Origin: Microbulbifer sp. THAF38
Lineage (GTDB): Bacteria > Pseudomonadota > Gammaproteobacteria > Pseudomonadales > Cellvibrionaceae
Direction of reading: 5' to 3'
Assembly: GCF_009363535.1 (NCBI RefSeq)
Contig: NZ_CP045369.1
Span: forward strand, 3,793,001 to 3,857,000
DNA: 64,000 nt
Below are positions 1 to 64,000 of the stretch, piece after piece. The notes beneath the pieces are model-generated. The model saw only the letters and a program-made list of their open reading frames with translations, was not told the origin of the DNA and made no database searches. Each line of letters begins with the position of its first letter. Positions within the stretch are counted from its first letter, which is position 1. A program made the position numbers and the translations under genes.

Positions 1-591
1 CCGCTCCTCCTCAGCCTGTACCTCACAGCAACCGATCAATACCCGCATATGCCGACAACCCAGCAAGATGCCCATAAAGTCCTCGGCGGCCTCTGCCGGA
101 TTGGCTACCTGCAGCTTGTCCATCTCGGTAGCGCGGCGTAGTAACTGTTCAATGTCCCGAAGGATTCGCTGGGGGCCCGCATCAAAAAACAACTGGGCCA
201 GTTTTGACTCCTGCGACTCCTGCGAAGCCAGAGCGCACAAAAGCCGTAACAGGCGAATACTATCCTTGCTATCCACCATGCTTAGAAAAGCCTGACCAAT
301 GCGCTCCAGTACCTCTGCCACCGAATCGCCCTCTTTCAGGTTGAAAATGGGCAGGGGCATCATCATCTCGCAGCGGGAAGTGATCGCGGCACTGAACAGC
401 GTCTCTTTATCGGAGAAATGACTGTACACCGTCAATTTCGAGACACCCGCAGCAGAGGCCACCGCATCCACACTGGTGGCGGCAAAACCATTGGTCAGAA
501 ACAGCTCCTTGGCTGCATCGAGAATGGCCTGGCGTTTGGCCAAGTCCTTGGGACGCCCGCGCTGGGCGGCCGTCTGAGATTGTTCAGACAT
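1..591 (-). CDS. TetR/AcrR-family transcriptional repressor (partial, C-terminus beyond window)
   Basis: The leftward reading frame begins at the ATG at 591 and stays open to the window edge. The first residues read MSEQSQTAAQRGRPKDLAKR. A classical TetR N-terminal helix-turn-helix follows, with AILDAAKELF at about residues 21-30 and VSKLTVYSHFSDKETLF at about 49-65. The family binds palindromic operators as a dimer and is released by a small ligand. The gene is divergent from the RND efflux genes beginning at 726. The gap holds two operator-like palindromes, so it is probably the local repressor of that pump and of itself. The ligand-binding C-terminus is only partly visible, so the inducer cannot be guessed. 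Confidence 0.9.
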   Translation of the reverse strand, partial: MSEQSQTAAQRGRPKDLAKRQAILDAAKELFLTNGFAATSVDAVASAAGVSKLTVYSHFSDKETLFSAAITSRCEMMMPLPIFNLKEGDSVAEVLERIGQAFLSMVDSKDSIRLLRLLCALASQESQESKLAQLFFDAGPQRILRDIEQLLRRATEMDKLQVANPAEAAEDFMGILLGCRHMRVLIGCCEVQAEEER

Positions 592-600
592 AGCACTCCA

Positions 601-647
601 TATACTGGACTCACCAGTTTAATAAATTTACTATACTCGCCAGTATA
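601..647. promoter_or_regulatory. Two operator-like palindromes between tetR-type gene and efflux operon
   Basis: Site 1 at 601-620 has arms ACTGG and CCAGT (604-608 and 614-618). Site 2 at 632-647 reads TATACTCGCCAGTATA, with six-base perfect arms TATACT and AGTATA. Both share the half-site TATACTSG. Closely spaced palindromes in a divergent tetR-efflux gap are the usual binding sites of such a repressor. That the neighbouring TetR protein binds here is inference from position and symmetry. Confidence 0.7.
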
Positions 648-725
648 ACATTACCGGCCGCCCGGCCATGACTTGTCCACTTCCGGACTTACCTTGTCGC
701 CTCGCCGCCGAGGAAGGGAGCCCCT

Positions 726-1844
726 ATGTACCGATCGCTACTCTTCGCCGCACTCTCGTTCAGCCTAATGTTGTCCGCCTGTGCGCCATCGGAGTCCACC
801 GAACAATCAGAAAAACCCCGCCCAGCGGTGATGGTCCAACCTCAGTTGGCCAGCGCCCAACTGGATTTTTATCCCGGCGAGGTACGTGCCCGCTTCGAAC
901 CTGCCCTGGCCTTTCGTATCAGTGGCAAGCTGCAGCGGCGCCTGGTCAATGTGGGCGACCGCGTTGACCAGGGTCAACCACTGGCCGAACTGGACACCGA
1001 AGACCTACTCCTGCAACTGGATTCCGCCCGCGCACGCCTCACCTCTGCCGAGGCCGACCAGCGCCTGGCGCGCAGCGAGTTGGAACGCCACCGCAAACTA
1101 TTAGAGCGCCAGTTGGTCAGCCACTCACAGTTCGATGCGGTGGAAACCCGCTTCGAAGCCAGCGATGCGCGCCTGCAACAGGCAAAAGCACAATTAGATG
1201 TGGCGCGCAATCAAGCAGCTTACGCAGAACTGAAAGCCCCGGAGAGTGGAGTTATCGCCCGCCGTATGGCGGAGGCCGGCCAGGTTGTTGCCGCCGGCCA
1301 GGGAATTTTCGAGCTCGCCGCCGACGGAGAACGCGAGGTACGTATCGATTTGCCGGAGCAGGCGATCGGGCATTTCCGCGTCGGCCAGCCCCTGACCGTT
1401 GAACTCTGGTCACAACCCGGTAAATCCTTTCCCGCACAGGTACGCGAGCTCTCTCCCGCTGCGGACCCGGTATCCCGCACCTTTGAAGCGCGCGTGGCTT
1501 TTACCAATAAAACCACCGGCATAGAAATAGGCCAGAGTGCCAGAGTCTTCGTACCTAAAGCGACAACCACCGATGTTTTACAAGTGCCCATGTCGGCAGT
1601 CAGCGCCGATAACGGCAAGGCCTTTGTCTGGGTTCTCAATCGCGAGCATCAAACCCTGCATAAAACCGAGGTCACTGTGGGCCCCTATGGCCAGGAGTTT
1701 GTACCAATTTTCTCCGGCCTGCGCGCCGATGATTGGATCGTTGCCGCCGGTACCCACCTTTTATTGGAGGGGCAACAGGTTCGCCCTGTGGATCGAATGA
1801 ACCGCCCGATTGATCCAGACCGCGCCCTCGCCCAGCAGGACTAA
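726..1844 (+). CDS. RND efflux periplasmic adaptor subunit (MFP/HlyD family lipoprotein)
   Basis: This 372-residue protein starts with a lipoprotein signal ending in the lipobox LSAC (Cys19), so it should be anchored to the inner membrane facing the periplasm. It shows the order of RND adaptors: a lipoyl half-motif (FRISGKLQRRLVNVGDRV), an alpha-helical hairpin rich in Arg, Glu and Leu, the second lipoyl half (APESGVIARRMAEAGQVV), then beta-barrel and membrane-proximal domains. The ATG is preceded by a GGAAGGGAG ribosome site. It bridges the pump encoded next (start 1957) to an outer-membrane channel. No channel gene is present here, so a TolC-type protein from elsewhere is probably used. Substrates are unknown. 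Confidence 0.93.
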   Translation: MYRSLLFAALSFSLMLSACAPSESTEQSEKPRPAVMVQPQLASAQLDFYPGEVRARFEPALAFRISGKLQRRLVNVGDRVDQGQPLAELDTEDLLLQLDSARARLTSAEADQRLARSELERHRKLLERQLVSHSQFDAVETRFEASDARLQQAKAQLDVARNQAAYAELKAPESGVIARRMAEAGQVVAAGQGIFELAADGEREVRIDLPEQAIGHFRVGQPLTVELWSQPGKSFPAQVRELSPAADPVSRTFEARVAFTNKTTGIEIGQSARVFVPKATTTDVLQVPMSAVSADNGKAFVWVLNREHQTLHKTEVTVGPYGQEFVPIFSGLRADDWIVAAGTHLLLEGQQVRPVDRMNRPIDPDRALAQQD

Positions 1845-1956
1845 CTAACGGCTACCCCAAAAATAAGAACTGGACCGAGCGCAAGAAAACGCTCCAATGA
1901 AATTGCCGAAGCGCGGCTCGCTCAATCAGCCCGCACTTCAACACAGAGAAATTGCC

Positions 1957-4900
1957 ATGGGTTTTAATCTTTCCGAATGGGCGCTGAAAAACCGCCCGCT
2001 GGTACTCTACGCCATGATCGTACTGGGGCTGCTGGGCGCTGCCTCTTACACGCAACTTGGGCAGAGTGAAGATCCGCCCTTCACTTTTAAGGTAATGGTG
2101 ATCAACACTCTTTGGCCCGGCGCCAGCGCCGAGGAAGTCTCCCGCCAAATTACCGAACGGGTAGAGAAAAAATTACTGGAGACCGGTGACTACCAACGCA
2201 TCTCCTCTTTCTCCCGCCCCGGCCAGTCCCAAGTGCTATTTGTCGCCCGCGACGATATGCATTCGCGGGATATCCCCGATCTGTGGTACCAGGTGCGTAA
2301 AAAGGTCAGCGACATTCGCCACACTCTACCACCGGATATCCAGGGCCCATTTTTTAATGACGAGTTCGGCACGACTTTCGGCAATATCTATGCGCTGACT
2401 GGCAGCGGCTTTGATTACGCCTTAATGAAAGACTATGCCGAGCGTCTACAGCTGGCGTTACAACGAGTTAAGAATGTGGGCAAGGTGGAATTGCTGGGGC
2501 TGCAGGATGAAAAAATCTGGGTGGAAATTTCCAACACCAAACTCGCCTCCCTCGGCATTCCCCTTAGCGCGGTGCAAAGCGCGCTGCAATCACAAAACCA
2601 AGTTGCCGACGCAGGCTTTATTGATACGGTCAGCGACCGTGTGCGTATTCGCGTTAGCGGCCAGTTTCACTCGGTCGACGAAATTCGCCGTTTCCCCATC
2701 ACCGCCGGTGGGCGCACCCAGAGGCTGGGGGATATTGCCGAAGTACACCGCGGCTTCAGCGATCCTGCGCAGCCCCGTATGCGCTTTATGGGTGAGGACG
2801 CCATCGGTCTGGCCGTTTCCATGAAAGAAGGTGGCGATATCCTCAAGCTGGGCAAAAAGCTGGACGCCACATTTGCCGAACTGCAGGAAGACCTGCCTAT
2901 CGGCATGCAATTACGTAAAGTATCCGACCAACCCGCAGCGGTGAAGCGCGGTGTGGGGGAATTCCTGCAGGTGTTGGCGGAGGCGCTGGGCATTGTACTG
3001 CTGGTGAGCTTTTTCTCCCTCGGCACCCGCCCCGGCTTGATCGTAGCGCTATCGATACCATTGGTGCTGGCCATGACCTTCGCACTGATGAGTTACTTCA
3101 ATATCGGCCTGCACAAGATTTCCCTGGGCGCTCTGGTACTCGCCCTTGGCCTGATGGTGGACGACGCCATTATCGCCGTAGAGATGATGGCCATTAAAAT
3201 GGAACAGGGGCTCAGCCGGCTAAAAGCAGCCGGCTTCGCCTGGACCAGTACCGCCTTCCCCATGCTCACTGGTACCCTGATTACCGCCGCCGGTTTCCTG
3301 CCAATTGCCACAGCCGAGTCCGGCACCGGGGAGTACACCCGCTCGATCTTCCAGGTGGTCACGCTGTCACTGATCGTTTCCTGGATTGCCGCGGTAATAT
3401 TCGTACCCTACCTTGGGCATTACCTGTTGCCCAATCTGGCGCGCCACGATCACAGCGGTGAGGTTCGAGACCCCTACCAGAAACCCTTCTACCAGCGCTT
3501 CCGCCGCCTGATCACCTGGTGCCTGCGCCACCGCAAAACCGTCATAGTGGCAACCCTGGCGATCTTTATTGGTTCCCTGGCCCTCTTCCGCCTGGTGCCG
3601 CAACAATTCTTCCCCTCTTCCGGACGCTTGGAACTGTTAGTGGATCTCAAGCTGGCCGAGGGCGCATCATTGAAATCCACCGAGTTTCAAGCCAAACGCC
3701 TGGAGGCACTGCTGGATAAAAATGAGCAGGTAGAAAACTACGTGGTCTATGTGGGCACCGGCTCACCCCGTTTCTACCTGCCCTTGGACCAGCAATTACC
3801 CGCGGCCAGCTTTGCCCAGTTTGTGTTGATGACCCGCAGTGTTGAGGAGCGTGAACAGGTGCGCAGCTGGCTGATCGAGACCATGCAGGAGGAGTTCCCC
3901 ACCCTGCGCAGCCGCATCTCCCGCCTGGAAAACGGACCCCCGGTTGGCTATCCGGTGCAGTTTCGCATCTCTGGTGAGCATATTGGTGAGGTGCGCAGCC
4001 TGGCCCGCCAGGTGGCCGAGCGCATTCGTGATAATTCGAAAGTGACCAACGTGCACCTGGACTGGGAGGAACCCAGCAAAACGGTCAACCTGAATATCGA
4101 TCAGGACCGAGCGCGCGCCATGGGCGTGAACAGCGCCTCGCTCTCCCGTGCCCTGCAAAGCTCTCTCACCGGAATCACCGTAAGTCAGTACCGCGAGGAC
4201 AATGAGCTGATTGATGTGCGCGTGCGCGGTGATGAGCAGGAGCGATACGCCCTCGGCCAACTAGGCAGCCTGGCAGTACAAACCAGTAGCGGTCGCAGTG
4301 TCCCCTTAAACCAGATCGCCACCCTGGAATACGGATTCGAGGAAGGCATTATCTGGCACCGCGATCGCCTGCCCACAGTGACCGTGCGTGCCGATATCTA
4401 CGGTGAGGAGCTGCCCGCAACGATAGTCAAAGAAGTCTGGCCGCGCCTGCAGAGTATTCGCGATCAGCTGCCTCCCGGCTACCTGCTGGAAGTGGGCGGC
4501 ACAGTGGAGGAGTCCGAGCGGGGGCAGAAATCGGTTAACGCCGGCATGCCGCTATTTGTATTGGTGGTCTTCACTCTGCTGATGCTGCAACTGCGCAGCA
4601 TGTCTCTATCCGCTATGGTGTTCCTCACCGCCCCCTTGGGACTGATCGGGGTCACCTTGTTCCTATTGCTGTTCGGCAAGCCATTCGGCTTTGTCGCCAT
4701 GCTCGGTACCATCGCCCTGGCCGGCATGATTATGCGTAACTCGGTGATTCTGGTAGACCAGATACAGCAGGATATCAGCCAGGGCCTGAGTGCCTGGGAA
4801 GCGATCGTTGAGTCCACCGTAAGGCGTTTCCGCCCCATCGTGTTAACCGCCCTCACTGCGGTACTGGCGATGATTCCGTTGTCACGCAGTGACTTCTTCG

Positions 4901-5067
4901 GCCCCATGGCAGTTGCCATTATGGGCGGGCTGATCGTGGCTACCGGCTTGACCCTGATCTTCCTGCCAGCACTATATGCAGCCTGGTTCCGGGTGCGTGA
5001 AGAAAGCACAGAAACAGCAGTAGAAGATTCATCAAATTTAAATGGTGCTGAGCCCCAGGCGTCCTAA
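1957..5067 (+). CDS. RND family efflux transporter, inner-membrane pump
   Basis: The product is a proton-driven efflux pump of about 1036 residues, the normal size for AcrB-like RND proteins. The frame is open from 1897, but the ATG at 1957 gives the family-typical start MGFNLSEWALKNR with the first transmembrane helix directly after it, so I prefer it. Visible RND landmarks include WPGASAEEVSRQITERVEKKL in the porter domain, the TM4 stretch LGALVLALGLMVDDAI with the proton-relay aspartates, and the C-terminal repeat LAGMIMRNSVILVDQI. Two large periplasmic loops separate two six-helix halves. It forms an operon with the adaptor at 726. The sequence resembles broad multidrug pumps, but substrate cannot be read from it. 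Confidence 0.95.
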   Translation: MGFNLSEWALKNRPLVLYAMIVLGLLGAASYTQLGQSEDPPFTFKVMVINTLWPGASAEEVSRQITERVEKKLLETGDYQRISSFSRPGQSQVLFVARDDMHSRDIPDLWYQVRKKVSDIRHTLPPDIQGPFFNDEFGTTFGNIYALTGSGFDYALMKDYAERLQLALQRVKNVGKVELLGLQDEKIWVEISNTKLASLGIPLSAVQSALQSQNQVADAGFIDTVSDRVRIRVSGQFHSVDEIRRFPITAGGRTQRLGDIAEVHRGFSDPAQPRMRFMGEDAIGLAVSMKEGGDILKLGKKLDATFAELQEDLPIGMQLRKVSDQPAAVKRGVGEFLQVLAEALGIVLLVSFFSLGTRPGLIVALSIPLVLAMTFALMSYFNIGLHKISLGALVLALGLMVDDAIIAVEMMAIKMEQGLSRLKAAGFAWTSTAFPMLTGTLITAAGFLPIATAESGTGEYTRSIFQVVTLSLIVSWIAAVIFVPYLGHYLLPNLARHDHSGEVRDPYQKPFYQRFRRLITWCLRHRKTVIVATLAIFIGSLALFRLVPQQFFPSSGRLELLVDLKLAEGASLKSTEFQAKRLEALLDKNEQVENYVVYVGTGSPRFYLPLDQQLPAASFAQFVLMTRSVEEREQVRSWLIETMQEEFPTLRSRISRLENGPPVGYPVQFRISGEHIGEVRSLARQVAERIRDNSKVTNVHLDWEEPSKTVNLNIDQDRARAMGVNSASLSRALQSSLTGITVSQYREDNELIDVRVRGDEQERYALGQLGSLAVQTSSGRSVPLNQIATLEYGFEEGIIWHRDRLPTVTVRADIYGEELPATIVKEVWPRLQSIRDQLPPGYLLEVGGTVEESERGQKSVNAGMPLFVLVVFTLLMLQLRSMSLSAMVFLTAPLGLIGVTLFLLLFGKPFGFVAMLGTIALAGMIMRNSVILVDQIQQDISQGLSAWEAIVESTVRRFRPIVLTALTAVLAMIPLSRSDFFGPMAVAIMGGLIVATGLTLIFLPALYAAWFRVREESTETAVEDSSNLNGAEPQAS

Positions 5068-5113
5068 TAATTTTTAGTATCTTAATTAAAAGACTCAAGC
5101 AAACGCCAAAGCA

Positions 5114-5148
5114 AAAGGCCCGGGTATTTCACTCCGGGCCTTTTTTTT
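5114..5148 (+). terminator. Rho-independent terminator after RND pump
   Basis: A seven-base perfect stem, GGCCCGG (5117-5123) with CCGGGCC (5134-5140), is followed by eight T. A short A-run on the other side means it could also stop leftward transcription of the hydrolase gene ending at 5194. Confidence 0.9.
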
Positions 5149-5193
5149 CTCAACAGTTTTTTCCGGCTTTAAATAGTCGGTCTCGAAGTATGG

Positions 5194-6105
5194 TTAGGAC
5201 TTCTTGGATTTTGCAGCCAGGGAGTCGTAAACAATTCCAGTCCAAATATCCGGGGTCATAAAGCCCTTGCCATACTGCTCGTCAAAATCCTTAGTCGGCT
5301 TGGCGGCAAGCACTTGATCGCGGCTTTTACCACTATCGACCAGTTTCTGGATGCGATCCCGAAGGGTCTCCAGCATATCCCGTTGCACTTTTAACTCTGC
5401 GGGACTACTCAGGCGGCCATGCCCGGGAATAATTTTGGTATTTGGTCCAGATAGCGCCAATGCAGTATCCATAGCTTCAATCACGCCATCCACCGAGCCG
5501 CCAGACGACAGATCGATAAATGGATAGGTACCGTTGAAATAGATATCGCCCATATGAATCACGTCAGCTTTGGCAAAATGCACAATGGAATCACCATCGG
5601 TATGAGCCGGGCCGACATGCTGCACCATCACCTCATCACCATTCCAGTAAAAAGTAGTGGCATCGGTAAAGGTAATTACCGGCAGTGCTGTCGGCGGTGA
5701 GGGCTCAACCTTGCGCTTGAAAGCTTCAATAAATTGCTCGGTATTCATACGCTTCCGCACATTTTCATGGGCGACGATCAGGGCACCGCTTTTACCCAGG
5801 TTTTCATTGCCGCCGGTGTGATCACCATGCCAGTGGGTATTGATCACAAAGCGCAACGGCTGATCTGCCAGACCTGCCACCGCTTTCTGTATCTTCGCAG
5901 TGAGTGGCGCATACTGGTCATCCACCATAAAGGTACCGTCCTCTCCAACCAGCACTGCGATATTGCCGCCAGCCCCCTGGAGCATATATACATTACCTGC
6001 CACCGGTTCACTGCTGATTTCAACCTTGGCAAAACGGTCCTCCGCCAATATCGGCGTGCCTATTAATGACGCCGCCAGCGCCGCAATAGCTGCGATCTTT
6101 TTCAT
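5194..6105 (-). CDS. Secreted metallo-beta-lactamase-fold hydrolase
   Basis: This 303-residue protein has an N-terminal Sec signal (MKKIAAIAALAASLIGTPILA), so it is periplasmic or exported. It carries the metal-binding signature of the MBL fold: His91-Trp-His93-Gly-Asp95-His96, then His168 in GPAHTDGD, Asp187 in HMGD and His229 in PGHG. These residues would bind two zinc ions and make it a competent hydrolase. The family covers lactamases, thioesterases, lactonases and other enzymes. The spacing resembles the general 'MBL fold metallo-hydrolase' group rather than a proven resistance enzyme, so the substrate is open. It follows the GDPD-like gene on the same strand with a 64-base gap. Confidence 0.88.
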   Translation of the reverse strand: MKKIAAIAALAASLIGTPILAEDRFAKVEISSEPVAGNVYMLQGAGGNIAVLVGEDGTFMVDDQYAPLTAKIQKAVAGLADQPLRFVINTHWHGDHTGGNENLGKSGALIVAHENVRKRMNTEQFIEAFKRKVEPSPPTALPVITFTDATTFYWNGDEVMVQHVGPAHTDGDSIVHFAKADVIHMGDIYFNGTYPFIDLSSGGSVDGVIEAMDTALALSGPNTKIIPGHGRLSSPAELKVQRDMLETLRDRIQKLVDSGKSRDQVLAAKPTKDFDEQYGKGFMTPDIWTGIVYDSLAAKSKKS

Positions 6106-6169
6106 AAAGCTTTCTCTGTTTTTATAGTCATAGTGTTATTGTCATATTTTTATCGCAACAGTGCTCAAT

Positions 6170-7081
6170 TCAGGAGGCCTGCTCGAGCAACTTAGTCTCT
6201 GTTTTCGTCTCCCGGCCGGGCAACATGGCTATTAATAAATCCGGGCGGTCGGTAACAATACCATCCACACCCAGGTCGATATAGCGTTGTAGATCCGCCC
6301 GTCCGTTTACGGTCCACACAGAGACATGCAAATTGAGTTTATGGGCTGCCCGCAGGGTACCCTTAGTGACGACATCTAACCCCCAGAAAAACATGGATAA
6401 TTGCATTGTCTGGTAGCGGGGCGCCAGCAAGCTCTCTGCCCGCAGCAGCTGGGCAAAAAATAAAAGACCCGCCTCCCAGCTAGTAGAACCTGTCGCCGTA
6501 TCCGGGCTCAAGCGCCGAAATTCTTGAATAACCCTGTGGTTAAAAGAGGAGACAATAACCTGACTCTTCTTACCACTAGATTCCAGCACATCACTCAAAA
6601 CATGGGCAGCTCGTAGTTGCTCACTTTTTATATCCAAAATTAGCGGTATCGAACCTACTAACTCAAAGGCTTCCTCTAGGGTGAGGATTCTTAAGGGCTT
6701 TTGGCGGTAGGGATAGGTCTCATCATCCCTACTCCAGTGGTAAGCGGCATTTAAATTGCGTAAATCAGTCAGGGTTCTATCTTCAATAAAACCACTGCCA
6801 TCCGTTGAATCTTCCAGATCCGGGTCGTGACGCAACACCAAATGCCCATCGGCACTGAGCCATAGGTCTATTTCAATGGCATCTACTCCCAATGCCACCA
6901 TATTCTGCAGATATTCCTGCGTATTCCCTGGAAACAAACCATTACCGCAGTCATTGCCATGGGCTATGACCATAGGTCCTTTGCGCGAGGGAAGTTTTAG
7001 TGCAGATTCAGGTGCGACACCGGAGCGTGCATAAAAGAAAAGCACGAGTAACAACACACAGAAAATAAAAAGCATCCACAT
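6170..7081 (-). CDS. Glycerophosphodiester phosphodiesterase-like protein with altered active-site motifs
   Basis: This 303-residue protein has an N-terminal hydrophobic segment (residues 1-18) that looks like a membrane anchor, followed by a GDPD TIM-barrel. The motif GVDAIEIDLWLSADGHLVLRHD (Glu70, Asp72, His85) matches the family's ExD...HD signature, and the C-terminal VSVWTVNG and GVDGIVTDRPD are also typical. Two hallmark motifs differ: HRG is replaced by HGN (41-43) and PENT by PGNT (51-54). The usual metal-binding Glu of the EIK strand appears as Asp in LILDIK. The fold is clear. Whether it hydrolyses ordinary glycerophosphodiesters is uncertain. It probably shares a transcript with its upstream membrane-protein neighbour and the downstream hydrolase. 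Confidence 0.82.
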   Translation of the reverse strand: MWMLFIFCVLLLVLFFYARSGVAPESALKLPSRKGPMVIAHGNDCGNGLFPGNTQEYLQNMVALGVDAIEIDLWLSADGHLVLRHDPDLEDSTDGSGFIEDRTLTDLRNLNAAYHWSRDDETYPYRQKPLRILTLEEAFELVGSIPLILDIKSEQLRAAHVLSDVLESSGKKSQVIVSSFNHRVIQEFRRLSPDTATGSTSWEAGLLFFAQLLRAESLLAPRYQTMQLSMFFWGLDVVTKGTLRAAHKLNLHVSVWTVNGRADLQRYIDLGVDGIVTDRPDLLIAMLPGRETKTETKLLEQAS

Positions 7082-7155
7082 CTATTTCAGTCACCTAAAC
7101 TTAATAAAACGGAAAGACATTAAGCCTATTTACCCAAGCATCACCCCTCAAACAT

Positions 7156-8637
7156 TTAAGCACCAGCGGTTTGCCCGGTAGGTACCCTTTCTCCAACCGT
7201 TTCCTTATGATTATATCCATTTATCTGCACTTCATTTTGTGCCACCACAGTATCCGGCCTTGATGTATTGCGAGCATGCCAGTAGGCTCGCTGCAGCCAA
7301 AGTGGCAGGAATATAATGAGATCATAGGTACGGTTGAGCAAAATGCCACAATGCATTGAGAGAGTCGCTAAAAGGCGTAAGCCCGTAGCGAATAAATCCA
7401 GGAATAACACTAATAAACATCCAAATACGGTACGTGCAGAGTTTATGAACTGCTCCAGTGGTATTGCTATAAAAGCAAGAACCAGAGGAAGAATAAAACC
7501 CAGCAGCATTTGTACCAGCCCGAGTGCCCAGTAGCTCTTTGCCCCCTCAAACCTAGGTTCGCTCACCCCAGGTATACCAGTAAGTAACTGATCGCCTTGC
7601 AATAATAGGTCCCTTGAGAGTGACAACCCCGCCTCAACACTGGAAAAACACAACAGTAGGAATAACGCGGACCATAGTATGCGTTTGCGTATAGGGTCTG
7701 CCAGTGAAGCAATAGAGGGAAACAAGCGCGAAATCCGCAAAGATTCCATAATTACAAGGCCAACAAGGATTTGCAGAAAAATCAAAATTGAGGCAGCAAT
7801 ATCGGCTGTCGAGTAACTCCCCAGAAAGCCACCACTTCCAACAATCTCTGTCATTGGTCGTGCGATTAATTGATGATTCAGCCAAACCCCTGCTACTGCC
7901 ACGAACATCACTAGTGAGGAAATTAAAAAACGACTGAAAGAAGAAACGGATAGAAGGTGTAAGCTGCGGTCGCTCTCCTGCAAAATATTCTCGTAGCGTG
8001 ACATATGCTCATCCAACACTTTGCTACGGTGAATTACAGACTCCACGCTCCTATTAATTCGCCCCAGTTTTTTTAGCATTGCGCGCCAACCAGGCATCAT
8101 CCGCTTCAGTAACTGATGGCGTTCCCTTATAGACTCCCGGTAAGCTTCCAGGGCTTTACTTTCAGCCTTACGCATTGAGTGATTGATAGTCTCTAACACA
8201 TCCGCCACAACCGTATCATCTGGAGTGGGAATTTCCGCGACAGAGCGAATCGCCCTAACCCAATTTGACGGCTCAGGAGGCACCTCTGCGCTGCGCACAT
8301 AGTCATCATCTATAGCCGCCATCTGCTCACAGAGCTGGCGATGTAACGAAGGATATTGCGTCAACTCGCGTCTCAGGGAGTCTTCTATTCGCTCAAACTC
8401 CCGCTCAATTTGCCACTCTGTCATCTCGCGGCCTGTGGCAAGTAGCACTTCCCGATTACGCTCACGCAGACTCAGCCCCGCTTGCCCCACCGAGTTAGCA
8501 GCAAACAATAAAGAGCGGTGACATAACCTTGCAAGTGAGTAAATCGTTCGATGAGCAGGTCTCCTAAGGAAAAATAACGAAACAGCCGCCAAACCAGCCC
8601 ACCACCAAAGTGGTAGTAACTCTAATAAGTAATTCAT
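7156..8637 (-). CDS. Integral membrane protein of unknown function
   Basis: This 493-residue protein matches no family I recognise. It begins with one hydrophobic helix (about residues 4-24). A long charged, probably coiled-coil cytoplasmic region follows (about 60-220, rich in Glu, Arg and Leu). The C-terminal half then has about six further membrane helices, for example FLISSLVMFVAVAGVWL, ILIFLQILVGLVIMESL, ILWSALFLLLCF and LVQMLLGFILPLVLAFIAI. It is the first gene of a leftward group with the GDPD-like and MBL genes, and its start is bordered by an 820-base gap before the curli regulator. No catalytic motif is visible. Confidence 0.75.
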   Translation of the reverse strand: MNYLLELLPLWWWAGLAAVSLFFLRRPAHRTIYSLARLCHRSLLFAANSVGQAGLSLRERNREVLLATGREMTEWQIEREFERIEDSLRRELTQYPSLHRQLCEQMAAIDDDYVRSAEVPPEPSNWVRAIRSVAEIPTPDDTVVADVLETINHSMRKAESKALEAYRESIRERHQLLKRMMPGWRAMLKKLGRINRSVESVIHRSKVLDEHMSRYENILQESDRSLHLLSVSSFSRFLISSLVMFVAVAGVWLNHQLIARPMTEIVGSGGFLGSYSTADIAASILIFLQILVGLVIMESLRISRLFPSIASLADPIRKRILWSALFLLLCFSSVEAGLSLSRDLLLQGDQLLTGIPGVSEPRFEGAKSYWALGLVQMLLGFILPLVLAFIAIPLEQFINSARTVFGCLLVLFLDLFATGLRLLATLSMHCGILLNRTYDLIIFLPLWLQRAYWHARNTSRPDTVVAQNEVQINGYNHKETVGERVPTGQTAGA

Positions 8638-9457
8638 GACATCACTTTTCCTATAGAACCGTGCGATAGGTCATCCTAACAGCAGAAGCATCGACAATCG
8701 TCCCAAATGTCACACTTTATGTTGCTTTATTGCGACACTCGTCTACAGCGTTCATTTCACACAACGATGATTTACCCGGAGGTAAAAAATTCCAGGCTTT
8801 CCTGGTTTAACTTCGGCATACACTTGGACCGTCTTCCGAATTAAGCCTTCTGGCAATTTTCACAGCTTTAGTACAACCCTAACCGCCCCACCCAACGCCT
8901 AAATACCGAGGCAGCAATCCAATCAAACCCAAATAGAACTAAAGATTTACCTAGAAATCCATTAAGAGTGAAATCATGCTTTCGATATAAAAATCCCCAG
9001 AAATATTTATTTCTGAAAAACAACTCACCACCTAGAGATAAAATGTGCTACCAGACATAAATTTTTCGTCATCTTCACCCCTACAAATATCCGCAATATC
9101 AGCAACAATAGAAATAAGTGACACATATAAAACTGTACAATAAAAGCTGAAAAAGCTTGCACGCTCAGTTAATTCAACGAATTAAACAGCTAGACGACAC
9201 CCGCCATTGTTGAACATTTTTAATACAAAATAAGGCATCTTTTTTTCCAGACGCACTCACGCCCACGACTACACTCCAAACTAAATTCTCACCAAGTGAG
9301 TCATTTTCCCTAAAACAAAGAGGTACTTTGCGTTAGCAGCGATATTTTCTAGCGATCATGAAGATCAACCAGGAAACTTTTACGACAGGAGTCGATAACG
9401 GATCCAGCTCTTAGCAATGGGAGCGGTCCATCTGTTTCAAGGAGAGGTACGAGGTAT
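8638..9457. other. Long AT-rich noncoding region upstream of the curli operon
   Basis: No convincing reading frame is present in these 820 bases. They separate the leftward membrane-protein gene from the CsgD-like regulator and must carry the promoters of both. A perfect 18-base palindrome lies at 8998-9015 and is listed separately. In other curli systems the control region of csgD is long and crowded with regulator sites. That comparison is established knowledge. The presence of such sites here is inference. Confidence 0.6.
8998..9015. promoter_or_regulatory. Perfect palindrome in the curli control region
   Basis: CAGAAATA (8998-9005) and TATTTCTG (9008-9015) are perfect reverse complements separated by TT. 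It could be a dimeric regulator site or a small hairpin. No regulator is identified. Confidence 0.4.
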
Positions 9458-10051
9458 ATGCCGGTTCTTTTTTTTAGCAATTCCGGCCTTCAGGGCGATC
9501 TTTTATTTTCACTGTTCTCCCAGTCTATTCCCATGCCATGGGAAAAAGCCTGCATAGGAAAACAGAGACACTGTCTACAACACTACGAGGCAATCATAAT
9601 CGACTGCTGGCAGATAGGTATCAACAGCTGCTCCAAGGATTTTATCTCTGACTTAAAGAAAATCAGACACTCAAAAGCGATTCTCATCAACTTTCCCGCG
9701 GACTTACCAAACCACATCTCAGAAAAACTCCGCCAGAATGGCTTCTACTTGTTGTGTGACAGCAACATCAGCCAGGAAAAACTCATTCAGAGGCTCAACA
9801 TTGCTATTCACAGTTGTGAAAGTAGCCACTCTGAAGGTATGCAGAATCCGTTACCCCTTACACGAAGAGAACAGGAAATCCTTGGGCAACTAACCACAGG
9901 AGAACCCAACAGTGTGATCGCAACCAAATTACATTTGAGCGAGCATACCGTTAAGAATCACATGTATAACATTTTTCGGAAAATCGGCGTAAAGAATCGC
10001 CTGCAAGCCAGCAACTGGGCAAAACTCAATCTCCAGGAAGAGCGAATATGA
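9458..10051 (+). CDS. csgD: CsgD-like LuxR-family transcriptional regulator
   Basis: This 197-residue protein has a receiver-like N-terminal region without an obvious phosphorylation site and a C-terminal LuxR helix-turn-helix (LTRREQEILGQL at 134-145, LSEHTVKNHMYNIFRKIGVKNR at 160-181). Size and domain order match CsgD, the curli and biofilm master regulator of enteric bacteria. Its stop codon overlaps the csgE start (ATGA at 10048-10051), so regulator and export genes are cotranscribed. In Escherichia coli csgD heads a separate divergent csgDEFG operon, so the csgDEFG order is the same here. Targets are inferred to be the curlin promoters downstream. Confidence 0.88.
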   Translation: MPVLFFSNSGLQGDLLFSLFSQSIPMPWEKACIGKQRHCLQHYEAIIIDCWQIGINSCSKDFISDLKKIRHSKAILINFPADLPNHISEKLRQNGFYLLCDSNISQEKLIQRLNIAIHSCESSHSEGMQNPLPLTRREQEILGQLTTGEPNSVIATKLHLSEHTVKNHMYNIFRKIGVKNRLQASNWAKLNLQEERI

Positions 10052-10476
10052 GATTAAGCCCGCTGATTTTCGCCTTCTTTGTAGCTGCAGGAGTTGCTCA
10101 GGATGACACCACAGTCCCTGAAGCAGACACCGATTCAGGCAGACTGGAAGACGAAATCAGCGGGTTTAACATCGATCGAACAATTACCCGGACAGGTCAT
10201 GATTTTGCTAGGTATCTCAGTGAATACAGAAATCTAAATTATCCAGATGCAACTTATAACTTAACCATTTATGAGCGTCCCTCAGCTCGCTGGGGGAACC
10301 TGATATGGGTTACCTATAACGACAAAATAGTATTTCGACGCTTTATCAGCCCAAGCACCAATAACATCCATCGCTTGGCCGATGAAGCCGCTCAATATAT
10401 TCATCAGGCGGTGTTAAAAGATCGGGTGAGCAGCGCCTTTATAGATAATTTTGATTTGGGAAAGGACGAATTCTAA
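10048..10476 (+). CDS. csgE: Curli export chaperone CsgE
   Basis: This 142-residue periplasmic protein has a short signal sequence (residues 1-17, ending GVAQ). The family core is plain: TRTGHDFARYLSEY, NLTIYERPSARWGN, and the C-terminus LGKDEF, which closely matches E. coli CsgE (ERPSARWGS, AHDEF). CsgE caps the CsgG pore and delivers subunits to it. Compared with the enteric protein there is an extra acidic linker after the signal. It overlaps csgD by four bases and abuts csgF (TAATG). Confidence 0.95.
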   Translation: MRLSPLIFAFFVAAGVAQDDTTVPEADTDSGRLEDEISGFNIDRTITRTGHDFARYLSEYRNLNYPDATYNLTIYERPSARWGNLIWVTYNDKIVFRRFISPSTNNIHRLADEAAQYIHQAVLKDRVSSAFIDNFDLGKDEF

Positions 10477-10895
10477 TGAACAACAAGAGCCTCATTTATC
10501 CGACATTATTGGCGGCCAACTTATTTGCCTATAGTACTGCGCTTGCAACCGAATTAATTTATGAACCGGTTAATCCGAATTTTGGTGGCAACCCATTAAA
10601 CGGTACTTACTTATTACAAAATGCACAGTCGCAAGATGATCATGATGACCCAGATAAGCATGACAGTATTTATGAACAACCTAGCGCCCTGGACCGCTTT
10701 ACCGACTCCCTAGAAACACGACTACTCAACCAGCTCTTGACGGATGTCGGCGATGGAAACAGTGGCGAATTAATTACCGACGATTTCGTCGTACAGATTG
10801 TCGACAATGACGGTGTTCTCACCGTGTTGATTACTGACAGAAACACGGGAGATAAAAGCGAGATCGTTGTTAGTGGACTCAACCCCACAAACTAG
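10476..10895 (+). CDS. csgF: Curli assembly factor CsgF
   Basis: This 139-residue exported protein has a signal peptide ending at about ALATE. The mature start has PVNPNFGGNPLNGTYLLQNAQSQ, matching the CsgF segment that inserts into the CsgG channel. The C-terminal half has PSALDRFTDSLETRLL and LITDRNTGDKSEIVVSGL, both family hallmarks. CsgF sits at the cell surface with CsgG and couples secretion to CsgB-dependent nucleation. The ATG overlaps the csgE stop by one base. Confidence 0.95.
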   Translation: MNNKSLIYPTLLAANLFAYSTALATELIYEPVNPNFGGNPLNGTYLLQNAQSQDDHDDPDKHDSIYEQPSALDRFTDSLETRLLNQLLTDVGDGNSGELITDDFVVQIVDNDGVLTVLITDRNTGDKSEIVVSGLNPTN

Positions 10896-10925
10896 ATAAG
10901 AATCAACTCTGAAGGAAAACTGGCA

Positions 10926-11798
10926 ATGCGCAATGCAATAAAAAAAGCCCTAGCCTTGCCCGCACTGGCGTTCACACTCACTCTAAGCGGGTGTTCTGCA
11001 GTAAAAAGTGTTGGCGATGCCCTTTTCGGCCCTGGGCGGACCGATGCCATGCTGACCCCACGTATGAACACTTTTCGGGATTTGATAAATCTCCCCGAGC
11101 CAAAAGGAAAAATCCTGGCTGCGGTGTACAGCTTTCGCGATCAGACCGGGCAATACAAACCCGCTCCTAACAGCAGCTTCTCCACCGCAGTAACTCAGGG
11201 TGGTGCAGCCATGTTGATGGATGTGCTCAACGAGTCTGGATGGTTTATCGCGTTGGAGCGTGAGGGCTTACAAAACCTGTTAACAGAGCGCAAGATTATC
11301 CGCGCGGGGCTCAGTAAACCGGATGCGCCAGCCAATAATAGTATTCCATTGCCAACCCTAATTGCAGCCAACGTACTCCTGGAGGGCGGCATTGTCGCCT
11401 ACGACCAAAACATACAGACAGGTGGTGCCGGGGCGAGATATTTTGGCATCGGTGCTGATGAGCAGTATCGTGTCGATCAGGTAACGGTTAACCTGCGTGC
11501 AATAGATATACGTTCGGGCAGAATCTTACACTCGGTATTGACATCAAAAACGGTCTATTCGAAAGCAATCAGTGCCGATGTATTTCGCTATGTGAAATTC
11601 CGGCGCCTATTAGAAATGGAAGCTGGAGTAACCTATAACGAGCCCGCTCAGCTTGCTATGCTTTCAGCGATGGAATCTGCGGTGATTCACCTGATCAGCG
11701 AGGGCATTGTGCACAACTCCTGGGCATTGGCGAATCCCGATGATATCAACAACCCTATACTGCAATACTATCTAAACGACAGCACAGTTATTATGTAG
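10926..11798 (+). CDS. csgG: Curli secretion pore lipoprotein CsgG
   Basis: This 290-residue outer-membrane lipoprotein has the lipobox LSGC (Cys23). The conserved CsgG stretches are present: DQTGQYKPAPNSSFSTAVTQG, WFIALEREGLQNLLTERKIIRA, GGAGARYFGIGADEQYRVDQV and NLRAIDIRSGRIL. In E. coli nine subunits form the channel through which unfolded curlin passes. The ATG at 10926 follows a GAAGGAAAA ribosome site. It is the fourth gene of the operon. The next curlin-like gene starts 42 bases downstream with no terminator between. Confidence 0.96.
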   Translation: MRNAIKKALALPALAFTLTLSGCSAVKSVGDALFGPGRTDAMLTPRMNTFRDLINLPEPKGKILAAVYSFRDQTGQYKPAPNSSFSTAVTQGGAAMLMDVLNESGWFIALEREGLQNLLTERKIIRAGLSKPDAPANNSIPLPTLIAANVLLEGGIVAYDQNIQTGGAGARYFGIGADEQYRVDQVTVNLRAIDIRSGRILHSVLTSKTVYSKAISADVFRYVKFRRLLEMEAGVTYNEPAQLAMLSAMESAVIHLISEGIVHNSWALANPDDINNPILQYYLNDSTVIM

Positions 11799-11840
11799 CC
11801 TCGTGATGGGTATTAGTAGTTAACAGTGATAGAGGGAACT

Positions 11841-12380
11841 ATGCCAAGCAGTCATAAATATCCTGTTTTGCTCGCAACCGCTTTTTTCAGTTTATTCACA
11901 GAGGTGTGCGCCGCCACTGATCTTGATACCAGCAGCGAGCTTGCCATAAGTAGCGAATTGAGTTCGGCAAACCTACTGTCCGTTTCCAACCTCACGGTAA
12001 TCAACCAAGAAGGTGGCGTGAACAATGTTAATGTACGCCAGTCAGGGAGAACCAATTACACATCTGCACACCAGGATGGCAATAGAAACAAACTTTCGGT
12101 GACACAGACCGGTGAGAATAACGTTGTACTTTCACGTCAAGTAGGCGAACAAAACCTTAGCGGGCTAATCCAGGTGGGCTATGAAAACCTGATAGATATT
12201 GAACAATATGGTGTAGGTAACTCCGCCGGAATTACCCAGTTCGGCATGCAAAACAGCGCCCATGTGGAGGAAATCGGTATGCTACACAAAGTGAATATCT
12301 ACCAGAGCGGCCATGGATTGCATACCTCAGTCACCGTGATGGGCACAGCGACCACAACTTCTATCCGCCAATTCGATTAA
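11841..12380 (+). CDS. Curlin-repeat protein, CsgB-like (probable nucleator), curlin 0
   Basis: The ATG at 11841 follows AGAGGGA, and I prefer it to the in-frame GTG at 11826. The 179-residue product has a signal peptide ending near VCAA, then an N-terminal spacer and about five curlin repeats of the QxGxxN type (RQSGRTNYTSAHQDGNRNKLSVTQ). It is much shorter than the six downstream curlins and lies directly after csgG in the operon. That position and size suit a CsgB-type nucleator. This role is inference, since CsgA and CsgB repeats cannot be told apart with certainty by eye. Confidence 0.85.
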   Translation: MPSSHKYPVLLATAFFSLFTEVCAATDLDTSSELAISSELSSANLLSVSNLTVINQEGGVNNVNVRQSGRTNYTSAHQDGNRNKLSVTQTGENNVVLSRQVGEQNLSGLIQVGYENLIDIEQYGVGNSAGITQFGMQNSAHVEEIGMLHKVNIYQSGHGLHTSVTVMGTATTTSIRQFD

Positions 12381-12451
12381 ATATACGTAACTTACAAAGG
12401 CACACGATCTCAAAAAAAATCACTGAAGACTTTCCCATAAAACGCCCCACA

Positions 12452-12481
12452 AAGAAGCTAGGCCTGTCAGCCTGGCTTCTT
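12452..12481 (+). terminator. Stem-loop after the csgD-EFG-curlin operon
   Basis: AAGAAGCTAGGC (12452-12463) pairs with GCCTGGCTTCTT (12470-12481), giving 12 pairs including one G-T wobble. No T-run follows, so it may be a weak terminator or an mRNA 3'-end stabiliser. Confidence 0.6.
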
Positions 12482-12513
12482 ATGACAAACCTCATCAGAC
12501 TATTCTCTCTACA

Positions 12514-12554
12514 CCCCTAACCCCTAACCCCTAACCCCTAACCCCTAACCCCTA
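12514..12554. repeat. Heptanucleotide tandem repeat CCCCTAA, nearly six copies
   Basis: Five exact CCCCTAA units (12514-12548) are followed by a partial CCCCTA. The complementary strand carries six evenly spaced runs of four G with TTA between them, a pattern able to form G-quadruplexes. It lies in the noncoding gap between the csg operon and the first large curlin gene. Copy number of such a tract can change by replication slippage. Confidence 0.95.
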
Positions 12555-13048
12555 TTAGCATTCTTCTCTATTTTCATCATAAAAAGCTTCTAGCAGATGA
12601 TCCAATAAAATTTGGTTACGTAAAAACGTGTGTATCCAATTTTTACTTCAGCTTTACCCAAGCAAACGGCATGAAATCAACTCAAAATTCAAACCAACCT
12701 TCCTATTAAAGAGTCAGTAAAAATAAAAGAACTATATTCCTACTTTTTAGTGACTTATGTCCTATAGCGAACCGCTCTATTAGCGGCAAAACTCTATATA
12801 TATCTGATCGAATGTTGTTTTACACCTCTTGGACATTTTGTCATGCAGACATTAGGTTGTTTAGAGATCAAAATCTCAAAGCCAAACTGGCCCTCTCTCA
12901 AGAGTGGTCCCCAATGCAGTATCTGGGAGACAACTAACCTCCCCTATCGGCAAAAGAGCAGTTAAGCCATCCAAGTAAAGTAAATGGTAGATTGAAGTAC
13001 TAATCGCTGATTACTTTATTCAGCAAGAATTCAACGATGCAGCTTTTC
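12555..13048. other. AT-rich noncoding region upstream of curlin 1
   Basis: No believable gene is present. The stretch should contain the promoter of the first large curlin gene. I see no assignable promoter or operator beyond general AT-richness. Confidence 0.5.
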
Positions 13049-13155
13049 CAGGAGTAAAGGAGTCCTGCATTGTGAATCCATGACATCTGGAAGATGTCAG
13101 TAATTTCAGCACAGTGTGTGCTGAATCTAAAACGTCCAGAGTAAAGGAGTATCGC
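13049..13155 (+). promoter_or_regulatory. Structured mRNA leader of curlin 1 with two hairpins and a duplicated ribosome site
   Basis: Two perfect hairpins lie in tandem: TGACATCT (13081-13088) with AGATGTCA (13092-13099), and TTCAGCACA (13105-13113) with TGTGCTGAA (13117-13125), each with a three-base loop. A GAGTAAAGGAGT ribosome-site sequence occurs both before them (13052-13063) and after them (about 13140-13150). Only the second serves an obvious ATG, at 13156. The arrangement suggests translational or transcript-stability control. Confidence 0.55.
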
Positions 13156-14106
13156 ATGAAGGCGTTAACACCCATCGCAGCCGCTATTCTGATCGCCACA
13201 AGTGGCAGTGTATTTGCAGCCAATAATACCACCACGCAAAACCAAGCTGGTGTTGCCAACCTGGCTGTATCTACTCAGGTAGGGCCCGGCAACGATAACA
13301 ACACAGTGACTCAAACTCAGATCGGTAATGTCAACTTCTCTAATGCGTTGCAAGCATTAGGCAGTGATACCAACCAAATAAATCATTCACAAGTTGGCAA
13401 CGGGAACAGTGCAAATTCCTTTCAGCTTGGCGGAAGCCTGAATACGGCTTCTGTTACTCAGGTTGGTAATGGCAACGGTGCCCTTACCACCCAGGCAGCG
13501 CCCGCACTAGGCTCAGCAGCCGCTATTAATCAAGCTGGGGATACAAACTTTGGCTCGGTATTCCAGACCGCTTCATTGGGAGATGTCGGAACGGTTAATC
13601 AATTGGGAACCTCAAACTTTGCAACAGTCACTCAAATTCTGAGCGCCGGAAACAGTGCTCTTGTCAATCAGGCTGGCACCGCAAACATTGCAAACCTGGG
13701 TCAGGTTGCTGCCGTTGGGAATACCGCTGTCGCGAACCAGGCTGGCACTCTCAACATTGCTACCCATGCTCAATCAGGCCTGCTAAATAGCTCGAGCTCT
13801 TCACAGTTGGGTACACTGAACAATGCCACAGTCCTCCAGGCCGGTCTGGGCCACGACTCCACCACCCTTCAGGCTGGTTTCGGCAATATCTCAATCCATG
13901 CACAAACAGGCTCACTTCACGACGCTTTCACCGCACAAGCTGGCATAATCAATATTGCTACCATTACTCAAGGTGGTGTAGGGCATAGTGCACAAACCTT
14001 ACAAGCTGGAACTCTCAATGTGCATACCACTGTCCAGCTCGGCTCCAACGAAACAGCAATAGCAAATCAAGCTGGAGCATTTAACGTCGGTTTCATTTTC
14101 CAGTAG
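13156..14106 (+). CDS. Large curlin-repeat amyloid subunit, curlin 1
   Basis: The ATG at 13156 follows AAAGGAG. The 316-residue product has a signal peptide (MKALTPIAAAILIATSGSVFA), then a mature chain made almost wholly of curlin repeats, with about 20 QxG triplets in the pattern QxGxxNxAxxxQ. This is roughly three times the repeat number of E. coli CsgA. Repeats rich in Ala, Asn, Gln and Thr, with no charged clusters, suit a long beta-solenoid fibre subunit exported through CsgG. It ends in FIFQ, a repeat-capping Gln like the other curlins. A strong terminator follows at 14143. It could be the major fibre subunit, but relative abundance is unknown. Confidence 0.9.
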   Translation: MKALTPIAAAILIATSGSVFAANNTTTQNQAGVANLAVSTQVGPGNDNNTVTQTQIGNVNFSNALQALGSDTNQINHSQVGNGNSANSFQLGGSLNTASVTQVGNGNGALTTQAAPALGSAAAINQAGDTNFGSVFQTASLGDVGTVNQLGTSNFATVTQILSAGNSALVNQAGTANIANLGQVAAVGNTAVANQAGTLNIATHAQSGLLNSSSSSQLGTLNNATVLQAGLGHDSTTLQAGFGNISIHAQTGSLHDAFTAQAGIINIATITQGGVGHSAQTLQAGTLNVHTTVQLGSNETAIANQAGAFNVGFIFQ

Positions 14107-14142
14107 CTCTTACTGTAGCTTCTTAGAGAGAGAATATCTTGT

Positions 14143-14169
14143 GGCGGTCATCATTTGACCGCCTTTTTT
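14143..14169 (+). terminator. Rho-independent terminator of curlin 1
   Basis: GGCGGTCA (14143-14150) and TGACCGCC (14156-14163) form a perfect eight-base stem, followed by six T. Confidence 0.92.
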
Positions 14170-14614
14170 ATGACTGGATTTTCTTTTACGAAAAATATTC
14201 TTTTAGCTTTATTAAGGTCAGCGGTCCAGAAAGATGATCAACCATCATTAATTTGCGCGATATACATCACCCTATAACTCACTGCTATTTAAGTAAAAAT
14301 CCTATGGCACTCGAATATTCACGCAGCTAAAAAACATACTTTCTTCCTAGATTAACGAAACTTATCTCCCATAGCCGTCTAGCACTTTTCCCACAAAACT
14401 CTACACAGCATCAAGCTGATATTAACGAGGTCCTATGATTTTTCCTAGAACTCAATATGGAACAAATATCCAATTGAAATTCTTGGGAAAAAACCTCAAT
14501 GATTTCCCCCTACACCAGGAAAAGAAATTTTCACGTAGGCTTCCGATGCTGTTTTGATAATCTCTCTAGCAAAAAAGCTTTCAAGCTAAATCTGATATCT
14601 CTAAGGAGTAACCG
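14170..14614. other. Noncoding region upstream of curlin 2
   Basis: About 445 AT-rich bases lack a plausible gene. They end in the leader AAATCTGATATCTCTAAGGAG, close to the leader of curlin 3. A promoter for curlin 2 is expected here but not pinned down. Confidence 0.5.
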
Positions 14615-15634
14615 ATGAAAAAGTACACCCCGATTGCCGCAGGTGTTTTCCTGGCAATTGCCGCCAGTGGCGCTATGGCCGCCAACAACCTAATCATCAA
14701 TCAGAATGGTGCGGGAAACATGGTCGCTCCCGTACAAGATGGGACAGTGACCGACAGCACTATTTTCATTAACCAAAATGGAGACATGAATTTCTCCGCC
14801 CCACAGCAAATAAATAACACCAGTAATAGCTTGATTCTTCACAACCAAATCGGTAACACGAACGGAGCAGCATCCGTACAAGATGGTGCCTCTGGTTCAT
14901 CCACTGTGATTACCCAAGTAGATGACGATAACAGCGCAACCACTACCCAGGTCTCTACCACCAGCTCAGCAATCGGAATCACGCAAAGTGGCTGGGTAGG
15001 CCAGGTGGCAACGGTTAATCAGTTTGGCACTACCGCTAACTCTGCTCAAGTCAACCAAACAAAGAATTTGAATACCGCCACGGTGAATCAATTTAGCGGA
15101 ACAGCTAACACTGCGGTTGTTACCCAGGAAGGGCATTTTATTGGTAATAATGAAATCGAGACAAATCAAGGAAATGGTGACTCTAACTCTGTTGATGCCA
15201 CCCAGATTGGTAATGCACAAACTGGACTCGTTTCCCAGATAGGAGGATCAGGTAATTCATCTTTCTCTTACCAGTTTGGTAAGTACAACGATATTAGTGT
15301 CGCCCAATCAGGAGATAACAATATCAGTGATATCGAACAATACTGGGAATCTAACGTAGCTGTGCACAATCAGTCTGGTGATAACAACTGGGCTATGACT
15401 GTACAGGACGGCATGTCAAACGTTGCAGGTGTGAACCAAATTGGCAACATGAATACCTCTGATATAACTCAACTGGGCGACATGAACACAACATTCGTCA
15501 CTCAGACTTCCAACGGCGGTATGTTTCAAGCCTTGCAGGATGGCAACTCAAACTTTCTTTCAGTGTTTCAAGCAGCTCCCGGGCTGATAGCAGTCAGCCA
15601 GATTGGCGATGGTAACTTCCTTATTATCCCATAA
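14615..15634 (+). CDS. Curlin-repeat protein, curlin 2 (tandem paralogue of curlin 3)
   Basis: This 339-residue protein has a signal peptide (MKKYTPIAAGVFLAIAASGAMA) and about 18 QxG repeat triplets. AAGGAG lies eight bases before the ATG. The repeats differ from curlin 1: many are Asp-containing (QDG, DDDNSATTTQ), and one carries a Trp-Glu insertion (QYWESNVAVH). The chain ends in QIGDGNFLIIP, with Pro rather than Gln last. Nearly every segment has a counterpart in curlin 3, so the two arose by tandem duplication. It should be a fibre subunit or a modifier of fibre properties. Confidence 0.9.
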   Translation: MKKYTPIAAGVFLAIAASGAMAANNLIINQNGAGNMVAPVQDGTVTDSTIFINQNGDMNFSAPQQINNTSNSLILHNQIGNTNGAASVQDGASGSSTVITQVDDDNSATTTQVSTTSSAIGITQSGWVGQVATVNQFGTTANSAQVNQTKNLNTATVNQFSGTANTAVVTQEGHFIGNNEIETNQGNGDSNSVDATQIGNAQTGLVSQIGGSGNSSFSYQFGKYNDISVAQSGDNNISDIEQYWESNVAVHNQSGDNNWAMTVQDGMSNVAGVNQIGNMNTSDITQLGDMNTTFVTQTSNGGMFQALQDGNSNFLSVFQAAPGLIAVSQIGDGNFLIIP

Positions 15635-15657
15635 AGTTACCATGTAGTCTCATACTT

Positions 15658-15683
15658 AAGCTGGCCCTAACGGGCCAGCTTTT
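15658..15683 (+). terminator. Rho-independent terminator of curlin 2
   Basis: AAGCTGGCCC (15658-15667) and GGGCCAGCTT (15672-15681) form a perfect ten-base stem with a TAAC loop, ending in TTTT. The hairpin after curlin 3 is a diverged copy. Confidence 0.9.
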
Positions 15684-15932
15684 AATTTAGATCCATTCAC
15701 TTATCAGCTTAAGTACTCATCTTATATTTTCAATCAATTAATATTCGAGAGCACTTATGTACATATTTAAATCATCAAATATTTAACCTGCCCATGTATT
15801 ACACATCATACCAATTGAGACCACCAAAACAACGGAAGCGTAATAACAAGGCCCCACAAACAGCTTAACTAACGGTTTATCACAACATACTAAAAATTTT
15901 CATGTAAATCTGACATCTGCAAGGAGCAATCG

Positions 15933-16955
15933 ATGAAAAAGTACACAACGATTACCGCGGGTGCTTTCCTGGCAATTTATGCTAGCAGTATCTCTGCCAA
16001 TACACTAATTATTTTGCAAAATGGCATGGGAAATACTGTTGCCCCAGTACAAGATGGTACTGTAACTAGTAGTGCCATTCTCATTAACCAGTTTGGCAAT
16101 TTAAATTCCTCAACTCCGGAGCAAATTAATAACACCAATAGTAGTACAATTGGTCATTTTCAGCTTGGCGACATGAACACAGCAGTATCTCTGCAAAATA
16201 ATGCATCATCTTCTACCGCCTTCATCACCCAGGCAGATGATAATAACAGTGCATCCACTACTCAGGCCTCTACTACCGATTCAGAAGCATTCGTTACCCA
16301 AAATGGCTGGAGCGGTCAGGTCGTATTTATAAATCAGGGTAGTACTACTTCAAGTAGCATTTTTATCAACCAAACCAAAAATTTCAATTCAGCCACAATG
16401 GGACAGTTTAACGGAACTGGAAACACAGCTGTTGTTTACCAAGAGGGGCATTTAATTGGAAATAATTTCATCGAAATACAACAAGGGAACGGCAACTCTA
16501 ACTCTGCTGATGCAACTCAGATTGGTAATACCCAAAGAGGATTGGTAATCCAGAACGGAGGTTCAGGCAACAAATCTTATTCCTATCAGTTCGGGAAGCA
16601 AAATTACATTGATGTCACACATACTGGGGATAATAACACTAGCGAAATCGAGCAGTTCTGGGAGTCTAACCTAGCTGTACACATCCAGTCTGGGAATAAC
16701 AACTTGGCACTGGCCGAACAATCTGGTCAAAATAACGTTGTAGACGTGTTTCAGTCGGGTGACATGAACACATCAGATATAACTCAAGCCGGAGGCAATT
16801 CGAATGAGTATATCTTAACTCAGAGCGGCAACTCAAATACCTTCTTAGCAATACAGGATGGCAATTCCAATTACATTATGGTAACACAAGCGGGTAACAG
16901 TAACCTCCAAATGATCAGCCAAATTGGCGATGGTAATGTGTATGTTTTTCCATAG
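15933..16955 (+). CDS. Curlin-repeat protein, curlin 3 (tandem paralogue of curlin 2)
   Basis: This 340-residue protein has a signal peptide (MKKYTTITAGAFLAIYASSISA). It follows curlin 2 repeat by repeat: VAPVQDGTVT near the N-terminus, QEGHLIGNN in the middle, IEQFWESNLAVH, and the ending QIGDGNVYVFP. The ribosome site AAGGAG and the preceding AAATCTGACATCTGC leader are also shared with curlin 2. The duplication therefore covered leader, gene and terminator. Divergence between the copies is substantial, so it is not very recent. Both are retained as full frames, which implies each is useful. Confidence 0.9.
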   Translation: MKKYTTITAGAFLAIYASSISANTLIILQNGMGNTVAPVQDGTVTSSAILINQFGNLNSSTPEQINNTNSSTIGHFQLGDMNTAVSLQNNASSSTAFITQADDNNSASTTQASTTDSEAFVTQNGWSGQVVFINQGSTTSSSIFINQTKNFNSATMGQFNGTGNTAVVYQEGHLIGNNFIEIQQGNGNSNSADATQIGNTQRGLVIQNGGSGNKSYSYQFGKQNYIDVTHTGDNNTSEIEQFWESNLAVHIQSGNNNLALAEQSGQNNVVDVFQSGDMNTSDITQAGGNSNEYILTQSGNSNTFLAIQDGNSNYIMVTQAGNSNLQMISQIGDGNVYVFP

Positions 16956-16972
16956 AATTTCAGTTTAAAGTC

Positions 16973-17008
16973 ATACTAAAGCTGGCTATAACGAGCCAGC
17001 TTTAGTAT
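16973..17008 (+). terminator. Hairpin terminator of curlin 3
   Basis: A 15-base perfect stem runs from ATACTAAAGCTGGCT (16973-16987) to AGCCAGCTTTAGTAT (16994-17008), with loop ATAACG. No long T-run follows. Confidence 0.8.
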
Positions 17009-17345
17009 TAAATATTTGCACCTACATAGAATTTAATTTTTAAAGTTCCATTTTATCTTATTAATATATCATCACAAAAACCAAGCTTTTCTACATGACA
17101 GATATTTTATCTTCATTGCATATAAATACACACTTGAACTCTTAATAAAGGCTAGTTATATCTAGAGAACAAATTAGAACACCGAAAGTATAACCATTTA
17201 TCAAAGATTTGAATGTCAATATATATCTTTTCAATACACCTCTACTAAAGTTATATGAGTGATAAAAATTATCAAAGCAAGGAAACACATTAAGCATGTA
17301 AGCTTACTAAACGATGATGGATTAAGTAGTATACAGGAGTTAAAC
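17009..17345. other. AT-rich noncoding region upstream of curlin 4
   Basis: No believable gene is present. The frame of curlin 4 extends back to a GTG at 17259, but that extension lacks a signal peptide at its start. It is therefore treated as leader. Confidence 0.5.
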
Positions 17346-18236
17346 GTGAGAAAGATTACAGCCCTGTCTCTGGCAATTATGGCCTCTGTCAGTGGGCTCA
17401 CACATGCGTCAGGAAACACAGTAACTTTTGAGCAAAACGGCAACAATAATCACGCTTTGGTTGATCAAACTGACAGCAGCACTATCGACAGTACTGTAGA
17501 AATCTCTCAAAGCGGCAATCTTAATAACGCTGAGGCCGTCCAGACAAATGAAACGGATAGCCTTATATATCAGGTACAAGAAGATAAGTTAAACGAAGCT
17601 TATAGTTTACAAATGGGGGGCATCGGAAATGAAGCCTTGATTTTTCAGGGGGGCATGGATAACCACGCTAATTCGTTCCAGATTTCTGCACAAAATAGCC
17701 AGGCCAAAATTCTCCAGAATGGCATGGGCAACGAAGCTGAAATTCAACAGCATTTAGGTAGTGATAATGTCTCAGTTATTGAACAAATAGGAAATATTCA
17801 CGGCGCATTGGTAGGACAGTATGCCAGCTTTAATTCAGAGGCATATATTTTCCAAGACGGCTCATACCACGAAGCAATGATCAGCCAAAAGGGAACAGGC
17901 CACTATGCCAACATCTCTCAGTCTGGCATGTCGCATCACGCCGAAATTTCCCAGTCCGATATGTATAACGAAGCAGATATCTTACAAAAAGGCGAAAGTA
18001 ACAACAGTACAATTGTTCAAGTCTCTTGGTACAACAGTGCCTTTGTTACTCAGGATGGTTATCTGAACCAAGCTACGATTATGCAGTCAGGCAATGGTGG
18101 TTTGGGTGGTGGGCACATGGTAGTTGTTAATCAATCTGGCGGCATGAATACAGCCACAGTGATACAAAGCGGTTTTTCTGAGTCGGCAAATATCACCCAA
18201 ACCGGCTACGGTAATACTGCCATAGTGAATCAATAA
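17346..18236 (+). CDS. Curlin-repeat protein, curlin 4, with histidine-bearing repeats
   Basis: I start it at the GTG at 17346, six bases after AGGAG, because this yields a proper signal peptide (MRKITALSLAIMASVSGLTHA). The product has 296 residues. The repeats are more polar than in curlin 1, often with Glu and with His at turn positions (NNHALVDQ, DNHANSFQ, GHYANISQSGMSHHAEISQ). It ends in NTAIVNQ. It is flanked by its own hairpin terminator. Role as a fibre subunit is inferred from the repeats and location. Confidence 0.88.
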   Translation: MRKITALSLAIMASVSGLTHASGNTVTFEQNGNNNHALVDQTDSSTIDSTVEISQSGNLNNAEAVQTNETDSLIYQVQEDKLNEAYSLQMGGIGNEALIFQGGMDNHANSFQISAQNSQAKILQNGMGNEAEIQQHLGSDNVSVIEQIGNIHGALVGQYASFNSEAYIFQDGSYHEAMISQKGTGHYANISQSGMSHHAEISQSDMYNEADILQKGESNNSTIVQVSWYNSAFVTQDGYLNQATIMQSGNGGLGGGHMVVVNQSGGMNTATVIQSGFSESANITQTGYGNTAIVNQ

Positions 18237-18252
18237 ATATCTCCTATCCCAG

Positions 18253-18288
18253 TAGAAGCCAAAGATTAAAGTTGGTCTTTGGCTTCTA
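18253..18288 (+). terminator. Hairpin terminator of curlin 4
   Basis: TAGAAGCCAAAGA (18253-18265) pairs perfectly with TCTTTGGCTTCTA (18276-18288) around a ten-base loop. Confidence 0.8.
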
Positions 18289-18504
18289 TAACTATTTACC
18301 CCACCGTAGGTACAGCCCTTTTATGCTTACCTTTTAGCACTTATCTTTAAGTACCTACCATATTTTAAAAACTTACTTATAGAACCATTTACTGAGAATT
18401 AAGTCTCAGAAGTTACCCACATTTCTCTCATGGTGGCACTTATTTTTTGCATCAAGAATTAACAAGTACCCGAGCCTCCCATTTATGCAGTTGTGGAGAA
18501 ACCT

Positions 18505-19386
18505 ATGACGCATTTTAGCAAGCTACTTTTAGCAACCACCCTATTAACCGGCTACTCTCTTTCAGCTCAAGCTGATGACCAAACTGTTCGTCAAGTTCAA
18601 GTCGGAATTGGGAACAATGCAACAGCCATTCAACAGTTCCCCCTCAACCAGAGTAACTTAATCATTCAGGAGCAGATTGGTTTCTATAATGACGCAATAG
18701 CAAATCAAGCAGTCGAAGTCGGTAGTACCGCTGCGCAATATCAGACGGGACAACAACATTCATCTGAGGTCAGCCAGGCTTTCGGGAGTGGTAATGCTGG
18801 TCAAAGCGTGCAGATTGGCTCCAATAGTCAGTCAGCAACCTTTCAGATCAATCAGGTTCAAGGCTTCTCTTTACACACCCAGGATGGACAAAGTCACTTT
18901 GCTTTAACCATTCAAAAACTAGGGTCCAACAACAGTATTCAAATTCAGCAAAGTGACCGCCTGAATATAGCAACGGCCAGCCAGATAACAAACTTTAATG
19001 GTGACATCAATATTATGCAGGCAGGCCTATTAAATAGCGTTGAAAGTCACCAGCAAGGGTTTTCTCATGAGGCCTCTATCGTTCAGAGCGGAGGATTCAA
19101 TAAGACCGATACTATTCAGCTAGGCAGCAATCAATGTGCAACGACGATGCAAACCGGAGTGGATAACCTGATTGATCTTGCTCAATCAGGTGACAGTAAT
19201 ATTGGATCAGTCACTCAGTTAGGCATTAGCAATGAAGCTTATGTGGTTCAATCTGGCATCAATCTCAAGGTAAACGCTGAGCAATTTGGCGGCTTTAATC
19301 ACGTATCAATTTCGCAATCCGGCATTAATCAGAGTAGTGACACTCTACAAGTAGGATTTAATAATCAAAGCCATATTGTTCAATAG
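18505..19386 (+). CDS. Curlin-repeat protein, curlin 5
   Basis: The ATG at 18505 follows GGAGAAACCT and is preferred over the GTG at 18493. The 293-residue product has a signal peptide ending SAQA and about 15 curlin-type repeats, several with altered spacing (VQIGSNSQSATFQ, LQVGFNNQSHIVQ). A single Cys occurs in the mature chain (SNQCATTMQ), which is unusual in a curlin. The protein ends in HIVQ. It is a separate transcription unit by its flanking hairpins. Confidence 0.88.
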   Translation: MTHFSKLLLATTLLTGYSLSAQADDQTVRQVQVGIGNNATAIQQFPLNQSNLIIQEQIGFYNDAIANQAVEVGSTAAQYQTGQQHSSEVSQAFGSGNAGQSVQIGSNSQSATFQINQVQGFSLHTQDGQSHFALTIQKLGSNNSIQIQQSDRLNIATASQITNFNGDINIMQAGLLNSVESHQQGFSHEASIVQSGGFNKTDTIQLGSNQCATTMQTGVDNLIDLAQSGDSNIGSVTQLGISNEAYVVQSGINLKVNAEQFGGFNHVSISQSGINQSSDTLQVGFNNQSHIVQ

Positions 19387-19410
19387 GTCTTACCAATATC
19401 ACTTTCATTC

Positions 19411-19434
19411 AATGCCAGTTTCTGCTGGCATTTT
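19411..19434 (+). terminator. Rho-independent terminator of curlin 5
   Basis: AATGCCAG (19411-19418) pairs perfectly with CTGGCATT (19425-19432) across a six-base loop. The run TTTT overlaps the end of the stem. Confidence 0.85.
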
Positions 19435-19810
19435 CTAATTGTTTTTTTATGTTTGATTTTATCTTGTCTAAAACTTCCCTCCCAGCTAAATAGTACTTCT
19501 CTCCTATGGCTTTTTTTTATCACTGAAGCAACACTAAAAGGGACGGAACGAAATTATGGACTCCTAAGCAGTATCAGGGATGTCAATCAAAATGCGCCAG
19601 TTTTACCCCCTCTTCGACTTTGTATCAACTCGATCTTTTTTCTTAAGCACTTTGCGTGCAAGTTTGCCTAAACAGTTTACAGGGGCGCTGCCAAAAAAAT
19701 TTTAGCGCCTCACTGTAACAGCTCACGCTAACTACACAGTATGCCGGCTTAGCAACTTTACGCTGCCCCCTATCGTGATGCTCTTTTTTTAAGTAGTAAT
19801 GGAGATACTC
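19435..19810. other. Noncoding region upstream of curlin 6
   Basis: A 72-codon frame at 19453-19671 has no ribosome site and odd composition, so I do not call it a gene. The promoter and leader of curlin 6 should lie here. Nothing else is recognisable. Confidence 0.45.
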
Positions 19811-20689
19811 ATGAAAGTTTTACCCCCAATTCCTGCCGCTATGATTTTAATTCTAAGCGGTACCGCTTTTGCCGATAACAATACTGCCTACCAGGATCAA
19901 AACGGCTTTGGTAACAACGCCTTTGTTGATCAGGCTGGACCCGGCAGCCATCACAATTACGTTAATCAGGAACAGCATCAGGGGTTAAATACCGCCGTTA
20001 GTCTTCAGGTCTATGAACACCACAGTACGGTTCTTCAACTCCAGGATGGGACTAGTAACTACGCGAATGCTTTCCAGAAAGGTGGGTCTGAAAATACAGC
20101 GATGAGTGAGCAATTTGGTATCGACAATAGCTCCTTAACTTTCCAGTTTGATGAGCACGGTAGCTTTTCTCACCATATACAGGAAGGCCATGGTAATACC
20201 GCTTGGACCTACCAACAATCGGGTAGTAGCAACCAGGCAACCATCCTGCAAAACAGCAACTACAGCTATGCGACTGTAACTCAAGTAGGTAGCCATGGTA
20301 GTGAGGCCATGCTCTCGCAAGGTGGTGAAATGAATCAGGGAGATATTCTCCAAATTGGTGAATTTCACAAGGCCCACCTGATCCAGGGAGATGGTGGTAA
20401 CAACGACGCCGATATTCGCCAGCTAGGCCACAGTCTTGAGGCCAAAATGTATCAGGAAGGCTGGTTTAACGAGGCGGATATTTCCCAGGCTGGTAGCAAC
20501 CATTTTGGTAAGACCATGCAGTTTGGCCACGGGAATGATGTGTACCTGGGCCAAATCGGTGAAAATCATCACGCAGAAGCCATCCAAAATGGCTCGAATA
20601 ACAACAGCCTCGTCGCCCAGTTTGGTTTCAATGAAACCGCCAAGGTTCACCAACACGGTGAAAACAATCAAAGTTTCGTTTCCCAGTAA
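19811..20689 (+). CDS. Histidine-rich curlin-repeat protein, curlin 6
   Basis: The ATG at 19811 is preceded by GGAGATACTC and gives a signal peptide (MKVLPPIPAAMILILSGTAFA). The 292-residue product has the curlin pattern throughout, and it carries 19 His residues, many paired (SHH, EHH, NHH) or next to Gly in the repeat turns (GHGNTA, GHGND, HQHGENN). E. coli CsgA has very few His, so this subunit could give the fibre metal-binding or pH-responsive behaviour; that is inference. It ends in SFVSQ and is the last gene of the curli cluster. Confidence 0.88.
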   Translation: MKVLPPIPAAMILILSGTAFADNNTAYQDQNGFGNNAFVDQAGPGSHHNYVNQEQHQGLNTAVSLQVYEHHSTVLQLQDGTSNYANAFQKGGSENTAMSEQFGIDNSSLTFQFDEHGSFSHHIQEGHGNTAWTYQQSGSSNQATILQNSNYSYATVTQVGSHGSEAMLSQGGEMNQGDILQIGEFHKAHLIQGDGGNNDADIRQLGHSLEAKMYQEGWFNEADISQAGSNHFGKTMQFGHGNDVYLGQIGENHHAEAIQNGSNNNSLVAQFGFNETAKVHQHGENNQSFVSQ

Positions 20690-20705
20690 AGCTGCTCCTG
20701 CCCCA

Positions 20706-20740
20706 AAGAAAAAAGGCGGCCTTTGGCCGCCTTTTTTCTT
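20706..20740. terminator. Strong bidirectional terminator between curlin 6 and greA
   Basis: A 16-base perfect stem with GC core GGCGGCC / GGCCGCC and a TTT loop is flanked by A-run and T-run. It can end both the rightward curlin transcript and the leftward carAB-greA transcript. Confidence 0.93.
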
Positions 20741-20753
20741 ACTAAGAGATCTT

Positions 20754-21230
20754 TTATAGGTGCTCTACCGTATCAATTTCATATTCCACTGCACCGGAAG
20801 GCGTGTGTACAACAACGACTTCCCCCACTTCCTTACCAATAAGTGCGCGGGCAATCGGCGAATTCACTGAGATTTTTTGTTTTTTCACATCCGCCTCATC
20901 GTCACCCACGATTTTATAAGTCACTTCAGCATCGTCATCCAGGTGAATGATGGTTACCGTGGTGCCGAAAATTACCTTATCGCTGGGCTCAATCGACTTC
21001 ACATCGATCACTTGAGCGTGAGATAACTTGGCTTCAATCTCTTGAATACGCCCTTCAATAAAGCCCTGTTTTTCCCGCGCCGCATGGTATTCGGCATTTT
21101 CCTTCAAATCACCGTGTTCGCGAGCCTCGGCAATGGCTTCCACCACCGCTGGGCGCTCGACTTTTTTCAGATTTTCCAATTCTGAACGCAGCGCTTCTGC
21201 GCCTTCGACGGTCATTGGTACCCGGTTCAA
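20754..21230 (-). CDS. greA: Transcription elongation factor GreA
   Basis: GreA rescues backtracked RNA polymerase by stimulating cleavage of the nascent RNA. I start it at the TTG at 21230, seven bases after GGAGG. This gives [14 protein letters not shown] and exactly 158 residues, the length of E. coli GreA. The N-terminal coiled coil carries the catalytic acidic tip in [18 protein letters not shown], and the C-terminal FKBP-like domain ends in [11 protein letters not shown]. It lies downstream of carB on the same strand, the usual pseudomonad arrangement. A seven-base stem (21261-21288) lies in the gap between the two genes. Confidence 0.96.
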
Positions 21231-21316
21231 TGTGGGACCTCCATTATTGTTACTACGCAACCGGGCCCTGTGTTGCCACAAGGCCCGGTCGGAAATGACG
21301 GATTGTTTTTAGATGA

Positions 21317-24300
21317 TTAAGACAGCTTTACCACACGCTGGTGCAGGTCCTGCAGGCGGCGTACCTGTAGCGGCTGCTCCTGGCGCATGGCCATCGCCAT
21401 GGCCTGGGCTGCCGCCAGGGTGGTGGTGTAACACACCTGGTGGTTCTCGGCACTGCGACGGATATCCGCGGAATCGCGGATCGCCTGGCGACCTTCAGTG
21501 GTATTCACCACCAACGCAATCTCGTCGTTCTTAATCATATCGACGATATGCGGGCGACCTTCACTCATCTTGTTGACGGTTGTAACGGGAATATCATTAT
21601 CTTGCAAGACCTTGGCGGTGCCTCGGCTGGCAATCACCTCGAAGCCAAGCTCCACCAGATCCCGGGCTACGCCTACGGCATCGGCCTTGTCGAAGTCGCG
21701 CACAGAGATAAACACGCGGCCGGATTCCGGCAGGCGGTCACCAGCGGCAACCAGACCCTTGTCGAAGGCTTCTGCGAAGGTCGCGCCCACGCCCATCACT
21801 TCGCCGGTGGACTTCATCTCGGGGCCGAGGATCGGGTCCACTTTCGGGAACTTGTTGAAGGGGAATACTGACTCTTTAACGGAGTAGTAGTCCGGTACGA
21901 TCTCTTCGGTAAAGCCCTGTTCCTGCAGGCTGATACCGGCCTGACAGCGCGCAGCCACTTTCGCCAGTGAGGTACCGATGCACTTGGACACGAACGGTAC
22001 AGTACGGGAAGCGCGCGGGTTCACTTCGATCACGTAGATCTCGCCGTCCTGGTAGGCCAGCTGGGTATTCATCAGGCCAACTACGCCCAGCTCGCGAGCC
22101 ATGGCCTTCACTTCTTCGCGCATACGGTCCTGCACATCCGCCGGCAGGCTGTAGGGCGGCAGGGAGCAGGCGGAGTCACCGGAGTGAACACCACACTGTT
22201 CAATGTGCTGCATGATGGCGCCGATCACAACGTCCTGGCCATCGGATACCGCATCGATATCCACCTCAATGGCGGCGTTGAGGAAGTGGTCCAACAGTAC
22301 CGGCGCTTCGTCGGAAACCTGTACCGCTTCTTTCATGTAGGTGAGCAGCTCGTCTTCTTTGTAGACGATCTCCATCGCGCGGCCGCCCAATACGTACGAC
22401 GGGCGCACAACCAGTGGGTAGCCCACATCTTTCGCCGCCTGGATGGCTTCGGAGACAGAGCGCACGATAGCGTTCTTCGGCTGCTTGAGGCCGAGACGCA
22501 TAATCATCTGCTGGAAGCGCTCGCGGTCTTCGGCGCGGTCGATCTGCTCTGGTGTAGTACCGATAATCGGCACACCTTCGTTGGCCAGGTAGCGCGCCAG
22601 GTTCAGCGGAGTCTGGCCACCGAACTGTACGATCACGCCTTCCGGCTTCTCTTTGGCAACAATTTCCAGCACGTCTTCCAGGGTTACCGGCTCGAAGTAG
22701 AGGCGGTCGGAAGTGTCGTAGTCGGTGGAAACCGTCTCCGGGTTACAGTTGACCATGATGGTCTCGTAACCGTCTTCGCGCATCGCCAAGGCAGCGTGTA
22801 CACAGCAGTAATCGAACTCGATGCCCTGGCCGATACGGTTGGGGCCACCGCCGAGTACCATGATTTTCTTCTTATCGGACGGCTCCGCTTCGCACTCCTC
22901 GTCGTAGGTGGAGTACATGTAGGCAGTGGAGGTGCTGAATTCAGCGGCACAGGTATCCACGCGTTTGTAAGAAGGGAATACACCCAGCTTGTGGCGGAAT
23001 TCGCGCACAGTCTTCTGGCTCACCCCCAGCAGATCCGCCAGGCGGCGATCGGAAAAGCCTTTGCGCTTGAGGAAGCGCATATGCTCGGCAGTCAGCGCCG
23101 AGGTGGGCAGGGACTTGAGCGGCTCTTCGATTTTGATCAGCTCTTCGATCTGCACCAGGAACCAGGGATCGATACCGGACAGGTCGTAAACTTCGCCGAC
23201 GCTCATGCCCATGCGGAAGGCATCGCCCACATACCAGATGCGCTCGGCACCCGGTACGGAAAGCTCTCGGCGCACACGGTTCTCGGCACCGTCTTTTTTC
23301 GGGTTGACCTTGCTTTCCAAGCCAAAGCTGCCCACTTCCAGGCCGCGCAGGGCTTTCTGCATGGATTCCTGGAATGTGCGGCCAATCGCCATGACTTCAC
23401 CCACTGATTTCATCTGGGTGGTCAGGCGCGCATCGGCTTCACCAAATTTTTCGAAGGTGAAGCGTGGAATCTTGGTGACAACGTAATCAATAGACGGCTC
23501 GAAGGACGCCGGAGTAGCACCGCCGGTGATATCGTTTTGCAGTTCATCCAGGGTGTAGCCCACTGCCAGCTTGGCCGCGACCTTGGCGATCGGGAAACCG
23601 GTGGCCTTGGAGGCCAGTGCGGAGGAGCGGGATACGCGCGGGTTCATCTCGATCACAACTACGCGGCCAGTCTTCGGGCAGACGCCGAACTGTACGTTGG
23701 AGCCGCCAGTCTCAACGCCGATCTCGCGCAGTACGGCGATAGAGGCGTTGCGCATCAGCTGGTATTCCTTGTCGGTCAGCGTCTGCGCCGGGGCGACGGT
23801 GATGGAGTCACCGGTGTGTACGCCCATCGGGTCGAAGTTCTCGATGGAACATACGATGATGCAGTTGTCGTTCTTATCGCGAACCACTTCCATCTCGTAC
23901 TCTTTCCAGCCGAGCAGGGATTCGTCGATCAGCAGTTCGTTGGTGGGGGAGAGATCGAGACCGCGCTTACAGATCTCTTCAAACTCCGGCCAGTTGTAGG
24001 CCACACCGCCACCGGAACCACCCATGGTGAAGGACGGTCGGATAATCACCGGGAAGCCGAACTCTTCCGGTACCTTCTTCGCCTCTTCCATGGAATGCAC
24101 GATCTTGGCGCGCGGGGTTTCCAGGCCGATCGCTTTCATCGCCTTGTCGAACAGGTCGCGGTCTTCCGCTTTTTCGATGGCGTCTTTGTCCGCACCGATC
24201 AGCTCTACATCGAACTCCTTCAGGACACCGTGCTTGTCCAGGTCCAGGGCGCAGTTCAGTGCCGTCTGGCCGCCCATGGTGGGCAGGATGGCGTCGGGGC

Positions 24301-24544
24301 GCTCCTTCTCGATAATCTTGGCAACCGTGCGCCACTCCACCGGCTCGATGTAGGTGGCATCGGCCATGGCCGGATCAGTCATGATGGTGGCCGGGTTGGA
24401 GTTCACCAGGATCACCCGGTAGCCCTCTTCGCGCAGCGCCTTACAGGCCTGGGCACCGGAGTAGTCAAATTCGCACGCCTGGCCGATCACGATGGGGCCT
24501 GCGCCGATAATCAGAATGCTTTGGATATCTGTGCGTTTTGGCAT
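21317..24544 (-). CDS. carB: Carbamoyl-phosphate synthase large subunit
   Basis: This 1075-residue protein (E. coli 1073) makes carbamoyl phosphate for arginine and pyrimidine synthesis, from ammonia supplied by CarA, bicarbonate and two ATP. The two homologous ATP-grasp halves are visible: [30 protein letters not shown] begins the first, and [20 protein letters not shown] the second. The C-terminal allosteric domain ([19 protein letters not shown]) binds UMP or ornithine in relatives. The long opposite-strand frames over this gene are shadows. It is separated from carA by 380 bases that include an inserted palindromic element. Confidence 0.98.
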
Positions 24545-24603
24545 CTTTCTTCCGTTCTACTACCGGCTAAGGCCGGCTGCGCTAAATTTCATTCGTGTCT
24601 TGT

Positions 24604-24873
24604 TAAGGAGACTCTAAACAACTCCGTGATGCCTCTGGCTTGCAGAGCGGTTCACAATCAAGGCGCGGCTTCGCAGGAATGTCTAGACCTTTCAAGAAGT
24701 CGCAACGCGGAGTGTGAATCGCTCTGCAAGCCCCGAAGGGCGGGCCTTGAAGGCCACAGCTGCTGCGTTGCAGCTCTTGCAAAGGGCTACGGCCATTTGC
24801 GGCAAGCTGCGCCTAACATCTGCGGCCTTCAAGGACCCGCAGAGGTATTACGGCGTTATTCAGAGTCTCCTTA
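24604..24873. mobile_element. MITE-like 270-bp palindromic element between carA and carB
   Basis: The ends are imperfect 34-base inverted repeats (24604-24637 and 24840-24873) that match at 29 positions and begin with the identical 12 bases TAAGGAGACTCT. Inside are two further inverted repeats: 24639-24656 with 24713-24730 (17 of 18 matching) and 24745-24755 with 24824-24834 (perfect, CCTTGAAGGCC). It encodes no protein. This nested palindrome structure fits a non-autonomous miniature transposable element. A clear target duplication is not visible beyond possible TA. Confidence 0.7.
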
Positions 24874-24898
24874 TAACCGCCGCAAAAGCGGCGGTTAT
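24873..24898. terminator. Hairpin directly downstream of carA
   Basis: ATAACCGCCGC (24873-24883) and GCGGCGGTTAT (24888-24898) form a perfect 11-base stem with an AAAA loop. No T-run follows on the minus strand. It may reduce or pause read-through from carA to carB or protect the carA mRNA. Confidence 0.6.
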
Positions 24899-24924
24899 TT
24901 GCCCAACCCTGGGCGGCTGCACCC

Positions 24925-26073
24925 TTAGGCGCGCTCTTTCATCAAATCGATAAAGTGGTCGAACAGCGGCGCCACATCGTGTGGGCCCGGGCTCGCTTCC
25001 GGGTGCCCCTGGAAGCTGAAGGCCGGCTTGTCTGTCAGGCGAATGCCCTGCAAGGTGCCGTCGAACAGAGACTTGTGGGTAACTTCCACATTGTCCGGCA
25101 GGCTGTCGGCGTCCACTTCGAAACCGTGGTTCTGCGCGGTAATCATCACCTTGGTGCTGTTCAGGTCCTGTACCGGGTGGTTACCACCGTGGTGACCGAA
25201 CTTCATCTTGGCAGTTTTGCCGCCTACCGCAAGGCCCAACAACTGGTGGCCCAGGCAGATGCCGTAGGTGGGGATACCGGCGTCGAGGATTTCGCGAATA
25301 GCGGTGATCGCGTACTCACAGGGCTCGGGGTCACCGGGACCATTGGACAGGAATACGCCGTTGGGATTCATCGCCAGGACTTCGGAAGCCGGGGTCTCTG
25401 CCGGTACTACGGTGATGTCGCAGCCGCGATCCACCAACATACGCAGGATATTGCGCTTCACACCGAAATCGTAAGCCACCACTTTGAAGGGCTGTTCCGG
25501 TGCGGCCTTGTGGCCTTCACCCAGCTCCCAGGTGCCTTCACTGAAGGGGTAGGCTTCCTTGGTGCTCACTACCTTGGCCAGGTCCATCCCTTTCAGGCCG
25601 GCAAATGCCTTGGCCTTGGCCAGGGCTTCTTCGCGGTCGATATTGTCACCGGCAACGATGCATCCGCTCTGGGCGCCTTTATCGCGCAGCAGGCGTGTCA
25701 GGCGACGAGTGTCGATATCGGCGATACCGACGATATTGCGATCGCGCAGATAGTCTTCCAGAGACTGCTCACTGCGGAAGCTGCTGGCCATCAGCGGCAG
25801 GTCGCGGATCACCAGGCCGGCAGCCCAGATATCGGCGCACTCCTCGTCTTCCTGGTTGGTGCCAGTGTTGCCGATGTGCGGATAGGTCAGAGTCACAATC
25901 TGGCAGGCGTAGGAGGGGTCGGTAAGGATCTCCTGGTAGCCGGTCATTGAGGTGTTGAACACCACCTCACCAACAGAACTGCCGTGGGCGCCGATCGCGC
26001 GTCCTTCAAAGACGCTACCATCTGCGAGCACCAGCAGGGCGGGAGTTGTACTCTGCATAAAGTTGTGGGGCAT
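24925..26073 (-). CDS. carA: Carbamoyl-phosphate synthase small (glutaminase) subunit
   Basis: CarA hydrolyses glutamine and passes ammonia to CarB. The frame is open from a TTG at 26118. I choose the ATG at 26073 because GGAGG lies five bases before it, and the resulting 382 residues equal E. coli CarA. The class I amidotransferase triad is visible: the catalytic Cys in [13 protein letters not shown] (about residue 273) and the His-Glu pair in [13 protein letters not shown]. The N-terminal domain has [18 protein letters not shown], a family hallmark. An attenuator-like hairpin lies upstream. Confidence 0.97.
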
Positions 26074-26187
26074 GAAGGCCTCCGACGTAGGGACAGCTTT
26101 AGTCAAATTGAACTCCAATCTTCAGAACTGCTTCCGGGCGGGGTTTTCGGGCTTTGGAGCATACAGGCTCCTGACTGGCGCGCGCAT

Positions 26188-26230
26188 AAAAAAGCGAGAT
26201 GAAACATCGCAGCTTCATCTCGCTTTAAAA
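26188..26230 (-). terminator. Intrinsic terminator or attenuator upstream of carA
   Basis: AAAGCGAGATGAA (26191-26203) pairs perfectly with TTCATCTCGCTTT (26214-26226). Read leftward, the 13-base stem is followed by a six-T run and preceded by a TTTTT stretch. It lies about 115 bases before the carA start and 170 bases after the yfiR-like gene. A TAGAAT box sits further upstream (about 26340). It may end the yfiR-like transcript, or act as a pyrimidine-responsive attenuator in a carA leader. Confidence 0.75.
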
Positions 26231-26403
26231 ATCTATTCACGCGCGGCTCTCACAAATTGGCCGATGCTTGCCACCGGCTTTTAGCGGGCTCGCGCTGTGC
26301 GATTTAGCTTCGCGACACCAGCCCAAATTCGGGCGCAGATTCTACGCGAATTCCCCTCTGGACGCTAGTGCAAAAATACGCCAAACGCGGCAGGAAACTT
26401 TCC

Positions 26404-26982
26404 TCAGTCTGGTTTCTGCCCAAGACGGAACAAGCTGTTGCCCATTTTTAACTCCGCCTTCTCCAGCATGGTTTTATTCATGCGCAGTGCCACTTCGCCA
26501 CCGGAATCGGCAAACTCGATCATTCCTCCTGTTGCGGCAAAGCGATCGGCATCGCTCACCGTAAGAACCGGGAAGAATTCTACAGTAACCAGCGCTTTAA
26601 GCAGATGGGCGCGATCCATAGAGCCGAGAATTACGATCTGGCACTTGCGCGCGCGCAGTATATCCTTGAAGTCAATTTTCTCCAGCGCCACCTTGCGACC
26701 GTCAATACGCTGGTTTCGGAAGCGCTCCGCCAGCGTCTCCCCCAGGGAATCCCCTCCCATCAGGCACACCTTGAATGGGGCGGTGTAGTTATCAAACGCA
26801 TTGACCGGCCACTGCAGGTTGTAGGCGAAATGCACGATGTAATCCACCATCACACGCCGTCCCAGGGGGGTATCGGAGAGGTGTACCGCGGCCTGAGTCA
26901 AAGGCGCAATCAGCAAGCTCAGTAATAGGGTAAAAATCAGGGATAGGCGGGGAACAGAAGGTCTGTGGCAGTGTGTCTTCAC
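26404..26982 (-). CDS. YfiR-family (DUF4154) periplasmic protein
   Basis: This 192-residue protein has a signal peptide ending at TQA. The mature part matches the YfiR/HmsC family: IVHFAYNLQWP near the start, FKVCLMGGDSLG, and CQIVILGSM followed by PVLTVSDADRFAATGGMIEF and ALRMNKTMLEKAELKMGNSLF. In Pseudomonas aeruginosa YfiR holds the diguanylate cyclase YfiN inactive in the periplasm. No cyclase gene adjoins it here, so its partner, if any, is elsewhere. It lies between rimBK and carA on the same strand, with larger gaps on both sides. Confidence 0.85.
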   Translation of the reverse strand: MKTHCHRPSVPRLSLIFTLLLSLLIAPLTQAAVHLSDTPLGRRVMVDYIVHFAYNLQWPVNAFDNYTAPFKVCLMGGDSLGETLAERFRNQRIDGRKVALEKIDFKDILRARKCQIVILGSMDRAHLLKALVTVEFFPVLTVSDADRFAATGGMIEFADSGGEVALRMNKTMLEKAELKMGNSLFRLGQKPD

Positions 26983-27169
26983 GGTTAGTAAAACCCTGCG
27001 GTTTACACCAGCTGCCGGCGGCAGGGGCGGCCCCGGCAGAGAGTGTCTATCGGCGGATACCTGGGCAAATTATTTGCCGAGGCTTGATGAGCGCGCCAGC
27101 GAAAAGCCCGGCCACCTCTGAAGGTTAGCCCACTGGACTTAGTGCCGCCGGCGCCCCAATCAACATCGA

Positions 27170-28594
27170 CTATTCAGACGTACTCTTCTCCAGATCGACA
27201 CTGCTCTCATTCGATTTTGTCGCCGGACGCCATTTGAGCGCCTTTTCAATCGACATGATCATAGACCCAGCAATATCTTTACGGGTTGCGCTCTCAATGC
27301 CTTCCAGACCGGGGGAGGAGTTCACCTCAAGCAGCAGCGGCCCTTTGCGCGAGCGAATAATATCCACACCCGCCACTTTCAAACCCAGCGCTTTTGCCGC
27401 TTTAATCGCTATCCGCTTTTCATCTGCGGTGACCTTGACCACTGAAGCGGTTCCGCCCTGGTGGATATTGGCCCGGAATTCACCCGGCGCCGCCTCCCGC
27501 TGAATAGAGGCCACCACCCGCCCATCGATCACGAACAGACGCAGGTCTTTGCCCTGAGCTTCGCGGATAAACTCCTGCACCAACAGGTTGGCCTTCAGGG
27601 ATTTAAACGCGTTAATGACCGACTCCGCCGCTTTGCGGGTTTCCGCCAGCACGACACCGCGTCCCTGGGTCCCCTCCAACAGTTTCACGATCAGTGGCGC
27701 GCCGCCAACCATCTCGATCAGCTCATTGGTATCCACCGGCGAGTTGGCAAAACCGGAGGTGGGGATACTCAAGCCGCTCTGCTGCAAAAGCTGCAGGGAA
27801 AACAGCTTATCCCGAGACTGGCTGATCGCCGCAGAACCATTCAGGGCAAACACTTCCAGACTCTCAAAGTGGCGAGTCAGGGCACAACCGTAAAAGGTCT
27901 GGCTCGGACGAATTCGCGGGATAATGGCATCCAGATTGTTAAGGACTCTGCCATCGCGGTAATGCACCTCGGGCTCATCCGCATCCAGCTTCATATAACA
28001 CTGGCGAACATCCAGGAAGGTCATACGGTGGCCGCGCTCGGCACCCGCTTCCATAATGCGGCGGTTGCTATAAAGGTCTGGATTGGAAGCCAGCAAACCG
28101 ATACGCAGGCCTGTGCCGGCGATATGGTGCTCGTCCCGATAAAATTCATCCAGCTGGCTTTGTGGCAAATCACCCAGGCAGAAACCCTCCGAAGGGTCCA
28201 CCATCATGCGCCCAAGCATCGCTTCACGCCCGAGCAACATGCGATAACCCATGCTGTCACGATTGGTCAGGGTCAGCTCGATATCCCAAACGCTACCGCC
28301 GATGGAAAGTGCGGTACGAATCACTGGGCGCCGCTCAGATTCACCGGAGGAGCTGCGCACCACACGTTTATCCAGCATTCGGGCCTCGCAGCGCACCGTT
28401 GGGCGGCGCTGGTGCTGCAATGGATGCGCCTCAAAGCTGACCCAGGGCTCACCATCGCGCTTAAACGTCTGAATATTGTAGGCATGCAGGCAAGATGTCT
28501 TAGCCCCGGAATCCACCCGAGCCTTAATCGCAGGAATTCCCAGACCGGGAAAAGCACACCACTCTTCGCTACCGACAATCAGCTTTTTTTCCAA
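27170..28594 (-). CDS. RimB-RimK fusion: retropepsin-like domain plus ATP-grasp glutamate ligase
   Basis: This 474-residue protein fuses two parts that are often separate genes. Residues about 1-145 are a RimB/DUF785 'ATP-dependent zinc protease' domain with the aspartic motif DSGAKTSCLHA (Asp28) and GYRMLLGREAM. Residues about 165-455 are a RimK ATP-grasp ligase, with PRIRPSQTFYGCALTRHFE, LIVKLLEGTQGRGVVLAE, and LLLEVNSSPGLEGIE as the metal-binding end. RimK adds glutamates to ribosomal protein S6 in E. coli. Whether this fusion modifies S6 or another target is not visible. No RBS upstream of the ATG is strong. Confidence 0.85.
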   Translation of the reverse strand: MEKKLIVGSEEWCAFPGLGIPAIKARVDSGAKTSCLHAYNIQTFKRDGEPWVSFEAHPLQHQRRPTVRCEARMLDKRVVRSSSGESERRPVIRTALSIGGSVWDIELTLTNRDSMGYRMLLGREAMLGRMMVDPSEGFCLGDLPQSQLDEFYRDEHHIAGTGLRIGLLASNPDLYSNRRIMEAGAERGHRMTFLDVRQCYMKLDADEPEVHYRDGRVLNNLDAIIPRIRPSQTFYGCALTRHFESLEVFALNGSAAISQSRDKLFSLQLLQQSGLSIPTSGFANSPVDTNELIEMVGGAPLIVKLLEGTQGRGVVLAETRKAAESVINAFKSLKANLLVQEFIREAQGKDLRLFVIDGRVVASIQREAAPGEFRANIHQGGTASVVKVTADEKRIAIKAAKALGLKVAGVDIIRSRKGPLLLEVNSSPGLEGIESATRKDIAGSMIMSIEKALKWRPATKSNESSVDLEKSTSE

Positions 28595-28785
28595 ACGAAA
28601 AAATCCTCAAAATATTTTTTGGTTTATCGAGCGAGCAAACGACCCGAATTACTGTTATCCATTGCGAGGCCAGGCCTCGCCAATCCACAGCATTGATTTA
28701 ACCCATATTACCGATCAGCTTATGGGCAGAGTCTACGAAGTTAACCCGAGGCTAACCCACGAATAAAACTATTGCAGAGGGAAAA

Positions 28786-29679
<894 letters not shown>

Positions 29680-29838
29680 TTAAAAGTGATCACTTATACC
29701 TGAGATTACCCTGGCCATGAGATTGCTGCATGAGGAAATAACAAGGCACAACTTTATTACCAACTAACTGCAACGCAGTGAAAGCGATGACAAACCGCGA
29801 TGCTAGGCTTAATCCAGAGGGGTAAATGGAGCGCCAAC

Positions 29839-30294
29839 ATGCGACTTATGATTCGATCAAACCACCTGCCACATTTATTGGTGGTGGTTATCTCTTTAAC
29901 CCTGGCCTTTGGCAGTGCGCCTGTATCCGCACAACAGCAAAGCACAAACCCAGACTTTTGGGAGAAGTATGACGACATAACAGATTGGGTGACGCTGCGT
30001 CTGCAGCTCACCCCTGGCCAGGAAAAAATAGTGCTGCCCATCATGCAAAAGAGCCTTGTAGAAAAAAAGGCCGTGCTGGAACGCTATGGCGTATTGAACA
30101 ACCCTAAGCTGACTTTGACTCCCAAGCAGCGCGGGGAAATCGGTGCGCAATTGGCCACGATCACCGGCCAAACAAACAAACAGCTGGAAGGGATACTAAA
30201 ACAACAACAGATGAAGGAACTGGGAAAGATTCAGCACGAATTTTTGATGGAGCTGGCTGCTCGCCTGAGGGCCCGATCTGGCCAAGGTAACTAA
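29839..30294 (+). CDS. Small exported protein, Spy/CpxP-like in pattern, function unknown
   Basis: Starting at the ATG at 29839 (GGAG seven bases upstream) gives 151 residues with a signal peptide ending PVSAQ. The mature part is helical and charged, with LRLQLTPGQEKIVLPIMQ and LTLTPKQRGEIGAQLATITGQTNKQ. Paired 'LTP.Q' turns between helices recall periplasmic Spy-type chaperones, but the similarity is weak and I would not assign the family. It is oriented against its neighbours dapB and dnaJ and has a monocistronic look. Confidence 0.65.
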   Translation: MRLMIRSNHLPHLLVVVISLTLAFGSAPVSAQQQSTNPDFWEKYDDITDWVTLRLQLTPGQEKIVLPIMQKSLVEKKAVLERYGVLNNPKLTLTPKQRGEIGAQLATITGQTNKQLEGILKQQQMKELGKIQHEFLMELAARLRARSGQGN

Positions 30295-30425
30295 CCCGGC
30301 AGGGACACCGGGCTAGCTTTCGCTATTCTTCCTACTTTTAACCTCTCAAAGGTGCTCGTCAGTTAAACAACGACAAGCTTTAGGTTGCCGATGGTCGAAT
30401 AGCGATTAGGGATACGCGCTTAGAA

Positions 30426-31550
30426 TTAAAGCTTCATATCTCCAAAGAAGTTCTTCACCCCTTCGAACCAACCGGTCTGACGAGGCGCATTTTTCTTCTC
30501 ACTGAGGGTGTTGGCGAACTCCTGCAGCAGCTCTTTTTGCTTGCTGGAAAGGTTCACTGGTGTTTCCACAACAACCCGACACAGCAGGTCGCCAGTGGCG
30601 CCACCGCGCACAGGAGTTACCCCTTTGCCACGCAGGCGGAACAGCTTGCCGGTCTGGCTCTCAGCGGGGATCTTCAGTTTTACCTTGCCATCGAGCGTCG
30701 GTACTTCCAGCTCGCCACCGAGGGCGGCTGCGGAGAAGCTGATCGGCACTTCGCAGTAGAGGTTCTTGCCATCGCGCTGGAACAGCTCGTGTTCCTTCAC
30801 CACGACTTGCACATACAGATCGCCAGCGGGGCCGCCATCGGGACCGGCTTCACCCTCACCAGACAGGCGAATACGATCACCAGTGTCCACACCGGGCGGC
30901 ACTTTCACCGACAGAGTTTTGGTTTCCTCTACTCGACCTCGACCGTGACAGCTGCCACAGGGGTCGGAAATAATAGAGCCGCGCCCACGACAATTCGGGC
31001 AGGTCTGCTGAACAGAGAAGAAACCCTGCTGCATACGCACCTGGCCAGCACCGCCACAGGTACCGCAGGTCTGCGGTGAAGAACCGGGCTTGGCACCAGA
31101 GCCATGGCAGGTATCACAGGAAGCCAGAGTCGGTACGCGAATCTTGACCGTGGTGCCACGCACCGCGTCTTCCAGGTCTAGTTCCAGGTCATAGCGCAAG
31201 TCGGAACCTCGCGCAGGGCCGCCGCGACGGCCGCCACCGCCCCCACCGAAAATATCGCCAAATACGTCGCCGAAGATATCGGAGAAGCCGCCAAAACCAC
31301 CGGCACCGCCACCGCCCATCTGGCCTTCCACACCGGCGTGGCCAAACTGGTCGTAGGCCGCACGCTTCTGTGAGTCGGACAGTATCTCGTAGGCCTCGTT
31401 GGCCTCCTTGAATTTGTTTTCGGCTTCCGCGTCATCGGGGTTGCGGTCCGGGTGAAACTTCATCGCCACCCGGCGGTAGGCTTTCTTCAGCTCTGCATCC
31501 GAAGCGCCACGCTCGACGCCGAGGACTTCGTAATAATCGCGTTTCGACAT
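30426..31550 (-). CDS. dnaJ: Chaperone protein DnaJ
   Basis: This 374-residue Hsp40 stimulates the ATPase of DnaK and hands it unfolded clients. The J domain has the essential HPD ([12 protein letters not shown]). A Gly/Phe-rich linker follows (about 75-115), then four CxxCxGxG zinc-binding units ([32 protein letters not shown]) and the client-binding C-terminal domains. It lies 225 bases downstream of dnaK on the same strand and probably shares its heat-shock transcript. Confidence 0.98.
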
Positions 31551-31775
31551 AAAACTATGTTCTCTGGTCCGGCATCAAGAACGGCCAAACTCTTTCTACT
31601 TCTCGGTTTCTAACTAAACTCCGCGTGCGGAGCACCGCCAAACTGCACAATCACAGCAAATTTTGACGGATACCTGAAACAACACAGGGCGCGGGCCTCT
31701 GAAAGTAAGGCGCCGCGCCCCTGAAGTTCTCCGGCAGCTACTGTAAAAGTTGCCGCCGGAAATGCAAGCGAACGC

Positions 31776-33725
31776 TTACTTACCTTCTTTCTTGTCGTCC
31801 TTTACTTCTTCGAACTCAGCGTCAACCGCATCGTCGCCAGCGGAGGACTGCTGCTGTTCACCTTGAGCGCCTGCACCAGCGGCACCTTCAGCGCCAGCGG
31901 CCTGGGCCTGCTCGGCGTACATCTTCTGCGCAACCGGGCCGGAAGCTTCGGTCAGCTTATTGGTAGCGGCTTCCATAGCAGCCTTGTCGTTACCTTTCAC
32001 CGCCTCTTCCGCTTCTTTGATCGCCGCTTCGATCGCAGACTTCTCTTCAGCGGTGGCTTTGTCACCGGCTTCTTCCAGGGTCTTCTTGGTGGCAGAGATC
32101 AGACCGTCGAGGGTGTTGCGGGTCTGCACCAGCTCCTCGAACTGCTTGTCCGCTTCGGCATTCGCCTCGGCGTCCTGAACCATCTTATCGATCTCGTCCT
32201 CGGACAGACCGGAGGAGGCCTTGATCACGATGGACTGCTCTTTGCCAGTCGCCTTGTCCTTCGCGTGCACATGCAGGATGCCGTTGGCATCGATATCGAA
32301 GGTCACTTCGATCTGAGGTACACCGCGGGGGGACGGCGGGATATCGGCCAGGTCAAAACGACCCAGAGATTTGTTCTGGGAAGCCTGCTTGCGCTCACCC
32401 TGTACCACGTGAATGGTTACCGCAGTCTGGTTATCTTCCGCAGTAGAGAACACCTGGGACTTTTTGGTCGGGATAGTGGTGTTCTTGTCGATCAGCGGAG
32501 TCGCAACGCCACCCATGGTTTCGATACCCAGAGTCAGCGGGGTTACGTCCAGCAGCAGTACGTCTTTCACGTCACCGGACAGTACCGCGCCCTGAATAGC
32601 AGCACCCATGGCAACGGCTTCGTCGGGGTTAACATCTTTGCGCGGTTCTTTACCGAAGAACTCGGTGACTTTCTGCTGAACCAGCGGCATACGAGTCTGA
32701 CCACCAACCAGGATCACTTCGTCTACGCCAGAAGCGGACAGGTCGGCGTCCTGCAGGGCAATTTTCACCGGCTCCAGAGAGCGGGTTACCAGCTCTTCCA
32801 CCAGGCTTTCCAGCTTGGCGCGGGTCAGCTTAACCACCAAGTGCTTAGGACCGGTGGCGTCTGCAGTGATGTACGGCAGGTTCACTTCGGTCTGCTGGCT
32901 GGAGGACAGCTCGATCTTGGCTTTTTCTGCAGCTTCTTTCAGACGCTGCATTGCCAGGGGGTCGCCTTTCAGGTCGATGCCCTGGTCTTTCTTGAACTCG
33001 TCTGCGAGGTATTCGATCAGGCGCAGGTCGAAGTCTTCACCACCGAGGAAGGTGTCACCGTTGGTGGACAGTACTTCAAACTGCTTCTCACCATCCACGT
33101 CGGCAATTTCGATGATGGAGATATCGAAAGTACCACCACCCAGGTCGTATACCGCTACGGTGCGGTCGCCACCCTGCTTGTCCAGGCCGTAGGCCAGTGC
33201 AGCTGCAGTCGGCTCGTTGATAATACGCTTCACATCCAGGCCAGCAATGCGGCCGGCGTCTTTGGTAGCCTGACGCTGGGAGTCATTAAAGTAAGCCGGT
33301 ACGGTAATTACTGCAGCTTCAACTTTCTCGCCGAGGAAATCTTCCGCGGTTTTCTTCATTTTTTTCAGTACTTCGGCAGAGATCTGCGGCGGAGCTTTTT
33401 TATCGCCTTTCACTTCTACCCAAGCGTCGCCGTTGTCGGCTTCGGTGATGGTGTAGGGCACCATCTTGATATCTTTCTGGACAACGTCGTCCTTGAATTT
33501 ACGGCCGATCAAACGTTTAACCGCAAACAGGGTATTCTGGGGATTGGTCACCGCCTGACGCTTGGCGGACTGGCCCACCAGGATTTCGTTGTCGTCAGTG
33601 AAGGCAACAATAGAAGGCGTAGTGCGATCGCCTTCGGCGTTCTCGATTACGCGCGCTTTGTCACCATCCAGTACCGCCACACAGCTGTTGGTAGTACCCA
33701 GGTCGATGCCGATAATTTTTCCCAT
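31776..33725 (-). CDS. dnaK: Chaperone protein DnaK (Hsp70)
   Basis: This 649-residue ATP-driven chaperone has the start [21 protein letters not shown], the phosphate-binding [15 protein letters not shown] and the linker preceding the substrate domain ([18 protein letters not shown]). The C-terminal tail is rich in Ala, Gly and Gln and ends [11 protein letters not shown], like the EEVKD tail of other DnaK proteins. A 622-codon opposite-strand frame over the whole gene is a shadow of biased codon use. grpE lies upstream and dnaJ downstream in the same direction. A sigma-32-like site precedes it. Confidence 0.98.
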
Positions 33726-33802
33726 TTGTAAAATCCTCGATTGATGCGCGCTGCCAGATTTGTTCTGTCTACAACGCGCGAATAATTCTTCTGTTGTCAG
33801 CT

Positions 33803-33830
33803 ATATTGGTGCCGGCCGATAAAATTCAAG
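33803..33830 (-). promoter_or_regulatory. Probable sigma-32 heat-shock promoter of dnaK
   Basis: Read leftward, CTTGAA (33830-33825) is followed after 13 bases by CACCAATATA, a reasonable match to the sigma-32 consensus CTTGAA / CCCCATNT. It would give dnaK a start independent of grpE. Confidence 0.6.
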
Positions 33831-33850
33831 GCCGTTTTCCACACCTGCCG

Positions 33851-34492
33851 TTACGGCGCTTTGCTAACCACCACCATGGCCGGGCGCACCAGGCGACCGT
33901 TGAGGCGATACCCTTTTTGAAACACGTCCATCACCGTATTTGGCTCCACCTCCCCGTTCGGCACCTGGGTCATAGCCTGATGCAATTCCGGGTCGAAGGG
34001 CTCGCCGGCCGGATCGACAACTTCCACGGAATTTTTCGTCAAGGTATCGACGAAAGATTTGTGGGTTAGCTCGATACCTTCCACCAGCGCTTTGTTGGCT
34101 TCATCTTTGGTATCGATAGTGGCGAGGGCACGCTCCAGGTTGTCTACAACCGGCAGTAAATCTTGCAGTAGCTTTTCTACTGCAAATTTGCGTGCGCGCT
34201 CCACATCTTGCTGAGCACGACGGCGAGCATTCTGCTCCTCGGCCTGGGCGCGCAGGGCGAGGTCCTTCTGCACCGTTAACTGCTCTTGCAGTTTGATAAT
34301 TTCATCGTGCAGCGCATCCGCACTTTCGGCTTCTTCGTGCAAGGCTTCTTCAGCCTGCTCTCGCTCGGCTGCGGAGGGGTCTTCAATTTCCGCGGAAACC
34401 GCCTCGTCTGCCCCTGTCAGGTGCTCATCAGCCAGGGCTTCCGGCTGCACCCCCTCGGTAATCTGATCTTCTTCGCTGCGCTCTCTGGCCAC
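33851..34492 (-). CDS. grpE: Nucleotide exchange factor GrpE
   Basis: This 213-residue protein releases ADP from DnaK. The order is typical: an acidic variable N-terminus rich in Glu and Ala, a long coiled coil (ALHDEIIKLQEQLTVQKDLALRAQAE), then the conserved KFAVEKLLQDLLPVVDNLERAL and the beta-wing with VEVVDPAGEPFDPELHQAM. It is the first gene of the leftward heat-shock group, preceded by a very good sigma-32-type promoter, and divergent from recN. Confidence 0.97.
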   Translation of the reverse strand: MARERSEEDQITEGVQPEALADEHLTGADEAVSAEIEDPSAAEREQAEEALHEEAESADALHDEIIKLQEQLTVQKDLALRAQAEEQNARRRAQQDVERARKFAVEKLLQDLLPVVDNLERALATIDTKDEANKALVEGIELTHKSFVDTLTKNSVEVVDPAGEPFDPELHQAMTQVPNGEVEPNTVMDVFQKGYRLNGRLVRPAMVVVSKAP

Positions 34493-34556
34493 TGCTTTCT
34501 CCGTCGCGTCGACTCTGTCAGTAATGAGTTGGGCCCGTCCCGCGGGCTCTGGGGGC

Positions 34557-34585
34557 TATATGGGGCCATCCCCGCACAGTTCAAG
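34557..34585 (-). promoter_or_regulatory. Sigma-32 heat-shock promoter of grpE
   Basis: Leftward, CTTGAA (34585-34580), a 14-base spacer and CCCCATATA (34565-34557) match the sigma-32 consensus almost exactly. The site ends 65 bases before the grpE ATG. Confidence 0.85.
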
Positions 34586-34655
34586 TGGTTTTTAGCGCCC
34601 AGGCATTCCGGCAGGGTAATGTGGCCCAGCCCCTATAGCTAACCGGATGGGGATA

Positions 34656-34671
34656 CTGTATAAATAACCAC
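34656..34671 (+). promoter_or_regulatory. Near-consensus LexA (SOS) box upstream of recN
   Basis: The 16-mer CTGTATAAATAACCAC differs from the CTG-N10-CAG LexA pattern only at the final base. It lies 54 bases before recN, an SOS-induced gene in many gammaproteobacteria. Confidence 0.65.
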
Positions 34672-34724
34672 TACAAAGTGGGCCGCGAGCCTATCGATAC
34701 AACAAGGACATAAAAGCGATACCT

Positions 34725-36395
34725 ATGTTGCTGCACCTGTCTATCAGCCAATTCACCCTGGTGGACCAACTGGAGTTGGAGTTCGGTCCCGGAACCAGCA
34801 CGCTCACCGGCGAGACCGGCGCGGGAAAATCCATCACATTGGATGCCCTAGGGCTCGCCCTGGGCGGCCGCGGCAGCGCCGAACTGGTGCGCGCAGGTGC
34901 CCGGCGCGCCGATATCTGTGCCACCTTCGATATCTCCGGCTACCCAAGTGCGAGCGATTGGCTCCAATCCCAGGAGCTGGATAGCGGGCAGGAAGTCATA
35001 CTGCGGCGCACTCTCGGTGCCGATGGCCGCTCACGGGCATACATCAACGGCCAGCCGGTCACCCTGTTGCAGCTGCGCGCCCTGGGCGAACAGTTGATTG
35101 ATATCCACAGCCAGCACGAACACCAATCCCTGCTTAAAAAGGAAACCCACCGCCGCCTGCTCGACGAGTTCGCCCAAGCCCAAGAGCTGACCGCCGAGAC
35201 CCGCAGCCGCTACAAGACTTGGCAGGACCAGTACCGCCGCTACCGCAATCTGGCCGACAGTGCCGAGGAGGCCGAGGCCCGACGAACCCTGTTGCAGTAC
35301 CAGCTGCGTGAACTGGAGCAGCTGGATCTGAGCGAAGGCGAGATAGAAGCGCTGGAGAGTGAGCAACGGCAGCTGGCTAATGCCGGCGACATTCTTAATG
35401 GCAGCTATCAACTCGCCGCGCTTTTGTCTGGTGGAGAGGGGGATATTGCCGAACAGCTGCACCGCGCCCTGCAACTGCTTTCCGCCATGCCCGAGCAGGC
35501 GCCGGCCTTAGTTGAAGTGGCGCAAATGCTCGATAGCGCGCGCATCCAGATTGATGAAGCGGCCGGCACCCTATCCCGGCATATCGACCGTTTCGAAATG
35601 GACCCTGAGCGGCTCGCCGAAGTTGAGGAACGCCTTAGCGCAATTTATCAATCTGCGCGTAAGCACCGCGTGCAGCCCACTGAGCTACCCGCTCTTCAGC
35701 GACAATTGCAAGAAGAGCTGGACGATATCGGCACCGAGGACACCCTGGAGCGCCTCGCCGACACCTGCAGCAAGTTAGAAAAGGAATTTCGCACTGTCGC
35801 CACAAAGCTGAGCAAGTTGCGGCAACAGGCGGCGTTAACACTCGCTGAGTCAGTTAACCGACAGCTGGTGGATCTGGCTATGCCCCACGCCAAGGTCGAA
35901 CTTGCCCTACAGGCTCTGGATAAACCCTGCAGCCACGGCCTGGAAGAGGTGGAAATCCTGATTTCCACCAACCCCGGCCAGCCACCGCGCCCCCTGGGTA
36001 AGATTGCCTCCGGCGGTGAGCTTTCTCGGGTAAGCCTCGCCATTCAGGTGGTGACGGCGCAGACTTCGCGCACCCCCACCCTGGTTTTTGATGAGGTGGA
36101 CGTGGGCATTGGTGGTGCCACCGGTGATGTGGTTGGCCGTCTGCTGCGCCAGCTTGGTGAGACCCGCAATGGCTGTAGCGGCCAAGTGATTTGTGTCACC
36201 CACCTAGCACAGGTGGCGGCGCGGGCCCACCGCCAATATCTGGTAGAGAAACACAGCGATGGGGAACAGGCGTTTGTCGCCCTGCGCGAGCTAAAAAATG
36301 ACGAGCGCCGCGAGGAGATCGCGCGCATGCTGGGCGGACAACCCAGCCCCCAGTCACTGGCTCACGCGGAGGAGATGCTGACCAGGGCGCTATGA
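34725..36395 (+). CDS. recN: DNA repair protein RecN
   Basis: RecN is an SMC-like ATPase that helps bring together DNA ends during double-strand break repair. The 556-residue product has Walker A in TLTGETGAGKSITLDAL (about residue 30) and a long coiled-coil middle rich in Glu, Leu and Arg. Its C-terminal half-domain has IASGGELSRVSLAIQ as the signature, Walker B in LVFDEVDVGIGGATGD, and CVTHLAQVAA. Length matches the family. A LexA-like box upstream indicates SOS control. A short hairpin (36468-36495) follows but has no T-run. Confidence 0.97.
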   Translation: MLLHLSISQFTLVDQLELEFGPGTSTLTGETGAGKSITLDALGLALGGRGSAELVRAGARRADICATFDISGYPSASDWLQSQELDSGQEVILRRTLGADGRSRAYINGQPVTLLQLRALGEQLIDIHSQHEHQSLLKKETHRRLLDEFAQAQELTAETRSRYKTWQDQYRRYRNLADSAEEAEARRTLLQYQLRELEQLDLSEGEIEALESEQRQLANAGDILNGSYQLAALLSGGEGDIAEQLHRALQLLSAMPEQAPALVEVAQMLDSARIQIDEAAGTLSRHIDRFEMDPERLAEVEERLSAIYQSARKHRVQPTELPALQRQLQEELDDIGTEDTLERLADTCSKLEKEFRTVATKLSKLRQQAALTLAESVNRQLVDLAMPHAKVELALQALDKPCSHGLEEVEILISTNPGQPPRPLGKIASGGELSRVSLAIQVVTAQTSRTPTLVFDEVDVGIGGATGDVVGRLLRQLGETRNGCSGQVICVTHLAQVAARAHRQYLVEKHSDGEQAFVALRELKNDERREEIARMLGGQPSPQSLAHAEEMLTRAL

Positions 36396-36669
36396 GCTGA
36401 ACCCAACGTCCATTACAAGCCATCGAGACAAGCCACCGAACGCATTATCGAACTGACCAGCAAGACAGCCCACCCCTCCCACTGAGGAGGTGGGCAATCA
36501 TTACGCGTAGATCAATAAATAACCGTCAACAATCCGGCAAAATAGCCGGCCAGCCGGTGATAAATGCCGTTTTAGGACAAATAGACCAAATATGACTGGG
36601 TGTGGCAGCGAAAGTCACCATATACTGGGCCGCTTGTTTGACTTTGTTTGAGTAGTATCGGCCGAGTTT

Positions 36670-37275
36670 ATGCAGAGAACGATTTTTAACACCCCGGTTG
36701 TCACACCGATGTTGCGCCAGGTAGCCAAGCTACTGCTGAAGCTGCACGGTTGGCGCGTCAAAGGCGATCAGCAATCCCTGAAGCTGAAAAAATATGTCTT
36801 GATTGGGGCTCCTCACACCACAAATTGGGACGGCTATTACTTTATTCTGGCCGCACTTAAACTGAAGATGACTCCGCAGTGGATGGGTAAGGATAAACTG
36901 TTCCAATTCCCCCTCGGAGGCCCCATGCGCTGGTTTGGCGGTATCGCCGTGGACCGCAGCAAGGCCAACAACCTAGTGGATGCCACCGTCCGCCAGTTCA
37001 AGCTGCGCAAGGAACTGATCATTGCCATTCCACCCGAGGGCACTCGCGGCCTGAGCGAGCGCTGGAAATCCGGCTTTTACCATATCGCGCGCAGCGCCAA
37101 GGTGCCGCTGGTATTGGGCTTTATCAACTTTTCCAAGAAAGAAGTGGGCATTGGCCCTATTGCGCAACTGGGGGAAAACCTGGAAGCGGAACTGAATAAA
37201 CTCAGGGAGTTTTACGCGGATAAAGTCGGGAAATTCCCGGAACTTTATACTCCGCCCTGCCAACCTCAGCAGTAA
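36670..37275 (+). CDS. PlsC-like lysophospholipid acyltransferase family protein
   Basis: This 201-residue protein has the acyltransferase motif I HTTNWD (His and Asp four residues apart, as in HX4D), motif II-like GGIAVDRSKAN and motif III IPPEGTR. These are the catalytic and glycerol-phosphate-binding elements of the PlsC superfamily. It is shorter than true PlsC (about 245) and has no strong membrane helix, matching a compact subgroup common in proteobacteria. The acyl acceptor is unknown. It stands alone between recN and the converging fur gene. Confidence 0.85.
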   Translation: MQRTIFNTPVVTPMLRQVAKLLLKLHGWRVKGDQQSLKLKKYVLIGAPHTTNWDGYYFILAALKLKMTPQWMGKDKLFQFPLGGPMRWFGGIAVDRSKANNLVDATVRQFKLRKELIIAIPPEGTRGLSERWKSGFYHIARSAKVPLVLGFINFSKKEVGIGPIAQLGENLEAELNKLREFYADKVGKFPELYTPPCQPQQ

Positions 37276-37317
37276 GCGGGCATGTAATGGGTGCGGCGGC
37301 CGCCGCACCCGATAGGC

Positions 37318-37728
37318 TTACTTCTCTTTCGCCTTCACATACAGCACCAAGCTGTGACCTGTCAGCTCATAGCCATGCTCTTCGGCGATCTGGCGCTGTA
37401 ACTCTTCGATTTCCTCATTGTGAAACTCGATGACCTTTCCGGTATCGGTGCACACCATATGATCGTGGTGATCTCCACGATCCAGCTCGAATACGGAATG
37501 GCCACCATCGAAGTTGTGACGAACAACCAGGCCCGCGCTCTCAAACTGGGTCAACACCCGGTAGACGGTAGCCAGCCCGACATCCTCCCCCGCTTCCAAC
37601 AGTAGCTTATACACATCTTCAGCACTCAGGTGCTGTTCACTGGTGCTTTCAAGCAACTGCAGAATCTTAACCCGCGGCAGAGTGACCTTCAGACCGGCCT
37701 TGCGCAATTCCTGGTTTTCGTTCGACAT
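37318..37728 (-). CDS. fur: Ferric uptake regulator Fur
   Basis: This 136-residue iron-dependent repressor has a winged-helix N-terminus (LRKAGLKVTLPRVKILQLLE), DNA-recognition region GLATVYRVLTQFESAGLV, and the metal-binding HHDHMVCTDTGKVIEFHNEEIE. The C-terminal CxxC zinc pair of E. coli Fur is absent, as in Pseudomonas Fur. Iron-loaded Fur represses siderophore and uptake genes. It is divergent from bamE, as in Pseudomonas. Confidence 0.96.
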   Translation of the reverse strand: MSNENQELRKAGLKVTLPRVKILQLLESTSEQHLSAEDVYKLLLEAGEDVGLATVYRVLTQFESAGLVVRHNFDGGHSVFELDRGDHHDHMVCTDTGKVIEFHNEEIEELQRQIAEEHGYELTGHSLVLYVKAKEK

Positions 37729-38004
37729 GAATAGATATTTCCCGACAGGATTTATGAATTGTCTTTACTTGCATCAGCCCACTGAAGAGGTCTATACCCG
37801 AATAAGACCACAGATTCCCGCCTGTCAGCGAGCCGACTCTTCGGGTATTATCCCATGCCGAACGGAGTCAGCGGAACCCCAGCTATCCAGACAAGGGGAA
37901 ATCGCAGCGGGAGGGAACTTTCCCTGTACACAGGGGCCTATTCCGGTTAGCCGTTAAATATCGGTGCCAGAGATGCCGTATGAAAGAACATAATGGAGCA
38001 ATGA

Positions 38005-38349
38005 ATGCCGCCTAGCCTGAAATTTATCGCCATTGCCAGTCTGTGCGCCCTTCTCGGAGCCTGCACACTGGTTAAGTTTCCCGGTGTGCACCGCATTGAG
38101 GTACAGCAGGGCAATATCATTACCCAGGAGATGGTCGACCAGCTGAAGCCCGGTATGACCCGCCGCCAGGTACAATTTGTTCTCGGCACTCCGCTGCTGG
38201 AAGACACTTACAATCCCAACCGTTGGGACTATATCAACCGCGTTCGCGACAAGAAGGGCAAAATCACTCAGAAACGCTTTAGCGTTTATTTTGAAGAGGA
38301 TTCCCTGGTGGCCACCAGTGGCGACTGGCAGCCGGCAGGCTGGCCTTAA
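38005..38349 (+). CDS. bamE: Outer-membrane assembly lipoprotein BamE (OmlA/SmpA)
   Basis: This 114-residue lipoprotein has the lipobox LGAC (Cys20) and the BamE core: FPGVHRIEVQQGNIITQEMVDQLKPGMTRRQVQFVLGTPLL followed by NRWDYINRVRD. BamE stabilises the Bam complex that folds beta-barrel proteins, including pores such as those used by curli neighbours in other species. It is divergent from fur. Its stop overlaps the end of the converging rnfH gene by four bases. Confidence 0.95.
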   Translation: MPPSLKFIAIASLCALLGACTLVKFPGVHRIEVQQGNIITQEMVDQLKPGMTRRQVQFVLGTPLLEDTYNPNRWDYINRVRDKKGKITQKRFSVYFEEDSLVATSGDWQPAGWP

Positions 38350-38699
38350 GCCTCAGGGCCCTCAGCGTCTTTCTTTTTCTCGGCCAATCGCTTGGCCTTC
38401 TCGGCGCGCTGCTTGCGCGCCTCCTTCGGGTCAGCGATCAGCGGGCGATACACCTCAACACGGTCGCCCGGTTGCAGCTCATAGCTTTCCGCCGGCGCCA
38501 AACCCTTACTACCCAACACCTGACCAAAAATACCCATTTTGGCAGTGTCCGGGTCCACTTCCGGGTACTCTTTGGGAATACCCGAACGAATCAGAGCCTC
38601 TCTTGCGGTAGTCCCCTCTTTTACCAGCAAGCGCATCAAGCGCTGTTCGTGTGGCAACGCGTACACCACCTCCACCGAAATCGTTTTTTCTTCCGTCAT
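38346..38699 (-). CDS. rnfH: RnfH family ubiquitin-like protein
   Basis: This 117-residue small protein has ISVEVVYALPHEQRLMRLLVKEGTTAREALIRSG and LQPGDRVEVYRPLIADPKEARKQRAEKAK, the RnfH beta-grasp fold and its basic tail. Its start overlaps the ratA stop by four bases (ATGA), giving a ratA-rnfH operon as in many proteobacteria. RatA and RnfH have been discussed as a toxin-antitoxin pair. That role is uncertain in general. Confidence 0.93.
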   Translation of the reverse strand: MTEEKTISVEVVYALPHEQRLMRLLVKEGTTAREALIRSGIPKEYPEVDPDTAKMGIFGQVLGSKGLAPAESYELQPGDRVEVYRPLIADPKEARKQRAEKAKRLAEKKKDAEGPEA

Positions 38700-39136
38700 T
38701 GGGGCTTCCCGTAAATTTCCTCAGCGCGCGTACACATCACCGCCACCATTTGATTGGCCAGATCGCTAAACAATTTGCCCGCAGCCGCGGCGATTAAGCG
38801 GCTTTTCATAGAGAAAGACAGAGAGAAAGTCACCTTGCAGGCACTTTCTGCCAAGGGAGTAAATGTCCAGTGCCCGGTAAAATTCTCGAAAGGCCCATCC
38901 ACCAGGGTCAGAGTCATACTGGTTGGACGCATCAATTGGTTGCGTGTGGTGAAACTCTGGCGAATTCCCGCACGCGATAAATCCAGACGTGCCTCCAGGG
39001 TTTCTTCATCCCGGTACAGAATTTCGACACCGCGGCACCCCGGTAAAAACTGTGGGTAACTGGCCACATCATTGACCAGATCAAATATTTGTTCCGCGCT
39101 GTACATCACCAGCGCGCTGCGCTCTATTTCAGTCAT
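38696..39136 (-). CDS. ratA: RatA / START-like coenzyme Q-binding protein family
   Basis: This 146-residue protein is a single START-like domain: RSALVMYSAEQIFDLVNDVASYPQFLPGC at the start and WTFTPLAESACKVTFSLSFSMKSRL toward the end. E. coli RatA was described as a ribosome-association inhibitor, and eukaryotic Coq10 relatives bind ubiquinone. The family is clear but the cellular role is debated. It is cotranscribed with rnfH and divergent from the NSS transporter at 39331. Confidence 0.92.
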   Translation of the reverse strand: MTEIERSALVMYSAEQIFDLVNDVASYPQFLPGCRGVEILYRDEETLEARLDLSRAGIRQSFTTRNQLMRPTSMTLTLVDGPFENFTGHWTFTPLAESACKVTFSLSFSMKSRLIAAAAGKLFSDLANQMVAVMCTRAEEIYGKPQ

Positions 39137-39330
39137 TCCTGTTGTCTAATCCAGTCCGCCAGGCTAAATCGCCTGGGATTGTCGTTCGGCCGCTAATTTT
39201 GCCAGTCGGCGCTACTCAAGCAAGACAATTCCTGTAACAATCGCATTTTTTGCCGGCGGGACAAACCCGGCCCCGTCGGAATAACAAAAATGACAAGCTG
39301 TATCTGATAAAAAATAATAGCGAGAGTACT

Positions 39331-40749
39331 ATGACCGCAGTGAGAGAGCATTTTGGGTCAAGGCTGGGCTTTATCCTAGCCGCAGCTGGTTCCGCAGTTG
39401 GCATTGGTAATCTGGTGGCATTCCCCGTAGCGGCCACTAAGAGCGGAGGCGGTGCTTTCCTGCTGGTCTATGCACTCTTCGTTTTCCTGATCTGTCTGCC
39501 AGTCATGATGGCGGAGCTGGCTCTGGGGCGCCGCTCTGATAAAGACCCGGTTGGCGCCTATCGCCAGCTCTCCAACGGTTCACATTTATGGCGCATTCCC
39601 GGCTGGTTTGCCCTGATCACACCTTTTATGATTGCCGTATTTTATTTGGTGGTCACCGTATGGGTACTCGGGTACCTGGTTGAAACCGTCACTGGCAACC
39701 TCAACCTGCTCGCCACGCCCGATTTCTTTATCCACTTTATCAACACCCCCAAGGTATTTATTTACCTGGTGGTATTAATGCTGATTATTAATGCCATTCT
39801 CGCTATGGGCGTAAAAGACGGTATTGAGCGCGCGGCAAAAACCCTCATGCCGATGCTGTTTGTGATGCTGCTGGGCTTGGTCATTTTTGTTCTGACCCTG
39901 GACAACGCCCTCTTGGGAGTGAAGTACTACCTGGTACCAGATTTCAGCAAGATTGATGGCAATGTAGTGAGCAAAGCCATGGCCCAGGCCTTCTTCTCGC
40001 TGTCCCTGGGTATGGGCATCATGATCACCTACGGCTCTTATATGAAGAAGCGGGACTCTATCCCCGGCTCCTCCCGCGCCGTTGCCATCACTGATACTCT
40101 GGTGGCATTTACCGCGGGCCTGTTGATTCTGCCCAGTATTTTCCACTTCAACCCGCAGATTGATCCCTCCGAGCTGAGCGAATCCTCCGCCGGTATGATC
40201 TTCCTGTTTTTGCCGAAGATCTTCCTCGCCCTGCAGGACAGCATCGGTTATACCGGAGCCAGCGCAGTGGCCGCCGTGTTCTTCTTTTTGGTACTGGTGG
40301 CCGCGATCACCTCGCTGGTTTCCATTATCGAAGTACCCATCGCCACCCTGCGCGACGAGCGCGATATGGAGCGTAAAACAGCCATTTACTGGGTTGCCGG
40401 AGTACAGTTTGTACTGACCATCGCTTGCGCCGTCTCCTTTGGCATGGTCAACTGGTTCACTGAATTTGTACAGTTGGCCGGCGTTAACAAGTCCTTCTTC
40501 GATCTGGTAGAGATCATTTTCTACGACACCATCCTGCCTCTAAACGGCCTGCTGGTGTGTCTGTTTGTGATCTACAAGTGGAAGAAAGCCAACTTTGACA
40601 AAGAGCTGCAGGAAGGCGACTCCGCCTTTGCCGGCTCTTTCTCACAAAAATACGTAAACTTCTCCCTGGGCACCTTTATCCCATTGATACTGCTGTTGAT
40701 CTTTATCAACACCGTGGCCCTGAAGTTTTTTGGACACAGTTTTATCTAG
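39331..40749 (+). CDS. Sodium-dependent transporter of the NSS (LeuT) family, first copy
   Basis: The ATG at 39331 follows GCGAGAGTACT and gives 472 residues. The N-terminal signature FGSRLGFILAAAGSAVGIGNLVAFP in TM1 supplies the sodium- and substrate-binding unwound segment of NSS proteins. About 12 membrane helices follow, including TYGSYM in TM6. Members move amino acids or related amines with sodium. The exact substrate is unknown. smpB follows only 15 bases later, so this gene probably leads an NSS1-smpB-NSS2 transcription unit. Confidence 0.93.
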   Translation: MTAVREHFGSRLGFILAAAGSAVGIGNLVAFPVAATKSGGGAFLLVYALFVFLICLPVMMAELALGRRSDKDPVGAYRQLSNGSHLWRIPGWFALITPFMIAVFYLVVTVWVLGYLVETVTGNLNLLATPDFFIHFINTPKVFIYLVVLMLIINAILAMGVKDGIERAAKTLMPMLFVMLLGLVIFVLTLDNALLGVKYYLVPDFSKIDGNVVSKAMAQAFFSLSLGMGIMITYGSYMKKRDSIPGSSRAVAITDTLVAFTAGLLILPSIFHFNPQIDPSELSESSAGMIFLFLPKIFLALQDSIGYTGASAVAAVFFFLVLVAAITSLVSIIEVPIATLRDERDMERKTAIYWVAGVQFVLTIACAVSFGMVNWFTEFVQLAGVNKSFFDLVEIIFYDTILPLNGLLVCLFVIYKWKKANFDKELQEGDSAFAGSFSQKYVNFSLGTFIPLILLLIFINTVALKFFGHSFI

Positions 40750-40764
40750 TCATTAGAAGTTTTC

Positions 40765-41244
40765 ATGGCCAAGAAAAAGAAAGCGCAAACATCCAATACC
40801 ATCGCCCTCAACAAGAAGGCCCGTCACGACTACTTCATCGAGGAGAAGTTTGAGGCGGGCGTTGAGATGCAGGGCTGGGAAGTGAAAAGCTGTCGCGAGG
40901 GCAAAGCCCAGCTCACCGACAGCTATGTCATTTTCAAAAATGGCGAAGCCTGGCTGCTGGGTTCCAATATCCAGCCCCTCGCCAGCGCCTCCACGCACTA
41001 TGTGACCGAGCCCGACCGCACCCGCCGCCTGCTACTCACCAAGCGTGAGCTATCCAAGCTGATCGCCGCCGTGGAGCAAAAAGGCCACACCGTGGTTGCC
41101 ACCGCGCTGTATTGGAAAGGGCATCTGGTCAAGTGCGAAATCTGCCTGGCCAAGGGTAAGGCCATGCACGATAAACGGGAAACCGAGAAGAAACGTGACT
41201 GGAACCGCGAGAAGCAGCGCCTGATGCGCGCCACGCACAAGTAG
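40765..41244 (+). CDS. smpB: tmRNA-binding protein SmpB
   Basis: SmpB carries tmRNA to stalled ribosomes. The 159-residue product has [27 protein letters not shown], the OB-fold start of the family, and the C-terminal helix [22 protein letters not shown] that enters the mRNA channel. Its RNA partner ssrA lies 1.5 kb downstream at 42791. It sits between two sodium-dependent transporter genes with very short gaps. Confidence 0.97.
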
Positions 41245-41283
41245 TGCACAAAAACCATTAGAAGAATAATTACGGGATTTAGT

Positions 41284-42630
41284 ATGAGTGCACCCCGAGG
41301 ACAATTCAGCTCGAATATTGGCTTTTTGATGGCCGCCGCCGGGTCCGCCGTAGGCCTCGGCAACATTTGGGGCTTCCCCACTAAAGCCGCCAGCAACGGC
41401 GGCGCCGCCTTTGTCGTGGCCTATCTGTTTTTGGCCTTCGCCCTCGCCTACCCAGCGTTGATGGCCGAACTTACCATTGGCCGCTACGCACGGCGCAATA
41501 TGGTACAGGCACTGCGCGCCATCTCAATTGGCCCAGTCAGCCGCTTCTTCGGCGGCCTCACCGGTTTTGTCGGTATCTTGGTAGCCTCCCTGATTCTGAG
41601 CTTTTACGCCATTGTGGCCGGCTGGATGGTGGCTCACCTGGCCGAGCCTTTCGCCGCCCTGTTTGGCGCCCAGGAAGCTGTCCAATGGCTCACTGAAAAC
41701 AGTACCCAACGCAATCTGATTTTTACCGCAATTTTCAGTGGTCTCACCATGCTGATTATTGCCAGCGGCGTGGAGAAGGGCATTGAGCGCTGGTCCACCC
41801 TGTTGATGCCCTCGCTGATTATCCTGCTGCTGCTTTTGATCGCCTATGTACTCACCCAGCCCGGCGCCTTTACCGGCCTGGAGGTGTACCTGATGCCAGA
41901 CTTCAGTCACTTCACCCCGAAGCTACTGATCTCTGCTATGGGCCAGGCCTTCTTCTCTCTGTCTCTAGGGGTGGGTACCATGCTGATCTATGGCTCTTAC
42001 CTGAGCCAGCAAGAGAGCTTGCCGCGCCTCGGCGCCCTGGTCACTCTGATCGACGTGGGAATCGCCTTCACCGCAGGCCTGCTGATCCTGCCCGCTATGT
42101 ATGTGGCCCAGGAAGCCGGCACCCAGATCTTCGCTGCTGACGGCGCCCTGATTGCCGGGCCCAACCTGATCCTGCAGGTGTTGCCAGCGCTGTTCGATAC
42201 CATGGGCGAAGCTGGTGTATTCGTCGCCATTGCCTTCTTTGCCCTGATGGTGATCGCCTCCCTCACTTCCTCTATCTCTATGCTGGAAGTACCGGTGGCT
42301 TTCTCTATTGAGAACCTGGGCATCCCCCGCCGTATTGCCACTCCGGCTGTGGGCCTGGTGATCTTTGCCATCAGCAGCACCATTATTTACAACTTCGACA
42401 GCCTGTTTGGACTGGCAGTCAGTATCAGTACTGAATACGGTCAGCCCCTGCTGGGTATTGCGCTGTGTATCTTTGCCGGCTGGATCTGGCGCCGCGACCA
42501 GCTGCTGAGCGAGCTGAAGAAAGGCCACGAAGATATTGAGCACACCCTGTTCTGGAAGATCTGGCCCTGGTATGTGCGCATCGTGTGCCCACTGCTGATT
42601 CTGGTAGCCTTCGCCCAATCGATACTGTAA
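41284..42630 (+). CDS. Sodium-dependent transporter of the NSS family, second copy
   Basis: This 448-residue transporter starts MSAPRGQFSSNIGFLMAAAG and has the TM1 signature GSAVGLGNIWGFPTKAASNGG. About 11-12 helices follow, with AYLFLAFALAYPALMAELTIGR, TFTAGLLILPAM-like and TM6 IYGSYLSQ. It is distinct from the first copy (39331) but shares LGVGTMLIYGSYL and the overall order. The 39-base gap from smpB suggests cotranscription. Substrate is unknown. Confidence 0.93.
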   Translation: MSAPRGQFSSNIGFLMAAAGSAVGLGNIWGFPTKAASNGGAAFVVAYLFLAFALAYPALMAELTIGRYARRNMVQALRAISIGPVSRFFGGLTGFVGILVASLILSFYAIVAGWMVAHLAEPFAALFGAQEAVQWLTENSTQRNLIFTAIFSGLTMLIIASGVEKGIERWSTLLMPSLIILLLLLIAYVLTQPGAFTGLEVYLMPDFSHFTPKLLISAMGQAFFSLSLGVGTMLIYGSYLSQQESLPRLGALVTLIDVGIAFTAGLLILPAMYVAQEAGTQIFAADGALIAGPNLILQVLPALFDTMGEAGVFVAIAFFALMVIASLTSSISMLEVPVAFSIENLGIPRRIATPAVGLVIFAISSTIIYNFDSLFGLAVSISTEYGQPLLGIALCIFAGWIWRRDQLLSELKKGHEDIEHTLFWKIWPWYVRIVCPLLILVAFAQSIL

Positions 42631-42644
42631 CGCCTTTTCTAACT

Positions 42645-42670
42645 GTCCCGGCGGCCACCGCTGCCGGGAC
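42645..42670 (+). terminator. Stem-loop after second NSS gene
   Basis: GTCCCGGC (42645-42652) and GCCGGGAC (42663-42670) form a perfect eight-base stem. No T-run follows, so termination strength is doubtful. Confidence 0.55.
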
Positions 42671-42732
42671 TCCCCACTCGCCCCCTACCCCCCCTCATCA
42701 AAGCTCCCAAAAACTCCCTGGCGTATAAAAAT

Positions 42733-42762
42733 TTATTGTAATGCCCGAGTTTGAGGTATACT
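42733..42762 (+). promoter_or_regulatory. Probable ssrA promoter
   Basis: TATACT (42757-42762) is a good -10 box. TTATTG (42733-42738) lies 18 bases upstream as a possible -35. The expected start lies shortly before the mature tmRNA 5' end at 42791. Confidence 0.6.
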
Positions 42763-42790
42763 TAGATGACACACGAGAGTGTTTCTTATC

Positions 42791-43180
42791 GGGGATGACT
42801 TGGATTCGACGCCGGTGACGAAACCTTGGGTGCATGCCGTGATGGCAGCGAATCACGTAAATCCAAAGCTGTATTTTATTAGTTGCCAACGACGACAACT
42901 ACGGTGCCCAACTCGCTGCGTAAGCAGCTTGTGAAGCACTAACTAAGGGTTCGTCCCTTAGCAGTCTTCAGCAAGGTTCCAGTATCGCGCTGTAGACTGT
43001 TATATAGAACTGGATCGCCGCAAGCCATGTCCGTGGGCAAGCGGTTAAACAACTTACGGGATCGCCCTATACGTCCTGACCGCCGGGCTGTAATGGGTTA
43101 AATCAATTGACGGAGCTAAGCATGTAGAGCCTCTGGCAGAGTGCTGACGGACGCGGGTTCGACTCCCGCCATCTCCACCA
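42791..43180 (+). ncRNA. ssrA: Transfer-messenger RNA (tmRNA)
   Basis: tmRNA rescues stalled ribosomes and tags the unfinished protein for degradation. The 390-base gene begins GGGGATGACTTGGATTCGAC and ends GGGTTCGACTCCCGCCATCTCCACCA, with encoded CCA. These form the tRNA-Ala-like acceptor with a G-U pair. The tag frame at 42885-42923 reads ANDDNYGAQLAA then TAA, a typical gammaproteobacterial tag ending in LAA for ClpXP. Its protein partner smpB is 1.5 kb upstream. The 3' end serves as an attachment site. Confidence 0.98.
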
Positions 43181-43185
43181 AATCG
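43169..43185 (+). repeat. Attachment-site copy 1 at the ssrA 3' end
   Basis: The 17 bases CCATCTCCACCAAATCG here recur exactly at 44681-44697. Copy 1 contains the last 12 bases of tmRNA. The pair flanks a 1.5-kb segment with integrase remains, as expected for attL and attR. Confidence 0.85.
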
Positions 43186-43208
43186 CTGTCTCAGACAGCC
43201 CACGAAAG

Positions 43209-43238
43209 CCCCGCAAACCCAGTGTTTCCGGGGTTTTT
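43209..43238 (+). terminator. Terminator supplied downstream of ssrA by the inserted element
   Basis: CCCCGCAAAC pairs with GTTTCCGGGG (one C-C mismatch) and five T follow (43234-43238). It sits just after the tmRNA and would replace the displaced original terminator. Confidence 0.8.
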
Positions 43239-43316
43239 GCTTATCTGGACCAACCTACGAGCAGGTTTGCGCCACTGCCCCCATCAAATTGCCGGAGGGC
43301 AAGAAAGTACGCGGGA

Positions 43317-43793
43317 TTGGCCCGGCGCACTCACCGCCACCAAGAAAAACACCTGGCAGCAATGACAGACCCAGCTGAAGTTGGGCGCCTACTAACTGCC
43401 ATAGGCAAATACCAGGGCACCCCAGTAGTAAGAGCAGCCCTAAATCTATCCCCTCTCCTATTCTGCCGCCCTGGAGAATTGCGAAAACTTGAGCCGACGG
43501 ATATCAATTGAGATGCCAAGCACATAGAACTGCCCAGCGAAAAAATGAAAATGGGCCAGCTGCACATTATCCCTCTTGCTGAACAAGCTCTTGCCTTACT
43601 GCAAGAACTGGAGCCGCTAACAGGCCATGGCAAATATATTTTCCCATCAGCTCGAGGCCAAAGCCGTCCACTGTCTGATAACGGTGTGAGGACTGTGCTC
43701 AGGTTACTGGGCTATGACAATGAAACCATGATCGCCCACGGCTTCCGTGCAATGGCCCGTACTCTAATCGACCACGACACTCGGCAGATTTGA
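43317..43793 (+). pseudogene. Tyrosine integrase remnant (truncated, in-frame stop)
   Basis: A single frame reads HLAAMTDPAEVGRLLTAI, GTPVVRAALNLSPLLFCRPGELRKLE, then a TGA at 43509-43511, then DAKHIELPSEKMKMGQLHIIPLAEQALALLQEL, GKYIFPSARG, RPLSDNGVRTVLRLLGYDNETMIAHGFRAMARTLID. This is the catalytic core of P4-like tyrosine integrases with the R (in RPGELR) and HGFR. The N-terminal arm-binding domain is missing, and the C-terminal catalytic Tyr is lost because the frame ends early at 43793. Integrases of this group use tRNA or tmRNA 3' ends, which fits its place beside ssrA. It cannot be functional as read. Confidence 0.88.
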
Positions 43794-43898
43794 TTTAGAA
43801 TTCGCGTATTCATCAAGGAAAAAAATGAATGTGGCACATGCATCTCAAATCAGAGAGGTAGAACACGTTCTTCAATGGATATACGAGGATAAAAGGAT

Positions 43899-44477
43899 AT
43901 GTCTATCAACGAACATGCAACCAAGGTACAGGTGAGTCGACTGATTAACACCGCGCTGGTAGCGATTAAGAATAAAGACCCAAGATTTGATCAGACTCTG
44001 GTTCACACCTTGGATCAACTCAACTTAATTAGCCGCAACCTAAATACCGCCAAGCATAACGTACAGCACTTTGGTGGAATAATGGCGAGCGGCGCTCATG
44101 GACAAAACGCCTACCGAGCCAATCAATCCATGAACTCGAAGCTTAGGACCCTCTCATCACTTGAAGCCTTCCTCGCAGAAGAATGGAAAAAGCTTGGTAA
44201 AGCAGTTGACGCATATAGGAAACAGCTACCATGGGATGGCAAGACCGAATTGGAACTCCTGGATATGCTTGCGGGAGAAATCGAGTCGTTCGATAAATTA
44301 CTTCAGAAAAACGTCATCCAGATTTCAAAGCACCAGTCCAATCCACATCAAACAATGACCATTCAAAGAGAAGTCACCCAATTAAAGGCAATGCCCGCTC
44401 ATACAGCACCAAGTATGCTTGTCTTAATTACCATCGGCCTTCGGTTATTTGCGATGTACGTCGGCTCTAAAAAGTGA
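43899..44477 (+). CDS. Hypothetical helical protein within the ssrA-linked element
   Basis: This 192-residue product matches no family I know. It appears mainly alpha-helical, with heptad-like Leu spacing (LVHTLDQLNLISRNLNTAKHNVQ, KLRTLSSLEAFLAEEWKKLGKAVDAYRKQL). It ends in a hydrophobic stretch (PSMLVLITIGLRLFAMYVGSKK) that could be a membrane anchor or amphipathic tail. An AAAAGGAT ribosome-like site precedes the ATG. It lies between the two attachment-site copies, so it is cargo of the element. Confidence 0.7.
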   Translation: MSINEHATKVQVSRLINTALVAIKNKDPRFDQTLVHTLDQLNLISRNLNTAKHNVQHFGGIMASGAHGQNAYRANQSMNSKLRTLSSLEAFLAEEWKKLGKAVDAYRKQLPWDGKTELELLDMLAGEIESFDKLLQKNVIQISKHQSNPHQTMTIQREVTQLKAMPAHTAPSMLVLITIGLRLFAMYVGSKK

Positions 44478-44680
44478 CTAGCAATTGATAGTCTCGATTT
44501 CCCTTTTAGCAGCTCGCTAGGCGCAGGACGTTTTTCATCCGACAGGATCAATGCCTGTCGGAGCCTTCTAAGTAAGTGGGGGTTACTTTGCTCTAGTGGT
44601 GGGGTTATCTTTGGTTTTTTGTGATTGAGCCAAATAGAAACCAAGCAAATACGATAGCTACAGCAACTATTCAAGTCCCT

Positions 44681-44697
44681 CCATCTCCACCAAATCG
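44681..44697 (+). repeat. Attachment-site copy 2
   Basis: An exact 17-base copy of 43169-43185 (tmRNA acceptor end), directly followed by a strong terminator at 44698-44728. This join suggests it is the ancestral downstream edge of ssrA. Confidence 0.85.
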
Positions 44698-44728
44698 AAA
44701 AAGGCCAACCGCGTGGTTGGCCTTTTTT
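44698..44728 (+). terminator. Probable original ssrA terminator, displaced
   Basis: AAAAAGGCCAACC pairs with GGTTGGCC plus six T, with a GCGT loop. It abuts attachment-site copy 2 in the way a terminator normally abuts ssrA, but is now 1.5 kb from the gene. Confidence 0.85.
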
Positions 44729-44831
44729 ATTTCTAAGTCACGTCCAGAAAACCTTCAGCTTCAAGAGCTAAACAAGTTCCTTAACCAAGAAGTTGACACC
44801 ATCAAAATGCAACTATCCCGCATTGCATACA

Positions 44832-45029
44832 CTACTTATTAACTTCTTTTAAATCCGGCTTCCCATCGGGATTATCATCCCGCATTGCATCTTTACCCCC
44901 ACTCAGAAGCCCCGTCTGATCCACATCTTCAGAACCTGATAACAGCTCTTCAGCACGCTTTTTGGCGCGCTCCTTTCTTCACTTTTCATATTCAGGAGTG
45001 CCCTTTAGGGGGCGTTTTTCATTGGTCAT
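44832..45029 (-). pseudogene. Small gene with in-frame TGA
   Basis: From the ATG at 45029, with a strong GGAGGAGC ribosome site, the frame reads MTNEKRPLKGTPEYEK. A TGA at 44981-44979 interrupts, and the frame continues in charged protein-like sequence (RKERAKKRAEELLSGSEDV, GLLSGGKDAMRDDNPDGKPDLKEVNK) to a TAG at 44832. Total length would be 65 codons. Its start overlaps the stop of the GNAT fragment upstream (ATGA), so the two were once coupled. I read the TGA as a mutation, although recoding cannot be excluded by sequence alone. Confidence 0.6.
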
Positions 45030-45405
45030 ACAATGCTCCTCCAACAGTAATCACCATAAGAGTTATAAGTAAAGCCCTTGCTTGAGTAATAGTCGCGTAC
45101 ATTTTCGTTAACAGGCTTCATAATACGAATCTCATGAGCGCCTATTTGTTCTGCATATTCCTCCAATGCCAATAGCGTTAGAGGTAAAATCTTCGCACGC
45201 TGGGGGTGGTTATGTGGTGTCGCTTCAAGGGAGTCTAGCCGAAGTCGTGCCCCACTCTATGTGGGGCGCCCCAATGACAGATGAGGATGCCAAATACTCA
45301 GTTCAAAACGCTTTGGGTTGGTAAATGGATACAAGTCATATTCCCTGGACCAGTTCCAATCAAGCTTTCTAAGAGGGCTATCTTCCCAGGACTTGGCTTG
45401 CACCA
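45026..45405 (-). pseudogene. GNAT acetyltransferase remnant, frameshifted and 5'-truncated
   Basis: Two leftward frames make one protein-like chain. The first piece ends SWEDSPLRKLDWNW, NPKRFELSIWHPHLSLGRPT near 45257. After a frame change the second continues ARLRLDSLEATPHNHPQRAKILPLTLLALEEYAEQIGAHEIRI, NVRDYYSSKGFTYN, stopping at 45026. The HPQRAKIL segment and the YYSSKGF end resemble the acetyl-CoA-binding and last strand region of GNAT enzymes. The N-terminal part is lost at a junction near 45405, where sequence of another gene on the opposite strand begins. Confidence 0.55.
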
Positions 45406-45407
45406 AC

Positions 45408-45725
45408 GCCCGAAAGTTGATTTTATTATTATGGGAAGAATATTTTTCTGAAAAGGAAGCAAAAAATATAGATATTAAAAATTTCGTAGAAGGTATCAAG
45501 GAAATACACAAACCGACAAACCATTGCTTCCACAAAGGTTATGGGATCGTACTGCAAAGAGTAAACTCACTTATCGCAGAATATGTGCTGGAATTTTTTG
45601 CAGAAAATCACGAGCTATACCTATGTGTTCATGACTCATTTATTGTGCGAGAATCAAAAAGCGATTACCCACAAAAAGCCATGGACATAGCCCATGATTA
45701 TGCACTTAACAACATCATGTCTTGA
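45408..45725 (+). pseudogene. C-terminal fragment of an unidentified protein
   Basis: The coding-like part begins at about 45408 (ARKLILLLWEEYFSEKEAKN) and ends at 45725. It contains IKEIHKPTNHCFHKGYGIVLQRVNSLIAEYVLEFF and LYLCVHDSFIVRESKSDY. The 'L...HDSF.V' ending recalls a protein type seen often in mobile elements, but I cannot name the family. The frame lacks a credible start and abuts the truncated GNAT remnant on the other strand, so it is probably a 5'-deleted gene. Confidence 0.5.
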
Positions 45726-45758
45726 CAAGATGAGTCTTAGCTCAGCATAGCTGCCGAC

Positions 45759-46166
45759 TTGCCAAATGACCGATTGCTACCTTTCTGTGCTGCTCCTGAG
45801 CTGCCTGTACTACGCATACTGACCGATCGTGGTACCGAGTACTACGGCAAGCTGGAGCAGCACGATTACCGGTTGTACTTGAATGTGAATGAGATCGAAT
45901 ACACGAAGACGAAAGCTCGCCATCCGCAAACCAATGGCATCTGTGAGCGTTTCCATAAAACGATTCTACAGGAGTTATACCAGCCCTCACTACGGCGCAA
46001 GATATACGGGTCGATCGTAGAGCTGTAGGCGGATCTGGACGAATGGCTCACGCACTACAATAATGATCGCGCCCACCAAGGCAAGCAGTGCTGTGGCCGG
46101 ACTCCAATGCAGACGCGCGAGGATACCAAAGATATCTGGTTGGAAAAACTCGTAAACAGAACCTGA
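45759..46166 (+). pseudogene. IS481/IS3-type transposase remnant
   Basis: The frame reads LPVLRILTDRGTEYYGK (catalytic Asp of the DDE core), ARHPQTNGICERFHKTILQELYQ (catalytic Glu). A TAG stop at 46026-46028 follows, and then in the same frame WLTHYNNDRAHQGK and CGRTPMQT, ending at 46166. The first part of the transposase is missing. A sequence rich in GGTAACTGTCAGATCAAG follows and may be the insertion-sequence right end. It cannot encode an active enzyme. Confidence 0.85.
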
Positions 46167-46271
46167 CCTGACAGAACACCTTTTAAAAACCGGTAACTGT
46201 CAGATCAAGTCTGAACTATTGTAAATCAACCTCTTCTGCTCATTAGACCGAAAAGCACTCTGAAATTAAGG

Positions 46272-49200
46272 CTATTCAACAAGATCCTCATAAGTCTGCT
46301 CAAGAACATATTGCTTCAGAAACTTGTCAATTCGTATATTCAACTTAAAAGGTGGTATAACCTGCTCATCTAGTTTCTCGAAGTAGGCTTTCGCTTTGTC
46401 CCTATCCACCGTTGTCTTTAGTGCGTCGAAGCGACCAAAATTGTTCAGATTCTTCTCATCTACATTGTCACCCATTAAAGTGGTAAGAAGGTTTTTATCC
46501 AAACCTAACGCACTCACGATTGCATTGAGTTGGGCGTTTTCAGCGTTATTTTTGTAGTCGTTGATGTAGTCCCTGAAAGTGTGACCCTCAATTAATTGTG
46601 CGTCGCCGCGCTGCAAGTCATGCAAGAAGAGTTTCGCGTACTTTTGTTCGGATTGAGTGAGCGTTGAAAATGATTTATGCAGTTCGTTTAAGGTTACCTC
46701 TACATTTTCTTGATCCTGATTTAGCTCTTTTAAATATTTCTCAAAGCGGCTGTTCATGTAATCAGAGTCAATTTTACCGGTATCGATTTCGGTAAGATGA
46801 CCGCTAATGTCAAAAGGAACGTCTCCTCCTGCACCACCACCTCCACCGGTTCCTGCGAGTTCTTTGTAACGAAGAACCAAGCTCAAATAGGTTTGCTCAT
46901 CTACGGCTAGTGTTACTTCACGCTTGTCATCATTTTCATCAAATGAATAAGTCAGTTCATTCCAATGAAAGCCTTGCACCTTGGCGGCTTCTAAGTGTTG
47001 ATTGAAGTCTTTAAATAAACCGGCAAATTTCGCGCAAGCATCAGAGTCTGAAGACAACTTTTCAAAATTCGAAACGCCCGCATTAGCAAACAATTCGGTG
47101 ATTTCAGCTATCAGTTCATTCATAGCTTCGAGATTGTTTTCCAGACGGTCTACAAACAAACCGATGGGTCTATCACCTGAATAGAGTTTTACTGCGGCCT
47201 CAATATGCCGTTCCATTGTATGCGGGTAGCGGTAATAGCGAATAGTCCCATGGGGTTTATCGGGGCCAAATAAACGGTTGGTGCGCGAGAATGCCTGAAT
47301 AATGTTTTGATACTTGATTACTTTGTCTAAGTACAAGGTATTAAGCCATTTAGAGTCAAAGCCAGTCAGCATTTGGTCAACAACAATCAGCAAATCCAAC
47401 TGCTTTTCAGGTTCAGTATGTATACGCTCATAAGGTTTTTTATGAGCAAGTCGTGCGGCTAGGTCTTTTTTGAATTTAGCGTATTTAGCGAAATCGAAGT
47501 CTTGGCTATAGCGTGCATTGTAATCAGCCATTATTTCCTCTAAGCCATCACCTTTAAAAGTGGGGCCACGGCCTCCGCTGCCGTCGTTATCGATATTAGG
47601 ATCAAACAGTGCGGATATTTTTAGCTCAGGTTTAGCGACTTTTAAAAGGCGGTAATAGTCAATGGCTTCCGCAATACTGTTGGTAGCCAATATGGCATGA
47701 AACTTATTGGCTTGGCTGAGCACATCCCAGTTTTGCAGAATATCTTCAACCACCTTGGCTTGGTGCGTATCCGTTAAATATTGTTCTTTTGGCACATAAT
47801 CTTCTATGCCTTTTACGTATTTGCCCGTTGTGTCTTTATGGCCCGCCATCTCGACACCGTTCATAAAGTGGTTAAATTTTTTCTTTTTAGCTGGTGTAGA
47901 TAGTGCATCGGCTACGGACTCAGCCTTAGCTTGTTCTAGGGCAACAGCTTGGCGAAGGTCTTTATCTTTAAAGGTACTGACTTTATAGGGATCAAAACCC
48001 AACACATTGCCGTCGCGTATACCATCGGCAATGCTGTAGCGGTGCAACTCATTACCAAAAACAGTATTGGTGGTGTTACCGCTTTTTTCGTTTTCTTCCT
48101 GAATGGGTGTGCCCGTAAAACCAAAAAACAAGGCTCGTGGGAATGTGCGCTTAATAGTGATCAGCATATCGCCAAACGTGGAGCGATGGGCTTCATCAAT
48201 AATAAACACCAACCGCTTGGCGCGGATTTTTTCAATATCTGCCGAGTTGGTGGCGGTTCCTTCGTCGTCCACTGCCTCAAAAATATTACTCATCTTTTGA
48301 ATCGAGCTAACGATCAAGGTTTGGGCGGGGTCACTACTTTTGAGTTTGGTTACTAAAATATCGGTATTTTCGGTAGCCTGTACCTCTTCGCCATCACCTG
48401 CAAAGTTGTTGTATTCGGCGAGTGACTGGATGCCCAGTTCAATGCGATCCATCAAAAAAATCACCTTATCGGCATCTTTCGACTGAGCAATCAACTGTGC
48501 CGATTTGAAGCTGGTCATGGTTTTACCTGAGCCAGTGGTATGCCATACGTAGCCACCGAGACGATCTGAATTGTTTGCGCTGCCGCCTATTTGTTGCCAG
48601 TTGGTTTTTGCCACTTTATCGGAGATAGCATTGGCTGCGTAATATTGATAACTGCGCATCACCTTAAGAACCCCATCGGTATCATCGGCGACGGTATAAA
48701 AACCTATCAACTGATGCGCCATGGGGATAGAGAGCAGTGTCGAGGCGATGTCTTTCCAGTGATTGACGGGTTCGTTGTTAAAGTCTGCCCAATTGAATTG
48801 GTAGTCTGGATTCAATTTTCCATCCGGCCCAAGGTTGGCGAAATATTTAGTCTCTTCTGGCTCCATGGCCACAAAGATTTGGATTAGCGAAAATAGCCCA
48901 TTAAAAATGCCTTCAGCGCTGTATTTTTCAATTTGGTTGACTGCTTGGCTTACGGGTATTCCTGTGCGCTTAAGCTCAACATGGATCACCGGCATGCCAT
49001 TAATCAATAACAACACATCACCGCGCCTATCGTTACGCAACGGGCTACCACGCTCAAACTTAGGCTGCTGAACAATTTGGTAACGGCTTTGACCAGCGGC
49101 AATCTCTTGGCGATCATAAATTTTGAGGCTGACTTCTTTGCCGTAGTGTAGTTTATCGGCAGGATTGTCTCGCTTAATGGCGACGGTTTTACCATTAATA

Positions 49201-49448
49201 AAACCATTGAGCTTCAGCGGTGTTCGAAGCTCCTTAATTTGCTCAATAATTTGCAGCATTTCCGTATCGGTTAACGGCACATCATTAAGGCGGTCTTGCT
49301 GCTTATTATTTTCGAATAATATATTTGCCCAGTTTTGTAAAAGTTCAGCTTCGGTCTTGTGCTTTAAAATCTCGCTCTCCCACCCTTTGTGGGTGAGCAC
49401 CTCAACAAATGCCTGCTCAAACTGCGCTTCTGTTTTAAAAGTGGTCAT
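46272..49448 (-). CDS. hsdR: Type I restriction enzyme, R (motor/nuclease) subunit
   Basis: This 1058-residue subunit translocates DNA and cuts unmodified targets. The N-terminal nuclease of the PD-(D/E)xK type is visible in DVLLLINGMPVIHVELKR (Asp144, Glu158, Lys160). The helicase motor follows with Walker A in HTTGSGKTMTS (304-311) and the DEAH box (418-421, IIDEAHRSTFGD). Further motifs are FFGFTGTP, LIVVDQMLTGFDS and AFSRTNR. It is the last gene of the leftward operon, 14 bases after hsdS, and appears intact. Confidence 0.95.
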   Translation of the reverse strand: MTTFKTEAQFEQAFVEVLTHKGWESEILKHKTEAELLQNWANILFENNKQQDRLNDVPLTDTEMLQIIEQIKELRTPLKLNGFINGKTVAIKRDNPADKLHYGKEVSLKIYDRQEIAAGQSRYQIVQQPKFERGSPLRNDRRGDVLLLINGMPVIHVELKRTGIPVSQAVNQIEKYSAEGIFNGLFSLIQIFVAMEPEETKYFANLGPDGKLNPDYQFNWADFNNEPVNHWKDIASTLLSIPMAHQLIGFYTVADDTDGVLKVMRSYQYYAANAISDKVAKTNWQQIGGSANNSDRLGGYVWHTTGSGKTMTSFKSAQLIAQSKDADKVIFLMDRIELGIQSLAEYNNFAGDGEEVQATENTDILVTKLKSSDPAQTLIVSSIQKMSNIFEAVDDEGTATNSADIEKIRAKRLVFIIDEAHRSTFGDMLITIKRTFPRALFFGFTGTPIQEENEKSGNTTNTVFGNELHRYSIADGIRDGNVLGFDPYKVSTFKDKDLRQAVALEQAKAESVADALSTPAKKKKFNHFMNGVEMAGHKDTTGKYVKGIEDYVPKEQYLTDTHQAKVVEDILQNWDVLSQANKFHAILATNSIAEAIDYYRLLKVAKPELKISALFDPNIDNDGSGGRGPTFKGDGLEEIMADYNARYSQDFDFAKYAKFKKDLAARLAHKKPYERIHTEPEKQLDLLIVVDQMLTGFDSKWLNTLYLDKVIKYQNIIQAFSRTNRLFGPDKPHGTIRYYRYPHTMERHIEAAVKLYSGDRPIGLFVDRLENNLEAMNELIAEITELFANAGVSNFEKLSSDSDACAKFAGLFKDFNQHLEAAKVQGFHWNELTYSFDENDDKREVTLAVDEQTYLSLVLRYKELAGTGGGGGAGGDVPFDISGHLTEIDTGKIDSDYMNSRFEKYLKELNQDQENVEVTLNELHKSFSTLTQSEQKYAKLFLHDLQRGDAQLIEGHTFRDYINDYKNNAENAQLNAIVSALGLDKNLLTTLMGDNVDEKNLNNFGRFDALKTTVDRDKAKAYFEKLDEQVIPPFKLNIRIDKFLKQYVLEQTYEDLVE

Positions 49449-49462
49449 CCTGGAGCTCCCTG

Positions 49463-50701
49463 CTAGACAAACATTTTGCTCAAGCAGGCTTGCTTGATGT
49501 TATTGAGTTTAGTGATTTGTTGTTGGTGTTGGTTAATCAATGCGTCGAGTTTTTGAAAGTAGTTTCCGATGGCGGTTTGCTCTTCCTTTGAAGGGATACT
49601 GACTACCTGACCTTTCACAATATCGGAGTTGAGGTTAACTTGGCTTCCCGGCTGGCCATACTGTTGCCAATCTTCCTCGAAAGATTTCAACCATTGATAC
49701 ATGAACTCAAGCTCAAAAAGCGGTTTTTTAAATATTAAAAAACCATCGTGAACACCAGTTTCAACATAATTGACAACCGGTTTTCCTACACTTGCAGCGA
49801 TACTCAAAAGCAAGTGCGGCTCGAATAAGACGCGAGTTTTCTCTTGACCAAGTTTTGAAATTCTCTGCTCTAAAACATGAATTCTGCCATCTTGTTCAGT
49901 CACATCTCTAATTCGCAACCACCCAACAGTTGAGCTATTGTCGAACCATTTAGGGTCTTCAATAGGGCGAGGGCTAGCACCGCGAACAATTTCCGCTAAT
50001 TCACCTAGCTTTTTCTCCACCCACTCCCCTCTAAACCCTTTAAAACGGACTTCTGGGATAGTTTCGCCTTGTTTTGGGAACATCTTTTCCAGCATGGCTT
50101 TTTTAATATTGCTGAGCTTTTCGTGCTTTTGTTGATGCTTATTGATTAGGCTGCCTAGCCGGTGGAAATAGCTACCGATTTGGGACTGCTCTTCCTTATC
50201 GCAAGTATTAATTGGTGTTGCCTTAGCCTGCTTAATCGTATAGTGAGCAATCGTTCCCGTATGAGAAATGCTTTTGATATACTTTTTAAAAGTTTCACTA
50301 AACAGGAATGTATAAAAAAAGTAACCATCGAACTTTTTATCATTCTTAAACCAAAGTAAATCAGCATCCTTAAAATATAGAGGCTCGTCATTTGGTACCA
50401 AAAAGGGAATGCCAATCGAGCCGCCACCAGTAACAAGCAGATCGCCACTGGCGACTTTACCAATTTTTCCAGTTAGCTCTTCATAAACATCATAAGAAAT
50501 AAAAGCTTTAGCGTTTTCCTGCCCTTTATATATGGAAACGACATCACTGGTTCTAAAAAATGGAACCCCAGCTTTAGTCCATTGTTCTTTGTGAACTCGC
50601 GCGGCAGAGCGAATGTCAATGAGTTCACCTAAGTCATGTTGCACCCACTCATCATTAAAACCGTCGAAACGAATTTGAGGAGTATTCTTATGCTCTCTCA
50701 T
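49463..50701 (-). CDS. hsdS: Type I restriction enzyme, S (specificity) subunit
   Basis: This 412-residue subunit recognises the split DNA target for both cutting and methylation. It has two target-recognition domains, each followed by a conserved helical spacer: QIGSYFHRLGSLINKHQQKHEKLSNIKKAMLEKMFP near the middle and AIGNYFQKLDALINQHQQQITKLNNIKQACLSKMF at the end. The near-repeat of these spacers is diagnostic. The recognition sequence cannot be read from the protein. It starts one base after the hsdM stop. Confidence 0.95.
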   Translation of the reverse strand: MREHKNTPQIRFDGFNDEWVQHDLGELIDIRSAARVHKEQWTKAGVPFFRTSDVVSIYKGQENAKAFISYDVYEELTGKIGKVASGDLLVTGGGSIGIPFLVPNDEPLYFKDADLLWFKNDKKFDGYFFYTFLFSETFKKYIKSISHTGTIAHYTIKQAKATPINTCDKEEQSQIGSYFHRLGSLINKHQQKHEKLSNIKKAMLEKMFPKQGETIPEVRFKGFRGEWVEKKLGELAEIVRGASPRPIEDPKWFDNSSTVGWLRIRDVTEQDGRIHVLEQRISKLGQEKTRVLFEPHLLLSIAASVGKPVVNYVETGVHDGFLIFKKPLFELEFMYQWLKSFEEDWQQYGQPGSQVNLNSDIVKGQVVSIPSKEEQTAIGNYFQKLDALINQHQQQITKLNNIKQACLSKMFV

Positions 50702-50702
50702 C

Positions 50703-53468
50703 TTATTCGCCCTTCAACAGGTTTGTTAGCTCGGCCAGTCCCTGCATATCAAACTCATTGCCGGTAAGTTCGCCCGTCATGCCTGACAACTCTTTTTCAA
50801 CACTAACAATTTCTTTAGCTACCTGAGAATAGGTCACAGCGTATTTATCTCCTAAGGCTTGTACTTTAGTGGTGAGCTGTGTAATGACGTTGTTCGGCAT
50901 GGCGGCAAGTTCGCGACTTAATGGCGCTATCCATTTTAGGTGCAGTATCTCTTTTACTTGCTCGTCCGTTAAACCTTCTATGGTGGCTTTGGTTTCTAGG
51001 TGTAACGCATTCGCTTTCGCCTTAATATCCGTCTTAAGCTCAGTTTGTTCAGATAACAACTTATCTGCGTTTACGATTTTTCCTTCATACGTTTCAGGAT
51101 CGAATTCAAACCCTGCTCTTAGTACTTGTAGATAAGCGTTAACCTTGGCTTTTCCATAGGTGCCATCTTTATTGGCTTCAATTTTATGCCAGTCGACTTC
51201 CACATGAGCTTCGATAAAGATCAGCTTTTCAGGCTTTTTGGCTTTATCATCAAGCAAGGCGACATATTCATTGAGCGTTTGAATTTCTTCTGAATCAACA
51301 TCAGCGTATATCTCTTTAATTGCTTTGGTTAATTCAGATTTAACGAAGGCGTCATTTTTGTCATTAAGTATGGGCGAGTCTTTTTCTTCTTCGGTAAATG
51401 ACTCAATTATCTCTTCAATTTGAGAGATCACTTCCGTTAACTTTGTTTCTTGGCTTTCTAACGCCTGTAAGTCTTCGCTTAGGTAAGTTTGCTGCACTAA
51501 TTCAAATGGCAATATATGGCCTTTCCAGCCGTCTTGAACTTCTACATCTTTGCCATTTTTTTTCTTTATGACCATGTTGGGATCAACTTGTTTGGTCGCA
51601 GCAAAGCCTTCGGTTTGCATCATTTCCAAGTCGGCACTAATGACTTGCCATTGGTTGCTTAGATATTGGTAGGCTTGGTATTTATCGATTAGTGGAACAG
51701 GCGCAAGTCGCTTAAATAGATCAGAACTTAACTCGCTTTCCTGCTGGTTTCGGGTAACCGTTTGCCAGTTTTTTATCAGGGTTGTGTTTAAACTGTCATC
51801 ATGGCCTTCAAAGGCTTGGTTATATGTAGCTACGAACGATTCCACTTGCGGATGCTGGCTAATCGTGGCGTTAACTGCTTCTTTCGCGATAGCAAGTTCG
51901 CTATAAGCCTCTGACTTAGAAACAAATAAAGCGCTGCGTAATTGCGGTAAAGCTTGCCAAAACTCTTCAAGGTTTGATATTTCTCTGTTGGGTATACCGC
52001 CTAGCATAGTGGCGTGTAAGTCCCAGCTTTCAGGCGCTGCCGAAGAATCTACATAGCGCGGAATATTAAGGTTATAGCCGTTATCACGGAGGACTTGTTT
52101 TTCCACGACCTCCGAGAACTTATGGTGATCCTCTCGATTGATTACAGCATCGACGATGCGTTTGATATCACTGGCTTGCAGCTTGTTATTTTTTCCCTCT
52201 TTTACGAAATGCTTGGAGGCATCAACGATCAGCACATCGCCATTGGTACGTTTTTGTTTGAGCACCAAAATTACAGTGGGAATGCCGGTGCCAAAAAAGA
52301 TATTGCTTGGCAAACCGATAATCGCATCAATATGGTTATTCTCGATGAGCTGTTTACGAATTTCCCCTTCCTCACCACCACGGAACAATACACCATGTGG
52401 CAATACAATGGTCATGATCCCATCGGGTTTTAAGTGGTAAAGATCATGCAGCAAAAATGCAAAATCGGCTTTGGTTTTTGGGGCTAAGCCAAAACGAGAA
52501 TAACGCGGATCATTTTCTTTATGGTTGGGATCCCATTTTTGCGAGTAAGGCGGATTTGATACCACAGCATCAACATATAACGCTTGGTACGAACCCTGTG
52601 GATCGCTTTCATCAAAATACGGCCAATCGTCTTCCAACGTATCACCGTTGCGAGTTTTGATGTTACTGGCCTTTATGCCACGCATGATAAGGTTCATACG
52701 GGTCAGGTTGTAGGTATTGGCTTTTAGTTCTTGAGCGTAATAGGTAATACTATCTTTATTTTTCGCATGTCTTTCGACTGCTTCACCGATATTAATCAAC
52801 AAGGAGCCAGAGCCTGATGTGGGGTCATAAATTTCAATAGTGTCTTTGTGTTTTAGCTCATGCGCGATGATATGGGACATAAGTACCGACACTTCGTGCG
52901 GGGTGTAAAACTCTCCAGCTTTTTTACCAGCATTTGCAGCAAATTTTTCAATCAAGTATTCGTATATGTAACCCAATACGTCATAGCCTTGCTTGCCATT
53001 CATGGGGATACTCTTAATGAGGTGCAGTAAGTCGCTGATGGCTTTGGTACGTTTCCCTGCACTTTCACCAAGCTTACTCAATCCTGTTTCTAACGTGGTA
53101 AAAATACCTTCAAACAATTTCTTGTGATTGGGGTGAATCAAACGGCTAAATGCTGATAATGCATCGCGCACATTTGACTCATCAAAGTCAGATTTAGGGT
53201 CAACCCAAGTAGAAAAAAGATTGTTATAGCAAATAAAATAGCCAAGGTTGCTTTGGATAAAAGCAACGGTTTCAGCATCGTCTTCACTCAAAGTTTTGAT
53301 TTCTTCGCTTGTCATGCCTTGAGTGGTTACGAACTGTAAAAGTTGATCGCTTAGGTATTTGTAAAAGATAAAGCCAAGTATGTAGTCTTTATATTCATTC
53401 GCTTCAATTTTGGAGCGCATCTGGTTAGCTGATTCCCAGATTTTGGCGGCGAGTTGTTGCTTGTTCAA
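50703..53468 (-). CDS. hsdM: Type I restriction enzyme, M (methyltransferase) subunit, extended form
   Basis: The N6-adenine methyltransferase protects host DNA and is needed for restriction. Residues 1-130 are the HsdM N-terminal domain. S-adenosylmethionine motif I is DPTSGSGSLL (215-224) and the catalytic motif IV is NPPY (305-308). At 921 residues it is far longer than the usual 480-530. The extra C-terminal part (from about 480) is acidic, helical and repeatedly coiled-coil-like. Such long HsdM proteins occur in some type I families. It follows mrr in the operon. Confidence 0.94.
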   Translation of the reverse strand: MNKQQLAAKIWESANQMRSKIEANEYKDYILGFIFYKYLSDQLLQFVTTQGMTSEEIKTLSEDDAETVAFIQSNLGYFICYNNLFSTWVDPKSDFDESNVRDALSAFSRLIHPNHKKLFEGIFTTLETGLSKLGESAGKRTKAISDLLHLIKSIPMNGKQGYDVLGYIYEYLIEKFAANAGKKAGEFYTPHEVSVLMSHIIAHELKHKDTIEIYDPTSGSGSLLINIGEAVERHAKNKDSITYYAQELKANTYNLTRMNLIMRGIKASNIKTRNGDTLEDDWPYFDESDPQGSYQALYVDAVVSNPPYSQKWDPNHKENDPRYSRFGLAPKTKADFAFLLHDLYHLKPDGIMTIVLPHGVLFRGGEEGEIRKQLIENNHIDAIIGLPSNIFFGTGIPTVILVLKQKRTNGDVLIVDASKHFVKEGKNNKLQASDIKRIVDAVINREDHHKFSEVVEKQVLRDNGYNLNIPRYVDSSAAPESWDLHATMLGGIPNREISNLEEFWQALPQLRSALFVSKSEAYSELAIAKEAVNATISQHPQVESFVATYNQAFEGHDDSLNTTLIKNWQTVTRNQQESELSSDLFKRLAPVPLIDKYQAYQYLSNQWQVISADLEMMQTEGFAATKQVDPNMVIKKKNGKDVEVQDGWKGHILPFELVQQTYLSEDLQALESQETKLTEVISQIEEIIESFTEEEKDSPILNDKNDAFVKSELTKAIKEIYADVDSEEIQTLNEYVALLDDKAKKPEKLIFIEAHVEVDWHKIEANKDGTYGKAKVNAYLQVLRAGFEFDPETYEGKIVNADKLLSEQTELKTDIKAKANALHLETKATIEGLTDEQVKEILHLKWIAPLSRELAAMPNNVITQLTTKVQALGDKYAVTYSQVAKEIVSVEKELSGMTGELTGNEFDMQGLAELTNLLKGE

Positions 53469-53532
53469 ACTCTCTGTCCTCTATATCTTAAATTCTGTGC
53501 AATATCTGATGTACTTGCAATTAATGTAGGTA

Positions 53533-54438
53533 TTAAGACTCAAAGAAATCTTCATCGATTTTCTTTAGATACAAAACATCTTCGTTTCGACAACCGATGT
53601 TATATCTAAGCATTAACTTGGCTAACTCCACGCCATCTATTAACACGATTCGACTGCCTAAATCTTTTGCCGTTTGTGCTGCCGAAGGACTAAATGTTGA
53701 AGTGGTAATAAAGATACCTTTTTGCGCCTTTTTAAGGTTTAGTGCTCCGAAAAAGTCACGTATATCACTCGCACCTACGTTATTACCTTCCGCGTAGCGT
53801 TTTGCCTGTACATAAATTTGATCAACACCAAGCGGATCTTGATCAATTACTCCGTCCACACCATTATCACCGGAACGACCTAAAGCACGCCCAGCATCTT
53901 CTACTGCACCGCCGTACCCCATTGCCAATAGCAATTCCACGATCAGTTCTTCAAAGAATGCAGGTGTTACTGTTCGTACTCTTTGCAAAATATCTGTTTG
54001 AAGTGCTGTATTGATTTTTTTGTAGGCTATTCTCAGTTCTTCATCAGGAGTGGTTTTGGCCAAATCTTGGTCTTGTTCAACGGTAGCTTTGTTGTCGTTC
54101 GACAGCCCCTGAAAAGCTCTGAATTCATCGAATTGCTTCAGGTAGGTGTTATCAATTGTCGCCGAGGTATTTATAAGAGCTTCTTTGCCTCGTTGAGTTA
54201 TGACGAAGTATCCTCGTCGTGTAGCTTCAACAAGCCCAGCTTTCAGAAGATACGTTTTTGCCCAATGAACTCTATTCGCAAAAATGGCCTGTTTTCCACT
54301 GGGTAAAAGCTCTTCCCTCTCCTCGTAAGTCAGCTTGAATTCGCCTGCTAGCATGTCCACTACGTTACGAATACGGACTTCTCCCGCTTCAGAGCATTGG
54401 AGTACCGGCGTCATTAATGTTTGATAATCAGGTATCAC
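53533..54438 (-). CDS. Mrr-type restriction endonuclease
   Basis: I start it at the GTG at 54438, six bases after AAAGGA, which gives MIPDYQTLMTPVLQ, the family-typical beginning, and 301 residues. The N-terminal winged-helix domain (about 1-95, SGEVRIRNVVD-like) is followed by a restriction-endonuclease-like domain with GDNGVDGVIDQDPLGVDQIYVQAKRY (Asp195, Gln211-Ala-Lys213). Mrr of E. coli cuts methylated DNA in vivo and is activated by stress. Here the gene lies between an HTH gene and hsdM in one leftward operon, an arrangement that may combine methylation-dependent cleavage with a type I system. Confidence 0.9.
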   Translation of the reverse strand: MIPDYQTLMTPVLQCSEAGEVRIRNVVDMLAGEFKLTYEEREELLPSGKQAIFANRVHWAKTYLLKAGLVEATRRGYFVITQRGKEALINTSATIDNTYLKQFDEFRAFQGLSNDNKATVEQDQDLAKTTPDEELRIAYKKINTALQTDILQRVRTVTPAFFEELIVELLLAMGYGGAVEDAGRALGRSGDNGVDGVIDQDPLGVDQIYVQAKRYAEGNNVGASDIRDFFGALNLKKAQKGIFITTSTFSPSAAQTAKDLGSRIVLIDGVELAKLMLRYNIGCRNEDVLYLKKIDEDFFES

Positions 54439-54449
54439 GACAATTCCTT

Positions 54450-54632
54450 TCAGTCTTGGCTCGCATTCTTTTGTTCTTCGATCCACTGGTCAATATCTTC
54501 ACGCTTGAAGCGCCAGCTCCCCCCGACCTTGAAGCCCGGCAATTTGCCTGCTGCGGCCAGCTTATAGGCTGTTTTTTCGGCGAGTTTTAAGTACGCCGCG
54601 ACCTCTTTTAAGGTCAATATTTGATCATTCAT
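54450..54632 (-). CDS. Excisionase-family helix-turn-helix protein
   Basis: From the ATG at 54632 the 60-residue product is a single MerR/Xis-like winged HTH (LTLKEVAAYLKLAEKTAYKLAAAGKLPGFKVGGSWRFKREDIDQWIEEQK). The frame extends to 54689 but that extension is not conserved. Such small HTH proteins often open restriction operons and probably control their expression. An excision role is also possible near the ssrA island. It is 12 bases upstream of mrr and the first gene of the operon. Confidence 0.85.
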   Translation of the reverse strand: MNDQILTLKEVAAYLKLAEKTAYKLAAAGKLPGFKVGGSWRFKREDIDQWIEEQKNASQD

Positions 54633-54788
54633 AGCATTTCTTATCTCCATGCCATAGGGGAGAATATGGGAAAATCGAGGAATCGACAATAATAAAGGGC
54701 TTTTACTAGCCAGCTTTCTACATTAGATTATTCTGAGGAAATCAATAGCTTATTAGCTCTGAATGCCTCACCAGCCAAGCAGACTGTA

Positions 54789-55049
54789 GTGAAACATCGC
54801 GATGGCTCCATGGGTGCCCCCGCCATACGCGGCTTTATCGGCGCCCTGCGGGAAGGAGATTCCGGCCTATTCGTCAGCACCGGCGGTTTCACCCGCGAAG
54901 CCCGCTACGAAGCCGACCGCTCCACCTTTCCCCTCACTCTGGTAGACCTTGATGACCTGGCCGATTTAATCGTCAACCACTATGAAAGCTTCGTTTTGGA
55001 AGGCCGGGCACTAATGCCGCTGGTGCGAATTTATTGGTCGGTGGATTAG
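54789..55049 (+). pseudogene. C-terminal fragment of a second Mrr-type nuclease
   Basis: The 86-codon frame VKHRDGSMGAPAIRGFIGALREGDSGLFVSTGGFTREARYEADRSTF and DLDDLADLIVNHYESF matches the end of Mrr-like endonucleases, starting inside the (Q)VKHR catalytic strand. The upstream 90 bases stay open but do not resemble Mrr, so the N-terminal DNA-binding part and catalytic Asp are missing. It is more GC-rich than its neighbours. It lies at the downstream edge of the restriction operon in the opposite direction. Confidence 0.75.
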
Positions 55050-55268
55050 ATGAGATCTAATCTACTGCCGCAATTAATAAACCTATGAAAGCCTCTAACC
55101 CCTTTATCGATCTTTTTATATTTTATAAAATAAAAGAAATGGAAAGCTTATTGTACTTTAGTACAGCTTCACCGCTCGGCGCTTTGCCTAAGACATAAAT
55201 GCACATGTACTTCATAGCGAATAAAGTAGTTTTCCTATATCTAGGAAGTCCCAAAAAAGGAGATAGGG

Positions 55269-55841
55269 GTGGGAAAATCAAAACCTTATGTTTTTCAAAA
55301 TCAACTGAAAACATTGGCATCTATTGAAGATCGAATTAACAAGCTCATTGCCCAGCACAGAGACATGAAAGGTAAGTCTCAAGATGTAATGTTTAGAACG
55401 ACGATTGAGCCACACTCTCCTACTGTATATCACACGGAAAGTTTAGGGAAAAAACGTGTAATCTTTGGCGATGAGCAGTCACAAGGTGGGCTAAAGGAAG
55501 GGGATTACCTCTTGTCAGAAAGTAACCCTGACTGGGTATTACCAAGCAAGACTCATGGCCTTTCATTTTCTTCAACATTTAATCAAACAAAATTTACTTT
55601 AGATCTTTTAGGCAGATTCCAGAAAAAAGGCACAAAGATAAGCGTGGCCTATTGGATTTTAGAAGACAGTACAAGCATACCTAAGGGGCTTGGATTCGAA
55701 GTTGACCCAAACAATAGCGAACATTTCTTCCTTGTTGTAACCGAGAAAATGCTCGTTTCACAACTTATTGAAAAATTGAACTTTATTTCTCAGAGAATGG
55801 CCATAATGAATGATCTAGATCTTGAGGCTTACAAGAAATGA
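55269..55841 (+). CDS. Hypothetical protein, first gene of a two-gene module
   Basis: A GTG at 55269 follows AAGGAG six bases upstream, and the frame runs 190 codons. The product has a charged helical N-terminus (LKTLASIEDRINKLIAQHRDMKG), a middle with beta-like segments (TVYHTESLGKKRVIFGDEQ, HGLSFSSTFNQTKFTLDLLGRFQKKG), and a C-terminal helical end (LVVTEKMLVSQLIEKLNFISQRMAIMND). No family is recognised. It overlaps the next gene by four bases, so the pair is translationally coupled. Located beside the restriction island, it may be a defence or toxin-type module, which is only a guess. Confidence 0.75.
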   Translation: MGKSKPYVFQNQLKTLASIEDRINKLIAQHRDMKGKSQDVMFRTTIEPHSPTVYHTESLGKKRVIFGDEQSQGGLKEGDYLLSESNPDWVLPSKTHGLSFSSTFNQTKFTLDLLGRFQKKGTKISVAYWILEDSTSIPKGLGFEVDPNNSEHFFLVVTEKMLVSQLIEKLNFISQRMAIMNDLDLEAYKK

Positions 55842-56161
55842 TGGAATTTAATGAATACGAAATCACAGCCAAGCAAGTCGCTGTTCATTACTCAAAAAAA
55901 TTGAAAAATCAATTTGCTGAAAACATAGTACTCGGTAAGAATGACATTGCTTCAGCCGAAGATGCAAAGCGGTTAACCCAGTTTTTTTGGGATATGGCAG
56001 ACCAAGCAGCTGAAGATTACCAGGCCGACGAAGAGTTAGAGCTTGAAGTAGACCTTGAGAGCTGCATGGAAAGACTAATGAATATCTTCATCGGCTATAC
56101 CAAAAGAGCAGGCTTTAACCAACAATGGATTGAGGAATCCAATAGGATTAACGGCTCATAG
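55838..56161 (+). CDS. Hypothetical acidic protein, second gene of the two-gene module
   Basis: This 107-residue product starts MMEFNEYEITAKQ at the ATG overlapping the previous stop (ATGA). It is strongly acidic in the middle (ADEELELEVDLESCMERL) and predicted helical. I recognise no family. An acidic small partner following a larger basic protein is the usual layout of antidote-type pairs, but no direct motif supports this. Confidence 0.7.
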   Translation: MMEFNEYEITAKQVAVHYSKKLKNQFAENIVLGKNDIASAEDAKRLTQFFWDMADQAAEDYQADEELELEVDLESCMERLMNIFIGYTKRAGFNQQWIEESNRINGS

Positions 56162-56737
56162 CTCTCATTAAAAGGATCACTATTTTGGGTTCCATTTTCA
56201 ATGAGCCATTGCCATTCGGCAAAATGAGCTCATAAAAAATATAGGCGCCCAAATAATCTTATTGGATTTTATTAAGTTTTCTCCAGCGTCAAAGCTGCGT
56301 AGAATCGAGTGATATTTATTAAGATTCTGGGCAATGATAAAACCGGCTTCTACAAGCCAACAGCCCAAGATAGAACAAGAACACCGAGAATTTTCTAAAA
56401 GATCCATTCCCCAAAGGAGAACGGTAGCGTGACGTAAGAGTAAGTAAAAGGCGCTGACCCAAGGTGCGGCAACACCCGGGGCCAGCTAACCAAATTGATA
56501 CCATAGTTATCAAAGTGGCTCCATGAATGGTACGCTAGAAACCCGCTCGTCTTCAATAAAAGGTTGCACATTCAGCAGCCTGAGGCGACTCCCCAAGCAC
56601 TGGGAGTCTAGCGCCCGCCTTTTCTTCTTTTATGCCTACCGTTCTCGCGCCCCTCCTCGTCTTTCCGACTGCTTCTTCCCAAGCTTTCCCATTGTGGAAT
56701 AGTCATCCCATAACTTGCTGACCAGAAGGAAATACAC
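56162..56737. other. Noncoding region between the two-gene module and csrA
   Basis: About 575 bases hold only short frames without ribosome sites. The csrA ribosome site AAGGAA is near 56723. No RNA gene or mobile-element end is recognisable. Confidence 0.5.
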
Positions 56738-56923
56738 ATGTTGATTTTAAAACGCCGGGCCGGAGAGAATCTTAGGATTGGAGCCAATGTCTCAGTCACC
56801 ATATTGGAGGTTAAAGGTAATCAAGTGAGGATAGGAATAAACGCTCCCAAGTCTTTACCTGTTCACCGAGAGGAGATTTATAGACGTATTCAAAAGGAAC
56901 AAGACATGATCAATGAGGATTGA
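56738..56923 (+). CDS. csrA: Carbon storage regulator CsrA/RsmA homologue
   Basis: This 61-residue RNA-binding protein has the family core [53 protein letters not shown]. The Arg44-type position is retained in HREE. CsrA binds GGA hairpins in leader RNAs and controls biofilm, motility and carbon use. The gene is monocistronic at the edge of an accessory region. The usual chromosomal csrA lies between alaS and tRNA-Ser, so this may be an additional copy. Leaders such as those of the curlin genes could be targets, but that is speculative. Confidence 0.92.
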
Positions 56924-57295
56924 CGAGAAAGTGAACGTTGCAGCTGGGTTTCCTCACTTGAAATCTAAATTTTTTATAAGGCTCCAACCATGACCCCTGA
57001 AATATAAAGAAATTTCCCACCAAACTTGTATAAACCACAAAAATTCACCACATCTTTGAGCATACCGACCATCAATGACAATGTTATATTGAAATCAATA
57101 ATGATTGATCCGCCTACATCTGATATTTTAGTAGGGCTGTAATCACATCAATGGATTAACCGACCAATAAGATATTTATTAACGTGTAAGGAATCATATT
57201 CTTAGCCGCTAGTGTAAATACGTCTATTTTTTGGCGACCGCTCCATTGCAAGTAAGACAGCAAGATTTACAAACACAATTAAACTGGAAGTAACC
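56924..57295. other. Noncoding region upstream of the membrane protein at 57296
   Basis: About 370 AT-rich bases without a plausible gene. It likely holds the promoter of the next gene. Nothing specific is recognised. Confidence 0.5.
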
Positions 57296-58114
57296 GTGAA
57301 GCTTATTCTGAAACTCTTCGCATTCACTGTATTGATTTATCCTCTCCTTACTTCTGCCGAGCTCGCTGAGAATAGCTTAGAACCGAAGGAAGAGGTGGAT
57401 TTCGCTAAGGATTATCTCAACAGGTTTCTGCAGGGGGACTTCGACTATGTAAAGAGCCTTATTGATCCAGTGATATCCGACGAGCTTTCCCCTGAACTAC
57501 TGGAAAGAATGCTCGGCTATGTTCCTGAAGGAAAGCTACTCTCCACCGAGCTAATTGGCTCAGAGGTGAAAGCCACCAGTAGCACTTGGACAGGGAATTT
57601 CGTCTTCGAGTACCACTTTGAAGGTGGCTGGGCCTTGGCTAATGCCGCAATCAAACGAGCGGGAGGGAAGACCACCATTATTGGCCTCAATGTTTACAGA
57701 ACATCGGCATCGCAAAAGGAGTTAAACCGCTTTTCTCTATTCGGCAAGTTACCTTTACATTATCTAGTATTAGCGACGACTTTTCTTGTCCCGATATTTA
57801 TCCTAGTAACACTGGTGATCTGCATTAAAACCCCCATTCAACAGCGCAAGTGGCTGTGGATTCTATTTATCCTATTTAGTGTTGGAGCTATAAAGCTTAA
57901 CTGGACCACTGGGGCTTACCAAATAAAGCTCCTCAGCTTCCATCTTTTTGGTGGCGGAGCAGTATCTGCGAGTGAGCATGCTCCACTAATTCTTACCGCA
58001 GGATTCCCATTAGGCGCCATCGTTTTCTGGTTCAAACGCCGCAGCTTGATTGGGCAGATTAAGAAAATCGAAGAGAAACATACCGAGGTTAAAGAAGCCG
58101 ATACCTCAATCTAA
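57296..58114 (+). CDS. Exported-domain membrane protein of unknown function
   Basis: A GTG at 57296 after GGAAG opens a 272-codon frame. It starts with a signal peptide (MKLILKLFAFTVLIYPLLTSAEL). A soluble region follows (about 25-140) with FAKDYLNRFLQGDFDYVKSLID, resembling small DUF3887-type periplasmic domains. Three or four hydrophobic segments are at about residues 158-180, 188-202 and 225-245, and the charged tail is EKHTEVKEADTSI. The layout suggests an inner-membrane protein with a periplasmic N-terminal domain. Function is unknown, and no neighbour explains it. Confidence 0.7.
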   Translation: MKLILKLFAFTVLIYPLLTSAELAENSLEPKEEVDFAKDYLNRFLQGDFDYVKSLIDPVISDELSPELLERMLGYVPEGKLLSTELIGSEVKATSSTWTGNFVFEYHFEGGWALANAAIKRAGGKTTIIGLNVYRTSASQKELNRFSLFGKLPLHYLVLATTFLVPIFILVTLVICIKTPIQQRKWLWILFILFSVGAIKLNWTTGAYQIKLLSFHLFGGGAVSASEHAPLILTAGFPLGAIVFWFKRRSLIGQIKKIEEKHTEVKEADTSI

Positions 58115-58195
58115 GGCACTATAAATAGAAAATCTCAATAAAAAGAGCTAATAGCGGGTAACAGGAAAACCCTGTCTCACTGGGTAATATTTGAT

Positions 58196-58414
58196 CTATC
58201 CCTGAGCCCGCTTAGCCTCTCTCGTAAGATCGGCCACACACCTATAGGATACCCCGGTATGACTTAGGTTGTATGTGTCATTCAATGTTGTGATGCCGAG
58301 CTCTTCGTTACTCCCAATTGAAAAGCCCCATTGGTGAGAACCAACTATAGATTCATTTCCTAGTCCCCAATATCCTACCCACTTGATTACTCTGCATATC
58401 GCTATAAGATTCCA
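58196..58414 (-). pseudogene. Start-less open frame, possible gene remnant
   Basis: A leftward frame of about 73 codons stays open after an in-frame TAA and reads WVGYWGLGNESIVGSHQWGFSIG, YNLSHTGVSYRCVADLTREAKRAQ before a TAG at 58196. It has no plausible start codon until late, yet its composition is protein-like. It may be the C-terminal end of a deleted gene. I cannot name the family, and chance openness is possible. Confidence 0.3.
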
Positions 58415-58489
58415 CGCTTAATTTTTATGAGGCAATACTGTGCTTGTGCCTCATAGAAGATGTTATTTAAAAAGAACTCAGGTCGTAAA

Positions 58490-58849
58490 ATGAACAAGTT
58501 TCTCGCCCTTATCACCATTGCCCTTGCAACCACTTCCTGTATGAAACTCGAAGTCAAACCGGGCCGGGTTATTGGAGATACCGTGGATGCAGGCAAAGAT
58601 GCCTACCAAAGCATTCAACGCAGTCGCCGTGGCGAGGAGGAGAGAGGCTTCTCTCACAAGACCAGTTTCGATTCTGCCATTTCTAATGCAGCCAATATTG
58701 CTGGCTGTAAGGAAGAGCTGTTGGAGGTCGTTAGTATTTCAGACCTGGTTGTATCCCAGGTGATTTCTGAGTCTTCAGAAGTATTGGTTAAAGACGGCGA
58801 TAAAACCATCCACTGCTCAATGCAGGTGGTGGTGCGCCCTAAAGCTTAA
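58490..58849 (+). CDS. Small lipoprotein of unknown function
   Basis: Starting at the ATG at 58490 gives 119 residues with a signal and lipobox-like TTSC (Cys17). The mature protein has a Gly/Asp segment (VIGDTVDAGKDAYQSIQRSRRGEEERGF) and ends in a beta-like domain (ELLEVVSISDLVVSQVISESSEVLVKDGDKTIHCSMQVVVR). The family is unknown to me. It precedes the DUF4166 gene by 50 bases, so they may be cotranscribed. Confidence 0.75.
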   Translation: MNKFLALITIALATTSCMKLEVKPGRVIGDTVDAGKDAYQSIQRSRRGEEERGFSHKTSFDSAISNAANIAGCKEELLEVVSISDLVVSQVISESSEVLVKDGDKTIHCSMQVVVRPKA

Positions 58850-58899
58850 GCTCGACTGCAAACTATGAGACCCCCAATGGTTTCTTGAGAGCGATAAGA

Positions 58900-59463
58900 A
58901 TGAAAAATGCGGTGCTCGATTGGTTTGGACCGGATTTCGGCAAGCTGAATCCACTTTTGCAAAAGCTGCATAGAAAGGGGGCTAGGCTCAATGGTGAGGT
59001 GGATATCCGCTTTGGTTCTGGTGTTGCCGGCTGGATTGGTCGACGAGTGGCTCGCAAATTGGGGGTCCCCGCAAAGGCTGGCAAGGTGCCTTTCTCTGTG
59101 GAAATCCACCATTCCGCCAAAACACTGATCTGGTCCCGCACCTTTGCCGACAGCCATACCGTTACCTCAGAATTTCACCCAGTAAAAACTTATCAACAAG
59201 GTGGTTACTGGGTTGAGTCCACTGGACCAATCAAAATACAGCTTGGGGTTTCCACTGAGGGTGGCAACTGGCAATGGTTGCAACGTTCTGTGTCAATTTT
59301 TCGACTCCCAATTCCAACAATATTACGGCCAAAGGTTTCTGCTGGAAAAGCAATTGTGAATGGGCTCTACCAGTTTGAGGTGAAAATCTCCTTACCGGTG
59401 CTGGGTTTTCTCTTCGGTTACTCAGGCACGCTAAAGGAAGATGTTGAAGAAACGATCGGGTAG
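58900..59463 (+). CDS. DUF4166 domain-containing protein
   Basis: The ATG at 58900 gives 187 residues with the DUF4166 start FGPDFGKLNPLLQKLHRKGARLNGEVDI, followed by IHHSAKTLIWSRTFADS and the C-terminal VSAGKAIVNGLYQFEVKISLPVLGFLFGYSGTL. The domain has no settled biochemical role and is often found beside oxidoreductases or membrane genes. Its position after a small lipoprotein and before the DUF2339 gene suggests a small cell-envelope group. Confidence 0.82.
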   Translation: MKNAVLDWFGPDFGKLNPLLQKLHRKGARLNGEVDIRFGSGVAGWIGRRVARKLGVPAKAGKVPFSVEIHHSAKTLIWSRTFADSHTVTSEFHPVKTYQQGGYWVESTGPIKIQLGVSTEGGNWQWLQRSVSIFRLPIPTILRPKVSAGKAIVNGLYQFEVKISLPVLGFLFGYSGTLKEDVEETIG

Positions 59464-59538
59464 ATCCGTGCGGTTAACTATGCACTTGCCGTAGGAAAAG
59501 GCACAGGATAGTCTCGATCAAAACGATAAGAGCAAGTT

Positions 59539-62500
59539 ATGGAAAGTGAACTGCTATCACTCCGAGCAGAGCTAGCTCTGCTAGAGAGAGACAATCGCCG
59601 CCGACTGGAGACCTTCGAACGGCGGCTCTCTGCCCTTGAAGCACAACTTAGGCGGGGCAAAACTGAAAACAAAGAAGTCTTAGCAGGAAGCACCGCTGAG
59701 TTAGAGGATGATTTAGCCCTGCTTATGGGCACACCTACCAAGCCCCGCCGGGTCATTGCGCAAGCTCAGCCAGCAATCTTAACCCCCACTAAGGCACCTG
59801 CTGAACCCAAATCACCGTCTCAAAAAGACAGAAAAGCATCAGCAACCACACCATGGTCACAGGAAGGGTTGGCCAGCCTAGTAGCACCAGCCCTGGAACC
59901 ACTCAACCGCGTGTGGGAGCCCCTTATGGGCTTTTATCGCCACTACCAGCGTCAGGGTAAGGCTCCGGTATTCTTTATGACCGCAGCCGGCATATTGGCG
60001 CTGGTGTTTGGCTTCGCTTATTTGCTGCAGTTCTCTTTCAACAACTATTTGGGCCCAATTGGTAAGGTTACTCTGGGCTTTCTAGTCGCAGCAGCAACAA
60101 CCTTTGGCGGTGTCACATTCAGCCGGCGAATGCCTCATATGGCCGACTACGGCTCCGGACTAATAGCACTCGGGGTGATTCTTCTCTATCTATGTGGGTA
60201 CTTTGCCGGGCCCTACTACCAGTTGGTACCTATCCCCATAGGAGTCGGCCTGTTGGTAGTGACAACAGGCCTCTCCTACTTACTCGCCCTATTATTTGAG
60301 ACACGAGTGGTGTCCATGGTGACCCTGCTGGGCGGCGCCACCATGCCTTTGGTGGCGAATCATTTTGATCCATCGGCACTGGTTTATCTCAGCTACTTAT
60401 TGGCACTCGCCCTTGCCATGCTGCATTTATCCAGGCAAATACGCTGGCCACAGCTTGCAATGGTAACTATGGCGCTGAGTGCCGGCATTTTTGAGTTTTC
60501 GATCTCAAACCTGGATGAAACCGCCTCAACCTGGGGGCCACTGCTGATATTGCACGGCTTCTTTTATGGCTTTGCCCATTACGCCTTACGAGGACTGCGT
60601 ACCGAACTGATAGAAACCAAAGGGCTGGAGCGAAAGCGCCTGATTATTATTGCCGCAAACCTGCTGTTATTTATCCACATCAGCTGGTCGTTGGCCCCCA
60701 GCAGCAATGCGCTGGGCATAGTGTGGCTGCTTAACCTTCTACCCTGGATGGCGCTGGCCATTTATTCACGCTGGCTGTTTGGCTACAGCGCCACCAGTGT
60801 TTCCGCCCGTGTTGTACAGAATATGGCTCTACTACATGGTGGATTGCTGGCAGGTTTGGCCATCCTGGCGTTGTGCAGTCCCGCTTTACTGGGAATTGTC
60901 TGGTGCCTTGAAGGATTGTTGCTGATTTTTCTCGGTGCCCGTTTTGGCTTTATCAGTGTAAGAAGCGAGGGTTATATCGCCCTTACTGCCGCAGGCCTTA
61001 CCATGCTGTGGCAAGCTCTGGCCTGGGTAGCTGGAAGTGTTGTTCCCGCACCGATGTTGCTTTCATTAAGCGCAGACGCTGGCTGGGGTAACTGGCTGGT
61101 ACTCTGTGCTGCTGCCTTCGCATTAACCCGGCTATTACGGCACTGTGCAGACCGGATCACTCCTGCAGAACACCGTTTAGCCACTCTTGCAGATAATGCT
61201 TTTGCGGTGTTTTTATCCACAAGCTTCCTGCTATCAGTCGGAATCCTCTGGCCCCAAGGCATGTGGCTACTTGCCCTGTTACCAATGGGCTTTTTGATCT
61301 GGCGTGGCCAGCGCACTGGCTCAGCATTTTGTGAATGGTTGGGACTCAGCCATTACTTACTGCTGTTTGTCCCATTGCTGGCGAGTGCATCGATTGTGGG
61401 TAACTTACATTTCTACGATCAAATACCTTATGGAAAGATCGCCAGCGTGGAAGCCTTCCTCAGCTTGTGGATGATTGCAGCTCTGTATAAGTATCTGGAT
61501 ATGCAATCCACAGGCTTCTCCCTGGCACTCAATTTGCGCAAGCTGTTTTACGCTCTGTTGCCAATATTTTTCCTACCGACGGTGATTTATAAAGCCAGCG
61601 ATTACTTCCCCATTGCCGTTTGGTTATCTTGCGCTATAGCCCTAGGGCTTTATACATGCCTAAAACTGGAAGTATTAAAACAGGAACTGCGGATCTTAAT
61701 TGTAGGCGCAAGCTTTGTAGCAGTGAGCGGCTGTGCCCTGCGGGAATTTGCCGACTGGCAAGGCCTTGCTATGAGTGGGCTGCTGTTGGGGTTAGTATCA
61801 CTGACTGCGTTGTTGTGGATCGGTCAAGGGTTGCGGCGAAAGCCCGTTGGCAAGGATTGGCAGTTGGCCCTGCACCGTGCACTCAAGCCACTCCTTCCTT
61901 TGGCTTTTTACTATCTCGCGGCAACACTGTTTATTATTAGCTATGCGCTAAGCCGGGACTTTGCACTGGCCCTCTTACTTTGCCAGCTGTACTTCGCCAG
62001 TCTGTATGTTTTTAAACCCAAATTAGCCCCACTGCGCAATCAGTTGACTCCACTTTATATGTTGAGTCTGCGCCTGTTTGAGTTTATTACCTTGTTACAG
62101 GTTGCAGCAGTAATCACCAATTCCAATAAGGCGCCAATGATCGGGATTTATAATTTAGTGGCCTTGGGAATTGCTTCGCTGCTGGTTTATCAGCGTTTCT
62201 TCGCCAATAGAGCCGTTTGGCCCGATCGTAGGCTGTTTAACCTGTGGGCATTGCACCTCACAGCAATTCCACTTTATATCGCTCTGCTGGCACAAATACT
62301 GGAAACCATGTGGCTGCCAGCAATATCTTTTGCCCTAGTGGTGCATGCAACACTACTACTATTCCAGACCCTGAAACCAGGTACTCAAAAGTTACTGAAG
62401 CTCTCACTCATGTTGTTCGGCATTGCCGCACTTAAAATTGTGCTTTGGGATATGCAGGATTTTTCTCTGATACAGAAAATTGTGGTCTGTATGCTGGTAG

Positions 62501-62571
62501 GGCTCTGTATGTTGGGGGCAGCATTCCAGTACCAGAGATTCTTATCGACTAAAGAAGAAAGCACTTATTGA
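59539..62571 (+). CDS. Large DUF2339 multi-pass membrane protein
   Basis: This 1010-residue protein begins with a short coiled coil (ELLSLRAELALLERDNRRRLETFERRL, about 3-35) and a Pro/Lys-rich linker. From about residue 145 there are well over twenty hydrophobic helices with very short loops to the C-terminus, for example FFMTAAGILALVFGFAYLLQF and GKVTLGFLVAAATTFGGV. This matches the DUF2339 family, which has no proven function but the look of a giant membrane scaffold or transporter. A hairpin terminator follows at 62593. Confidence 0.85.
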   Translation: MESELLSLRAELALLERDNRRRLETFERRLSALEAQLRRGKTENKEVLAGSTAELEDDLALLMGTPTKPRRVIAQAQPAILTPTKAPAEPKSPSQKDRKASATTPWSQEGLASLVAPALEPLNRVWEPLMGFYRHYQRQGKAPVFFMTAAGILALVFGFAYLLQFSFNNYLGPIGKVTLGFLVAAATTFGGVTFSRRMPHMADYGSGLIALGVILLYLCGYFAGPYYQLVPIPIGVGLLVVTTGLSYLLALLFETRVVSMVTLLGGATMPLVANHFDPSALVYLSYLLALALAMLHLSRQIRWPQLAMVTMALSAGIFEFSISNLDETASTWGPLLILHGFFYGFAHYALRGLRTELIETKGLERKRLIIIAANLLLFIHISWSLAPSSNALGIVWLLNLLPWMALAIYSRWLFGYSATSVSARVVQNMALLHGGLLAGLAILALCSPALLGIVWCLEGLLLIFLGARFGFISVRSEGYIALTAAGLTMLWQALAWVAGSVVPAPMLLSLSADAGWGNWLVLCAAAFALTRLLRHCADRITPAEHRLATLADNAFAVFLSTSFLLSVGILWPQGMWLLALLPMGFLIWRGQRTGSAFCEWLGLSHYLLLFVPLLASASIVGNLHFYDQIPYGKIASVEAFLSLWMIAALYKYLDMQSTGFSLALNLRKLFYALLPIFFLPTVIYKASDYFPIAVWLSCAIALGLYTCLKLEVLKQELRILIVGASFVAVSGCALREFADWQGLAMSGLLLGLVSLTALLWIGQGLRRKPVGKDWQLALHRALKPLLPLAFYYLAATLFIISYALSRDFALALLLCQLYFASLYVFKPKLAPLRNQLTPLYMLSLRLFEFITLLQVAAVITNSNKAPMIGIYNLVALGIASLLVYQRFFANRAVWPDRRLFNLWALHLTAIPLYIALLAQILETMWLPAISFALVVHATLLLFQTLKPGTQKLLKLSLMLFGIAALKIVLWDMQDFSLIQKIVVCMLVGLCMLGAAFQYQRFLSTKEESTY

Positions 62572-62592
62572 CATAACTTTTTACAAAATTAT

Positions 62593-62615
62593 AAATGGGC
62601 CTCCTAGGCCCATTT
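62593..62615 (+). terminator. Terminator after the DUF2339 gene
   Basis: AAATGGGCCT (62593-62602) and AGGCCCATTT (62606-62615) form a perfect ten-base stem around CCT. A T-rich stretch follows after AAC. Confidence 0.85.
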
Positions 62616-63051
62616 AACTTTTTTCATTTCAATAATTAAATAAATAAAAAAACAACTAGCAAATTTATGCATCCATTTAAAAAATCTAGAGAAAACAGAA
62701 CCAATTTATCCAATCAGTTAACCTGTTCAACATTTACCCCATAAATTGATAATATCTATCATTAATTACGCCACAAAACTATAAACTGTAAATTTTTCCT
62801 ATGAAATTGATAAATTACAGCAAAAAATGTTGCCTCACAGATTGAAACGTATAGAAAATCCGTACTAGCAAGACAACAACACTATCACTCTAGCATTCAA
62901 ATAATGAGTCTTTGCTTATATTGAACTGTCTGCTTAAAACCCTATTTTTCCATCAAATCTCTGGAAGCCGGGGTAAGAAAAAATCAAGCTAATAATATTT
63001 ATTGCTTCGAACTTTTAGTGACCAACCAGGCAATATCAGATTGCCAAAAGG
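62616..63051. other. AT-rich region without genes
   Basis: About 435 bases lack any convincing gene or repeat. It ends near the ompW remnant and may have been its promoter region. An AAAGGAGAA sequence lies just before the remnant. Confidence 0.5.
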
Positions 63052-63454
63052 AGAATTTATCGTTCGCGCCAGCGCCGCGCGGTCGTCCCCAATGACGACT
63101 CCGATACTCTGTATTTAAACGGCAGTGCATTACACTCATTTTTTCAGCGAGCATATCAACCATACGGCGCAGAACTACTTTGGGATTGTACTCGGGGCTG
63201 AGTCACTGGCCAGATGGAGGGTAGATAATTCCTGGGGGCTGGCTGGGGAAGTTGGTACTGGTGTTGCCTTTGGCAGGGACAGCCGCTGGCTGTTCAATAC
63301 GACTATTTGGTACCTTGATATTGATGCTGAAGCAGAGATTCACTTACGATCCGGCCTTAATGTTAGATCCCGCATCCATCTGGATATAGACGTGGATTGC
63401 ATATTGATCCCTTTGTTTCTCCTTGGGGGCTGGATACCACTTCTGAGATCCTAG
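63052..63454 (+). pseudogene. ompW pseudogene with internal deletion and frameshift
   Basis: The start reads FIVRASAAR. After a one-base frame change it continues VVPNDDSDTLYLNGS, the N-terminal mature part of OmpW. Near 63120 it jumps to HYTHFFSEHINHTAQNYFG, then RVDNSWGLAGEVGTGVAFGRDSRWLFNTTIWYLDIDAEAEIHL, which is the C-terminal part. Roughly the middle hundred residues of the eight-stranded barrel are missing, and the end is altered. OmpW is an outer-membrane porin-like protein for small hydrophobic compounds. The remnant cannot fold as such. Confidence 0.75.
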
Positions 63455-63474
63455 CCACCCAGTTTTACCCCTTT

Positions 63475-63527
63475 CATTCTGCTAAACAGAATGAACAAGC
63501 CTAAATAGACTAATTTTCATTCTGTTA
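63475..63527. promoter_or_regulatory. Palindrome and repeated half-site upstream of the DoxX-family gene
   Basis: CATTCTG (63475-63481) and CAGAATG (63487-63493) are perfect reverse complements around CTAAA. CATTCTGTTAAA recurs at 63518-63529. The pattern looks like an operator with an extra half-site for a dimeric regulator. Confidence 0.5.
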
Positions 63528-63614
63528 AATTTAAATAAACTGCCCCCTAACGACAGCGATAACCCACTTAGAGCACGGCTCTATCGGCCTTTTCACAGTT
63601 TAAGGAGCATTAAA

Positions 63615-64000
63615 ATGACCACTTCTGCTTTATCCACAGCCCAGCCCAGCGCTAACCACAAGCTATTTGCGGGCATCGCAGATCTAAGTGGGCGTATCGG
63701 CCTGGCGGCGATATTCTTACTTGCTGGCGTGAACAAGATTCAGAACTATGAGGGCAGCGCCCAGTACTTAGCCATGGGCGGCCTACCAGAGTTTCTGCTG
63801 CCACTGGTGATTTTGTTTGAGATTGGTGGCGCCCTTGCGTTGATTGTGGGTTTCCAGGTGCGCCTTACCGCACTAGCCTTTGCCGGCTTCAGCTTGCTGA
63901 CCGCGGTAATGTTTCACAATAATCTGTCCGATCAGATGCAGTTTTTGATGTTCTTTAAGAATCTGGCTATGACCGGCGGCTTCCTGGTAGTGGCCGCTCA
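63615..64000 (+). CDS. DoxX family membrane protein (partial at window end)
   Basis: The ATG at 63615 follows AAGGAG, and the frame is open to the window end (at least 128 codons). The start is MTTSALSTAQPSANHKLFAG. The four-helix DoxX core follows: DLSGRIGLAAIFLLAGVNKI, GLPEFLLPLVILFEIGGALALIVGF, and a third helix from RLTALAFAGFSLLTAVMFH then FFKNLAMTGGFLVVAA. DoxX proteins are small quinone-related or redox membrane proteins. The exact role is unknown. The C-terminus lies outside the window. Confidence 0.88.
   Translation, partial: MTTSALSTAQPSANHKLFAGIADLSGRIGLAAIFLLAGVNKIQNYEGSAQYLAMGGLPEFLLPLVILFEIGGALALIVGFQVRLTALAFAGFSLLTAVMFHNNLSDQMQFLMFFKNLAMTGGFLVVAA

Follow-up and report, generated by a model that had tools for sequence, protein, structure and literature searches.

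A multi-subunit curli locus shared across Microbulbifer, with a candidate leader RNA at beta and delta curlin genes

In this study, a stretch of 64,000 nucleotides from Microbulbifer sp. THAF38 (the window) was investigated for its curli (csg) locus at 9458-20689. We observed that this locus, which encodes a short curlin and six larger ones, follows a multi-subunit plan that is a trait of the genus Microbulbifer, and that many curlin genes of two classes, beta and delta, carry a shared two-hairpin leader. The explanation that we favour, with fair confidence, is a genus-wide multi-subunit curli locus whose leader acts as RNA on the beta and delta subunits. We lean only slightly towards the further claim that the beta and delta curlin leaders of Microbulbifer are a new cis-acting RNA family, attached to curlin genes only and serving the post-transcriptional choice of amyloid subunits.

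Gene content of the csg locus

The genes of the locus, together with one tandem repeat, are as follows.

9458..10051, plus strand: csgD-like LuxR-type regulator, 197 aa (GerE PF00196, E 5e-19)
10048..10476, plus strand: CsgE (PF10627, E 2.8e-29)
10476..10895, plus strand: CsgF (PF10614, E 2.5e-31)
10926..11798, plus strand: CsgG secretion pore (PF03783, E 1.1e-73)
11841..12380, plus strand: short curlin, 179 aa, CsgB-like by size and place (PF07012, E 7.2e-16; ORF from 11826)
12513..12554, plus strand: six perfect ACCCCTA copies in the gap 3' of the short curlin (Tandem Repeats Finder)
13156..14106, plus strand: c1, large curlin, beta class, 316 aa (PF07012, E 4.1e-7; trees)
14615..15634, plus strand: c2, large curlin, beta class, 339 aa (PF07012, E 9.8e-12)
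15933..16955, plus strand: c3, large curlin, beta class, 340 aa, duplicate of c2 (PF07012, E 5.4e-23)
17346..18236, plus strand: c4, large curlin, gamma class, 296 aa, GTG start (PF07012, E 2.1e-33; ORF from 17259)
18505..19386, plus strand: c5, large curlin, delta class, 293 aa (PF07012, E 1.8e-10; ORF from 18493; trees)
19811..20689, plus strand: c6, large curlin, delta class, 292 aa, 19 His (PF07012, E 4.9e-27)

Every reading frame that an earlier note on this DNA had named, from the csgD-like gene through csgE, csgF and csgG to the short curlin and six large curlins, is present and supported by Pfam, and its identification of seven curlin-repeat proteins was borne out, with all seven above the curated cut-off of Curlin_rpt PF07012. 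Its account of six large curlins with a signal peptide and a downstream hairpin also holds: c1-c6 measure 292-340 aa, each has a ribosome-site match and a hydrophobic N-terminus, predicted as signal-like by a hydrophobicity script and not by SignalP, and a hairpin follows each gene. The duplicates c2 and c3 are 61% identical, and a csgD-like gene opens all 39 type I loci listed. Against the NCBIfam CsgA and CsgB equivalogs, all seven curlins match and none reaches the cut-offs of 160 and 165; the short curlin has CsgB as its top match, under that model's cut-off. Judged by these profiles, the seven proteins are curlins, yet not CsgA or CsgB in the strict NCBI sense. The predicted products include what defines curli (type VIII secretion), namely CsgG, CsgE with CsgF, and curlin repeats in the subunits.

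The earlier note had also remarked that csgC is not visible and that this matters with so many amyloid proteins. Its absence was confirmed by a profile search of the whole Microbulbifer sp. THAF38 genome, which gave no match at a threshold as loose as E<=10; the E. coli control was detected. The idea that a missing csgC marks out this locus was rejected, as the absence is ordinary: none of 48 Microbulbifer genomes has csgC above the cut-off (a single weak match, E 0.023), and csgC is reported only in Enterobacteriales and Aeromonadales according to an excerpt of a 2012 paper (PMC3521004). Outside these two orders, csgC is not a defining curli component. The genome holds 11 curlins in total, as a second complete csg locus at about C1:3607724-3612184 contributes two and two orphans lie elsewhere.

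Distribution, classes and selection

The type I multi-curlin csg locus was found in 39 of 48 Microbulbifer genomes, with 3-8 curlins in each of the 38 uncut loci, compared with 2-3 in each of 11 csg loci elsewhere in the family. A locus unique to one genome is thereby rejected. The earlier note had taken the locus as unusual and had named the commonness of such loci among close relatives as what would speak against it; within the genus, 39 of 48 genomes share the plan and the claim is not supported at that level, while it stands against the other genera of the family.

Excerpts of the literature note up to six CsgA homologues (2012, PMC3521004) and up to 30 curlin homologues per genome (2023, PMC10192328), and the 2012 excerpt suggests that extra CsgA copies modulate fibril properties. 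As far as these excerpts describe them, such multi-CsgA systems resemble the Microbulbifer locus in their CsgDEFG machine and their CsgB-like and CsgA-like repeat proteins, whereas the latter is distinguished by seven curlins in one gammaproteobacterial csg locus, by genus-wide syntenic classes and by a structured leader at many of the genes. With E. coli csgDEFG-csgBAC, as outlined in the PMC3521004 excerpt, it shares the machine and the curlin repeat, but it runs in a single direction, has no csgC, and carries six large subunits (two modelled with 12 two-strand repeats) against one five-repeat CsgA.

Across the genus, the large curlins sort into syntenic classes, here named alpha, beta, gamma and delta. 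In both trees alpha is one clade of 29 nested in an alpha+gamma clade of 66; gamma is the remainder of that clade, beta is defined by exclusion, and the trees disagree on nine position-2 genes, which one of them groups with beta and the other with delta. In the window's clade alpha is absent, and beta and delta are multiplied. The gap with the ACCCCTA repeat is the place of the alpha gene in other species; when the corresponding gap of eight relatives was scanned for the pattern, the repeat was absent. A remnant of the alpha gene was sought at 12381-13155 and in the same gap of the eight relatives, and was rejected on chance-like matches only (best E 0.13).

The variable copy number invites an explanation by birth-and-death evolution of the family, in which the additional curlins would be redundant and kept for dosage or by drift without division of labour. 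In its favour, besides the range per locus, genomes of the window's clade have 8-30 curlin ORFs of at least 150 aa, curlin gene fragments are present among the genus loci, and islands of orphan curlins lie far from csg. We nevertheless consider it unlikely, because 28 of the 29 alpha-bearing loci preserve the order B-alpha-beta-gamma, with beta named by exclusion (the exception, L054, lacks gamma), lengths are nearly fixed (290-298 aa in 108 of 140 large curlins), and orthologue dN/dS is 0.07-0.16 for B, c1, c4, c5 and c6 and 0.20 for c2, with dS above 1.4 in four pairs. By these ratios, the curlin orthologues are under purifying selection.

The two curlins of the seven that were modelled with AlphaFold2, c4 and c6, are both predicted to adopt the curli beta-solenoid fold, with mean pLDDT of 95.5 and 96.0, respectively, and 24 strands each, which would form a solenoid of 12 two-strand repeats. 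The c4 class profile matches the curli structures 8c50 and 8enq; in Foldseek, beta-solenoids other than curli headed the PDB matches, and their TM-scores were low.

Leader architecture and covariation

Out of 69 beta and delta leaders with at least 200 bases upstream, 54 have in common two tandem hairpins (H1 and H2), an AACGTC box and the ribosome site, and these 54 make up alignment A2. The other 15 (window_2, window_3, window_5, L033_1, L033_2, L033_4, L034_3, L035_2, L036_3, L039_1 to L039_4, L039_6 and L040_1), in which the form is absent, were omitted by eye, so A2 describes only leaders having the form. In the window there is a clean copy at c1 only; the c6 leader is degenerate and that of c5 was left out of A2.

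13081..13099, plus strand: leader hairpin H1 of c1 (TGACATCT/AGATGTCA; covariation in A2, R2 match)
13105..13125, plus strand: leader hairpin H2 of c1 (covariation in A2, R2 match)
13131..13149, plus strand: conserved AACGTC box and ribosome site of c1 (alignment A2)
19702..19813, plus strand: leader of c6, degenerate family member (R1 24.1 bits, E 8.6e-4, in training set)

Over 14 pairs in the 54 leaders, 89.7% of 735 cells are paired, compared with 27-47% in slid controls; both sides changed in 13 of 14 pairs, and double-changed cells number 80 against a shuffled mean of 21.2 (reached in 0 of 500 shuffles), though the leader sequences are related and these pair counts and cells are therefore not independent. 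When folded alone, the c1 leader does not form H1 in its lowest-energy fold, where part of H1 is taken up by pairing to the AACGTC region, and the c6 leader folds no better than shuffles. No conserved fold was seen in nine leaders of the c2/c3 type.

These hairpins could instead be DNA operators, that is, dyad sites for the LuxR-type CsgD, and such a regulator is encoded in the locus; moreover, in most beta leaders the short H1 dyad is edged by ATGG...CCAT. We regard this as quite improbable, since stem letters vary with pairing preserved, stems, box and ribosome site keep a constant order over the 54 leaders, and G.U cells are threefold commoner than A.C cells (76 vs 26; 62 vs 11, hand-summed, in the nine inner pairs at columns 34-37 and 66-70), these cells again not being independent. 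The excess of G.U is consistent with RNA of the coding strand.

A leader that works as RNA might still have no regulatory role and only stabilise, passively, the 5' end of abundant transcripts. Abundance is to be expected of curlin mRNAs, and the loop letters show no conservation; we give this alternative a real though lesser chance. Against it, the unpaired AACGTC box between H2 and the ribosome site is conserved, which would be needless for a mere stabiliser, and c2/c3-type and alpha leaders gave no leader-model match, and gamma leaders only four weak matches to model R1 (E 0.066-0.46).

CsrA- or small-RNA-controlled leaders exist at biofilm genes, and the curlin leaders resemble them in having hairpins 5' of the ribosome site and GGA in 17 of 54 H1 loops (shuffled mean 7.9; 0 of 2000). 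They differ in that GGA is missing from the other 37 loops and is clustered by clade, and no Rfam family exceeds its cut-off. This gives only a hint that CsrA might be a ligand of the leader.

The gamma leaders were aligned separately (25 of 37; by-eye omissions are eight of the window's clade plus L049, L052, L055 and L070). In these, TCCTTT could pair to the ribosome site, with 89.3% of cells paired compared with 45-75% when slid. The signal is mixed: both-side changes occur in one of six pairs only, while the covariation score is above all 500 shuffles. This putative pairing was not seen in the c4 leader of the window.

Leader model searches

Model R2, trained on 29 beta leaders from outside the window's clade and run on a search space of 1.0 Mb, recovered 20 held-out leaders with an E-value below 1e-3, and 19 of these end at a curlin start. 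The c1 leader is a held-out match (13055-13158, E 1.8e-7); that of c6 has no R2 match at E<=0.1. R3, the sequence-only twin of R2, scored 4 to 20 bits lower on 19 of the 20 and left the remaining one unmatched; by E-value, R2 was better in 13, tied in one and worse in six, mostly delta. The gain from structure was largest in the window's clade, where c1 reached only 1.3e-4 with R3. Over 48 whole genomes, all 58 R1 matches at E<=5.1e-5 sit at curlin loci, and a strong match is present in each of the 39 type I genomes. Rfam gave three weak matches in window 8600-21000, none above the gathering cut-off, and no family above cut-off in the loci of six relatives. Neither the curli of Microbulbifer nor a structured leader of curlin genes turned up as a subject in the open-licence PMC literature, as represented by excerpts; as far as searched, the shared two-hairpin leader is new. 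Curlin numbers of up to 30 per genome have been published before.

Terminators and promoters

A hairpin with at least four T within the following eight bases was detected 3' of each of c1-c5, and 1 to 15 of 200 control shuffles also yield one. The hairpin after c6 was missed by this rule because its T-run pairs with an A-run.

14143..14163, plus strand: terminator after c1
15658..15681, plus strand: terminator after c2
16973..17008, plus strand: hairpin after c3, T-poor tail
18252..18289, plus strand: hairpin after c4, T-poor tail
19411..19432, plus strand: terminator after c5
20706..20740, no single strand: strong bidirectional terminator-like hairpin after c6 (computed fold)

No downstream hairpin with a T-run was found for the short curlin. 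Sigma-70-like sites at the locus are rarer than chance (15 vs 24.7 in shuffles) and thus lend no support to separate promoters.

Significance

The suggestion of the earlier note that the subunits are used differentially gains only indirect support, at the level of sequence, from the syntenic classes, purifying selection, separate termination of the large genes and the structured leader, present at many genes of two classes and absent from others. Under the explanation that we favour, a single CsgEFG exporter would handle several large subunits of CsgA type together with a CsgB-like nucleator, all of which would exit via the single CsgG pore, and the curlin classes may yield fibres differing in surface chemistry. 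The leader would work as RNA and set the translation or mRNA stability of beta and delta subunits, so that the subunit make-up could be changed post-transcriptionally.

Curli are a model functional amyloid, studied mostly with a single major subunit. With several subunit classes behind one exporter, the genus allows a test of amyloid fibre tuning by composition, and it is also suited to asking how an amyloid-rich cell manages without CsgC. If our reading is true, such tuning could be approached through a dedicated leader RNA, which would represent a novel form of RNA control over matrix proteins.

The csg locus and the curlins of the genome

The window carries a complete csg locus on the forward strand, consisting of a csgD-like gene for a LuxR-type regulator, the genes of CsgE, CsgF and CsgG, a short CsgB-like curlin and six large curlins (c1 to c6 in gene order). 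The earlier note had described seven curlin-repeat proteins, six of them large, and these proved real, as open reading frames were found, Pfam confirmed every csg gene product of the window and PF07012 scored above cut-off in 7/7 curlins. With start codons picked by script, c1 to c6 measure 316, 339, 340, 296, 293 and 292 aa, and their pairwise identity is 27-38%, with the exception of c2 and c3 (61%). The hairpin that had been noticed 3' of each large curlin was present after all six; those of c1 to c5 have T in the tail, the tails of c3 and c4 being T-poor, and c6 is followed by a long bidirectional hairpin. No downstream hairpin with a T-run was found for the short curlin. The nearest CsgG among named records belongs to Microbulbifer, the best being that of M. 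variabilis SaN7-12 (99%).

Two further features were observed around these genes. Six perfect ACCCCTA repeats of telomere-like look lie 3' of the short curlin (window 12513-12554), and a pattern search revealed none in the equivalent gap of eight relatives. Upstream of csgD, a 493-aa protein (window 7156-8637, reverse strand) shows membrane-like stretches by eye and had no Pfam match.

The whole genome (G000; 4.79 Mb, 3 contigs) harbors more curlins, in two extracted loci, L001 and L002:

L001 9725-14185, within G000:C1:3598000-3617000: second complete csg locus, csgD-E-F-G plus two curlins (159 and 392 aa; type II)
L002 5145-6368: orphan curlin, 407 aa, PF07012
L002 14520-15875: orphan curlin, 451 aa, PF07012

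The orphans lie about 59-69 kb upstream of csgD, and together with the window locus and L001 they bring the total to 11 curlins. Between the two orphans sits a GH19 chitinase that carries a chitin-binding module, and a transposase-like ORF, recognized by eye, adjoins the second. The csgC gene, not visible to the earlier note, was not found in the search of the full genome either; the excerpted text of PMC3521004 (2012) confines csgC to Enterobacteriales and Aeromonadales.

Distribution of multi-curlin loci

CsgG was present in 41 of the 48 Microbulbifer genomes searched, and the curlins around each CsgG were read from the DNA with a local curlin HMM and BLAST. Two kinds of locus were recognized. 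Type I, which resembles the window locus, occurs in 39 genomes, with four curlin ORFs in 17 loci, five in 14 and six in four; the extremes are two (a locus cut by a contig end), three and eight ORFs in one locus each, and seven in the window. Under a minimum ORF length of 150 aa, 16 type I loci had five curlins and two had six. Type II, with one short curlin and one whose ORF spans 392-410 aa, was detected in 11 genomes, alone in two and beside type I in nine, which make up the window's clade.

In the stretches examined, this clade has the following numbers of curlin ORFs of 150 aa or longer: 30 in G034, 23 in G029, 20 in G021, 15 in G043, 11 each in G000 and G030, 9 in G044, and 8 each in G009 and G045. 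Curlin islands outside csg loci were seen in G034 (L175-L179), G029 (L180-L186) and G021 (L163-L171). G030 has a third csg set with csgG in pieces (L077, about 11142-13555), and the type II csgG of G034 is broken across two frames (L080 3975-4834). GCF_003076275.1 is an assembly that we take to be Microbulbifer sp. A4B17. It has the highest curlin count, 30, in PMC10192328 (2023), where two copies are reported in 40,559 of 43,279 genomes.

Outside the genus, 57 of 80 named csg loci were non-Microbulbifer, of which 32 had two curlins, three had one and 20 had none within the DNA examined; L103 had three, and L154, from Pseudomonas matsuisoli, had six, apparently by independent expansion. In the rest of the family, 10 of 96 genomes possess CsgG, in 11 loci with 2-3 curlins each, some on short contigs. 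The view of the multi-curlin locus as unusual is thus not supported within the genus, where type I is found in 39/48 genomes, but holds against the other family genera; it is a trait of the genus Microbulbifer.

Subunit classes and selection

Two trees, of 140 and 165 proteins and neither with a sure root, served to class the large curlins. The alpha class (29 genes, the first behind csgB) forms one clade within an alpha plus gamma clade of 66 in both trees, and gamma is the remainder (37); delta was set from tree groups and beta is what is left over. Nine position-2 genes switch between beta and delta across the trees. In the second tree, curlins of other genera lie within the beta part. Outside the window's clade the usual order is B-alpha-beta-gamma with or without delta, B being the short curlin (28 of 29 loci with alpha), and the window order is B-beta-beta-beta-gamma-delta-delta. 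Alpha is absent in exactly the nine two-locus genomes, and was also not seen in L070; since the nine form one clade, their loss may have been a single event.

Length is 290-298 aa in 108 of 140 large curlins, and the common longer lengths of 316, 339 and 340 aa represent one or two additional repeats, each about 23 aa long. For both c4 and c6, AlphaFold2 models a solenoid of 24 strands. Composition differs mildly from class to class, c6 having 19 His. The curlins are under purifying selection, with dN/dS of 0.07 to 0.20 in eight pairs, including c2/c3, although dS exceeded 1.4 in four pairs and a ninth pair yielded no dS.

A conserved leader

Among the folds listed upstream of start codons, a tandem hairpin pair (H1, H2), followed by an AACGTC box and the ribosome site, was observed for many genes of the beta and delta classes. 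From 69 such genes with at least 200 bases ahead, the 54 leaders having the form were aligned. Fourteen pairs in two helices were paired in 89.7% of 735 cells, against 27-47% when slid; 13 of the 14 have changed on both sides, with 80 double-change cells where shuffles averaged 21.2 (reached in 0 of 500), and G.U cells exceed A.C cells (76 to 26). On account of this wobble bias, the covariation and the position just ahead of the ribosome site, we infer that H1 is part of the mRNA. The leader of c1 is the sole clean copy in the window, that of c6 being degenerate; folded singly, the c1 leader beats shuffles (z -2.9), yet favours another pairing over H1.

A model of this alignment (R1), whose filters can drop weak matches, gave 64 matches at E<=0.01 across the 48 whole genomes. 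By script 52 of them end at a curlin ORF start, and six more do so with a re-chosen, hand-checked start codon; one is a leader without its gene in L033, one precedes an orphan curlin of G000 (E 0.0096), and four elsewhere (E 5e-4 to 9e-3) look like chance. Every one of the 58 matches with E<=5.1e-5 falls at a curlin locus, and 39/39 type I genomes have an R1 match. R1 had no match in the two type-II-only genomes, in 25 searched loci of the 57 named non-Microbulbifer ones or in the 11 family loci, and just two weak ones in seven csg-less genomes; Rfam gave no family above cut-off for window 8600-21000 and the loci of six relatives. R1 matches to gamma leaders are weak (four, E 0.066-0.46), so that gamma may hold a worn relative. 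In gamma leaders outside the window's clade, such as L041 7963-8017, TCCTTT could pair with the ribosome site.

Because the aligned leaders had been picked by form, a second model (R2) was built from all position-2 leaders of L041-L069 (29/29) and run on 51 loci (1.0 Mb). Besides its own 29 it recovered 20 leaders at E<1e-3. Seven are in the window's clade, among them c1 (E 1.8e-7) and the L033 leader; L070 supplies two, and the remaining 11 belong to delta genes or L043_4. Nineteen end at a curlin start. The exception is the L033 leader (12798-12902, reverse strand), which is well formed at 43.5 bits but has outlived its gene: only a short ORF, about 18 codons long, follows it, and a curlin lies some 220 bases downstream. 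The sequence-only twin of R2 (R3) scored fewer bits on all 19 comparable leaders (mean 11.6 fewer), L037_1 being unlisted by it. By E-value, R2 outperformed R3 on 13 of the 20 and tied on one, but did worse on six (the delta leaders of L069, L042, L066 and L055, L043_4, and the L070 beta leader), and L039_7 was listed by R3 (E 0.0018) and not by R2 at 0.1. Pairing therefore contributes most in the window's clade, where the letters have drifted furthest, and elsewhere letters alone are nearly enough.

Discussion

The multi-curlin locus is of a kind already glimpsed in the literature, as the text of PMC3521004 at hand reports up to six curlin homologues in Spirosoma and Rhodopseudomonas and proposes that extra homologues modulate the fibril; the novelty lies in the conserved leader. 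That text also has curlins exported by CsgG with CsgE, thought unfolded in transit, and nucleated by CsgB. Starting from the observed genes, classes, hairpins, selection and conserved leader, the best explanation is probably that several curlin classes pass through one CsgEFG machine, with the leader RNA setting translation or mRNA stability. That the beta and delta leaders constitute a new curlin-specific cis-acting RNA family, setting subunit choice after transcription, has slightly better than even chances in our judgement; the E-value comparison of R2 with R3 slightly lowers the strength of both readings. One pore would be common to several subunit types, a protein or small RNA reading AACGTC and the hairpins would let the leader set subunit levels, and the resulting subunit mix would alter fibre chemistry.
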